This document shows positions 1 to 37,336 of a stretch of 37,336 bases of DNA, in pieces (position 1 is the stretch's first letter; the number at the start of each line of letters is the position of its first letter). The notes under the pieces were generated by a model. It saw only the letters and a program-made list of their open reading frames with translations. It was not told the origin of the DNA and made no database searches. The position numbers were made by a program, and so were the translations under genes. Origin of the DNA: a bacterium (GTDB lineage: Bacteria > Patescibacteriota > Patescibacteriia > SG8-24); contig JAHFIW010000009.1 in NCBI GenBank assembly GCA_023246195.1, forward strand, positions 1-37,336, in the 5' to 3' direction.

Positions 1-566
1 AGGATGTAGCCGGCTAGCACGTATCCGGAAAGGTTCAGGATGAGCATGCCTTTTGCCTGGACTCCCGGGTCACTGACGATAAGTACGGGAAGAGCCGAGA
101 GCGCAGTCCAAAGCGGACCGTAGACCATCGGAGTGTCATACCATCTGGACCAGTCCGCGTGGTAGGCGGGATCATCCGTGAACGTGCCTGCCGGAGTGAC
201 ATACGGGTTACGCCCGTGAATGACCATGTTGCGCGCCATCAGCACGTTCCAGGCGTTGTCGGTCGAGCTGATTGGGACGGAGACCAAGGCAACCGAAAAA
301 AAGAGAATCGAAGCCGCTCCTATCGCCAGTCGCGAGAGGCGTTTTTTTGGTGAGAGCGTCGTGGCGGCAAATACCGCGACGATGACTGCGAGGAAGGTCG
401 TTGTGACGAAAGCGGCAACGAGTGGCAGCCTTATGGGGTTCAGCGGAGGAATGTTGGCGTCGTCGTATTTGCGAACCAGGAAGTTGACGAGCGCATATGC
501 GGCGGCATTGGCTGCGATGAGCGTGACCAATCCGAACATCGCCAGGATTTCTTTTCTCTTGACCAT
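1..566 (-). CDS. GT-C membrane glycosyltransferase (GT87/DUF2029-like), C-terminus cut by window edge
   Basis: An open frame reads from ATG at 566 to the left edge without a stop: 188 codons, so only the N-terminal part is present. It has a hydrophobic segment at about residues 7-26, a second at about 45-68, a third at about 75-95, then a loop with IHGRNPYVTPAG and later MVYGPLWTALSALPVLIV. An Asn-Pro-Tyr loop followed by Tyr-Gly-Pro-Leu before the next membrane helix is typical of polyprenyl-phosphate-sugar-dependent GT-C transferases (GT87 and relatives), which act on the outer face of the membrane. There is no Shine-Dalgarno. A TACACT -10-like hexamer ends 8 nt before the ATG, so the message may be leaderless. 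The family call is inferred from motifs; the sugar is unknown. Confidence 0.65.
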   Translation of the reverse strand, partial: MVKRKEILAMFGLVTLIAANAAAYALVNFLVRKYDDANIPPLNPIRLPLVAAFVTTTFLAVIVAVFAATTLSPKKRLSRLAIGAASILFFSVALVSVPISSTDNAWNVLMARNMVIHGRNPYVTPAGTFTDDPAYHADWSRWYDTPMVYGPLWTALSALPVLIVSDPGVQAKGMLILNLSGYVLAGYI

Positions 567-587
567 ACGGGAACAGTGTAGCATGGC

Positions 588-618
588 CAAAAAGAAAAAC
601 CCGCGCAAGGTGCGCGGG
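588..618 (-). terminator. Rho-independent terminator of the M1 aminopeptidase gene
   Basis: Seven-bp GC stem (600-606 with 612-618), 5-nt loop, followed on the minus strand by a T-rich tract (TTTTTCTTTTT). It lies 9 nt beyond the aminopeptidase stop codon. Confidence 0.85.
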
Positions 619-626
619 CGTAATGG

Positions 627-3221
627 TCAGGGCGTGAGCAGGGGCAGATTGCGATCTAGCCACCTGGCATTGTCGCGGATCCGCTCGACGCATTGTGCCA
701 CGGTCTTTGTCAGGCCCTCGGCGTGGTTGTCACGGAAGAACGTGGCGATGTCGTCGGCCGCCGCCTGAGTGGCTAGCGCCCCGGTTGCTGTTTTGATGAA
801 GCTGCCGAGCATCATGGCGTTACTTTCGTAACGTTTCTTCAGCTCCGGCCAGTGCGACTTCACGAACTCCCAGGCATAGATGGCCGGAAGCGACGGGTTG
901 GCCCGAACGCCAATCAGCACGTTGATGGCGTTTTGCGGGCGTACCACAGATGAGATGATGAGCGCGTAGACGTTCTTGAGCGTAGCGACGTCGGTCGCGC
1001 CACCGATTGCGCCGAGGATGCTCTCCTGCTCTTCCTGCGACGTCGTCCCAGAAAAGATGCCCATCAGCTGGTTCAGGCGGTTGCCCTCCGGGTCGTGGTG
1101 CGAGGCAGCCAATCGATAGACCGTCGTGCGGACGTCCGGATGGACGGCATCGATGTCGATGAGAGCCTGCGCGAACAGCGTTTCGGCCGTCGCGAGGACG
1201 TCCTCGTTGCCGCAGCTTCCGGCAGATCCCAGAAGCAGCGGACGTAGCATCGACTGGCTCGATGTCTCCTGCGCGCCTTCCTGGGGCTGCCAGCCGACCT
1301 TCGCGACGGCATCGCCCGTAAGCTCCCCAATGAACGTTCGCAGCGCGCCAGCCTCCGTATGGTGGTCGCAGAGCAGTTCCATGAGCGAACCGAGGTTGGC
1401 GAGCATGCTATGCCATACCGCATACTCGGTTTCGCCGCGATAACGCGAGACGGTATCACGGTAACGGTTGATGTCGGTCATGCCGGCACGACATAGCGCA
1501 AAGGCGTCATCCTCGATCCCGAGGCGTTCCTCGGCAGTGAGACGTCTTGCATCGAGCGCGAGCATGATTCTGCGGTGCCAGCTTTCCGAGACGTTTGCGC
1601 GATAGAAGCCGGCACGTCCGGCGTTCGGATGCATCCAAGCCGGCAAATGTTCGGCGTCAAAATGGTCGGGAATGACCATCTCGCCGGTGCGTTCAGTGAG
1701 CAGGTGCTCGAACTCGCCTTGGCCCGTCATGATCCTGACGGGAACGTTCCAGATGGCGTCATCGCCGCTTCCTTCGTAGAGGAAACGGTTCTGTGTCATG
1801 CGCAGAACGAGATCGTTCTTCTTCCTTTCCGTCGTGAAAGTGACGACCGGATAGCCGGGAATGTCCGTCCATTTGGTCATCAGCTCGCTGACGGGCTTCT
1901 TGGTGGCGTATTCGAGCGCCTCCCACAGATGGCGGGTGCGCGTGCTGCCGTAGGCGTTGCGCAGCATGTAGATGCGCATGCCGTCGCGGAAGCCGGCTTC
2001 TCCGATGTGCGTTTCGAGCATCCGCAAGAGCGAGCCGCCCTTGTCGTAGCTGATGTCGTCGAAAATCTCGTCGACGTCCCTGGAGCAGGGAATGGGCACT
2101 TCCACCGGATGAGTGCTCCGCATGCCGTCGAGACGCATGGCGTTGCAGCATTCGTCGGCAACGAACTGCGTCCAGACGTTCCATTCGGGATGCAGGTGAT
2201 TGACCGCCTTGGTCCCAAGATAGGTGGCGAAGCTCTCATTGAGATAGAGGCCGCTCCAGTCCGTCATGGTGGTCAGGTTGCCGAACCACTGATGCGCGAT
2301 TTCGTGGGCACAGATGGCGGTGACGGTGTGCAGCTGCTCCCGCGAGCAGTTGTACGAATCCACCAGCATATATGTTTCACGGAAGGTGATTGCTCCCCAG
2401 TTTTCCATGGCGCCGGCGCCGAAGTCCGGCACGGCGATCAGGTCCAACTTGGGCAAGGGGTACTCGGTGCCGAAGTACTCTTCGTAGTACTCTAGGAGTT
2501 TCACCGAGGTCTCGACCGCGTAGCGGGCAAGGTGGCTCTTTCCGTGCGTGGTCCAGCCGCGCACCACTACGCCGCGCTTCGTCGAGGCCTCGACTGACTC
2601 GAGATCGCCGACGATGAATGCCAGCAGGTAGGACGACATGTTTGGTGAGGGCGAGAAGGTCACGATTTTGCGACCGTCGGCGTAGCGCTCCGACTCGACT
2701 TCGCCGTTTGAAATCGCCACCAAGTCTTCCGGCACGTCCAGCGTGACGTTGTAGACCGCCTTGTCCGCGAGCTCATCCCGGAGGGGAAGGGCCCGGCGGG
2801 CATGAGTCGGCTCGAACTGCGACACGTACAGCTTGCGCTCCTGTTCGCCGACCTTGTAGGTACTGCGATAGAAGCCGACGAGGTCGTCCCTGATCACGCC
2901 GGAGAACGGCGAGACTCGCAGCACGATCGTTCCCACCTGCAGCTGACGCTTGAAGGTGAGAGTGAGGTGGTCGGTGTTCGGGTCGTGGTGCTTTTTGATC
3001 GGCTTTTGCGTCTTCCCGAATTGGGTGACGGTGATGTTGCCGATGGCCAGTTCCTCGTGGGCGTGCAGCGTCAGCGTGTTCGTCGGCTGCGGGGTTTTGG
3101 CGGTCAGGGTCACGTCGCCGGTGTAGGTGTCGTTGTCCGTATTGAGCGCGATGCGCACGTCGTAAACCAGCGGTTCCATGTCCTCGGGTAGCCGGTCAGA
3201 TGCGTTCTGCTGTTTCGTCAT
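627..3221 (-). CDS. pepN: M1 family zinc aminopeptidase (864 aa)
   Basis: Metallopeptidase that removes N-terminal residues from peptides, probably cytosolic because no signal peptide is seen. The exopeptidase motif GAMEN is at residues 270-274. The zinc motif HEIAH is at 306-310 with the third ligand E329 in NES, giving the exact HExxH-x18-E spacing. The transition-state tyrosine is Y392 in ISYDKGG. The usual N-terminal beta-barrel signature is present in altered form (ARRALPLRDE instead of ARRAFPCFDEP). The length matches the ERAP/PepN type with a C-terminal helical ERAP1_C-like domain. The ATG at 3221 has GGAG 7 nt upstream. It stands alone, downstream of the tRNA-cluster terminator and followed by its own terminator. 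The family assignment is secure; the substrate range is not known. Confidence 0.95.
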   Translation of the reverse strand: MTKQQNASDRLPEDMEPLVYDVRIALNTDNDTYTGDVTLTAKTPQPTNTLTLHAHEELAIGNITVTQFGKTQKPIKKHHDPNTDHLTLTFKRQLQVGTIVLRVSPFSGVIRDDLVGFYRSTYKVGEQERKLYVSQFEPTHARRALPLRDELADKAVYNVTLDVPEDLVAISNGEVESERYADGRKIVTFSPSPNMSSYLLAFIVGDLESVEASTKRGVVVRGWTTHGKSHLARYAVETSVKLLEYYEEYFGTEYPLPKLDLIAVPDFGAGAMENWGAITFRETYMLVDSYNCSREQLHTVTAICAHEIAHQWFGNLTTMTDWSGLYLNESFATYLGTKAVNHLHPEWNVWTQFVADECCNAMRLDGMRSTHPVEVPIPCSRDVDEIFDDISYDKGGSLLRMLETHIGEAGFRDGMRIYMLRNAYGSTRTRHLWEALEYATKKPVSELMTKWTDIPGYPVVTFTTERKKNDLVLRMTQNRFLYEGSGDDAIWNVPVRIMTGQGEFEHLLTERTGEMVIPDHFDAEHLPAWMHPNAGRAGFYRANVSESWHRRIMLALDARRLTAEERLGIEDDAFALCRAGMTDINRYRDTVSRYRGETEYAVWHSMLANLGSLMELLCDHHTEAGALRTFIGELTGDAVAKVGWQPQEGAQETSSQSMLRPLLLGSAGSCGNEDVLATAETLFAQALIDIDAVHPDVRTTVYRLAASHHDPEGNRLNQLMGIFSGTTSQEEQESILGAIGGATDVATLKNVYALIISSVVRPQNAINVLIGVRANPSLPAIYAWEFVKSHWPELKKRYESNAMMLGSFIKTATGALATQAAADDIATFFRDNHAEGLTKTVAQCVERIRDNARWLDRNLPLLTP

Positions 3222-3334
3222 TACTTTTCTCCATCCTGTTTTTGGGTCGCAAAGTATGAAAGAGCTGGCTCGAACTTAGCAGGGAGTCACGTTTTTGTAA
3301 AAGACCCGTTGCGTTTGCGTGATCCGCCTGTCGA

Positions 3335-3366
3335 CAAAAAATCCCCACCAAAGTGAGGATTTTTTG
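3335..3366 (-). terminator. Terminator of the tRNA / mgtC unit (bidirectional shape)
   Basis: Nine-bp stem 3340-3348 / 3353-3361 (one G-U on the minus strand), 4-nt loop, with T tracts on both sides. It lies 1 nt beyond the encoded CCA of tRNA-Gly. Confidence 0.8.
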
Positions 3367-3367
3367 T

Positions 3368-3441
3368 TGGAGCGGGTGGGGGGAATCGAACCCCCGTGGC
3401 CAGGTTGGAAACCTGGAGCTCTACCATTGAGCTACACCCGC
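3368..3441 (-). tRNA. tRNA-Gly(TCC)
   Basis: Complete cloverleaf on the minus strand. The acceptor is GCGGGTG / CACCCGC, the D-arm is GCTC/GAGC, and the anticodon stem CCAGG/CCTGG encloses TTTCCAA (anticodon TCC). The T-loop is TTCGATT. The discriminator T is followed by an encoded CCA (3368-3370). Last gene of the tRNA unit. Confidence 0.97.
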
Positions 3442-3445
3442 ACGC

Positions 3446-3521
3446 TGGTCGGGGCGACAGGATTCGAACCTGCGACCCTCTGCTCCCAAAGCAGATGCGC
3501 TAGCCACTGCGCTACGCCCCG
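3446..3521 (-). tRNA. tRNA-Pro(TGG)
   Basis: Cloverleaf with anticodon loop TTTGGGA (anticodon TGG) and T-loop TTCGAAT. Taking C1 at 3521 gives a perfect 7-bp acceptor CGGGGCG/CGCCCCG with the C1:G72 pair usual for bacterial tRNA-Pro. Discriminator A, encoded CCA at 3446-3448. Only 4 nt separate it from tRNA-Gly. Confidence 0.97.
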
Positions 3522-3563
3522 GCGCCGTTCTCCGCATCATGCTTATAGAAAATCCGCCTTTTC

Positions 3564-3638
3564 TGGTGCCGAGAGCCAGGATTGAACTGGCGACGCAAGG
3601 ATTTTCAGTCCTTCGCTCTACCACTGAGCTACCTCGGC
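3564..3638 (-). tRNA. tRNA-Phe(GAA)
   Basis: Cloverleaf with acceptor GCCGAGG/TCTCGGC (one G-U), anticodon stem AAGGA/TCCTT, loop CTGAAAA (anticodon GAA) and T-loop TTCAATC. Discriminator A and encoded CCA at 3564-3566. It lies 32 nt beyond the mgtC stop, with no terminator between. Confidence 0.97.
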
Positions 3639-3670
3639 ACGGAAAACACGGATCTTCTGTATGGCAACTT

Positions 3671-4192
3671 CTAACGCTCTGCCGTTTCGTGGTCATGGTC
3701 CGGCGAGTCTTCGTCGTGCTCGTACTTTGGCGGATGGCTCTTGGTGTATACTCGCACGCGAGCCACGAGCTTGCTCAACACCAGGAAGGTGAAGAATACG
3801 AACAGCGTAGTCACGATGGCTTCAAAGTAGAAACCCATGCCGACGGCAATACCGAGACCGGCGACGACCCACAGCGTTGCGGCAGTTGTCAGTCCGACGA
3901 CGTTGCCCTTGCCGTTCGATGGGCGGAGAATCGCTCCGGCGCCGATGAAACCGATGCCAGTGACAATCTGCGCGGCAATACGTGCGGGATCAATTCCTTG
4001 AATGACGGGGGAGATTTCAAGGACTCTGACCGATGCGATGGTCATGAGCGTTGATCCAAGCCCAACCATCACGTTCGTGCGCAGACCTGCCGGCTTGTGG
4101 TGATATTCCCGCTCAACGCCAATGAGCGCCGAAATCATCGTAATGAGCATCAGGCGGGTAAACGCTTCTGAATTCGTGATTGTCGTAAGCAT
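3671..4192 (-). CDS. mgtC: MgtC/SapB family membrane protein (173 aa)
   Basis: Inner-membrane protein of the MgtC/SapB family. The N-terminal hydrophobic helix runs into the family signature ALIGVEREYHHKPAGLRTN (about residues 13-31), followed by VMVGLGSTL, GIGFIGAGAILR and VVGLTTAATLW, which match the conserved MgtC core of about four helices. The C-terminal tail is charged and rich in His/Asp/Glu (HDEDSPDHDHE), a possible metal-binding end. A longer frame reaches 4237 but would overlap tRNA-Ile, so the ATG at 4192, 8 nt after the tRNA CCA, is taken. No Shine-Dalgarno is visible. The gene lies inside a tRNA transcription unit, with tRNA-Ile upstream and tRNA-Phe, -Pro and -Gly downstream. 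MgtC proteins are linked to Mg2+ limitation and P-type ATPase modulation in other bacteria; the role here is unknown. Confidence 0.9.
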   Translation of the reverse strand: MLTTITNSEAFTRLMLITMISALIGVEREYHHKPAGLRTNVMVGLGSTLMTIASVRVLEISPVIQGIDPARIAAQIVTGIGFIGAGAILRPSNGKGNVVGLTTAATLWVVAGLGIAVGMGFYFEAIVTTLFVFFTFLVLSKLVARVRVYTKSHPPKYEHDEDSPDHDHETAER

Positions 4193-4200
4193 AATTTGCG

Positions 4201-4277
4201 TGGTGGGCGTGGATGGAGTCGAACCATCGACCTTCACATTATCAGTGTGACGCTCTAACCAACTGAGCTACACGCCC
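4201..4277 (-). tRNA. tRNA-Ile(GAT)
   Basis: Cloverleaf with acceptor GGGCGTG/CACGCCC, anticodon stem TCACA/TGTGA, loop CTGATAA (anticodon GAT) and T-loop TTCGACT. Discriminator A, encoded CCA at 4201-4203. In many bacteria this tRNA is the 16S-23S spacer tRNA. Here it is the first gene of a separate unit downstream of a 16S that has its own terminator. Confidence 0.97.
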
Positions 4278-4313
4278 TTAGTTGTTGTTCCGCTACGATA
4301 ATACGACTGCGAC

Positions 4314-4342
4314 ACTATAGCAAGGGTCTTTGTATCTGACAA
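4314..4342 (-). promoter_or_regulatory. Promoter of the tRNA-Ile / mgtC / tRNA unit
   Basis: On the minus strand: TTGTCA (4337-4342), 17-nt spacer, TATAGT (4314-4319). The predicted start is about 30 nt before tRNA-Ile. This stretch between tRNA-Ile and 16S (4278-4647) also holds the 16S terminator and the 3' half of the 16S processing stem, but no gene. Confidence 0.75.
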
Positions 4343-4406
4343 GACCTTCAAAGAAGGGCTATTTTGGCTTTGTTGAGGTAAGAATATGACATAAAGGCAT
4401 TGGACG

Positions 4407-4434
4407 AAAAAACCACCCCTGAATAAGGTGGTTT
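4407..4434 (-). terminator. Terminator after the lone 16S gene
   Basis: Stem 4410-4417 / 4427-4434 (8 bp, AAACCACC/GGTGGTTT), 9-nt loop, and a short T tract (the last stem Ts plus three more) on the minus strand. It lies beyond the 3' half of the processing stem and before the tRNA promoter, so 16S transcription probably ends here. Confidence 0.65.
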
Positions 4435-4458
4435 CTCCGCCAAGGCCATACCTGGGGC

Positions 4459-4497
4459 CTTTGGCAATGTGAACGAGACAGGAATTGAATCTATTCC
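4459..4497 (-). other. 3' strand of the 16S precursor processing stem
   Basis: Positions 4459-4481 are the reverse complement of 6291-6313 except for one mismatch (22 of 23, including 17 perfect in a row at 4465-4481). Positions 4487-4497 are the exact reverse complement of 6233-6243. The two strands flank the 16S gene and would form the long stalk cut by RNase III in other bacteria. Confidence 0.85.
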
Positions 4498-4647
4498 ATC
4501 GAGCGAGAACTGAAACGTTTTGAGGCGTTTTCAGTTGTATAACCTTCTACAATTTGCATTGAGATGGTACGACCTAGGAGATTTAACCTTGCGGTTAATC
4601 TTGCATCAAGGAGGCAATTGCGCTCCTCGATGAATTTCTACTCCCTA

Positions 4648-6154
<1,507 letters not shown>

Positions 6155-6232
6155 AGTAGCACCGAAGTGCTATCTTCCATACCGTCCGTGAACTTGCGTT
6201 CCCCGGACAGTCAGTTGAACCGAAAACTCTTT

Positions 6233-6313
6233 GGAATAGATTCTCTTCGTCTGCATGCTGCTTGACACAACATACAGACCCTTATTCAGGCTGTCTCGTT
6301 CACATTGTCAAAG
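6233..6313 (-). other. 16S leader: 5' strand of processing stem and boxA-like element
   Basis: 6291-6313 and 6233-6243 pair with the trailer at 4459-4481 and 4487-4497. On the minus strand 6304-6316 reads GAACTTTGACAAT, close to the rrn antitermination boxA (GCTCTTTAACAAT in E. coli). It is preceded by a 6-bp hairpin (6322-6327 / 6333-6338) in the place where boxB sits in E. coli. The boxB/boxA reading is inference from position and similarity. Confidence 0.65.
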
Positions 6314-6346
6314 TTCTCATCCTTCGGACTTCCCGAAGCTTCCCGC

Positions 6347-6375
6347 ATGATACTTTTGGCACCAAATGGTGTCAA
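6347..6375 (-). promoter_or_regulatory. 16S promoter P2
   Basis: Minus strand TTGACA (6370-6375), 17-nt spacer, TATCAT (6347-6352). Predicted start near 6340, about 185 nt before mature 16S. Confidence 0.8.
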
Positions 6376-6448
6376 GAGTCACTGGAAAATAATAGAGCGT
6401 CCGATGCGGTGCGTCTATAATCTGAAGGGCATCGAATGCTCGTCCGAG

Positions 6449-6477
6449 AGTATACGTTGTGGATAATGGGCTGTCAA
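6449..6477 (-). promoter_or_regulatory. 16S promoter P1
   Basis: Minus strand TTGACA (6472-6477), 17-nt spacer, TATACT (6449-6454): a near-consensus sigma-70 promoter 102 nt upstream of P2. Tandem P1/P2 is a classic rrn arrangement. The rest of the 6155-6685 gap, about 6480-6645, holds no gene that I can see. Confidence 0.85.
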
Positions 6478-6645
6478 GGGGGAGTCATAAAAATGGTTTC
6501 CGGGTAATTTATTAGGCTTAATTTAGGGTTAAAAGTGCGAAAAATGACTTTGGGACAGAGCCGTAAAGAGTATCCGAAAAAGCACATGTTCGTGATGCGT
6601 GATTTGCAAAAAGGGAAACAGTCATCCCCATGATGTCCCCATTAT

Positions 6646-6673
6646 AAGAAAAGACACCTCATGACGAGGTGTC
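6646..6673 (-). terminator. Terminator of the 294-aa gene
   Basis: Perfect 8-bp stem GACACCTC/GAGGTGTC (6653-6660 / 6666-6673), 5-nt loop, then TTTTCTT on the minus strand, 12 nt past the stop codon. Confidence 0.85.
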
Positions 6674-6685
6674 GATGCGTGAAGG

Positions 6686-7570
6686 TCAGGGCGTCTTGGG
6701 CAGGATGAAGCCTGTTGGGGTGAGCGATCGTTCGTCAACCCATGCGAAGTCGTACGTCGCGTCCGTCGCCTCACGGCGGGCGATTTCGATGCACGTGCCC
6801 CTGATCAGGGCTTCTTCGGTGTAGGGGTGCTTGTTTTTTCCGTCGGCATCACGTTTGCCTCGTTGGATTTCGCCGAGTCTTGAACGCACTCGCGCCTTAC
6901 ACCGGCCGTCAAAGTCCGGAGGACGGAGCCTTGGCTCTTTTTCGAGGTCGCGGACGCGTTTTTCGATGTACTCGCGTTTGACGGCAGAGAGGAACTCCGC
7001 GAAACGCTGCTCGTTCGGCGTGCGTTGGCTGTCGGGATTTTTTGACCATTTTCCGGTGCCGGACGCATATGCCAGGCCAAGCTGCTTCATTTGCACTTGG
7101 TATTTTTTCTTGAGATGCCTCGTTCGGCGAAGCACGGTGAGCACGACGCCTTGTTCGTCATTGGCGTAACGAACGGCGTACTCAGGATCGGAAACGATTG
7201 AAAAGTGGCCGTTTTTCGGGATGTTCAGGTCCACTTTGACTAATCCCGTGTCGTCGAGGCGGTAGCTGTGACACTGCGCACCTACGCCGATGATCGACAG
7301 TTGCGGTGCGATTTCGCACAACCGCGTGTTGAACAAGTAATGCTCGTCGTACTTGGTCATGAGCCATTTGAGTGGCGGGCGGATGATGCCGGCGTTCTCC
7401 GGGATGATAACGTCGCGCAATCCGGAAACCGAGCTGCCCAGCGTTTCTCGAAGGCCGGGACCCCATCCGAGAAGCAGTCGTAGCCGAGGGAAATGCACCC
7501 ATTTGGGAACCAGTTCCCGGTCACGAAATTTTATCGGTTGCTGAATGCTGGCGAGTCGCTTGTTTTTCAC
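6686..7570 (-). CDS. Hypothetical basic protein, 294 aa
   Basis: Not recognised. The frame stays open to 7597, but AGGAGG sits 6 nt before a GTG at 7570, whereas nothing precedes the ATGs at 7594-7597, so the GTG start (KNKRLASIQQ...) is chosen. No signal peptide or membrane helix. The protein is rich in Arg/Lys, with a central segment RRTRHLKKKYQVQMKQL and a C-terminal third (about residues 190-260) of alternating charged stretches that could bind nucleic acid. The N-terminal third is more hydrophobic (PRLRLLLGWGPGL, LFNTRLCEIAPQLSIIGVG). It is a single-gene unit between the 16S promoters and the His-rich gene. Expression is supported by the SD and terminator; function is unknown. Confidence 0.75.
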   Translation of the reverse strand: MKNKRLASIQQPIKFRDRELVPKWVHFPRLRLLLGWGPGLRETLGSSVSGLRDVIIPENAGIIRPPLKWLMTKYDEHYLFNTRLCEIAPQLSIIGVGAQCHSYRLDDTGLVKVDLNIPKNGHFSIVSDPEYAVRYANDEQGVVLTVLRRTRHLKKKYQVQMKQLGLAYASGTGKWSKNPDSQRTPNEQRFAEFLSAVKREYIEKRVRDLEKEPRLRPPDFDGRCKARVRSRLGEIQRGKRDADGKNKHPYTEEALIRGTCIEIARREATDATYDFAWVDERSLTPTGFILPKTP

Positions 7571-7675
7571 TGAATGCCTCCTTCCGTGCCGCATCATTGC
7601 GGCGGCACGAACAGAAAAATCTAAGCAAAAAATAGTCGTTTTGTCAACGGTGCGGCAAGCATGTCGTGATGGTAA

Positions 7676-7705
7676 TAAAAACCGGTCATTTTTAAATATG
7701 ACCGG
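7676..7705 (-). terminator. Terminator of the His-rich gene
   Basis: Perfect 8-bp stem CCGGTCAT/ATGACCGG (7682-7689 / 7698-7705), 8-nt loop, TTTTTATT on the minus strand. Continued pairing of the stem ends makes it strong. Confidence 0.85.
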
Positions 7706-7729
7706 CAGGGGGTGCGCCGAAGCGGCAGG

Positions 7730-7921
7730 TTACTTGCCCTTGTGATGCGCCGCGTGATGCGCCGCATGGTGCGCCGCGTGATGTTTCGCGTGATGCGCCG
7801 GGTGATGGGACGAAGGGGTCTTGCCATGATGGCTTGACTTGGCTTCGGCGAGCGCAGGCGTGATTGCCATGAGGGCAAACGCGAGTGCCGCGAAAGAGAC
7901 GATTTTGGCGAGCTGTGACAT
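7730..7921 (-). CDS. Secreted histidine-rich mini-protein (63 aa)
   Basis: The start at ATG 7921 has GGAG 6 nt upstream; a longer open frame to 8197 would overlap trmD and has no such site. Residues 1-26 form a signal peptide: a short basic start, hydrophobic core IVSFAALAFALMAI, and an ALAEA cleavage region. The mature part is about 37 residues and contains seven HH pairs (14 His), ending in HHAAHHAAHHAAHHKGK, a four-residue HHAA repeat that also shows as a 12-bp repeat in the DNA. Beyond His it is Ala, Lys, Ser and Pro. Such peptides bind Zn, Ni or Cu, so metal binding or buffering at the cell surface is a reasonable inference. It is not close to the znu genes. No known family is recognised. 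Confidence 0.8.
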   Translation of the reverse strand: MSQLAKIVSFAALAFALMAITPALAEAKSSHHGKTPSSHHPAHHAKHHAAHHAAHHAAHHKGK

Positions 7922-7995
7922 GGCTGACTCCTGCTGTTCTGCGAAAGAACTGACCGTGGGAATGGTCGACCATCCTGTCGAAGATGGTACTGGCA

Positions 7996-8024
7996 ATGAT
8001 ATACCGCAAAAAAATAACGCGCAA
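7996..8024 (-). promoter_or_regulatory. Promoter of the His-rich gene, overlapping the trmD terminator
   Basis: Minus strand TTGCGC (8019-8024), 17-nt spacer, TATCAT (7996-8001). The -35 hexamer is part of the trmD terminator hairpin. The resulting leader of about 70 nt contains a small hairpin (ACCATC/GATGGT, 7970-7989). Confidence 0.5.
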
Positions 8025-8034
8025 TACGCGCTAT
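8007..8034 (-). terminator. Terminator of trmD, overlapping its stop codon
   Basis: Eight-bp stem 8014-8021 / 8027-8034 (one G-U), 5-nt loop, seven Ts on the minus strand. The trmD stop codon (8031-8033) lies inside the stem. Confidence 0.85.
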
Positions 8035-8702
8035 TTCGTCGGTTTTTGCTGCTTTTTTCGCCAGTCTTCGATTTTGGCATGGTCGCCGCCGGTGAGCACT
8101 TCGGGGACGGACCAACGTTGACCCTTCTTGGGTTCGAAAACTTCGGGGCGGGTGTACTGGGGGTGTTCGGTGATGCCTTCCTCGGAGTGGGATTCACGAT
8201 CGAGCGAGGCGCTTTTGCCGAGGACGCCTTTTACCTGACGTGAGATGGAGTCGATGGCCGTCATGGCCGGCAATTCACCGCCAGTCAGCACGAAGTCGCC
8301 TATGGAGATTTCTTCGTCGGCCAAATGTTCTGCCACGCGCTCGTCGACGCCCTCATAGCGGCCGCACAGCAGCACGATGCGCGAGTACTTTGCCAAACGC
8401 ACCGCATCCTCATGCATGAAGCGCTTCCCTTTAGCGGACATCAAAAGCACGCGCGTCTTCTTTTTTGCGCCGAGCGCCTTCAGCGCCTTGAGCGCGCGAT
8501 AAAATGGACCGACTTGCATGACCATGCCCGGTCCTCCGCCGTAGGGCTTGTCGTCCACGCGGTTGTGCTTATTGTCGGCCCAGTCGCGCAGATCGTGTAC
8601 GCGAATATCCAAAATGCCGGCCTCTACGGCGCGTTTGATGATGGACTCCGAGAAGTAACTCTCGAACATCGCGGGGAAGATGGTCAGGACGTCGAATTGC
8701 AT
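8031..8702 (-). CDS. trmD: tRNA (guanine-N1-)-methyltransferase TrmD (223 aa)
   Basis: Methylates G37 of tRNAs with G36 (Leu, Pro, Arg) using S-adenosylmethionine, which prevents frameshifting. The SPOUT trefoil-knot motifs are clear: DDKPYGGGPGMVMQ (50-63), LLCGRYEGVDERV (111-123) and SIGDFVLTGGELPAM (133-147). The length is typical of the family. The ATG at 8702 has no Shine-Dalgarno. A TACACT -10-like hexamer ends 6 nt before it, so the message may start at or next to the AUG. The gene follows rpsP and khpA in the usual relative order, but a sigma factor gene lies between and rimM is absent from the cluster. Confidence 0.97.
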   Translation of the reverse strand: MQFDVLTIFPAMFESYFSESIIKRAVEAGILDIRVHDLRDWADNKHNRVDDKPYGGGPGMVMQVGPFYRALKALKALGAKKKTRVLLMSAKGKRFMHEDAVRLAKYSRIVLLCGRYEGVDERVAEHLADEEISIGDFVLTGGELPAMTAIDSISRQVKGVLGKSASLDRESHSEEGITEHPQYTRPEVFEPKKGQRWSVPEVLTGGDHAKIEDWRKKQQKPTK

Positions 8703-8842
8703 AGTGACAGTGTACCCTACAGCGACCGGCCCGTCTTGACAATGGTCGCGGTCATTCGGCTACAGGCACGCGATAGGCCGTGATGTCGTAAGCCGTTCAA
8801 GCATGCCAGTCGCGCGCCGGTCGGACGAGCGCGTCCGTCGAT

Positions 8843-8871
8843 AAAAAAAGCCCGTCCCTTTAGGACGAGCT
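8843..8871 (-). terminator. Terminator of the sigma factor gene, overlapping its stop codon
   Basis: Nine-bp stem 8849-8857 / 8863-8871 (one G-U), loop 8858-8862 that includes the stop codon (8860-8862), and a seven-T tract on the minus strand. Confidence 0.85.
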
Positions 8872-9732
8872 GTTTGCGTGACTGGGCGTCGTTGCGTCCA
8901 TGGCCTCGCGGAGTTTTTTGAGGGCCCTCATTTCGATCTGTCGCACTCCCTCGCCCGTAAGCAGCTTGCCGACAGACTTGGTGAGAACGACGGCCGTTTC
9001 TTTCAGCGTCATGTCCTCGGTGAAGCGACACTGCAGCACCTTGCGTTCCACGGGCAGCAAGAGCTTTTTCTTGATGGTTTCCAGCTGGTCCTTTTGCTGT
9101 GCGATTTCCAGCTGAACATCCGGCGAGTTCTTATCCGGGCCGGGAATGGTGTCGACGTAGAGTTGGTCGGTTCCGCCGAACGTGGATCTTCTCGCCGGCA
9201 TGTCGAGCGAAATGGGTTCCTTGGGAGAGGTCATCTCTTCGCGAACCTGCAGGGTGCTGAACCCCGTCTGCTTACAGATATAGGCAGTCTCCGGGTCGCG
9301 ACCGAACTCGGTACGATAACGCGCGATGACCCGCTCGATTTCCCGTCCTCTCTCGAGATGGTGAACGGGGACGCGGATGGTTTCTCCGGTGTTGTCCAGA
9401 GTCCGTGTCATTTCCTGACGGATCCACCATGCCGCGTAGGTCGAGAAACGGACATTTTTGAGGGTGTCGAACTTCAGGACGCCCCGCTGCATGCCGATGG
9501 CCGCGATGTTGAACAGGTCTTCCAAGAAAAGGCCTCGCTTCTGCGCCTTGATGCGGTTTTTTTGCGCGAAGCTCAGGAGCATTCTGATATTCGCGCGGAC
9601 GAGCGCGGACATGGCGCCCGGTTTCATTTTCCGCGCTTGGTTGATCAGTTCGTATTCTTCATCCTTCGTGAGCAGCTTGTGCAGGACAAGCGGCCTGATG
9701 AAGCGCTGAAATCCTTCGCTTCCGTCCGTCAT
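8860..9732 (-). CDS. Sigma-70 family RNA polymerase sigma factor (290 aa)
   Basis: Directs RNA polymerase to a subset of promoters. Region 1.2/2.1 lies at about 10-65. Region 2.2-2.4 lies at about 69-112 and includes DLFNIAAIGMQRGVLKFD and VRFSTYAAWWIRQEMTRTL, the -10 binding core. Region 3 starts with ETIRVPVHHLERGREIERV (117-135). Region 4 (about 215-275) has LPVERKVLQCRF and EGVRQIEMRALKKLREAM. No region 1.1 is present, so it looks like a group 2/3 factor rather than a full-length RpoD. In region 4.2 the helix-turn-helix is longer than usual by about six residues (TKSVGK between LKETAVVL and the recognition helix). GAGGAG lies 7 nt before the ATG. Terminators on both sides make it a single-gene unit inside the rpsP-khpA-trmD neighbourhood. 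Confidence 0.93.
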   Translation of the reverse strand: MTDGSEGFQRFIRPLVLHKLLTKDEEYELINQARKMKPGAMSALVRANIRMLLSFAQKNRIKAQKRGLFLEDLFNIAAIGMQRGVLKFDTLKNVRFSTYAAWWIRQEMTRTLDNTGETIRVPVHHLERGREIERVIARYRTEFGRDPETAYICKQTGFSTLQVREEMTSPKEPISLDMPARRSTFGGTDQLYVDTIPGPDKNSPDVQLEIAQQKDQLETIKKKLLLPVERKVLQCRFTEDMTLKETAVVLTKSVGKLLTGEGVRQIEMRALKKLREAMDATTPSHANSSS

Positions 9733-9830
9733 GGCGTATCTCCTCTGTGGGTTTTATGGAAAAGGACTACGGCAGTTGTGACATGTTTACGGAAAAAAAT
9801 CAAGGGGGAAGGGTGGCGGGTGAAGAATAG

Positions 9831-9856
9831 AAAAAATCCCCGCACTCGCGGAGATT
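9831..9856 (-). terminator. Terminator of khpA
   Basis: Nine-bp stem 9835-9843 / 9848-9856 (one G-U), 4-nt loop, TTTT tract on the minus strand, 11 nt past the khpA stop. Confidence 0.85.
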
Positions 9857-9867
9857 TTTTGTCGTTA

Positions 9868-10251
9868 TCAGATGGTGAGGTCGACCGCCGAAGTGTCGAT
9901 GTCCTCGCGGCGGATAGGTGCCGGTGAGGCGGTGGCATGGGCGGGTTGCGGAACGATGCCCTCGGCCATTTGGCGCTCTTGGTGGGCGCGGCGGCTGCCT
10001 TCCGGTTCGAAAATTTTGAGATTGACGCGGGCATTGTTCTTGGCACCGACGATCTTGAGGAGCGTGCGGATGGAACGCGCCGTCTGGCCCTGACGGCCGA
10101 TGACGTAGCCCATGTCTTCGGCGTTGATGTGCAGCGTGATGAGGACGCCGCGCTCATCGATGGTCCTTTCGGTCGTGACGTCGTCCGGATGGCCGACGAT
10201 ACCCTTCACTACATACTCGACGTATTCCTGATCGGAAAACCGTTCTGCCAT
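9868..10251 (-). CDS. khpA: KH-domain RNA-binding protein KhpA-like (127 aa)
   Basis: A small KH domain with the RNA-binding loop IGRQGQTARSIRTLL (GRQG at 52-55) after a beta-alpha core. KhpA proteins of about 75-80 aa bind RNA, and in Gram-positives partner with KhpB/EloR in envelope and division control. Here the domain (about 1-85) is followed by an extra tail of about 40 residues rich in Pro, Ala, Arg and Asp, seemingly unstructured. It lies after rpsP as in most bacteria but has its own near-consensus promoter (10385-10413) and its own terminator. No good Shine-Dalgarno precedes the ATG at 10251. Confidence 0.9.
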   Translation of the reverse strand: MAERFSDQEYVEYVVKGIVGHPDDVTTERTIDERGVLITLHINAEDMGYVIGRQGQTARSIRTLLKIVGAKNNARVNLKIFEPEGSRRAHQERQMAEGIVPQPAHATASPAPIRREDIDTSAVDLTI

Positions 10252-10339
10252 ATCTAGGCGGTGACGCTCCGTTTCCGGACAGGCCCGGACAGGGAAAATG
10301 CGTCCCTCAAATGAATAACCGCGTCCTTATCGGGGCGGA

Positions 10340-10376
10340 TTCCCGCGAGGCTTGCCTATCGGCAGGCAGGCGGGAA
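10340..10376 (-). promoter_or_regulatory. Nested hairpin in the khpA leader
   Basis: Outer stem TTCCCGC/GCGGGAA (10340-10346 / 10370-10376) encloses an inner stem TGCCT/AGGCA (10353-10357 / 10364-10368). The region is rich in CCTGCC/GGCAGG palindromes. It lies in the transcribed leader just after the start site. Its function is unknown; it could be structural or a dispersed palindromic repeat. Confidence 0.45.
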
Positions 10377-10384
10377 CTGAGTGT

Positions 10385-10413
10385 AGTATAAAAGCCGACA
10401 TGCGGGCTGTCAA
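10385..10413 (-). promoter_or_regulatory. Promoter of khpA
   Basis: Minus strand TTGACA (10408-10413), 17-nt spacer, TATACT (10385-10390). Predicted start about 10378, giving a leader of about 125 nt. Confidence 0.85.
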
Positions 10414-10436
10414 AACGGGCGTTGATAACTCGCTAA

Positions 10437-10474
10437 CCAAAAAGTCACCCGCCGCCTTGGGCTTCGGGTGACTT
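10437..10474 (-). terminator. Terminator of rpsP
   Basis: Perfect 10-bp stem AAGTCACCCG/CGGGTGACTT (10442-10451 / 10465-10474), 13-nt loop, TTTTT tract on the minus strand. Confidence 0.85.
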
Positions 10475-10480
10475 GCAGCC

Positions 10481-10801
10481 TTACTTCTTTTTTTCTTCGA
10501 CGACCTTGGCGTCCTTGGTGCCGGCCGTGGCGCTGCCCTTGGAAGCCTTGACCTTCTCGCCGGCGATGACCTTCTGGTCGACGAGAATGTTGTAGACGGT
10601 CGGTGACGGCTGGGCGCCCATGCTCATCCAGTACTTGATGCGGTCCACCTTGAGCGCAACAGTCTTGGGGGTGGTACGGGGGTTGTAGTTACCGACGATG
10701 TCCTTGGACTTGCCCCACGGGTCGCGGGTCTTATCCTGAACGACGAGGCGGAAGGTCGGCTGTTTCTTCTTGCCGACGCGGGTGAGACGGATGACGAGCA
10801 T
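10481..10801 (-). CDS. rpsP: Small ribosomal subunit protein bS16 (106 aa)
   Basis: Component of the 30S body that binds 16S rRNA. The canonical N-terminus MLVIRLTRVGKKKQPTFRLVVQD and the following GNYNPRTTP and KVDRIKYWMSMGAQPSPTV are diagnostic; the RVGKKKQP form is familiar from Parcubacteria. The C-terminus has a lysine-rich, low-complexity tail of about 30 residues (ASKGSATAGTKDAKVVEEKKK). The open frame extends to 11113, but the S16 N-terminus fixes the start at ATG 10801. No Shine-Dalgarno precedes it. A leader of about 180 nt with a strong hairpin lies upstream. Confidence 0.97.
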   Translation of the reverse strand: MLVIRLTRVGKKKQPTFRLVVQDKTRDPWGKSKDIVGNYNPRTTPKTVALKVDRIKYWMSMGAQPSPTVYNILVDQKVIAGEKVKASKGSATAGTKDAKVVEEKKK

Positions 10802-10830
10802 GCGGTTGGAGGTTAGAAGTTGAAAGGTTG

Positions 10831-10858
10831 AAAGTGCCGGCGTGAAGGCCGACACTTT
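10831..10858 (-). promoter_or_regulatory. Strong hairpin in the rpsP leader
   Basis: Eleven-bp stem (10831-10841 with 10848-10858, one G-U) and a 6-nt loop on the minus strand, 30 nt before the rpsP start. Only three Us follow, so it is not a good terminator. It could be a leader element for autogenous control, which is inference. The rest of the 10802-11162 gap holds two divergent promoters and no gene. Confidence 0.5.
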
Positions 10859-10987
10859 ACGGATGACGTGACACGAACGGCATGAACGGCGCGAACGGGA
10901 TAGATGGTCCCGAGTGCAGCCTCGTTGTTTTGCCGCGAGTTTGCGGAGCCGGTGGGACGAGCAGTCCCGAGCTCCTACAGCAGGACG

Positions 10988-11016
10988 AGTGTGCCACCGT
11001 GATGCCGTTATGTCAA
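10988..11016 (-). promoter_or_regulatory. Promoter of rpsP
   Basis: Minus strand TTGACA (11011-11016), 17-nt spacer, CACACT (10988-10993, weak). It is back-to-back with the promoter at 11026-11054; the two -35 boxes are only 9 nt apart. Confidence 0.55.
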
Positions 11017-11025
11017 GCGTAATCC

Positions 11026-11054
11026 TTGACAAAGCGTATATTTTACCGTTATCT
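11026..11054 (+). promoter_or_regulatory. Promoter of the 545-aa helical protein
   Basis: TTGACA (11026-11031), 17-nt spacer, TTATCT (11049-11054). Predicted start near 11061, about 100 nt before the start codon. Confidence 0.7.
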
Positions 11055-11162
11055 TTCAGTGCTTTGGGGCATGTGCCCGAGCACCCCGTGCGATCGTTGA
11101 CAATGCAAATCAAGAGGGGCGTCCCTCAAGAAGAGCGGCAGAAATGCCATGGAGAAAATGCG

Positions 11163-12800
11163 ATGAAATTCAAACACCTGCTCGTGATGACGACGATGGC
11201 CAACGCGGCCGCATGGCGGCTCGCGCCGTCGGCGGCGGTATGGGCCTTTCTCGGCTTGTTGACGCTCGCCGCCGGAGGCGTTGCCTATTACTTCTTGCGC
11301 CGGTCCAAGGCCGAGAGCAGGGCTGCGCAGCAGCATGCCAAGAACAAGGCTGCTTCGTGCGCTACGGAAATCGAGGCGTTCAGCCTCGCGGCAATCACCG
11401 TGCTGGAAGCCAAGGTTGCGGCGGCATCGAAGGGCTGTTCGCCGGATGACTCGCGAGCGCTCATGGCGTTGCTCGCCGCGTTCAAAACGGGCGTGGCGTC
11501 GGTGACGCAGCGGTTTGGCAGGCTGTCGGAAACGTCGAATCCCGACGATGACGGCAAGTCGTCCGAAGAGTATGCGTCGATGGAACGTTCCTATGACATG
11601 CTGCTTTCCGGTCTCAGAGATGCCGGGGACACCCAGGCGTCGCTCGAGAACAGGCTCGATAAGATCAAGCGGATGGCCGACCGGGCCAAGCCCGCGCTCG
11701 ACAAGCTTGGTAAGGACATCGAAGCGGCGGCAGCGGCAATCGCGGACGCGCAGGTGGCCGGTTTCAAGACCGGTGACCTTGCGGCCGCATTGGCTGAAGC
11801 CATGACCGACCAAGAGGCGGCAACCGCGGCGCTCGGCGAAGGGCGAAGCGCTGCGGCAAAATCCGTCTGCGATTCGGGTTCGACAAAAGCCAAGAAGGTC
11901 TGCACCGACGTCAAGGCGCTCGCGGCGCGCAAAAATGCCGTCGAGAGACATGCCACCACGGTGAGGGCGAGCTTCGCCGCAACCGCGTCTTCTGTCGATG
12001 CGTCCAAGCGGGACTTCGCGGCGATTCAGATGGGATTCGTGGCATCGTCGTGGGAACCCGTGGAAGACAACGTCAGCCAGGCGATGACCGCGATGCTGTC
12101 GGCGGCACAGAAGTGCGACGCTGCTGCGGTCGCAGCCAAGATGGAAGCGCAGGATTGGGACAGCGCGGAAAAGCTGCTCGGCGACGCCGAGAAGCTGCTC
12201 TCCGAGGCCGTCTTGAAACTGGCGTCCATTACGGCGCTGAGGCGGAAGCTGGAGGCCGCCAAGGCCGATGCTCCTGCCAAGCGTGAGGCTGCGCTCGCGG
12301 CCATCGATGAAGCCGAACGGTTCATCGCGGAGAACGCGGCGGATATCGGGGACGTCCTGAAGGACAGCCTTCAGCGGAAGGTCATCTTTACGAGGAAGCG
12401 TTTTCTGACGAGAGGTGCCGCATTGCTCGAGTCTGGCAAGAAGCCTGACTATCTCACGATTATCGAGGCGTCAGAAGACGCGTCGAATGTCGCGGGCGAA
12501 GTACTTCGTGTGGCACGCCACAGTCTGGAAGGCATCACGCGTCTCCGTGTGCAGGCCACCACGGCCATCGAGACCGCGGCGGCCAACATCGCCACGGCGA
12601 CGCAGTACGTGCAGGAACACGCAGGCATGGTCGGAGACCAGTGCGACGAGTCGATTCGGAGCGCGGAAAAGCTTCTCAAGTCGGCACGTCGATACGGCGA
12701 CAGTCCTGCGGATCAGCTGAACCTTGCGACGCAGGCCGCAAACATCGCGGAAAGCGCGCTCTCAAACGCGCAGGACGCGGTGCGGATGCGGCAGCGATAA
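11163..12800 (+). CDS. Membrane-anchored Ala-rich helical protein of unknown function (545 aa)
   Basis: The frame is open from 10914, but GGAG lies 8 nt before the ATG at 11163 and the predicted start of transcription is near 11061, so 11163 is chosen. One membrane helix (about residues 23-46, WAFLGLLTLAAGGVAYYFL, then RR) anchors a domain of about 500 residues dominated by Ala, Lys, Glu, Asp and Ser. Long heptad-like stretches and related segments recur, such as KLLGDAEKLLSEAVLKLASI and SAEKLLKSARRYGDS, so it is probably a stack of helical hairpins or coiled coils. At least eight Cys are scattered through it. No enzymatic motif is seen. It resembles stalk or spacer proteins more than any named family; LemA- or TolA-like architecture is possible but not supported by a specific motif. 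Divergent from rpsP, convergent with smc, with its own terminator. Confidence 0.8.
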   Translation: MKFKHLLVMTTMANAAAWRLAPSAAVWAFLGLLTLAAGGVAYYFLRRSKAESRAAQQHAKNKAASCATEIEAFSLAAITVLEAKVAAASKGCSPDDSRALMALLAAFKTGVASVTQRFGRLSETSNPDDDGKSSEEYASMERSYDMLLSGLRDAGDTQASLENRLDKIKRMADRAKPALDKLGKDIEAAAAAIADAQVAGFKTGDLAAALAEAMTDQEAATAALGEGRSAAAKSVCDSGSTKAKKVCTDVKALAARKNAVERHATTVRASFAATASSVDASKRDFAAIQMGFVASSWEPVEDNVSQAMTAMLSAAQKCDAAAVAAKMEAQDWDSAEKLLGDAEKLLSEAVLKLASITALRRKLEAAKADAPAKREAALAAIDEAERFIAENAADIGDVLKDSLQRKVIFTRKRFLTRGAALLESGKKPDYLTIIEASEDASNVAGEVLRVARHSLEGITRLRVQATTAIETAAANIATATQYVQEHAGMVGDQCDESIRSAEKLLKSARRYGDSPADQLNLATQAANIAESALSNAQDAVRMRQR

Positions 12801-12883
12801 AACGGTCGCGTGCGGCAGGGGACCGAGCCTGTTCGCAACATCGCGCGGCTTGAAAGACCGGAATGCACGGCCGATGCGGCTTG

Positions 12884-12912
12884 CGGCTCGACACTTGTCG
12901 GGCCGTTTTTTT
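12884..12912 (+). terminator. Terminator of the 545-aa protein gene
   Basis: Nine-bp stem 12884-12892 / 12897-12905 (one G-U), ACTT loop, seven Ts. Confidence 0.85.
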
Positions 12913-12931
12913 ATTTCCTAACGCATAAAGC

Positions 12932-12955
12932 AAAAACGGCCCGAAGGCCGTTTTT
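12932..12955 (-). terminator. Terminator of smc, symmetric
   Basis: Perfect 10-bp stem AAAAACGGCC/GGCCGTTTTT (12932-12941 / 12946-12955) with a CGAA loop. The A/T ends allow it to work in both directions. Confidence 0.85.
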
Positions 12956-12980
12956 GAACTGACGGGCCGATAACGGCTGC

Positions 12981-15308
12981 CTAGACGGTCATCTTTTCCT
13001 TGCGGGCGTTCTTGAGCGTGCCGACCTCGTCGAGGTTGATGGACAGCAGCATCGAGGTGCCGTCTTGTCGCATGGTTACTCCATAGAGCACGTTGGCCTT
13101 GCGCATGGTGTAGCGGTTGTGGGTAATGACGATGAACTGCGTCTTTTCGGCCAGCAGTTCGATGATTGAGGCGAACTTGTCGGCGTTGGACTCGTCGAGG
13201 GCCGCATCGACTTCGTCGAGGACCACGAACGGCGACGGGTTGGAGTTCATGATGGCGCAGATGAGCGCGATGGAAATGAGCGCACGCTCGCCGCCGGAGA
13301 GCATGGCGATGTTCTTGATCTTCTTTCCCGGGGGAGTGGCGGTGATGTCGATGCCGACGATGTGGTCCCCTTTCGCCCGTTTGGGGGCTTCGGGGGACGT
13401 CGTCGCTTCCGCAGACGCGTTTCCGTCTTCTGCGAGGGCGTCGTCCTCGTCCTGGGCGTCTTCGCGGAGCTGGATGAGCTCGGCGTGGCCGCCCCCGAAG
13501 AGCTGCTTGAAGTAATCGTTGAAGTCGCGGTTAAGCTGACGGAAGGCGGCTTCGGACTTGGCCTTGATGGTGATGTCGAGCTCGACGATGACGCGATCGA
13601 GGTCATCGATGGCTTTGCGCAAGTCGGTGGTCTGGCCTTCCAGGAAGTCAAAGCGTCCCTTGGTTTCCTCGTATTCCTTGACCGCCTCGGGGTCGATGCC
13701 GCCGATGAGTTGCAGCTGGTATTTGAGACGGTTCATCTGCGGGAGGACGGCGTCAGGGCGTTGGGCCGGGTCGTTGGAGGGCGTGTAGCTCTCGCGGACG
13801 TGTTGGGCCTTCTCGCCGAGTTCGGCGGCCATTTCCAGTTCGAGCTGTTCGCGACGGGTGTCCAGGCGGGCCTGCTCCACGCGCTCGTCACCCAGGCGGC
13901 GTTCGAGCATGTGCGCGGCGTTGATCTTTTCTTGCAGCGTGCGCTGGAGAGAGAAGAATTTTTCCTTCTTTTTCATCTCGCCCTGGTTGTACGACTGCAG
14001 TTTGGATTGCGCCTCGCGCAGCTTCACGTCCATGGTGGCGATGTCAGCGGCGAGGTCGGCGACTTCCTTGAGAAGCGCGGGATCGGTTTCCTGTTCGGCT
14101 GCCGGCTTTTGGGCTTGCGTTTCGGGAACCGGGCGTTCCAGGCGGTCGCGCAATGCCTCCACGTCGCCCGTGAGCTTCTCGAGCTCCGGCAACACGGCCT
14201 GCACGTCTTCCAGAGTCTTGGCGGAGCGGATCCGTGCCACGAGCACATCCTGCCGTTTGGCGATGCCGCCGATCTCCTCGATGATTTTGGAGAGCGGCAT
14301 GCTGGTCCTCACGGCAGCGACGGAAGCCGCCACCTTCTTCTTTACCTGCTCGGCGATTTCGATTTTGCCGCGCGCGGTCATTTCGGCGCTGCGGAGGCGG
14401 TTCTTTTCCTCGAGCAATTTTTCGTAGTCGGACTGCAATGCGGAGAAGGCGTCAGTGCCGGTTTCCTCGATTTCCAACGAGGACAGTTCGGCCTTTGCGG
14501 AATCGAGCGTGGACTCCTTCTCGCGCCACTCCTTTTCGAGAGCGGTCACCGTGGCCTTGCGGGAGTCGACCTGCTTTTTGAGGTCATGCCAAAGACTGCC
14601 GTAGTACTGGTGCTTCAAGGCGTGCAGTTCTTCCTCGATGCTGCCGCGCTCTTCCAGACGCTTCACCTGGCGGGCGAGCGAGCGCATGCGCGGCTCGATT
14701 TCAGCCAAAAGCATTTCGGCCTGTTGGAGATTTTCGCGGGTGGCATCGAGCTTGATGACCGACTGGTGGCGCTTGAGCTGGAATTGCCTGACACCGGCGG
14801 CCTCATCGAAAAATTCCTTGCGCTCTTGCGGCGTGGCCACGAGCACGTTGTCGATCATTCCCTGGCCGATGACGGAGTACGATCGCGCGCCAAAGTTCGA
14901 TTGCGCCAGCAGCAACTGGATGTCGGCCAAACGGACCTTGTTCTTGTTGATGAGATACTCGGAATCCCCGTCGCGGTAAATGCGGCGTGAAATGGCCACC
15001 TCGGAGAAGTCCACCGGGATCTTTCCGTCCTCGTTGTTGAAGTAGAGGGTGCATTCGGCGAACCCGGAGCGGGAGCGCTTTTCGGAGCCGGAAAAGATGA
15101 CGTCCTCGGCCTTCTTGCCGCGCAGCAGCTTGGCCGACTGCTCGCCCAGCACCCAGCGGATGGCATCGGCAACGTTGGATTTGCCCGAACCGTTGGGGCC
15201 CACGACCGCAGTGATGCCCTTGGAACCGCCGGTTGGCGACAGGAAATCGAGTTCGGCCTTTTCGGCGAACGACTTGAAACCGACGAGTTCGAGCTTTTGG
15301 AGATGCAT
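12981..15308 (-). CDS. smc: Short SMC chromosome-segregation ATPase, apparently without hinge (775 aa)
   Basis: Condensin ATPase for chromosome compaction and segregation. The N-terminal head has the P-loop GPNGSGKS (37-44) and the typical MHLQKLELVGFKSFAEK start. The Q-loop segment (about 140-160, IGQGMIDNVL) and the EFFDEAAGVR sequence are present. The C-terminal head has the signature LSGGERALISIALICAI, Walker B PFVVLDEVDAALD and ITHNRYTM. Between the heads lie only about 370 residues, nearly all charged coiled coil, against roughly 800 in standard bacterial SMC. I find no hinge-like globular domain with its conserved glycines. A low-complexity acidic insert (DEDDALAEDGNASAEATTSPE) precedes the C-head beta strands. 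The start at ATG 15308 is set by the family N-terminus; no SD, but TTGCGT-N16-TACACT lies about 25 nt upstream. Confidence 0.92.
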   Translation of the reverse strand: MHLQKLELVGFKSFAEKAELDFLSPTGGSKGITAVVGPNGSGKSNVADAIRWVLGEQSAKLLRGKKAEDVIFSGSEKRSRSGFAECTLYFNNEDGKIPVDFSEVAISRRIYRDGDSEYLINKNKVRLADIQLLLAQSNFGARSYSVIGQGMIDNVLVATPQERKEFFDEAAGVRQFQLKRHQSVIKLDATRENLQQAEMLLAEIEPRMRSLARQVKRLEERGSIEEELHALKHQYYGSLWHDLKKQVDSRKATVTALEKEWREKESTLDSAKAELSSLEIEETGTDAFSALQSDYEKLLEEKNRLRSAEMTARGKIEIAEQVKKKVAASVAAVRTSMPLSKIIEEIGGIAKRQDVLVARIRSAKTLEDVQAVLPELEKLTGDVEALRDRLERPVPETQAQKPAAEQETDPALLKEVADLAADIATMDVKLREAQSKLQSYNQGEMKKKEKFFSLQRTLQEKINAAHMLERRLGDERVEQARLDTRREQLELEMAAELGEKAQHVRESYTPSNDPAQRPDAVLPQMNRLKYQLQLIGGIDPEAVKEYEETKGRFDFLEGQTTDLRKAIDDLDRVIVELDITIKAKSEAAFRQLNRDFNDYFKQLFGGGHAELIQLREDAQDEDDALAEDGNASAEATTSPEAPKRAKGDHIVGIDITATPPGKKIKNIAMLSGGERALISIALICAIMNSNPSPFVVLDEVDAALDESNADKFASIIELLAEKTQFIVITHNRYTMRKANVLYGVTMRQDGTSMLLSINLDEVGTLKNARKEKMTV

Positions 15309-15332
15309 AGGGAGGTTGGAATTTCTGGTCAA

Positions 15333-15360
15333 AGTGTAGCAGCTTCGGGGTTTCACGCAA
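15333..15360 (-). promoter_or_regulatory. Promoter of smc
   Basis: Minus strand TTGCGT (15355-15360), 16-nt spacer, TACACT (15333-15338). Predicted leader of under 20 nt without a Shine-Dalgarno. Confidence 0.5.
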
Positions 15361-15386
15361 ATGCGGCTATGGTCGGAAAAAAGCAT

Positions 15387-15412
15387 AAAAAAGCCCCCGT
15401 TCTAGACGGGGG
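15387..15412 (-). terminator. Terminator of the 249-aa triad-less protease-like gene
   Basis: Perfect 7-bp stem CCCCCGT/ACGGGGG (15394-15400 / 15406-15412), 5-nt loop, and a T tract after the stem on the minus strand. Confidence 0.85.
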
Positions 15413-15423
15413 TCGGTGCCTTC

Positions 15424-16173
15424 TTACGGAAGCGGTACTTTTTTTGCCTGGAGAAACGTGCGGATGACGCTCGCCGGCATGACGATCAGGTCGCTGACGT
15501 CGTAACGCGGTTGAAGATGGCCGATGACGAATCCTTCCATCTCGCCCGTTTTCGACGAGATGACCGGCGAACCCGTATATGCGCCGATATCGCCTTGATG
15601 GAGCATCCGGACAATCATCAGGTCACGAAGGTCGAGGGTGTCCGACGATTCGCCGACGTACGTCGGATTGGCGATGGTCCCGTCGTCCTTGCGCTTGGCA
15701 ACCATCGGCGGTTCGCTCGAGATGCGGCGGTAGCCGATGAGCGTCACTGGCGAGTCTTTTGGCGATCGGGTCGATGCGACGGTTTCCGGTTCGCCGAGCG
15801 TCGCGGTGGCGCACAGCAGCGCCAGGCCGTGGGCTTGGTCGATGCCACAGACGGCGGCAGGGACGCGGGCGTCGCCGACGGTGAACTTGGCGTAGGTCCA
15901 ATTGCCCGCGGTCTGCAATGAGGTGAGCACGTGACCGTTCGCAGAAACGACGACGCCGACGCCGACGAAACTTCCGTTGGTATCGATGCGGACCAATGCC
16001 TTCTCCGCCTTGGCGGTGACCGGTTCGGCGGCCTTGCCTGCGTCGGCGGCCATCGCCGTCGACGGGTGCGCTTGGGAGCCGAGGGCGATGAAAAAGACGA
16101 CGACAGCAGAGACGGTAATCAGGCGCAGGGCCGAAAAGGCCCTCAACGGCCCGAAGAATTTCCTGCACGTCAT
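15424..16173 (-). CDS. Secreted trypsin-like protein lacking the catalytic triad (249 aa)
   Basis: GAGAGG lies 5 nt before the ATG at 16173. A basic start and hydrophobic segment (about residues 18-32) with downstream Ala-rich stretch suggest a signal peptide or anchor. Residues from about 58 follow the S1C/HtrA-type protease fold: VRIDTNGSFVGVGVVVSANGHVLTSLQ, GLALLCA, VTLIGYRR, then GAYTGSPVISSKTGEMEGFVIGH. Aligned by eye with the intact paralogue at 18159-18995, the His is Q87, the Asp is G116 and the Ser is T200, so it should not be a protease by the usual mechanism. It may be a binding or regulatory protein, or a pseudoenzyme of the neighbouring protease. Function is inferred only from fold and context. 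Confidence 0.8.
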   Translation of the reverse strand: MTCRKFFGPLRAFSALRLITVSAVVVFFIALGSQAHPSTAMAADAGKAAEPVTAKAEKALVRIDTNGSFVGVGVVVSANGHVLTSLQTAGNWTYAKFTVGDARVPAAVCGIDQAHGLALLCATATLGEPETVASTRSPKDSPVTLIGYRRISSEPPMVAKRKDDGTIANPTYVGESSDTLDLRDLMIVRMLHQGDIGAYTGSPVISSKTGEMEGFVIGHLQPRYDVSDLIVMPASVIRTFLQAKKVPLP

Positions 16174-16212
16174 GTGAACCTCTCATTCGACTTGGACAAA
16201 AAGAACAGTGTC

Positions 16213-16241
16213 ATCTTGGTCTCGGCAACGCTGAAAGTCAA
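16213..16241 (-). promoter_or_regulatory. Promoter of the 249-aa protein gene
   Basis: Minus strand TTGACT (16236-16241), 17-nt spacer, CAAGAT (16213-16218, weak -10). Confidence 0.45.
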
Positions 16242-16245
16242 CCGA

Positions 16246-16272
16246 TAAAAAACCGCACGGGAGACGTGCGGT
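16246..16272 (-). terminator. Terminator of the 238-aa gene
   Basis: Perfect 8-bp stem ACCGCACG/CGTGCGGT (16252-16259 / 16265-16272), 5-nt loop, six Ts on the minus strand. Confidence 0.85.
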
Positions 16273-16281
16273 CAACGGAAG

Positions 16282-16998
16282 TCACTGGGTTTTCGGTATT
16301 GCGTGATGCGCCTTCATGAAAGCGACGACGGAGGATTCCGGCACCACCATGAGAGGCGCGGCGATGTTGGAGCCGTAACCGCTCGCCGCCCAGCCGATGA
16401 CGATGCCGATGAACCGGTCCGGATTCGGCGTGAACGCGGCAGCGCCGTTGACATGCAGTTTTTCGGCACCGTTACCCGCCGAAACGCTCATCATGTCGCG
16501 CAAATCGATTTTGCCGGCACTTTCGCCGCGTTCATGAATGCCGGTGAGGAACTCGGGAACCTGCCGACGTTCGATCATCGGCGGATCATTTCCCGAATCG
16601 GCGTAACTGACCACGACGGCGGCCTCGCCCGTCTCGAAGTCCGCTCGTGACGAGAAAATCACCCATTTTTGCAGCGGTCGTTCCGCGCGGATGAGGGCGA
16701 GACCGCGAGTCTCGTCGACCGCCACGATCTTGCCGGGGATGCGGTCGCTGCCGACCGTCACGCGGTACTTCCAGAATTCGTATTCTGACAAGTTGGAGAG
16801 CGCCGTCACGACATATCCGGTGGAGGTCACCGTCACGCCGGGGCCGCGATACCTTCCGCCCATGTCGACGCGCACCACTGCCTCGACGGTATCCGCGGCG
16901 ACGGTCGGCTTTGGAGGATCCTTTTTGATGGGCACTGCCGAGTCACCGCAGAGGCTCATTGTGAACGGCAGGACAAGGACGAGCAGCATTTTTCGCAT
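16282..16998 (-). CDS. Second secreted trypsin-like protein lacking the triad (238 aa)
   Basis: ATG at 16998 with GAGG 5 nt upstream; a much longer open frame to 17481 has no such support. Residues 1-17 are a signal sequence (MRKMLLVLVLPFTMSLC); the Cys17 could be a lipid site, but Leu at -1 is not canonical. The mature part matches its neighbour at 15424-16173: VVRVDMGGRYRGPGVTVTSTGYVVTALS, RGLALIRAERPL, VVVSYADSGNDPPM, LDLRD-like IDLRDMM, and a C-terminal GIVIGWAASGYGSN...VVPESSVVAFMKAHHAIP. The positions of the catalytic residues hold S68 (His) and G99 (Asp), and the Ser loop is replaced by GAAAFTPNP. It is a paralogue with a different loss of the triad. Role unknown. Confidence 0.78.
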   Translation of the reverse strand: MRKMLLVLVLPFTMSLCGDSAVPIKKDPPKPTVAADTVEAVVRVDMGGRYRGPGVTVTSTGYVVTALSNLSEYEFWKYRVTVGSDRIPGKIVAVDETRGLALIRAERPLQKWVIFSSRADFETGEAAVVVSYADSGNDPPMIERRQVPEFLTGIHERGESAGKIDLRDMMSVSAGNGAEKLHVNGAAAFTPNPDRFIGIVIGWAASGYGSNIAAPLMVVPESSVVAFMKAHHAIPKTQ

Positions 16999-17037
16999 TG
17001 ATGCCTCATAATGAGGTGAGCGTGAAAGAACTTCCTC

Positions 17038-17066
17038 ATCATTCCGCTTTCTGTCCTTAAGGTCAA
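17038..17066 (-). promoter_or_regulatory. Promoter of the 238-aa gene
   Basis: Minus strand TTGACC (17061-17066), 17-nt spacer, AATGAT (17038-17043). It is back-to-back with the DHH gene promoter. Confidence 0.5.
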
Positions 17067-17083
17067 TTCGAATGGCATTCGCC

Positions 17084-17112
17084 TTGACTCGTCCGTGCGT
17101 CGCTGGTACGGT
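17084..17112 (+). promoter_or_regulatory. Promoter of the DHH phosphoesterase gene
   Basis: TTGACT (17084-17089), 17-nt spacer, TACGGT (17107-17112). The leader would be only about 10 nt. Confidence 0.55.
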
Positions 17113-17127
17113 GTTTGGCTTACTCCT

Positions 17128-18093
17128 ATGGACATCTCCTACCTTCATCGTAACGCACTCGACGTCATCCGGCGCGCCAAACGCGTGCTGGTAGTTTCGC
17201 ATCCTAATCCGGACGGCGACACGCTCGGTGCCGGCGCGGCCATGCTCAACTTCTGCGGGCGCGAAGGAATCCCCGTGACCGGTTATTGCCAAGACGAAGT
17301 CCCGCAGCAGTACGCCTACATGCCGGGCACCGAGTCGTACGTGAACGACAAGACGGTTTTCGCAGACTCCGCGCATGACGTGCTGGCCGTGTTTGATGCG
17401 GGCGACCTGCGGTTTGCCGGCATCGCCGACCTGGTTGCCAGGATGTCGCCGCGTCCCGTCATCATCAACTTTGACCATCACGCCACCAATGAGCGTTTCG
17501 GCGACATCAACGTGCTCGACGTCACGGCATCGTCCACCGCCGAAGTGGTGTACGATTTCCTTCGGACCGTCGGCGGGGAGATCGATCGGTCCATCGCCAC
17601 GTGCCTGCTCACCGGCATTCTTACCGACACCGGAAACTTCTCCAATCCCGCTACCACCTGGACCTCTTTGGAGGTTGCGGCAGACTTGGTGAAGCGCGGC
17701 GGTAAAATCCAGGAGGTCTCCAACAAGCTGATGCGCAACAAGTCGCTGCCATCGTTACGGTTATGGGGTGTGGTATTGGCACGGCTTAAGCACGATGAAA
17801 AGCTCGGCGTATCGTCGACCGCCATCTTTGAACACGAGGTCGCCGCCGAAGGAATAGAAGAGGAGCATGTTGAGGGCATATCCAATTTCCTGAACCGTTT
17901 TTTGGACACGAAGGTGGTGCTGGTGCTCAAGGAGGTCTCCGGCAACAAGGTGAAGGGCAGCTTTCGCAGCGCAGACGACATTGACGTGTCGCTGCCTGCA
18001 AAGATATTGGGTGGGGGAGGCCATAAAAAAGCCGCCGGCTTCACCGTACGGGGCCGCATCGTCGAGACGGCCGACGGTTGGAGGGTGGAGTAG
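17128..18093 (+). CDS. nrnA: DHH/DHHA1 phosphoesterase, NrnA-like (321 aa)
   Basis: Mn-dependent phosphoesterase of the NrnA/RecJ superfamily. NrnA enzymes degrade nanoRNA and 3'-phosphoadenosine 5'-phosphate, and some act on cyclic-di-AMP breakdown products. All metal motifs are present: SHPNPDGDTLGA (H25, D29, D31), VFDAGD (D90), the name-giving FDHH (D116-H118), and LTDTGNF (D167). The DHHA1 domain at the C-terminus ends with GGGGHKKAAGF (about 297-307). The length is that of NrnA (about 320), not RecJ. Start at ATG 17128 follows the family N-terminus; no Shine-Dalgarno. Its stop codon is directly joined to its terminator. It separates the second and third protease-like genes on the opposite strand. 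Confidence 0.93.
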   Translation: MDISYLHRNALDVIRRAKRVLVVSHPNPDGDTLGAGAAMLNFCGREGIPVTGYCQDEVPQQYAYMPGTESYVNDKTVFADSAHDVLAVFDAGDLRFAGIADLVARMSPRPVIINFDHHATNERFGDINVLDVTASSTAEVVYDFLRTVGGEIDRSIATCLLTGILTDTGNFSNPATTWTSLEVAADLVKRGGKIQEVSNKLMRNKSLPSLRLWGVVLARLKHDEKLGVSSTAIFEHEVAAEGIEEEHVEGISNFLNRFLDTKVVLVLKEVSGNKVKGSFRSADDIDVSLPAKILGGGGHKKAAGFTVRGRIVETADGWRVE

Positions 18094-18115
18094 GGCGCAT
18101 GGCGCTCTTTTTTTA
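18092..18115 (+). terminator. Terminator of the DHH gene, overlapping its stop codon
   Basis: Seven-bp stem 18092-18098 / 18102-18108 (one G-U), 3-nt loop, seven Ts. The TAG stop is at 18091-18093. Confidence 0.75.
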
Positions 18116-18116
18116 T

Positions 18117-18144
18117 AAAAAAAGCGGTCCGGGAAACGGACCGC
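18117..18144 (-). terminator. Terminator of the intact protease gene
   Basis: Perfect 7-bp stem GCGGTCC/GGACCGC (18124-18130 / 18138-18144), 7-nt loop, seven Ts on the minus strand. Confidence 0.85.
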
Positions 18145-18158
18145 AAGGCGTTTGACTG

Positions 18159-18995
18159 TCATTTTTTGTGCGGACTGGTCGGTAGCGACGTCGGAGCGGA
18201 AGGACGCGGCAGCGGCGCGTAGGCGGCTACGGTTCCGTTCGATGAGACGTACGGAATCCTGTTGGTCTTCAGGAGTTCCACGACCTGGTCTACCGGCACG
18301 AAGGCGCGCGTCATCATCCTGATATTGCCCGTGCCCTGCCAGATGAGCAGGCGCATCACGCCGATGAGCTTTCCGCTCGATGACAGGAAGATGCCGGAGC
18401 CTGATGCTCCCGGACCGGTGATGAAATCCGCGAGGGTCATTTCGCGGATGTAGACGCGCTCGTCCGCAGGGAGTTTTTCGTCGACCTTTTCGATGGGCGA
18501 GTAGTGCAGGCGCATGATGTGCCCGCGCGCGACCATCTCGCCGTAATCGTACGGGTAGCCGATGTTGTAGACGTCGTCGCCCGGATGGACGTTGCGCTCG
18601 TCTTCGAGAATCGCCGGGCTCAGGAAACGTCGGTCCACCTTGACCACGGCGATGTCGTGGATGACATCGGCGCAGATGACTTTGACCGGATAGGTCTTGG
18701 GCGGATAGCCGTTTTCCGAAATCATGACCGACAGGCTGTCGGCATGGCTCACCACGTGGTACGCCGTGAGAATGTGCCCCTCGGACGAGATCACCACGCC
18801 GGTTCCGTGGCCGTAGCCTTCGGCATTGGTGAAGTCGATGCGGTAGGTCGCATCGCTGTTTTGGCGGTAGCGTGCCATTTCACCGGAAGATTGCTGGGGG
18901 GTTGCCGCCTGCGGAGCAGTGGCAGCACATCCCACGAGCGGCGAAACGCAGAGAAAAATGACCGTGAGAAACAGGGGGAGCGTTCGTTGCGCCAT
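18159..18995 (-). CDS. Trypsin-like serine protease lipoprotein, intact triad (278 aa)
   Basis: GGAGG lies 8 nt before the ATG at 18995. The N-terminus is a lipoprotein signal with lipobox LVGC (Cys23), so it is probably lipid-anchored outside the membrane. The S1C-like protease domain starts near 55. The triad is complete: H80 in GHILTAYHVV, D114 in IHDIAVVKV and S198 in GPGASGSG. No PDZ domain follows. After the protease domain the C-terminus is Pro/Ser-rich (PLPRPSAPTSLPTSPHKK). It is related to the two triad-less proteins at 15424-16173 and 16282-16998. Substrate is unknown; envelope protein quality control or cleavage of surface proteins is a possible role. Confidence 0.9.
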   Translation of the reverse strand: MAQRTLPLFLTVIFLCVSPLVGCAATAPQAATPQQSSGEMARYRQNSDATYRIDFTNAEGYGHGTGVVISSEGHILTAYHVVSHADSLSVMISENGYPPKTYPVKVICADVIHDIAVVKVDRRFLSPAILEDERNVHPGDDVYNIGYPYDYGEMVARGHIMRLHYSPIEKVDEKLPADERVYIREMTLADFITGPGASGSGIFLSSSGKLIGVMRLLIWQGTGNIRMMTRAFVPVDQVVELLKTNRIPYVSSNGTVAAYAPLPRPSAPTSLPTSPHKK

Positions 18996-19030
18996 GGGGC
19001 GTACCTCCAGAGAGAAAGAACTCTATATCG

Positions 19031-19058
19031 AGCATAGCAGCAGTTGCGCTGCCGTCAA
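19031..19058 (-). promoter_or_regulatory. Promoter of the intact protease gene
   Basis: Minus strand TTGACG (19053-19058), 16-nt spacer, TATGCT (19031-19036). Confidence 0.6.
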
Positions 19059-19078
19059 ATGTTTTTGGCCGCGCCAAT

Positions 19079-19112
19079 AAAAAATCCCTTCGATAAGCAC
19101 CGGAGGGAGTAG
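19079..19112 (-). terminator. Probable terminator of the 270-aa lipoprotein gene
   Basis: A TCCCT/AGGGA stem (19085-19089 / 19104-19108) with partial inner pairing, followed by TTTTTT on the minus strand, a few bases past the stop at 19126. Confidence 0.55.
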
Positions 19113-19125
19113 CGTTTTTCTTGCA

Positions 19126-19938
19126 TTATTGCAGCTTGTGGGCCGTCCAGGTGCCGGATTGGTCGTTCGGTCCGGTATACGTGCCTGCGGCGTCCGTGCG
19201 CGAGCTGAGGGTGCCGTCGAGGACGAACCCCAGCTGGTTCAGCGTGAATTGGTTGCCGGTGATTGTGCCTGAGGCGTCGCCGCCGATGCCGACGTAGCTG
19301 ACATTGCGTCCGTGCTGCTCCAGGGTAAGTTCTTGCGTCCCGATCCCGTTGATGTCTACCTGCCAGCGTCCAGAGGCGTTGAGGACGATGGCTACCTGCA
19401 CGGTAGCCGATGGCGCGTCGCTGCCGCTGCCGTAGACGACGCGCAGCATGGTGGTCGGTTCGTGCCCCACGACCGTCACTGCCGGGTCATTGCCGTTTCC
19501 GGAGATGTCACGTGACGGAACGGAGGCATGGCGGACGATCACCGTCGACCCCGCGCCGCTGCCGTCATCCGCATTTCCTCCGGACGCGTCAGTTCCGCCA
19601 TCGGCATCCGGAGGGGGAGTGAGAGTGTCAAACCAGTCAGACTCCCCATGGATGAGCGCGGAGCTGCCCAGCGTCTTTGCCGTCAGCACCGTGGGGTCGA
19701 GCGAATACCAGCCGTAATCGCTCGCGTTGAGCGTCAGCTGATTTCCTGCGGAGTCGAATGCGGCGACGGCGACGAGGGAACTGTCACCCTTGTGCAGCGC
19801 CAACAAGCCGTCCGTGATGTCCTTCGAGACGAAGGCGAGGCGTGCCGGCGCCGCAGCATTGGTTGCGCTGCAGGCAGGCAACAGCGAGAACGCAAGTATC
19901 GCAAACGCGCATGCCTGACCGAAAATCCTACGGGTCAT
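19126..19938 (-). CDS. Lipoprotein of unknown function (270 aa)
   Basis: AAGGAG lies 8 nt before the ATG at 19938, which fixes the start; the frame is open to 20019. The signal peptide ends with lipobox LPAC (Cys23). The N-terminal half (about 30-110) looks like an Ig-like beta domain (RLAFVSKDITDGLLAL, AAFDSAGNQLTLNASDYGWYSLDPTVL), as found in bacterial surface lipoproteins. A Gly/Asp/Ser linker follows (PPPDADGGTDASGGNADDGSGAG). The C-terminal half is a beta-rich domain ending GTYTGPNDQSGTWTAHKL, reminiscent of small lipocalin-like or MORN-like sheets that report sequence variants as TGTW repeats. No catalytic motif. Surface location is inferred from the lipobox. Confidence 0.75.
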   Translation of the reverse strand: MTRRIFGQACAFAILAFSLLPACSATNAAAPARLAFVSKDITDGLLALHKGDSSLVAVAAFDSAGNQLTLNASDYGWYSLDPTVLTAKTLGSSALIHGESDWFDTLTPPPDADGGTDASGGNADDGSGAGSTVIVRHASVPSRDISGNGNDPAVTVVGHEPTTMLRVVYGSGSDAPSATVQVAIVLNASGRWQVDINGIGTQELTLEQHGRNVSYVGIGGDASGTITGNQFTLNQLGFVLDGTLSSRTDAAGTYTGPNDQSGTWTAHKLQ

Positions 19939-20045
19939 CGGTGATTCTCCTTGTGGCATTGTGAAAAAACGTATGCCAACCTTTGCAAAGCGCGGATAAA
20001 AAGTCAATGCTTCGGTCATGCATGGCCAAGACCGCGTCAGCCAGT

Positions 20046-20051
20046 TATACT
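20046..20051 (+). promoter_or_regulatory. -10 element before clpP
   Basis: TATACT 25 nt upstream of the clpP ATG. No convincing -35 hexamer is seen at 16-18 nt, so this is a weak call. Confidence 0.4.
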
Positions 20052-20076
20052 GCAGGTATTCCTCACACTACTTTTT

Positions 20077-20679
20077 ATGTCTCATTCTCACGGCAGCGTC
20101 TCGAATATGCTCATCCCCACAGTCATCGAGAAGTCCGGCGGATACGAGCGCGCGTATGACATCTACTCCCGTCTTCTCAAGGATCGCATCATTTTCCTCG
20201 GTGACGGCATCGACGACCACGTCGCGAACATCATCATCGCCCAGCTGCTGTTTCTTGAAAGCCAAGACAAGACCAAGGACATCAAGCTCTACATCAACTC
20301 GCCAGGCGGCTCCGTCACGGCCGGTTTGGCAATCATGGACACCATGAACTTGGTGAAGTGCGATGTCGCCACGATTTGCGTGGGCATGGCAGCCTCCATG
20401 GGGGCCGTGCTGCTCTCTGCCGGCCAAAAGGGCAAGCGGTTCGTCCTTCCGAATTCAGAAGTGATGATTCATCAGGTGCTTGGCGGCGCAGAAGGGCAGG
20501 CCTCGGACATCAAGATCCGTGCGGAGCGCATCATCAAGATGAAGGATCAGCTGAACAGGATCCTCGCTGACAATACGGGACATCCGTTTTCTAAGGTCGA
20601 AAAGGATACTGATCGCGATTATTTCATGACCGCAGATGAGGCCATCGCTTACGGGATTGTCGACAAGATTATCAAGTAA
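20077..20679 (+). CDS. clpP: ATP-dependent Clp protease proteolytic subunit (200 aa)
   Basis: Serine peptidase barrel that works with ClpX/ClpA-type unfoldases in the cytosol. The triad is S107 in GMAASMGA, H132 in MIHQVLGG and D181 in EKDTDRDYF. The N-terminal [32 protein letters not shown] and the [19 protein letters not shown] segment are canonical. The ATG at 20077 is chosen; the open frame reaches 19951 but that extension has no ClpP similarity, and initiation at the internal Met11 is also possible. No Shine-Dalgarno. No Clp ATPase gene is next to it. It converges on the Fur-family gene with only 21 nt between stops and no visible terminator. Confidence 0.97.
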
Positions 20680-20700
20680 TTGTCCGCGTCCGGTTCCGGT

Positions 20701-21168
20701 TCATCTCGATTTGGAAACGTGCGGGGATTTGCTGCGGATCTTCTTTGCGCATCCTTTGCACTGGCCGAAGAACTCCAGGGCGTGGTCATCGATGGAAGCG
20801 AAGCTCTTGCTTTGGGCCAGGATTCGCTTTGCGAATTCGGCGCTGGGGCAGGTTTCGAACTCCTCCACCTTACCGCAGGTTTTGCAGATGAGGTGGTGGT
20901 GGTCTTTTTCGTTTTGGAGCTCGTAGTCGTTGTGGTTGTGGCGGAGGTTTACTCGGCGGATGATGCCGGATTTTTCCATGGCGTTGATGGCCCGGTAGAC
21001 GGTGACGTAGTTGGCACCGGCGGATTTGGCGGCCTTGAATATTTCCGGGGCCCCGACGGGATCCTTGGCTTTTTGAAGGATGGCAAGCATGGCCAGGCGG
21101 AGGCGCGTCACTTTTAATGAGCGCTTTCTCAGCAGGTCCGCCATGGTCGTTTCTGTTCGCTTGGGCAT
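20701..21168 (-). CDS. zur: Fur-family metalloregulator, probably Zur (155 aa)
   Basis: Metal-dependent repressor. A winged-helix DNA-binding domain (about residues 10-80, VTRLRLAMLAILQKAKDPVGAPEIFKAAKSAGANYVTVYRAINAMEKSGIIRRV) is followed by the dimerisation/metal domain with HNHNDYEL and KDHHHLICKTCGKVEEF. The structural zinc site is C-x2-C (CKTC) plus C-x2-C (CKGC) near the C-terminus. It is transcribed divergently from znuABC with 74 nt between start codons, and several palindromes lie in that gap, so control of zinc uptake is the likely role; Fur or PerR specificity cannot be excluded from sequence alone. Start at ATG 21168 is the first plausible one; Met at 21144 is an alternative, and neither has an SD. 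Confidence 0.85.
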   Translation of the reverse strand: MPKRTETTMADLLRKRSLKVTRLRLAMLAILQKAKDPVGAPEIFKAAKSAGANYVTVYRAINAMEKSGIIRRVNLRHNHNDYELQNEKDHHHLICKTCGKVEEFETCPSAEFAKRILAQSKSFASIDDHALEFFGQCKGCAKKIRSKSPHVSKSR

Positions 21169-21189
21169 GGATGTGCGCTTATTGGCGCA

Positions 21190-21249
21190 TTTGTCAGTTG
21201 ACAAACGCAACTATGTTGCATTATGCTTGATGGGTATCCATTATGCAAC
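21190..21249. promoter_or_regulatory. zur / znuABC divergent promoter and operator region
   Basis: A perfect 7-2-7 palindrome TTTGTCA-GT-TGACAAA (21190-21205) covers the plus-strand -35 TTGACA (21198-21203), with TATGCT as -10 (21222-21227, 18-nt spacer). A second inverted repeat CAAC-TAT-GTTG is at 21208-21218. GTTGCATTAT (21215-21224) faces ATTATGCAAC (21240-21249), 9 of 10 matching, and CATTATGC occurs twice (21219, 21239). These are good candidates for Fur-family binding sites controlling both genes; which one is the operator is not decided by sequence. Confidence 0.65.
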
Positions 21250-22247
21250 ACTTCGCCAGCGGTAAAAAGAAAAGCACTCGCGGTCGCGCGGTCGGCAGCC
21301 GCACGGCACTTTCGATTGTTGCGGTCTTATTGGCGCTGATTGCGGGGCTGTACCTCCTTTTGGGCGGTCGTGCCGCTTCGGTCATTCGCGGGATCACGTT
21401 AGGCGGCACGCCTGCTGTCGCGGGGAAGGTTCCGGTCGTCACCAGTTTTTATCCGCTGTATTACTTCGCTTCTCGCGTCGGCGGCGATCATGCGACGGTC
21501 ACCAATATCACGCCTGCGGGGGCAGAACCGCATGACTACGAGCCGACTGCGCAGGACGTGGCCGGCATGGAGGACAGCAGGCTGGTCATCTTGCTCGGTA
21601 CGGGGCTGGAGTCGTGGGGGAGTCGCATGGCCGCGAATTTGGATCCGCAGAGGACGTTGCTGGTCACCGTCGGACAGGACTTGATGACCGGTAACGTGAC
21701 TGAAAACGGTCAGAGCGTCGTAGATCCGCACGTCTGGCTTAGTCCGCCGCTCGCCAAGCAAATAGTCGATCGCATTGCGGACGCCTACGTGAAAGTCGAC
21801 GCCCCCGACACGGCCTCTTTCCGTGCCAACGCGGCGGCGCTCAAAAATGATCTCGATTCGCTTGATGCCGACTATCGAAAGGGGCTGGCATCATGCGCCA
21901 AGAAGGATATCGTCACTTCGCACGCGGCATTCGGATATTTGGCAAAGACTTACGGGTTCAATCAGGTGTCCATTGCCGGATTGTCGCCGGACGCCGAACC
22001 CTCGCCAAAGGATTTGGCCGACATCACTGCCTTCGTCCGAGAGCATAAAGTTGCTATACTCTTCTTTGAAAGCCTGGTGAGTCCCAAGTTGTCCGAAACC
22101 ATCGCCACGGAAACCGGCGCAAAGACTTTGGTGCTCGATCCGATCGAAGGGCTGCAGCAGGATGCCCTCTTGCAGGGGCAGGATTATCTTTCAGTCATGA
22201 GGAATAACCTGGCGAATCTTCGCGCCGCACTGCAATGCCGCATGTAA
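21243..22247 (+). CDS. znuA: Zinc ABC transporter substrate-binding protein (334 aa)
   Basis: Extracellular Zn2+-binding protein of cluster A-I. One N-terminal membrane helix (about 20-41) with basic residues before it and no lipobox: probably a signal anchor. Metal ligands of the family are present: H97 in GAEPHDYEP, H163 in DPHVWLSP, H227 in TSHAAFGYLAKTYGF and D299 in VLDPIEG. The His/Asp-rich loop of many ZnuA proteins is absent; it has only short GQSVVDPHVW there. Mn specificity is possible, but three His plus the Zur-like neighbour favour zinc. Start ATG 21243 lies directly in the operator-like repeats. The last 13 bases overlap the ATPase gene. Confidence 0.93.
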   Translation: MQHFASGKKKSTRGRAVGSRTALSIVAVLLALIAGLYLLLGGRAASVIRGITLGGTPAVAGKVPVVTSFYPLYYFASRVGGDHATVTNITPAGAEPHDYEPTAQDVAGMEDSRLVILLGTGLESWGSRMAANLDPQRTLLVTVGQDLMTGNVTENGQSVVDPHVWLSPPLAKQIVDRIADAYVKVDAPDTASFRANAAALKNDLDSLDADYRKGLASCAKKDIVTSHAAFGYLAKTYGFNQVSIAGLSPDAEPSPKDLADITAFVREHKVAILFFESLVSPKLSETIATETGAKTLVLDPIEGLQQDALLQGQDYLSVMRNNLANLRAALQCRM

Positions 22248-23008
22248 GCGAGGTCAAGAACATCGTCGAGGTCCGAGGTATCGGTTTTTCCTACGGGAAT
22301 GACCCGGTGCTTTCGGATATCACCTTCGATATCCACGAGGGTGATTATTTGGGCGTCATCGGGCCGAACGGTTCCGGCAAGACGACGCTGCTCAAGATCA
22401 TGCTCGGGTTGGTGAAGCCGTCGGCCGGCAAAGTGCTGCTGTTCGGCCGCGATATCAGCGAGTTCCGCGATTGGACCCGAATCGGCTATGTGCCCCAGAA
22501 GGTCACCAATTTTGACGTGAACTTTCCCGCCACGGTGCATGAAGTCGTGCTGATGGGTCTTTATGCGCGTCGCGGGCTCTTTAAGGGCGTGACGAAGAAG
22601 GATCATCAGATTTCCATGCGGGCGCTGGATCAGGTCGGCATGCGCGAGTTTCACAACCGCCTCATCGGCGACCTGTCCGGCGGGCAGCAACAGCGAGTAT
22701 TCATCGCGCGCGCGTTGGCAGGTCAGCCGGAAATCATTTTCTTGGACGAGCCGACTACGGGCATCGATGAGCACGCCCAAGCGGAGTTTTATACGCTGCT
22801 CAAGAAGCTCAATGAGAAGTTGGGTCTCACGCTGGTGCTGGTATCGCACGACATCGCCATGGTCGCCAAGGAAGTCATGCACATCGCCTGCATTGACCGC
22901 ACTCTCGTGTGCCACACGTCGCCGCAGGAGTTTCTGAAGGCGAGCAAGCCTGACAACATTTTCGGACAGGATGTGCGAGTCATCACTCATCATCACCACC
23001 GACATTGA
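22235..23008 (+). CDS. znuC: Zinc ABC transporter ATP-binding protein (257 aa)
   Basis: ATPase that powers zinc import. Walker A GPNGSGKT (43-50), Q-loop YVPQKV, signature LSGGQQQR (147-154), Walker B IIFLDEP (167-173) and H-loop SHD (204-206) are all intact. The ATG at 22235 overlaps the end of znuA by 13 nt, which indicates translational coupling. The C-terminus ends in a natural HHHHRH cluster (after VIT), which could bind metal. Stop TGA overlaps the permease ATG as TGATG. Confidence 0.95.
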   Translation: MPHVSEVKNIVEVRGIGFSYGNDPVLSDITFDIHEGDYLGVIGPNGSGKTTLLKIMLGLVKPSAGKVLLFGRDISEFRDWTRIGYVPQKVTNFDVNFPATVHEVVLMGLYARRGLFKGVTKKDHQISMRALDQVGMREFHNRLIGDLSGGQQQRVFIARALAGQPEIIFLDEPTTGIDEHAQAEFYTLLKKLNEKLGLTLVLVSHDIAMVAKEVMHIACIDRTLVCHTSPQEFLKASKPDNIFGQDVRVITHHHHRH

Positions 23009-23832
23009 TGCTGTCTTCCATCTTCCACTACGGCTTCATCGTTCGTGGACTCGAGGCGGGCATCGTGGTCGCCCTGATCGCGCCGCTCATCGGGATATTT
23101 TTGGTGCTGCGCCGGTACTCCCTGATTGCGGACACTTTGGCGCACGTGTCGCTCGCCGGCATCGCCATCGGCTTGCTGGCACGAGTCGATCCGGTCATCA
23201 CTGCCATTGCCACCACGGTGCTGGCCTCTCTGGGCATCGAGAAGCTGCGTGGCACCAAACGCATCTACGGCGAGTCGGCCTTGGCGCTGTTCCTGTCCGG
23301 AAGCTTGGCGTTGGCCATCGTGTTACTGAGCCTTGCCAAGGGATTGAATGCCAACCTCTTCAGCTATCTCTTCGGCAGCATCGTCACCGTCACTGACAGC
23401 GACGTGCGCATCATCGTGGGGCTGGCCTTCGTGGTGGCAATCGCGCTGGCGGCCTTCTTCAAGGAACTGGTCTTCGTGGCTTTTGACGAGGATGCGGCGA
23501 AGGTCAGCGGCATCCAGACGGGACTGGTCAATTCCGTGCTCATCATCTTGTCCGCGCTGACCGTGTCGCTGTCGATTCCCATCGTCGGCGTGCTGCTCAT
23601 TTCCGCGCTGATCGTCATTCCGGTCGTGACCGCGTTGCAGCTGCGACAGAGTTTCATGACGACCATCATCGTTGCCGAGGCCGTTTCGGTGCTGTCAGTC
23701 GTCGCCGGCATCTTCGTGTCTTTTGCCTTTAACCTCTCTACCGGCGGCACCATCGTGCTTTTGATGCTTGCCGTCTTTGCAGTGGTCCTGGCCGGTCGAA
23801 CCCTGGCGGTTTCGCTTACGCGTCACAAATAG
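23008..23832 (+). CDS. znuB: Zinc ABC transporter permease (274 aa)
   Basis: Integral membrane subunit of the ABC-3 family. Eight to nine hydrophobic helices can be read, with the family features SLIADTLAHVSLAGIAIGLLARVDP (near 35-60), SYLFGSIVTVTDSDV and VVGVLLISALIVIPVVTALQL-like IVGVLLISALIVIPVVTAL. The codon TTG at 23005 is in frame, but the ATG at 23008 overlapping the znuC stop is the likely start. Last gene of znuABC. Confidence 0.95.
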   Translation: MLSSIFHYGFIVRGLEAGIVVALIAPLIGIFLVLRRYSLIADTLAHVSLAGIAIGLLARVDPVITAIATTVLASLGIEKLRGTKRIYGESALALFLSGSLALAIVLLSLAKGLNANLFSYLFGSIVTVTDSDVRIIVGLAFVVAIALAAFFKELVFVAFDEDAAKVSGIQTGLVNSVLIILSALTVSLSIPIVGVLLISALIVIPVVTALQLRQSFMTTIIVAEAVSVLSVVAGIFVSFAFNLSTGGTIVLLMLAVFAVVLAGRTLAVSLTRHK

Positions 23833-23860
23833 GGGCGGGTATCTACTCGTCTTTTTCGGT

Positions 23861-23896
23861 AAAAAAGAAAACCCCTGCACGTATCGTGCAGGGGTT
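23861..23896 (-). terminator. Terminator of the 180-aa gene (may also stop znuABC)
   Basis: Perfect 12-bp stem (23870-23881 / 23885-23896) with a 3-nt loop and a T-rich tract on the minus strand. In the plus direction only TT follows, so use by znuB is uncertain. Confidence 0.8.
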
Positions 23897-23933
23897 CGCG
23901 CGCTCGGCCGGGAGGCCTTCGCGCTGCGGTCGT

Positions 23934-24476
23934 TCAGGCTACTCCTGAAACGGAAGTTTCGGACGCGGCGTCATCTTTCCGTTCGTCGTCCGAATCGAAC
24001 GATTCGAACCAGCGGCTCTCCTCGTCGTCGATGTCGGGAAGCTTCGGGTCATCGTAGCGGTTGAGGGCGCTGCGCATGTCCGCGATGCGCTTTTCCAGTT
24101 CGGCGCAGGCAGTGCTGTCGAGTTCGCGGAAGAAGGTCTGGTCGTGTTCCGGGAGGGAGACGCTGACGCGCATCGCCACGCGCACGTCGAACTTTTTTGC
24201 TCGAACGGTCACGGGGCCGGAAATGAACTCGTACTCGTCGTCGTCGACGCACCTGACTCGCGTATCGTTGGTCTTGGAGGCTCGCGGACTCTGCATGAAG
24301 CGCAGGATCCACGAGAACATCCATGCGGGCATGAAACCCGCGCTTCCCTGGAACCGAACGCGGATGTCGTCTTCCCGCGAGGACGTCGACTTGTCGGTTC
24401 GTCCGGTAAGGTAGACTTGCGGTTCGGAATCGATCGGCATCGTGACACAGGGCCTGATCTGGGTTCGATCTCTCAT
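23934..24476 (-). CDS. Hypothetical acidic protein (180 aa)
   Basis: Not recognised. The frame is open to 24695, but GAGGAG lies 7 nt before the ATG at 24476, so this start is chosen (MRDRTQIRPCVTMPIDSEPQ). No signal peptide; a short aromatic stretch FMPAWMFSWILRFM near residues 45-58 might touch the membrane. It has a beta-rich middle (YEFISGPVTVRAKKFDVRVAMRVSVSLPE) followed by helix FFRELDSTACAELEKRIADMRSALNRYDD and a strongly acidic tail (DIDDEESRWFESFDSDDERKDD). It is a single-gene unit transcribed away from the kinase operon. The stretch 24477-24740 between the two units holds only promoters. Confidence 0.7.
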   Translation of the reverse strand: MRDRTQIRPCVTMPIDSEPQVYLTGRTDKSTSSREDDIRVRFQGSAGFMPAWMFSWILRFMQSPRASKTNDTRVRCVDDDEYEFISGPVTVRAKKFDVRVAMRVSVSLPEHDQTFFRELDSTACAELEKRIADMRSALNRYDDPKLPDIDDEESRWFESFDSDDERKDDAASETSVSGVA

Positions 24477-24683
24477 CGGACTTCTCCTCTTTCTTCCGTG
24501 TATTCGTTGTGACGGTGCATCGGTACTTCGAGGTTGCTGCCTCGCCTCGCGGCCTCTTCGCCGATGAAGGGGGCACGAGGTGAAGCCGCAAGCCATGCGA
24601 CAACAAAATAACCTATCATAATTAGGGCCTTTTGTCAAGGCTGCCAGGTGCCTTTTTTTGTTTAAAATAAGGATATCAGTGCC

Positions 24684-24712
24684 TTTACGGTTCATTGAAA
24701 ATCGGCTATAAT
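24684..24712 (+). promoter_or_regulatory. Promoter of the kinase-like unit
   Basis: TTTACG (24684-24689), 17-nt spacer, consensus TATAAT (24707-24712). Confidence 0.65.
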
Positions 24713-24740
24713 TACCTGTGATTCCTTTCTGCGAGAGGTT

Positions 24741-25013
24741 ATGAACGTGGCTGGATACGCGATTATCGTCGCTCTCGTCTGCGTGGGGCTGGCCGCGTGG
24801 AGCCTTAGTGCCATGTCACGCGTCAAGAACGACAAACGTCATATGCAGGATCCGCGACAAGCAAACATCGAGAAGATTCGCGACATCTATGCGCGTGCCA
24901 AGGCGAAGCTCGATACGCTTCGTAAAGAGCGTCGTTCCCTCATCGAGCGATATGAAAAGAAGGCAGATGAGTTCCGGTCCGCGGAAGCTAAGAAACGTCT
25001 CGAGGAATTATGA
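24741..25013 (+). CDS. Small membrane/coiled-coil protein upstream of the kinase (90 aa)
   Basis: One N-terminal membrane helix (about 4-25, AGYAIIVALVCVGLAAWSLSAM) followed by a lysine-, arginine- and glutamate-rich helix to the end (IEKIRDIYARAKAKLDTLRKERRSLIERYEKKADEFRSAEAK), probably a coiled coil in the cytosol. GAGAGG is only 2 nt from the ATG at 24741 but 8 nt from a GTG at 24747, so the real start may be that GTG (88 aa). The stop overlaps the kinase ATG as ATGA, so the two are translationally coupled. It could anchor the kinase-like protein at the membrane; this is inference. Confidence 0.75.
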   Translation: MNVAGYAIIVALVCVGLAAWSLSAMSRVKNDKRHMQDPRQANIEKIRDIYARAKAKLDTLRKERRSLIERYEKKADEFRSAEAKKRLEEL

Positions 25014-26788
25014 ACGGAGCATTAGAGCCAAAACGCCACCGGTCGTCTCCGGAAAATCAGCCAGACGAGGAGAAGACGGCCGAGCGGCTTGCTGCTGCCG
25101 AGCCGGCGACGAGGCCGGATGAGGTTTTTGAGCTTTCTGGTGATGACCTCATGGCCGACATCGACAGTTCTCAGGCCGAATCCAAAAAACGACTTGACGA
25201 TGCCGAAAGGGGCTTCGGAGAGCTTCCTCTCGAACTTTTACGGTCCAGGCGGGAGGTCATGAGCCTGCTCGATGCCAATGGCGATACCATGCGCGCCGTT
25301 GTCGATGAGGCGCGACGCGAAGCGGAAGCATTGCTTCCCTTTGCCGATACCGAACCAGCCCTAGACATTGCGTCATCGGCACATGCCGAGCTCGGCGCGG
25401 ACACGTCTGAATCGAGGTCTCCTGATCAGGTGGCTCGCGGAAAGGCCGAAGCCGCGATGGCGGCCCTCGTCGCGAAGGGGCCGGAGGGCAGCAGTTATGA
25501 CGAAAAGCTGAGCATCATTCTTCCGGCGCTTGAGGCGAACCCATGGCTCGGGTATCAGCTCGATGCGGTCGGTTTGTCGCCGGGCGAGAAGCTCGGCGTG
25601 ATGCTTCGCCTGGCAAAAAAGTCGCCCGCGGCGTTTTTCACGGCGATAAAAAGTTCGGGGATCGATTTTACGAAAGACGAGAAGATGGCGATTACCCAGG
25701 ACATCCTCGAAGACATTCCTGAGAATTTCCCCGAGGCGGCGCGCCGGTTCAATCTCTCGCATGACGACGTGGCGGAGATTATCAGGGAGTATGATCCGGA
25801 AAATCGAGCGGTCCTGCTTCAGGTGCTTAAGATTCCGGGACGCGAAGGAACGAAGGCTTACATGGGGTTCTCTCAGGAAGAAGCCGCGTTTTTCATGGAG
25901 GCTGAAAAGAGCGTGGAAAAGCGGGGGGAGTTCAAAAAAATCGAGGCCGTGAGGAAGGTGAGCAGGGACTTGATGCTGGCAATCGAGGCCGCTTTTCCCG
26001 AGCGCGCCGAAGCGGAACGGGAGCGGGCCAAGGCTGAGCGTGAGCTGATGGGCAACATGGAGTCCTTCGGCGAGCTTTCCGATCCGGCCGTTAAGGCGAC
26101 TCAAACCGCGAACAAGCCGCTCTATGTGAACTTTGAGGGACGGCTGCTTCCCGCGTGCTACAAGCCGCGGAAAAGGGAAGCGGCAATCAGATCGGGCATC
26201 GTTAAGGGCGAGTCCGTCGGTCGTGAAGCGCTTGCGGCATTCATCGATCGCGCCCTCAAGCTCGATCTCGTTCCTCCGACGGTGCTGCGCGACGGGCCCG
26301 AAGGCATCGGTTCCGTGCAGGACTGGAAGGTCGGTCAGAGCGCCTTTAAGCTCGCAGGCGATGCGTATGATCAGAGGCATGAGGCAGAGCTTAAGAAACT
26401 GGCATTCTTTGATTGGCTGACGACGAACAGCGATCGGCATGAAGGAAACTGGATGGTGAGTCCGGACGGGAGGCATCAGGCAATCGATAACGGCGCAATT
26501 TTCGGGAAAAGGGTGGACAGGGAAGACGGCTTGCGTTCGGTTCCTTCCGATGCGATGGCCGGTCTGGATTTGCCGTCGGAAATCCGGAAGAACGTTGAGG
26601 GGCTGATCGGCTCCCCTGAAGTCATGGCAGCCCTGAAGAAAGGTTTTGAGGCGACGCTGAGCGCGGAGGATGCCGTCCGTGCATGGAAGGAATTCACCGA
26701 TAAGTTGGAACTGGTCATGGCCGATAAGGATTTCAAGATTCAGGACAGCGAATGGCTGGATTTCTTTTCGGCAGTGCGGCATGCTTGA
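25010..26788 (+). CDS. PI3/4-kinase-like (HipA/FAM20-fold) domain protein (592 aa)
   Basis: Residues 1-150 are acidic and probably disordered or helical; 150-350 are helical, with KLSIILPALEANPWLGYQL and a charged coil EAERERAKAERE. The C-terminal domain (about 365-592) shows the PI3/4-kinase-like pattern. It has a beta strand with an ATP-binding lysine (YKP, K385), a helix with GREALAAFIDRALKLDLVPPTV (E406 in the alpha-C place), a catalytic loop FDWLTTNSDRHEGNW (D475, N480) and a metal loop AIDNGAIFG (D493). Families with this signature phosphorylate lipids or proteins, and in bacteria include effectors and HipA-like toxins. The start ATG overlaps the stop of the small membrane protein. No signal peptide. 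The substrate is unknown; the fold assignment is by motif pattern only. Confidence 0.7.
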   Translation: MNGALEPKRHRSSPENQPDEEKTAERLAAAEPATRPDEVFELSGDDLMADIDSSQAESKKRLDDAERGFGELPLELLRSRREVMSLLDANGDTMRAVVDEARREAEALLPFADTEPALDIASSAHAELGADTSESRSPDQVARGKAEAAMAALVAKGPEGSSYDEKLSIILPALEANPWLGYQLDAVGLSPGEKLGVMLRLAKKSPAAFFTAIKSSGIDFTKDEKMAITQDILEDIPENFPEAARRFNLSHDDVAEIIREYDPENRAVLLQVLKIPGREGTKAYMGFSQEEAAFFMEAEKSVEKRGEFKKIEAVRKVSRDLMLAIEAAFPERAEAERERAKAERELMGNMESFGELSDPAVKATQTANKPLYVNFEGRLLPACYKPRKREAAIRSGIVKGESVGREALAAFIDRALKLDLVPPTVLRDGPEGIGSVQDWKVGQSAFKLAGDAYDQRHEAELKKLAFFDWLTTNSDRHEGNWMVSPDGRHQAIDNGAIFGKRVDREDGLRSVPSDAMAGLDLPSEIRKNVEGLIGSPEVMAALKKGFEATLSAEDAVRAWKEFTDKLELVMADKDFKIQDSEWLDFFSAVRHA

Positions 26789-26854
26789 TTTTTTTACTAA
26801 AACGTGCTAAGAACATCCTATGTTGCGTAACGTAAAGGAGACGGGACATCGCCA

Positions 26855-27217
26855 ATGGAACAACCTAAAGAAACGAACATGAAGTGGGTTGACCTCGTCG
26901 AATTCGATGCGATCGCCCGCAAGGGGAAAGTCCTGGTTCGCGTGATGCTCGAAGGCGGGCGCGCGCGTTTCGAGGGTGACGCCAGGCTCGTCGGACAGCT
27001 GGAGAAGAACGGCGTATTCTCGTCGTCGGCAAAGAAGAACGTCATGGCCGACGAGGGGGAGCTCTTCCTCAAGGCGCTTGGCGAGAAGTATCGCAACGCC
27101 TATCTCTTCGCCACTGACGTGAAAGAAGGCGAGAAGCCAGAGCCGTACGAGCCGCCGCCGGTAACCAAGGTTTTCAGCGAAAAACCGAAGAAAAGCAGCC
27201 TTTCCAAGACCGCCTGA
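26855..27217 (+). CDS. Hypothetical small protein, third gene of the kinase unit (120 aa)
   Basis: Not recognised. The N-terminal part (10-75) reads as a small alpha/beta fold (WVDLVEFDAIARKGKVLVRVMLEGGRARFEGD, LFLKALGEKYRNAYLFATDV). The tail is Pro/Lys-rich (EKPEPYEPPPVTKVFSEKPKKSS) and probably unstructured. No signal peptide. An AAGGAG is 14 nt upstream of the ATG, too far to be certain; the internal Met9 is an alternative. No terminator separates it from the kinase gene 66 nt upstream, so it may be in the same transcript, which ends at 27231-27260. Confidence 0.65.
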   Translation: MEQPKETNMKWVDLVEFDAIARKGKVLVRVMLEGGRARFEGDARLVGQLEKNGVFSSSAKKNVMADEGELFLKALGEKYRNAYLFATDVKEGEKPEPYEPPPVTKVFSEKPKKSSLSKTA

Positions 27218-27230
27218 CCGTACCGCATAG

Positions 27231-27260
27231 ACCGTCCCCATTAGGCAGGGGCGGTTTTTT
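27231..27260 (+). terminator. Terminator of the kinase-like unit
   Basis: Eight-bp stem with one bulged T (27231-27239 / 27248-27255), followed by TTTTTT. Confidence 0.8.
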
Positions 27261-27281
27261 CTTAGGGATTGAATCCACCCC

Positions 27282-27310
27282 TTGACAGGCTCGGCAATCC
27301 GTGGTAAGTT
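27282..27310 (+). promoter_or_regulatory. Promoter of the orphan structured RNA
   Basis: Consensus TTGACA (27282-27287), 17-nt spacer, TAAGTT (27305-27310) with an extended -10 TGG just before it. No coding region follows on this strand before the terminator at 27480-27511. Confidence 0.7.
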
Positions 27311-27316
27311 CATACG

Positions 27317-27511
27317 TCGTAGAAGAAGAACCTTTCACACGGCACAAGAAACACCCTAGCGATTCGCGCTCACGACAAGCATGGGGATTACTTGAAGGAT
27401 GTATTGGGCTCCGGCTCGATCTCCCCTCCGAGTACTCTTCTTGAGCGCGACTCATTGGGGTGTTTTTGTTTCCAGACTGAAAACGACGGCCTTACGGTCG
27501 TCGTTTTTTTG
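27317..27511 (+). ncRNA. Candidate stand-alone structured RNA of about 195 nt (6S-like shape)
   Basis: Between two genes there is a promoter, a transcript with no credible ORF, and a terminator. The body folds into one long imperfect hairpin. The closing helix is AAACACCC (27349-27356) with GGGTGTTT (27458-27465). An 8 x 8 internal region follows that can form five more pairs, then CGCGCTC (27365-27371) with GAGCGCG (27443-27449). Inside lie an asymmetric unpaired 5' stretch of about 22 nt (27372-27393), a helix of GAAG/CTTC plus GTA/TAC (27394-27403 / 27433-27440), and a CTCG/CGAG hairpin (27415-27418 / 27429-27432). A long rod closed at the base with an internal bubble and this length resembles 6S RNA. 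The 6S name is only a hypothesis; no sequence motif proves it. SRP, tmRNA and RNase P motifs were looked for and not seen. Confidence 0.55.
27480..27511. terminator. Bidirectional terminator (orphan RNA / VanW gene)
   Basis: Eleven-bp stem AAACGACGGCC/GGTCGTCGTTT with one G-U, TTAC loop, then seven Ts on the plus strand and TTTT on the minus strand. It serves the orphan RNA and probably the vanW-like gene that ends at 27516. Confidence 0.85.
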
Positions 27512-27515
27512 TCGT

Positions 27516-29429
27516 TCAGCGGGCGGGAACCGGCGTTGTCACCGCTGGCACGTCAGCTGCAGCGGAGTCGGGCGAGGTGATGAGTTCTTGCGTGGTCACT
27601 CCCGGCGGCAGCTTGGAAGGATCGACGCCCTCCAGGCAGACTTCCTGCCATGGCTTGTAGTGGCTATGGAAATCCGTCTCCTTTTTGGTGCCGTCGAGGA
27701 AGTTGACGGTGTAGGTGAACACGGCTTCGCTGCCCACATGCGCGTGCTCAGTGCATTTTTCTTCGCCGGGCTTGAGCTCGCTCGTCTGGATGATCTTTTT
27801 GGGCGGCGGCTGCACGATGTTGTACACGCGTGAACTTGTCTGTGAGGACGTCCGTCCGTCCTTCACTCCCCAGAAGGTGAAGGTCAGCTTGTTCCCCGCG
27901 ATGTCCGTCCAGATGAGGATTTCGTGTCCGGTATCGTTGAGAAAGCGGTAGTCGGGCGCCGGATCGTAGATGGTGGCATCCTTGCCGGGACCGATGTTCT
28001 TGCCATCGCCATCGCGCTCATAGTAGGGGACGCGATAGGAATGGTTTTGTCGGGCGGTCACCGGCAGGCCGGCATCGAGGGTCACGCGGAAGGCGGTAGA
28101 GCCAATCTGGCAAAGACCGCCACCGTATTCCGGCAAGGTCTTGTTTTCCTTGATGACGAGCTCTTGGAGGTAGCCGGTAGTGGCATCGATTTTTCCGAGC
28201 GTCTTGAGCATCGAGAACTCTTCGCCCGGAGCGACGAGCGTGCCGTTCACGCTGGCGGCGCCGACCGCAATGTTGTGACGACGGTTTTTTGGACTGCCGA
28301 CGAAGTTGGTGGCGCCTACCCCGATGACTTCCTTGATGCCGTAACGGTTCGATTTTTCGGTGTCGATTTCAGGATGAATCGGCATCAGCGGCAGGGCAAT
28401 CGGCTTGATATCGTCCGTGCCGAACGCTACGGACTCGATGGCTACCGCTGAAGCGTCGGGGTCGATGGTCTCGCCGTCCGCGCCTGGCACGAAAGTCGTC
28501 ACCTTGCCGTCTTTTTCCTCAAATACGGCATTTTTTGGCTCGGTCCGAATGGAAGCCGCGAGGGTCTCGACGTAGTTCTTCATCTTGTCGCGGTCGAGTG
28601 CCAGCACGGGGGAGCCGTCATTGTCGGCAGGGACGGCCGTAATCAAGTCGGCGAAGTTTCGGCGGGAGAGCGTCCATGTTTCGGTTTTGGCGTTGAGGGT
28701 GAAGGGCGCGCGTCGTATGGCGGCGTCGACTGCCTGGATGAGCGGCGTGAGGTCTGCCTTGGTGAGGTGCGGCTTGTCCTGTTTGGCGGGTATGCTGATG
28801 GTTTCATCGGAAAGGGAGGCAAGGCGATCATCAGTGGCGCGCATTACCGCGTCATAGTTGACGACCGCTCCGTCCTGTTCGGGATCGACGCTTACGGCAG
28901 GAGCGCCGTTCTCGTTGAACGTGATGACGAAGCGCGCGTCTTTCCCGATGGAGACGTTGTCGGAAAAATGCTGTTCCAGCGCCGCGCGAAGAGCGGTGCG
29001 GTCAAGGGTGTGCGGAAGGTCGATGGAGGTGCCGATGAGCGCCGTACGGATACGCTTGAACATGGCGATAGCCGGATTGGCATCGCGCCCGACGCCAAGG
29101 GCCTCGCTGACGGCAGCGGTAACGTCGTACTTGGCAACGGGAATGGTGCCTGCATTGGGGGTGATATCGACAGTCTGTCCATTGAGAAGGTAATGGAGGC
29201 GAAGCGTGGTCACTTGCCGGCGAATTTCGGCAGCCGCCTCATCCGAAGTCCTGCCCCCAATATTGACGCCATGAATCGAAACGCCTTGAATGACTTGGTT
29301 TTTCTTGGATGTGGCCAGCGCGCCGTATGTGGCTGCTCCTACGAAGACGGCAGCCAATAAAAAAAGCGCCACCGCCCGAAGGATAAACGGTGACCGTCCC
29401 TTTCCGCGATTTTCGCGTTTGTCGGTCAT
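27516..29429 (-). CDS. VanW / YoaR family cell-wall protein (637 aa)
   Basis: An N-terminal membrane helix (about 17-38, ILRAVALFLLAAVFVGAATYGAL) exports a large extracellular part. Two peptidoglycan-binding-like (PG_binding_4) modules follow: GVNIGGRTSDEAAAEIRRQV with LLNGQTVDITPNAGTIP near 50-100, and a second around 200-300. The VanW domain (about 340-490) has AVGAASVNGTLVAPGEEFSMLKTLG, PEYGGGLCQIGSTAFRVTL, and RQNHSYRVPYYE. The C-terminus is a Pro/Ala-rich tail. VanW proteins were first found in vancomycin-resistance clusters, but their biochemical role is not settled; a wall-associated one fits here. A GTG at 29447 is in frame 6 codons upstream; the ATG at 29429 is chosen, though neither has a strong SD. 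It follows HSP20 by 53 nt without a terminator. Confidence 0.9.
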   Translation of the reverse strand: MTDKRENRGKGRSPFILRAVALFLLAAVFVGAATYGALATSKKNQVIQGVSIHGVNIGGRTSDEAAAEIRRQVTTLRLHYLLNGQTVDITPNAGTIPVAKYDVTAAVSEALGVGRDANPAIAMFKRIRTALIGTSIDLPHTLDRTALRAALEQHFSDNVSIGKDARFVITFNENGAPAVSVDPEQDGAVVNYDAVMRATDDRLASLSDETISIPAKQDKPHLTKADLTPLIQAVDAAIRRAPFTLNAKTETWTLSRRNFADLITAVPADNDGSPVLALDRDKMKNYVETLAASIRTEPKNAVFEEKDGKVTTFVPGADGETIDPDASAVAIESVAFGTDDIKPIALPLMPIHPEIDTEKSNRYGIKEVIGVGATNFVGSPKNRRHNIAVGAASVNGTLVAPGEEFSMLKTLGKIDATTGYLQELVIKENKTLPEYGGGLCQIGSTAFRVTLDAGLPVTARQNHSYRVPYYERDGDGKNIGPGKDATIYDPAPDYRFLNDTGHEILIWTDIAGNKLTFTFWGVKDGRTSSQTSSRVYNIVQPPPKKIIQTSELKPGEEKCTEHAHVGSEAVFTYTVNFLDGTKKETDFHSHYKPWQEVCLEGVDPSKLPPGVTTQELITSPDSAAADVPAVTTPVPAR

Positions 29430-29482
29430 ACAGGGGTAGCTTTCCACGAAGCGCTCTCTTGTACAAGCGAACGCCTCGTTTT

Positions 29483-29932
29483 CTAGAGCTCTTTGACTTC
29501 GATTCGTCGTGAGCGCTCCATTTTTGGCATGCGCACGGTGAGCACTCCGTCGCGGATGGCGGCAGTGATGGCATCCGCGTCAATCTCGATCGGCATGATG
29601 ACCGAGCGTGAGAAGGCTCCCCAGTGGCATTCGCGAACGACGTGCTTTCCTCCCGGAACAACGCCAAGGTCCTCATGTCGGTTGCCGCGGATGGTGAGCA
29701 TGTCGTTGTGCATGAACACTTCTAAGTCTTCGGGCTTCACGCCGGCAATGGGCGAGAGGATGACGATTTCCTTTTCGGTTTCGCTGACGTCGATGGCGAG
29801 ACGGCCTTCGTCATCGTTGAACCATCCGTCTTCGGCGCGGTTTTCCGTCGGGTTGTTCAAGGCTGCCCGCTCCGCCTCGGGGAACAGGATCAGGTCGTCG
29901 TCCTTGTGCCGCTTTTGTCTGGGAATCGACAT
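29483..29932 (-). CDS. Small heat-shock protein HSP20 (149 aa)
   Basis: ATP-independent chaperone. The alpha-crystallin domain (about 50-140) contains EIVILSPIAGVKPEDLEVFMHNDMLTIRGNR, the conserved GAFSRSVIMP, and DGVLTVRMPK. The C-terminal IxI-type motif is IEV in RRIEVKEL. The N-terminal arm is charged (RQKRHKDDDLILFPEAERAALN). The start at ATG 29932 fits a TATACT -10 (29953-29958) and has no SD; the frame is open to 30001. It heads a two-gene unit with the VanW-like gene, which suggests a stress-responsive envelope unit, but that link is inference. Confidence 0.93.
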   Translation of the reverse strand: MSIPRQKRHKDDDLILFPEAERAALNNPTENRAEDGWFNDDEGRLAIDVSETEKEIVILSPIAGVKPEDLEVFMHNDMLTIRGNRHEDLGVVPGGKHVVRECHWGAFSRSVIMPIEIDADAITAAIRDGVLTVRMPKMERSRRIEVKEL

Positions 29933-29990
29933 AGGGAATCGTAGATAGCAAAAGTATAGCATTAAATTGGCCGGTGGTGGAAAGGTACTG

Positions 29991-30019
29991 TTGACGACCA
30001 TGCCCGAGGGGAGTAGCGT
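29991..30019 (+). promoter_or_regulatory. Promoter of the 311-aa gene
   Basis: TTGACG (29991-29996), 17-nt spacer, TAGCGT (30014-30019, weak). Confidence 0.45.
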
Positions 30020-30072
30020 TGTGGGTCGTTCCTTTCACGGTCTTTTTTGGTTGAGAAAAGTGAGGTTTCACC

Positions 30073-31008
30073 ATGAGCGTGCGACTAATCGTCCAGCCGG
30101 GAAAGACGGTAAGCTGGAAGCAATTCAGCAAGTATCCTAAGTACAGCATCGCGATTGACGGCTACTGCTCCGGTCGGCCGCGATCGACTTCGGACGGGTT
30201 GCGTCTGAACATCAACCATCACGAGGGCTGTGACCGCATTGCCACGCGGTCGAGCGCCCCCCAGGCGCTGCATCTCGTGAAGATGGGACTGTTCGAAACG
30301 TTTTCGTTTAAGGGAATGCCCCGCGCGAACCTTTTCGTCGACGATGGCGACCCCGACGTCCAGTGGTGTACGTACATCCTCAAGTATCCAGAGCATGTCG
30401 ATCGCCCGCGTCTCAAGATGCTGGTCAACCTGGCGGACTTGCTGGACATGTCTGCTGGGTTCTACCCCATCAAGAAGCGATGGCATCTGCTCAAGCAGCT
30501 GCTGTGGGTCAGTCAGCCGTACTACGAAGCTCGTGCTGCCGGCAGCCTCGTCAATATGGGCGCCGTCAAAATGGAGGCGCTCATCGAGCAGACGCATGGT
30601 CGCATTCGCGCCACGCTGTTCGGAAAAGGCAGGGAACTCGAGCCGGACATGCGGTTCGAGGTCATCGAGGACTTCGGCCGGTGGCAGTTCATCAACGAGA
30701 TTGGCAGAAATGCCCGTCTCGGTCTTGCGCACAAGGACGTGAAGGCGTTCGTTGCGCTCGTCGGACAGCCGGGTCCTGTCAGTCGTTACGTCATTCTCCG
30801 CCGTTCGCGGTTTATCAACTGGTTTCCGGTCGACAAGATGTTCGAACGCCTCAATGAGGCCGAAGGCATCGCTCAAGACGACCCTGACCGTTGGGACGGT
30901 GGCGACAACGGCGGCGGCTCTCCTCGTAAAAGGCACAGCAGATTGCGCCCGAACGAGGTTACCGGCATCGTTAAGGAGTGCTGCGAGAAGTTTGAAGCGT
31001 CGACATGA
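30073..31008 (+). CDS. Conserved protein of unknown function with DHH-like motifs (311 aa)
   Basis: GAGG lies 7 nt before the ATG. The protein has features of a metal-dependent phosphoesterase: an early strand with AIDGYCSG, NINHHEGCDRIATRSSAPQAL (about 47-67) that recalls the DHH motif, and NLFVDDGDPDVQW (about 86-98). The middle (120-240) is helical, with the sequence FYPIKKRWHLLKQLLWVSQPYYEARAAG. The C-terminus (about 275-311) is low-complexity, DRWDGGDNGGGSPRKRHSRLR. I know similar hypothetical proteins in other bacteria but no characterised member, so the enzymatic call is a guess from motifs. It has its own terminator. Confidence 0.65.
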   Translation: MSVRLIVQPGKTVSWKQFSKYPKYSIAIDGYCSGRPRSTSDGLRLNINHHEGCDRIATRSSAPQALHLVKMGLFETFSFKGMPRANLFVDDGDPDVQWCTYILKYPEHVDRPRLKMLVNLADLLDMSAGFYPIKKRWHLLKQLLWVSQPYYEARAAGSLVNMGAVKMEALIEQTHGRIRATLFGKGRELEPDMRFEVIEDFGRWQFINEIGRNARLGLAHKDVKAFVALVGQPGPVSRYVILRRSRFINWFPVDKMFERLNEAEGIAQDDPDRWDGGDNGGGSPRKRHSRLRPNEVTGIVKECCEKFEAST

Positions 31009-31012
31009 ACGC

Positions 31013-31038
31013 TCCCCGGTTTCGACCGGGGATTTTTT
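31013..31038 (+). terminator. Terminator of the 311-aa gene
   Basis: Perfect 8-bp stem TCCCCGGT/ACCGGGGA (31013-31020 / 31025-31032) with a TTCG tetraloop, then six Ts. Confidence 0.9.
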
Positions 31039-31075
31039 ATTGCCGAAGCCCCTTTTAAAGCGACTCGTTTTTTGC

Positions 31076-31081
31076 TATACT
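31076..31081 (+). promoter_or_regulatory. -10 element before the histidine kinase gene
   Basis: TATACT ending 10 nt before the ATG at 31092. The -35 region (TTTTAA at 31053) is poor. A start of transcription 2-4 nt before the ATG would leave almost no leader. Confidence 0.45.
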
Positions 31082-31091
31082 TAGAAAGATT

Positions 31092-33023
31092 ATGCGTATT
31101 GAATCAGCGAAGGTCACGCCGCGAAAGCACGTGCATATCCATGGTCTGGGCAGCCGTATCGCCCTGTTGATCATGTTTTCCGCTTTTACCGTTGCCGGCA
31201 TTGCGGTCGGCGTCGCGTTCGACATGCGCCAGGCAATCACTCGCGATGCGGGAATGGCCGCCGAACGCCTGGCACCGTTGGTGCAGCTGACCTCTCGCGC
31301 ATTCATCGATGACGCGCATTCGACCGTCAATGACGTTTCGGCCGCCGCGGCGATTCAGTCATCCTTACCGAGCGGTGCCGCTTTCGGCATCATTGATTCC
31401 CGTTCGGCGATACTTTTACGAGGTCCGGAAAATGACAAGTGGGTCGGTAAGATACTGCCAGAGGCCGACCTCGCCGTTGAAATCCTTTCGCGAAAGTCCG
31501 GCTCGGCCACGATCACGGGCGTTGACGGCGTGAAGCGTCTTTACGCCTTCGTGCCGCTTGCTCATGCGGGCTCTCCGTCCTGGTACGTCTATGTAGGCAT
31601 TCCCACCGACTTGGCCTTCGCTTCCGTTCGCGATGCGGCTTATCGTGCCGCGGCAATCGCCTTGCTGTTGGGCATCGTGGCATTATGGGCCGCTCTTACG
31701 CTCGGCGACCTGCTCGTCTTGCGCCGCGTGCGCAGGCTGGTTGAGGCCATGCGCGAGGTGGCCGTCGGTGACAAGGGTTCGCCCGATGACATTCCTGGCG
31801 GCATGGGCGAGCTCGACGAACTGACTGCGATTTTTGATCGCATGCACAGAAAGCTGATTGACTCGATTTCGAATACCGACCAAAAGGTGCTCACTCGTAC
31901 TGCTGATTTGGAATTCAACAAGGATATGGCCGAGCTGGAGAAGGCCCGTACTGAGGCGCTGATTTCCAGCATCGGGGAAGGTTTGGTGGCCACGGACAAG
32001 GAAGGCCGCATCATGTTCATCAATCAGGAAGCGGAAGACGCGATGGGCTGGACATCCGCCGAACTGGTCGGGCAAAAGGAAGAAGCCATGCTGAAGTTCC
32101 TTGATGACGACGGTCATTCGATTGCCCAGGAGCTGCGTCCCACGCGCATTGCGTTACGGACGGGAGAGAGGTCCGTGTTAGCGGCCTTCCCCAAGCCGTA
32201 TTCGCTGATCTGCAAAGACGGCAGCACCTATCCGGTGAACGTGACCGTGTCGCCGGTGGCCTTCGGAAAGGAAATTATCGGTGCCATCGAGGTCATTCGC
32301 GACATTACTGACGAGGCGGAATTCGACAAGCGAAAGTCGGAGTTCATTTCCATCGCTTCGCATCAATTGCGTTCGCCGTTGGCCGCCACCAAGTGGCTGA
32401 CCGACATGCTGCGCAAAGGCGACCTCGGCCCGTTGCAGCCAAAACAGCAGGAGATGGTCGACAAGCTGTTCGTTGCCAACGAACGCATGGTGGTTCTGGT
32501 AAATGAGTTGCTTAACATCTCGAGGCTCGATTCCGGCATGAACAAGCCTGCGCCGAAACCCACGGACATGGTCGTCACGATCGAGGAGGCGATGGCCGAG
32601 GCGATGCCGTTGTTGGCCGCCAAGAAACAGGCGTTCGCTTTCGCGAAGAAGCCGTTGCCTATGGCCATGTTTGACGGGCTGCTTATCCATGAGGTCATCG
32701 CGAATCTCATCTCCAACGCCAGCAAGTACTCGAAGGATGGAGGTACGCTGACGCTCGGCGCGGAACTGCGCGGCAACGAGCTGCTGGTGTCGGTCAAGGA
32801 TGACGGCATCGGTATTCCAAAAGCTGATCAGAACCAGCTGTTCAAGAAGTTCTTCCGTGCCGAAAACGCGCTCAAGAGCGCCGTGCAAGGTACCGGCCTC
32901 GGACTGTATTTCGTAAAATCCGTAGTGGAACTGTCTGGGGGAAAGATCTGGTTTACGTCCGAGGAGAAGAAGGGGACCACGTTCTTCTTTACCCTGCCTG
33001 TCGTTAACGGTGCTGGCCGTTGA
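31092..33023 (+). CDS. Orphan sensor histidine kinase with extracellular, HAMP and PAS domains (643 aa)
   Basis: Membrane sensor. TM1 (about 21-43) and TM2 (about 185-207) enclose an extracellular domain of about 140 residues that looks like a CACHE/PAS-type sensor. HAMP follows (about 208-260), then PAS (about 283-400, with IMFINQEAEDAMGW). The HisKA domain has the phospho-acceptor H424 in ASHQLRSPLAA. The ATPase domain has the N-box NLISNASKYSKDGG (N542), G1 DDGIGIP (570-576) and G2 GTGLGLYFVKS (600-610). All key residues are intact. No response regulator gene lies within the window on either side. The ligand is unknown. The start has no SD. Confidence 0.95.
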   Translation: MRIESAKVTPRKHVHIHGLGSRIALLIMFSAFTVAGIAVGVAFDMRQAITRDAGMAAERLAPLVQLTSRAFIDDAHSTVNDVSAAAAIQSSLPSGAAFGIIDSRSAILLRGPENDKWVGKILPEADLAVEILSRKSGSATITGVDGVKRLYAFVPLAHAGSPSWYVYVGIPTDLAFASVRDAAYRAAAIALLLGIVALWAALTLGDLLVLRRVRRLVEAMREVAVGDKGSPDDIPGGMGELDELTAIFDRMHRKLIDSISNTDQKVLTRTADLEFNKDMAELEKARTEALISSIGEGLVATDKEGRIMFINQEAEDAMGWTSAELVGQKEEAMLKFLDDDGHSIAQELRPTRIALRTGERSVLAAFPKPYSLICKDGSTYPVNVTVSPVAFGKEIIGAIEVIRDITDEAEFDKRKSEFISIASHQLRSPLAATKWLTDMLRKGDLGPLQPKQQEMVDKLFVANERMVVLVNELLNISRLDSGMNKPAPKPTDMVVTIEEAMAEAMPLLAAKKQAFAFAKKPLPMAMFDGLLIHEVIANLISNASKYSKDGGTLTLGAELRGNELLVSVKDDGIGIPKADQNQLFKKFFRAENALKSAVQGTGLGLYFVKSVVELSGGKIWFTSEEKKGTTFFFTLPVVNGAGR

Positions 33024-33038
33024 CAGGGGCATTTTTTG
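32997..33038 (+). terminator. Terminator of the histidine kinase gene, overlapping its stop codon
   Basis: Stem CCTGTC/GACAGG plus AACGG/CCGTT (32997-33002, 33006-33010 / 33017-33027) with a 3-nt bulge, then TTTTTT a few bases on. The TGA stop (33021-33023) is inside the stem. Confidence 0.7.
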
Positions 33039-33119
33039 TGCGCAAGCTGCACTCAGTGCGGCTTGTCCGCCAGGTTCTTTACTTGCGCAATTCCAACCAC
33101 TACGGCAAAGGTACGCAAC

Positions 33120-33872
33120 ATGACCGTAAAAGACGGGGACTTCACCGTTCGCATGGCCGCGCGGCGCCTGAAAGACGTCGACGCGCATCTGATTTCCGAG
33201 CTGTATGATCTCGCGTTCTGTTACGGGCACGAGCTCAGTACCGCGACAAATCAGCGTATTCTGAGCTCGTCGACCGATCCGCCCATTCACGTGACGATCA
33301 GGTTCGGCAGTGAGCCGCGACACGTCACGGTGAGCCTCGCGAGGCACCATGTCGCCGTGAATCCGGATTGCGTCGTCGTGTTCGGGCCGGCACACGCCAC
33401 TTCGGCGCTGATTGTCGATCCGTCGATTACGTTGGCCGATCTCCGCGCTTTCGTGAGATCCGTGGACGCGGAGTTCAAGGACTTCCGCAATCCGATGACC
33501 GGAGCGCGTCAGCGCATCGATGCCGACCAGACGGTGCAGGCAAAGTTGGGCATCGACGACCTGCTGCGCGGAAAACCGCACGGCGTGACGTTCACTGCGG
33601 GCACGACGCCCAGCCAAGTGGCATCGATCGTCGACCGTCCCGACGACGTCGTCTTTGTCAAAGACCCCGCAACGCCCTGCGGTTTCCGCATGGTGTTCAA
33701 GTCTAAGGCGGTCCTTCTCAGCAAGGCCGAACGAATCGTCGCCGAACTCGTCGCGAAATTCGGCATCGAGTCCGTCGACGAGTTTGATCGGTTGCCTGCT
33801 TCGGAAAAGGCCCTCTTCGAAGCTGAGTTGAAAGCTCTGCTTGAGGGCACCGACGGTCCGAAGAAAGAGTGA
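33120..33872 (+). CDS. Hypothetical soluble protein (250 aa)
   Basis: Not recognised. AAAGG lies 8 nt before the ATG at 33120; the frame is open from 33036 but the first part overlaps the kinase terminator. No signal peptide or membrane helix. An alpha-helical start (RMAARRLKDVDAHLISELYDLAF) is followed by a beta-rich part (PPIHVTIRFGSEPRHVTVSLARHHVAVNPDCVVVFGP) and a second alpha/beta part (GVTFTAGTTPSQVASIVDRPDDVVFV, FRMVFKSKAVLLSKAERIVAELVAKFGI). It ends with a charged helix. It has its own terminator. Function unknown. Confidence 0.7.
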   Translation: MTVKDGDFTVRMAARRLKDVDAHLISELYDLAFCYGHELSTATNQRILSSSTDPPIHVTIRFGSEPRHVTVSLARHHVAVNPDCVVVFGPAHATSALIVDPSITLADLRAFVRSVDAEFKDFRNPMTGARQRIDADQTVQAKLGIDDLLRGKPHGVTFTAGTTPSQVASIVDRPDDVVFVKDPATPCGFRMVFKSKAVLLSKAERIVAELVAKFGIESVDEFDRLPASEKALFEAELKALLEGTDGPKKE

Positions 33873-33878
33873 GCACGT

Positions 33879-33906
33879 TCCCCCGACATTCGTCGGGGGA
33901 TTTTTT
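33879..33906 (+). terminator. Terminator of the 250-aa gene
   Basis: Perfect 9-bp stem TCCCCCGAC/GTCGGGGGA (33879-33887 / 33892-33900), ATTC loop, six Ts. Confidence 0.9.
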
Positions 33907-33921
33907 ATACCTGACCTCGTC

Positions 33922-33949
33922 AATAAAAAAACCGGCCGAGACGGCCGGT
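33922..33949 (-). terminator. Terminator of the thioredoxin-like gene
   Basis: Perfect 8-bp stem ACCGGCCG/CGGCCGGT (33931-33938 / 33942-33949), 3-nt loop, T tract on the minus strand. Confidence 0.9.
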
Positions 33950-33955
33950 GCTGCG

Positions 33956-34378
33956 TTACGGTTTTTCTGCCTCGTCGAGCCATTTCAGGAATTCTTCGGG
34001 AGTCTGGTATCCCTCGGTCCTGCTCTTGGTGACACAGGCCCTCGTGAGGATGAAGGCGGTTGGCAGCGCGTGGACTCCCGCAGCGCGGGCGAGCCCGCGA
34101 TTTTTGTCGACGTCGACGATTTCGACGGCGTATCCCCTGAGACGCTCTTTGACCGCGGGGTCAGTGAGCGTGTGCTCTTCGAGCTTCGTGCAGTAACCGC
34201 ACCACTCGGCAGAGAAGATGACGAGGGTCGGCATCGAGGCGTGACAGACTTCTTCCATCTGCGGCGGCGAGACGCCTCGGTGATAGGCGCAGCCTGAACG
34301 GCAGTCGGACATCACTATGAATGTCCCCACGAACAAAATGACTGCGGTCAGGGAAAGTAACAAACGAGTTTTGTGCAC
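33956..34378 (-). CDS. Membrane-anchored thioredoxin-fold protein (140 aa)
   Basis: AAGGAGG lies 6 nt before a GTG at 34378, which fixes the start; the frame is open to 34510. The protein starts with a membrane helix (about 5-23, RLLLSLTAVILFVGTFIVM) and is probably anchored with its domain outside. The thioredoxin domain (about 45-140) has the active site AEWCGYCTKLE (W-C-G-Y-C) and the cis-Pro segment GVHALPTAF. Two extra Cys lie just after the helix (DCRSGC) and one more in MEEVCHA. It could be a thiol reductase or oxidase for secreted proteins; direction is not decided by sequence. Confidence 0.88.
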   Translation of the reverse strand: MHKTRLLLSLTAVILFVGTFIVMSDCRSGCAYHRGVSPPQMEEVCHASMPTLVIFSAEWCGYCTKLEEHTLTDPAVKERLRGYAVEIVDVDKNRGLARAAGVHALPTAFILTRACVTKSRTEGYQTPEEFLKWLDEAEKP

Positions 34379-34473
34379 GTTCTTCCTCCTTGGCGAACAA
34401 ACGGTCGGTTCCCCATGTGCGGCACCGTAATCGTTTGACCGCTGCGGGTCAATGCCAAGGCCGAGATCTTTTG

Positions 34474-34502
34474 TTGAAGTATGCGTCAAAAAATGGTAAA
34501 CT
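34474..34502 (+). promoter_or_regulatory. Promoter of the 48-aa / 97-aa unit, leaderless type
   Basis: TTGAAG (34474-34479), 17-nt spacer, TAAACT (34497-34502). The -10 ends 6 nt before the ATG at 34509, so transcription should start at about the A of the ATG. Confidence 0.65.
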
Positions 34503-34508
34503 ACCTTC

Positions 34509-34655
34509 ATGAATGCTCAAGAATCAGCCATCTACGAGGCCGCAAAAAGTGAGCTGGACGGCGTTTATGCGGAGGTAAACGGTATCCGTCAGGAGTTTAA
34601 GGACTTGATCGCGGAGATGGCCGCTCAGCTTTTGGCTGAAAGGGTCGCTTCTTAA
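34509..34655 (+). CDS. Small helical protein (48 aa)
   Basis: MNAQESAIYEAAKSELDGVY and onward reads as a single amphipathic helix, ending in AAQLLAERVAS. No signal peptide and no Cys. There is no Shine-Dalgarno; the promoter spacing predicts a leaderless message. It is followed 49 nt later by the next small gene in the same direction without a terminator between. It is not a shadow of a gene on the other strand. Not recognised; partner or regulator of the next protein is possible. Confidence 0.6.
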   Translation: MNAQESAIYEAAKSELDGVYAEVNGIRQEFKDLIAEMAAQLLAERVAS

Positions 34656-34704
34656 AGATACTGTTATGGAAGGTCACGGTCATTTTGACGGGGAGGAAAC
34701 GGAC

Positions 34705-34998
34705 ATGTCCCAGCTGAAGAAGGATGTTGGCAATGACGGAACAACAGAGCATGCCGAGTCTCAACCGGATTCTTCGCGCGAGATCGGTCGGCGTGCCGAG
34801 CTGTTGAGCGGCATGATCAAAACGTTGGGTCATGACATGAACGAGGCTGACGTGAAGCTCGCTGACATCAAGGACCTTGCGGCGAAAACGAAATTTACCG
34901 AAGCGCTTAAGCAGCTGAGGGAGAGGGTCGATAGCCTCGACGATCCGAATGAGATTGCCAGGAAGATGGGAGAAAAAATCGGGCCGGGGGCCGCTTAG
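34705..34998 (+). CDS. Small helical protein (97 aa)
   Basis: GGAGG lies 8 nt before the ATG at 34705; an upstream in-frame ATG at 34666 has no SD. Charged, with a probably unstructured start (MSQLKKDVGNDGTTEHAESQPDSS), then two helices (GRRAELLSGMIKTLGHDMNEADVKLADIKDLAA and KFTEALKQLRERVDSL). No Cys, no membrane helix. Downstream of the 48-aa protein and followed by a terminator. Not recognised. Confidence 0.65.
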   Translation: MSQLKKDVGNDGTTEHAESQPDSSREIGRRAELLSGMIKTLGHDMNEADVKLADIKDLAAKTKFTEALKQLRERVDSLDDPNEIARKMGEKIGPGAA

Positions 34999-35036
34999 GA
35001 AAAAGGGAAGCGGACGGTCTCAACTGAATAGTCGAA

Positions 35037-35063
35037 AGCTCCGGTACATGGCCGGAGCTTTTT
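35037..35063 (+). terminator. Terminator of the two small helical protein genes
   Basis: Perfect 8-bp stem AGCTCCGG/CCGGAGCT (35037-35044 / 35052-35059), 7-nt loop, four Ts. Confidence 0.9.
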
Positions 35064-35066
35064 ATT

Positions 35067-35098
35067 ACGAAAAAAGAAAACCGCCCCAAACGGAGCGG
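35067..35098 (-). terminator. Terminator of the 149-aa gene
   Basis: Seven-bp stem CCGCCCC/GGAGCGG (35081-35087 / 35092-35098, one G-U), AAAC loop, and a long T-rich tract on the minus strand. Confidence 0.85.
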
Positions 35099-35115
35099 CG
35101 TGACGGTGCGGGCGG

Positions 35116-35565
35116 TCAGTGCGGAAGCTGCGGGCTTTTTTCTTCGTCGTCGGACGACGGCGCCACGATCATGGCCGTCGAGGCGGAAGCGCACGTGGCT
35201 TCGGCCGTTCCGGGAACCGTGACGGCTTCCTTCGCGTCATTTTCGGCGAGCGTATCCGCGATCGCCTCCCAGTCGCGCCGTCCGTCGGGCGGATGCGCCA
35301 CGATGGCGTCACGGAAACCTCCCGCCGCCGCGCGAATGTCGCTGCTGCGGCCGAAGTCGTCGCCGAGCGAAGCGTCGGCACAGGTGGCCAGGCTTCGTGC
35401 GAGCGTGGAGGCGTCCCTGGAGGCGGTTCTCTCCCTCAGCTCATTGAGCATACGCGCACGTTTTTCGCTTGCGCCGTCGCGGAGCAAGTTGCCGAGCCTT
35501 CGTCCATGGGAAAGACCTGCGGCGACCGCCGCTTCGTCGGCCGCGCGAGATTTCGTTTTGTTCAC
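35116..35565 (-). CDS. Hypothetical acidic, Ala-rich small protein (149 aa)
   Basis: AAGGAG lies 6 nt before a GTG at 35565, and a promoter and terminator match, so this frame is preferred over the overlapping open frames on the plus strand. No signal peptide. The first half is helical and basic (AAVAAGLSHGRRLGNLLRDGASEKRARMLNELRERTASRDA). The second half has RRDWEAIADTLAENDAKEAVTV and an acidic end SSDDEEKSPQLPH. A few Cys, no motif. Not recognised. Confidence 0.65.
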   Translation of the reverse strand: MNKTKSRAADEAAVAAGLSHGRRLGNLLRDGASEKRARMLNELRERTASRDASTLARSLATCADASLGDDFGRSSDIRAAAGGFRDAIVAHPPDGRRDWEAIADTLAENDAKEAVTVPGTAEATCASASTAMIVAPSSDDEEKSPQLPH

Positions 35566-35601
35566 GGTATTCTCCTTGAGCCCGCTTATTGGGCACCGTT
35601 C

Positions 35602-35630
35602 AGGCTAGCGTAAACATGGCGCCCGGTCAA
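35602..35630 (-). promoter_or_regulatory. Promoter of the 149-aa gene
   Basis: Minus strand TTGACC (35625-35630), 17-nt spacer, TAGCCT (35602-35607). Confidence 0.55.
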
Positions 35631-35682
35631 CGGCGGTGCGCCTGAGCGCCGAGAACGTTTCGAATCCGCCGTTCGATTCTCT

Positions 35683-35710
35683 TTGCCAAAACGACAGGCT
35701 GTAGTATAGT
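35683..35710 (+). promoter_or_regulatory. Promoter of the FMN-binding lipoprotein / apbE unit
   Basis: TTGCCA (35683-35688), 16-nt spacer, TATAGT (35705-35710), about 30 nt before the ATG. Confidence 0.6.
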
Positions 35711-35745
35711 CTTGGGTATCGCGCTTTCATTAATGTTACTTAGCT

Positions 35746-36183
35746 ATGCAGACTGTCGTGAAGAATGAAAAAAAGCGTAAGTCGAATGCCGTCGCGCTGA
35801 CCGCCGTGGCCAGCTCCACCCTGCTTTTTGTGGGCGCCGGCTGCAACGCCCCCGGTACTCCCTCCGCCGGCATCACTCATGGCGCGTATAAGAACGGCAC
35901 CTATACTGCCGTCGGCCACTACTACTCGCCAGCAGGTCCGGAATCGCTCAATGTGTCCATTACCCTCGCCGGAAACACCATTACCGATGCCAACATTGAT
36001 CCGCAGGCCGTCAACAAGAAGTCGGTCTTCATGCAGGATGCCTTCATCGCCGGCTACAAGGCGCAGGTCATCGGCAAGAACATCGATGAGGTAAACCTCG
36101 TTAACGTCTCCGGTTCATCACTCACCCCGAAGGGTTTCAATGACGCTCTTGCGCAGGTGAAGGTCCAGGCCGCCGCAAAGTAA
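35746..36183 (+). CDS. FMN-binding domain lipoprotein (145 aa)
   Basis: Signal peptide with lipobox GAGC (Cys33) in FVGAGCNAP, so lipid-anchored outside the membrane. The domain (about 45-142) matches the short FMN_bind fold: YKNGTYTAVGHYYSPAGPESLNVSITLAGNTITDANI, then the segment with the acceptor site VSGSSLTPKGF (122-127). Flavinylation by ApbE uses a Ser/Thr in S-G-[AS]-[ST]-x-T; here S125 fits. The apbE gene follows 5 nt later in the same direction. In other bacteria such pairs carry electrons outside the membrane (for example NqrC, RnfG, or extracellular electron transfer). No Nqr or Rnf subunits lie in this window. Confidence 0.88.
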   Translation: MQTVVKNEKKRKSNAVALTAVASSTLLFVGAGCNAPGTPSAGITHGAYKNGTYTAVGHYYSPAGPESLNVSITLAGNTITDANIDPQAVNKKSVFMQDAFIAGYKAQVIGKNIDEVNLVNVSGSSLTPKGFNDALAQVKVQAAAK

Positions 36184-36188
36184 GTTTT

Positions 36189-37064
36189 ATGCAGGTTCCT
36201 CCGCTGGCCTTCGATGCTATAGGCACCACTTGGAGGATCGACCTCTTGCAGGACGTTTCTCCTGAGCTGCGGGAACGGTTAATGCGCGCGATTTTCGCGC
36301 GTATTGCTGTTTTTGACCGTGATTATTCGCGTTTTCGCGATGATTCCCTGGTGAGCGAGATGGCCCGTACGGCAGGCACGTACATGCTGCCGGACGACGC
36401 CGAGCCGATGATGGCCGTGTACCGCAAGTTGTATGACCTCACTGACGGCAGGTTCACGCCGCTCATCGGTCAGGTGATGGCTGATGCCGGTTACGATGCT
36501 GACTATTCGTTCAAGCCAACGCCGTTGAGCCGTCCCCCAAGGTGGGAAGACGCGCTCTCGTATCGGCATCCGCAGCTCGAGATGAAGCAGCCTGCTCTTT
36601 TGGACTTCGGTTCGGCAGGCAAGGGGTACCTCATCGACATCGTCGGCGAGATTATCGCCAGTCACGGCATTGAGTCCTTTTGCGTTGATGCGGGGCAGGA
36701 CATCCTTCATCGCAGCGCACTGGGCGGCAAGCGGCGCGTGGGACTGGAACATCCGCAGAACTTGAGCCAAGTTATCGGCGTGGTGGAGTTGGGTAATGAG
36801 AGCATTTGCGGCTCGGCGGGGAACCGCCGCGTCTGGGCCGACTATCATCACATCATCGATCCGCGCACGCTGCTGTCTCCGCGGCACTTGTCGGCCGTTT
36901 GGGTGGTGGCGGAAAAAGCGATGATTGCCGATGCCTTGGCGACCGCGCTGTTCTTGGTTGGGCCGGAGAAGCTCGTTCCTCACTTTGATTTTGAGTATCT
37001 TGTCCTGAATCCCGACTTAGGCGCGCACTTTTCGCGAGGTTTTAAGGCGGAATTATTTTCCTAG
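36189..37064 (+). CDS. apbE: FAD:protein FMN transferase ApbE (291 aa)
   Basis: Transfers FMN from FAD to a Ser/Thr of the partner protein. Family motifs: AIGTTWRIDL (near 10-19), DRDYSRFRDDSLVSEMARTAG (43-63), LYDLTDGRFTPLIG (81-94), LLDFGSAGKGYLIDIVGEII (137-156), VDAGQDILHR (166-175), GSAGNRRVWADYHHIIDPRT (208-227) and MIADALATALFLVG. There is no signal peptide or lipobox, unlike many exported ApbE proteins, so it may act inside the cell before the partner is exported or rely on another route. It starts 5 nt after the lipoprotein stop; no terminator is seen after it. Confidence 0.93.
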   Translation: MQVPPLAFDAIGTTWRIDLLQDVSPELRERLMRAIFARIAVFDRDYSRFRDDSLVSEMARTAGTYMLPDDAEPMMAVYRKLYDLTDGRFTPLIGQVMADAGYDADYSFKPTPLSRPPRWEDALSYRHPQLEMKQPALLDFGSAGKGYLIDIVGEIIASHGIESFCVDAGQDILHRSALGGKRRVGLEHPQNLSQVIGVVELGNESICGSAGNRRVWADYHHIIDPRTLLSPRHLSAVWVVAEKAMIADALATALFLVGPEKLVPHFDFEYLVLNPDLGAHFSRGFKAELFS

Positions 37065-37071
37065 GCGGACG

Positions 37072-37101
37072 TTGTATCAAAAAGAAGCTCGGTAGTATGA
37101 T
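37072..37101 (+). promoter_or_regulatory. Promoter before the PAP2-like gene
   Basis: TTGTAT (37072-37077), 18-nt spacer, TATGAT (37096-37101). Confidence 0.45.
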
Positions 37102-37115
37102 AAAGACGGCTTCGT

Positions 37116-37336
37116 ATGATTGACCCGCTCGTCATTACCGCATCATTGCCGTTCCGCGTGACGCTCGTCGCCGTGGTGCTGTTGAGTTTCAGCCTTTATT
37201 TGAAGCTCAACGATAAAACCAAATTTGACGGCGACTTGCTCGGTTCGCGTCTTGATGACCTGATTCCGCTCACGCCGGTCTTCAGCATTCCTTATCTGCT
37301 CTATCTGCCATATCTGCTGTGGTTGGTGTTTTACGG
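37116..37336 (+). CDS. PAP2-like membrane protein, N-terminus only (cut by window edge)
   Basis: ATG at 37116 opens a frame that runs to the right edge (73 codons). The start carries a membrane helix (about 14-26, RVTLVAVVLLSFSLYLKL). The following RLDDLIPLTPVFSIPYLLYLPYLLWLVFY is typical of the first membrane segments of PAP2-family lipid phosphatases/phosphotransferases of the inositol-phosphotransferase type. The active-site motifs would be further on, outside the window, so the call is by N-terminal pattern only. Confidence 0.55.
   Translation, partial: MIDPLVITASLPFRVTLVAVVLLSFSLYLKLNDKTKFDGDLLGSRLDDLIPLTPVFSIPYLLYLPYLLWLVFY

What the first reader, a model, noticed from the sequence alone, without database searches (positions are those of the whole stretch)
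27282..27511. Undescribed stand-alone structured RNA with its own promoter and terminator
A TTGACA-N17-extended -10 promoter leads into about 195 nt with no credible ORF, ending at a strong bidirectional terminator. The RNA closes on itself: an 8-bp basal stem, partly paired 8 x 8 region, 7-bp stem, a 22-nt unpaired 5' stretch and an apical helix. Length and shape resemble 6S RNA. It could be a highly diverged 6S or a lineage-specific RNA. The basal stem pairs bases over 100 nt apart, which is unlikely by chance.
Basis: partly seen in the sequence, partly recalled or inferred. Interest (0 to 1): 0.8.

Follow-up and report, generated by a model that had tools for sequence, protein, structure and literature searches.

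The report
New class-wide RNA in ABY1 Patescibacteria
A short stretch between two genes makes a hairpin-shaped RNA that nearly every member of one large group of ultra-small bacteria carries, that no RNA library I could search describes, and that may do the job of the transcription-controlling 6S RNA which these bacteria seem to lack.

Summary
Window 27347-27475(+) is a stand-alone RNA gene with an extended -10 promoter upstream and an intrinsic terminator downstream. It folds into one rod-like hairpin with an asymmetric bulge. Its family occurs in 31 of 33 sampled genomes of the host's class (ABY1 group of Patescibacteria), usually as one copy, with a few diverged relatives elsewhere in the phylum. 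The fold has strong covariation (1,261 double-sided compensatory cells against 389 in shuffles), and 75 of 102 loci carry an exact TTGACA. A 14-nt motif at the bulge, CACGACAAGCAUGG, is nearly invariant. The RNA usually lies next to a VanW-family gene, mostly convergent with it. No Rfam 15 family matches. SRP RNA, Ffh and canonical 6S were not found in this class. Canonical 6S does occur in other Patescibacteria, at a different locus, and never together with this RNA in my sample. The family is real and apparently undescribed, and not detectably 6S. Its function is inferred: a 6S/Ms1-like RNA-polymerase regulator (about 0.35), or a housekeeping RNA with another partner (about 0.4).

The parts
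27282..27310 (+). Promoter: -35 TTGACA (27282-27287), 17-nt spacer, extended -10 TGG-TAAGTT (27302-27310); transcription start expected near 27317
   Evidence: Sequence. Family-wide: 75 of 102 loci with exact TTGACA, 79 of 102 scoring >=10 of 13 against about 6 in shuffles.
27350..27372 (+). P1 basal stem, 5' arm (AACACCCTAGCGATTCGCGCTCA)
   Evidence: Fold; 19 of 21 P1 pairs have double-sided compensatory changes, 93.2% of cells paired.
27371..27384 (+). Near-invariant motif CACGACAAGCAUGG; 27373-27382 is the unpaired 5' bulge
   Evidence: 101 of 104 rows identical, a figure inflated because many rows were found by this motif. L161 and L162, found by the covariance model, keep ACAAGCAUGG but vary the first bases.
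27383..27400 (+). P2 helix, 5' arm
   Evidence: helix 2, 95.5% of cells paired; five of eight pairs with double-sided changes.
27404..27419 (+). Apical hairpin with UNCG-type loop (UCCG 27410-27413); contains a nearly invariant G-U wobble pair
   Evidence: G-U in 103 of 104 sequences; stem covaries and the loop swaps between UNCG, GCAA and others.
27437..27443 (+). Conserved 3' side of the internal loop, CUUCUUG
   Evidence: Columns 133 and 135-138 at least 97% conserved.
27442..27465 (+). P1 basal stem, 3' arm, followed by its own U-run
   Evidence: T-run at the foot of P1 in 46 of 103 loci, 20.5 in shuffles.
27479..27508 (+). Intrinsic terminator, 13-bp stem with T-run
   Evidence: hairpin terminator within 75 nt in 44 of 103 loci against 1.2 in shuffles.
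27516..29447 (-). Conserved neighbour: VanW-family / PG_binding_4 protein gene, convergent with the RNA
   Evidence: Pfam PF04294 E 6e-37; a homologue within four genes in 104 of 130 loci, 83 convergent, 13 upstream on the same strand, 9 downstream on the same strand.

Best explanation
Shown by computation: 27350-27467(+) is a member of a conserved, normally single-copy structured RNA family with a strong housekeeping-type promoter and an intrinsic terminator, near-universal in the class (confidence about 0.97). Inferred: it acts in trans as an abundant ribonucleoprotein. The long P1 and P2 helices serve as rigid arms, and the CACGACAAGCAUGG / CUUCUUG internal loop with the invariant G-U tip pair is the protein-contact site. 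The most likely single partner is RNA polymerase, so that the RNA is a non-homologous stand-in for 6S, as Ms1 RNA is in Actinobacteria that lack 6S. The confidence given is for this RNA-polymerase mechanism only.
For: Family: 24 of 57 genomes by blastn; 20 of 22 and then 31 of 33 class genomes by covariance model; covariation score 0.719 against 0.207 in shuffles and 0.17 or less when partners are slid. Promoter and terminator statistics fit an abundant, constitutively made RNA. 6S-like traits: rod-like hairpin interrupted by a conserved internal loop, 150-190 nt here from the predicted start to the possible ends, usually one copy. No canonical 6S in 55 class genomes nor in the class genomes of the phylum sample, whereas other Patescibacteria do have it (14 of 192, two above the Rfam cut-off). 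None of those 14 is among the genomes with this RNA. In one complete class genome the gene that neighbours 6S elsewhere is followed by another ORF with no room for 6S. Precedent: Ms1, found by synteny in Actinobacteria (PMC9130861). Against an antisense role: mRNA start regions are not enriched in complements of the loop.
Against: The internal loop is strongly asymmetric (about 10 nt against 1-6 nt), unlike the two-sided 6S bubble. Its sequence is nearly invariant, whereas 6S bubbles vary (own knowledge). The core rod (about 120 nt) is shorter than known 6S RNAs (PMC9130861 gives ~160 nt for one of the shortest). No sequence or covariance-model similarity to 6S in either direction. The mutual exclusion rests on few genomes (about one overlap expected by chance). 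Nothing here shows expression or binding.
Confidence: 0.35

Rival explanations
1. An unrelated housekeeping RNA whose invariant loop binds another protein or the ribosome (a translation, stress or envelope function), with no mechanistic link to 6S.
For: The near-invariant 14-nt motif and the invariant G-U tip pair look like a specific protein or RNA docking site. Loop ACGACAAGCAUG is complementary at 11 of 12 positions to a conserved 16S stretch, CAUGGUUGUCGU. Tight linkage to VanW, and often Hsp20 and ClpP, genes.
Against: The 16S match has a G-G mismatch that is invariant on the RNA side, lies in a base-paired rRNA helix and is only modestly unlikely by chance (my estimate a few per cent). 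No partner protein is indicated.
Confidence: 0.4
2. A trans-acting antisense sRNA whose loop is a seed for mRNAs.
For: Exposed, conserved 10-nt bulge.
Against: In a complete class genome, start regions hold fewer matches to the loop than to shuffled loops (19 sites of >=8 bp against 20-63). Other complements of 11 nt in that genome are scattered singletons; the own genome has only the RNA itself plus two one-mismatch sites.
Confidence: 0.1
3. Cis-acting element tied to the VanW gene: regulator or 3' processing and termination structure.
For: VanW homologue nearby in 104 of 130 loci and in several diverged relatives.
Against: It has its own promoter and terminator, is mostly transcribed towards VanW, flips orientation, and VanW is absent nearby in some loci. 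The neighbourhood as a whole (Hsp20, ClpP and others) is conserved, so the linkage may be plain synteny.
Confidence: 0.08
4. Diverged SRP RNA (4.5S).
For: No SRP RNA model hits in the phylum (0 of 145; 0 of 39 with the large model), so one might be hidden.
Against: Ffh, the protein that binds it, is also missing (no hit over the cut-off in 39 genomes; PMC8080830 says SRP subunits are absent in many CPR bacteria). The RNA shows no domain IV motif by eye.
Confidence: 0.01

Closest known systems
6S RNA (Rfam RF00013)
   Same: Rod-like hairpin with an internal loop, usually one copy, stand-alone gene; present in other Patescibacteria where this RNA was not found.
   Different: No sequence or covariance-model match either way; loop one-sided and nearly invariant; different genomic locus (VanW rather than M50 peptidase).
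Ms1 RNA of Actinobacteria
   Same: A lineage-wide RNA kept in a conserved gene neighbourhood in bacteria without 6S (PMC9130861).
   Different: Ms1 is about 300 nt with extra terminal hairpins and binds core polymerase; this one is shorter and its partner is unknown. No direct sequence comparison was made beyond Rfam.
Bacterial SRP RNA (RF00169, RF01854)
   Same: Short rod-like housekeeping RNA.
   Different: No match, and the SRP protein Ffh is absent in this phylum sample.
Orphan structured bacterial RNAs in Rfam
   Same: Found by comparative genomics, strongly structured, function unknown.
   Different: None of the 4,227 Rfam 15 families matches it credibly.

Membership tests
6S RNA (RF00013) | Covariance-model match | tested here: not met
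   No RF00013 hit on the region even at E<=10; 0 of 55 class genomes.
6S RNA (RF00013) | Large central bubble open on both strands between closing and terminal stems | tested here: not met
   Consensus fold has about 10 unpaired nt on the 5' side and 1-6 on the 3' side.
6S RNA (RF00013) | Binds the RNA polymerase holoenzyme and templates pRNA | not testable with these tools
   Needs experiments.
6S RNA (RF00013) | Homology to genuine Patescibacterial 6S | tested here: not met
   R2 gives no credible hit at the 6S positions of L271-L274; different gene neighbour.
Ms1 RNA | Association with core RNA polymerase | not testable with these tools
   Needs pull-down.
Ms1 RNA | Sequence or structure homology to Ms1 (about 300 nt, bubble plus two terminal hairpins) | not tested
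   No Ms1 sequence was compared; length and lack of terminal hairpins differ from the description in PMC9130861.
SRP RNA | Covariance-model match and presence of Ffh | tested here: not met
RNase P RNA | Covariance-model match | tested here: not met
   No hit here; RNase P RNA is found elsewhere in 17 of 19 genomes, own genome included.
tmRNA | tRNA-like domain and tag reading frame | tested here: not met
   No tRNA or tmRNA match in the region.
Cis-regulatory leader / riboswitch | Located in the 5' UTR of the gene it controls | tested here: not met
   Own terminator follows and the next gene is convergent.

The most novel reading that the evidence does not exclude
A previously undescribed, ancient housekeeping RNA of the ABY1 class, with diverged relatives in other Patescibacteria, that is not a 6S homologue and works through a new RNA-protein (or RNA-ribosome) interaction centred on the invariant CACGACAAGCAUGG / CUUCUUG loop.
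Probability: 0.5. Interest if true: 0.85.

Novelty: categorically new. Interest (0 to 1): 0.75.

Why it matters
Patescibacteria are a large share of bacterial diversity, with tiny genomes and few known regulatory RNAs. An RNA kept by nearly every member of a class with such reduced genomes, behind a near-consensus promoter, is probably important to the cell. The covariance model, conserved locus and nearly invariant motif make two questions testable: what replaced 6S in this lineage, and how cells lacking the SRP system and canonical 6S run global regulation. 'Categorically new' refers to the RNA family (no known family matches); its functional kind is unresolved.

Tried and rejected
SRP RNA: rejected, Ffh and SRP RNA both missing from the phylum sample. 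Canonical 6S: no match. Coding region: no consistent frame. mRNA seed: no enrichment. Phage or mobile element: the core pattern has 0 hits in 2.9 million viral contigs. 16S pairing: 11 of 12, left as unexplained. Some GTDB pattern hits in unrelated genomes (Dyella, Eisenbacteria, Verrucomicrobia and others) look like chance matches to the short pattern. Search for diverged copies beside VanW in other classes: most flanks have none; five genomes (G062, G078, G113, G154, G169) have a CUGUAGGC...GYCUACAG hairpin there, about 0.5-1 expected from shuffles. Only G113 and G154 of these also match the covariance model, so homology of the other three rests on position and stem sequence alone. Literature: no paper found on this RNA in the open-licence library; subscription papers and preprints were not searchable.

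Full report
WHAT IS THERE. Between an uncharacterised ORF (26855-27217 +) and a VanW-family gene (27516-29447 -) the plus strand holds TTGACA-N17-TGG-TAAGTT, then about 190 nt without a credible gene, then a 13-bp terminator with a T-run. The RNA folds far better than shuffles. The detailed anatomy needs correction: the basal stem is about 21 bp, the 5' bulge about 10 nt, and an apical hairpin carries a UCCG loop.

IT IS CONSERVED. blastn found it in 24 of 57 genomes of the class, once in each. An exact pattern built on its core hit more than 113 stretches in GTDB genomes, nearly all ABY1-group Patescibacteria by record title: Uhr-, Magasanik-, Falkow-, Kerfeld-, Buchanan- and Komeilibacteria. 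A covariance model (R1) found it in 20 of 22 same-class genomes in a phylum sample; a refined one (R2) in 31 of 33, plus seven hits among 347 other-class genomes, some weak. Several Buchananbacteria, and genome G043, carry two tandem copies.

THE STRUCTURE IS REAL. On 104 sequences, 91.3% of cells form standard pairs (62.9% in shuffles, 53% or less when partners are slid), with 1,261 double-sided changes against 389, and a covariation score of 0.719 against 0.207. The alignment was fitted to the model, so the absolute figures lean towards the structure; the slid control and the first unfitted alignment (32 of 41 pairs with double-sided change) point the same way. Conserved G-U pairs (alignment columns 77 and 100, in 103 of 104) make sense only on the plus strand, where the promoter also is. 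The motif CACGACAAGCAUGG / CUUCUUG at the internal loop is nearly invariant. Part of that is selection by the search pattern: model-found members L161 and L162 keep ACAAGCAUGG but vary the first bases.

IT LOOKS LIKE A STRONGLY TRANSCRIBED GENE. 75 of 102 loci have an exact -35 in the best promoter match and 79 of 102 score at least 10 of 13, about 6 expected. 81 of 103 have a T-run or hairpin terminator against 21.6 in shuffles.

NEIGHBOURHOOD. A VanW homologue lies within four genes in 104 of 130 loci (83 convergent, 13 upstream and 9 downstream on the same strand), often with Hsp20 and ClpP-like genes (the 130 include a few chance pattern hits). Two other-class relatives, L163 and L164, also sit beside VanW, which supports homology. 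Three further VanW-linked hairpins in other classes (L187, L191, L193) share the P1 sequence CUGUAGGC...GYCUACAG but do not match the model credibly.

WHAT IT IS NOT. No Rfam family matches. RNase P RNA exists elsewhere in the genome. SRP RNA and Ffh are both missing from the phylum sample, in line with a published remark that SRP subunits are absent in many CPR bacteria (PMC8080830), so an SRP RNA role is out. Canonical 6S is absent from the class by RF00013 but present in other Patescibacteria (14 of 192; two above cut-off), there next to an M50-type peptidase gene (named from its sequence, not scanned) in the four loci inspected. In one complete class genome the M50 gene is followed directly by an ORF. 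R2 does not recognise those 6S RNAs.

HOW IT MAY WORK. An antisense seed role is disfavoured. The combination of class-wide presence, one copy, a strong promoter, a rod shape, a conserved internal loop and absence of 6S resembles Ms1 RNA, the 6S-like polymerase-binding RNA of Actinobacteria, which was also traced by synteny (PMC9130861). I therefore put a 6S/Ms1-like polymerase regulator at about 0.35 and a housekeeping RNA bound to some other partner at about 0.4, with the remainder spread over antisense, cis and unforeseen roles. The one-sided, invariant loop is the strongest argument against the 6S analogy. An 11-of-12 complementarity between the loop and a conserved 16S rRNA stretch is recorded as unexplained.

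LIMITS. There are no expression data. Host genomes are mostly metagenome-assembled. The mutual exclusion with 6S rests on few genomes. Only open-licence literature could be searched.

Noticed in passing
Patescibacteria sample: Neither SRP RNA (0 of 145 small, 0 of 39 large) nor Ffh (no hit over the cut-off in 39 genomes) is detectable, so the SRP system appears lost; PMC8080830 notes SRP subunits are absent in many CPR bacteria.
   Followed up: partly
L271-L274: Canonical 6S RNA in other Patescibacteria lies just downstream of an M50-type membrane peptidase gene in all four loci inspected.
   Followed up: partly
L035, L040, L082, L123; genome G043: Tandem second copies of the RNA about 200 nt apart, diverged from each other.
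   Followed up: no
L012:1485-1670: Part of the RNA hairpin is repeated immediately downstream.
   Followed up: no
window 5098-5110 (-): 16S rRNA stretch CAUGGUUGUCGU is complementary to the RNA's loop at 11 of 12 positions, with one G-G mismatch.
   Followed up: partly
window 4649-6154 (-): 16S rRNA gene followed by four tRNAs with no 23S rRNA match anywhere in the window.
   Followed up: no
Genome G010 (L275-L333): ARAGORN found 46 tRNAs but no tmRNA in this complete class genome.
   Followed up: no
window 25010-26788 (+): 592-aa protein with a borderline PI3/PI4-kinase-like match (E 6e-6, just under the Pfam cut-off).
   Followed up: no
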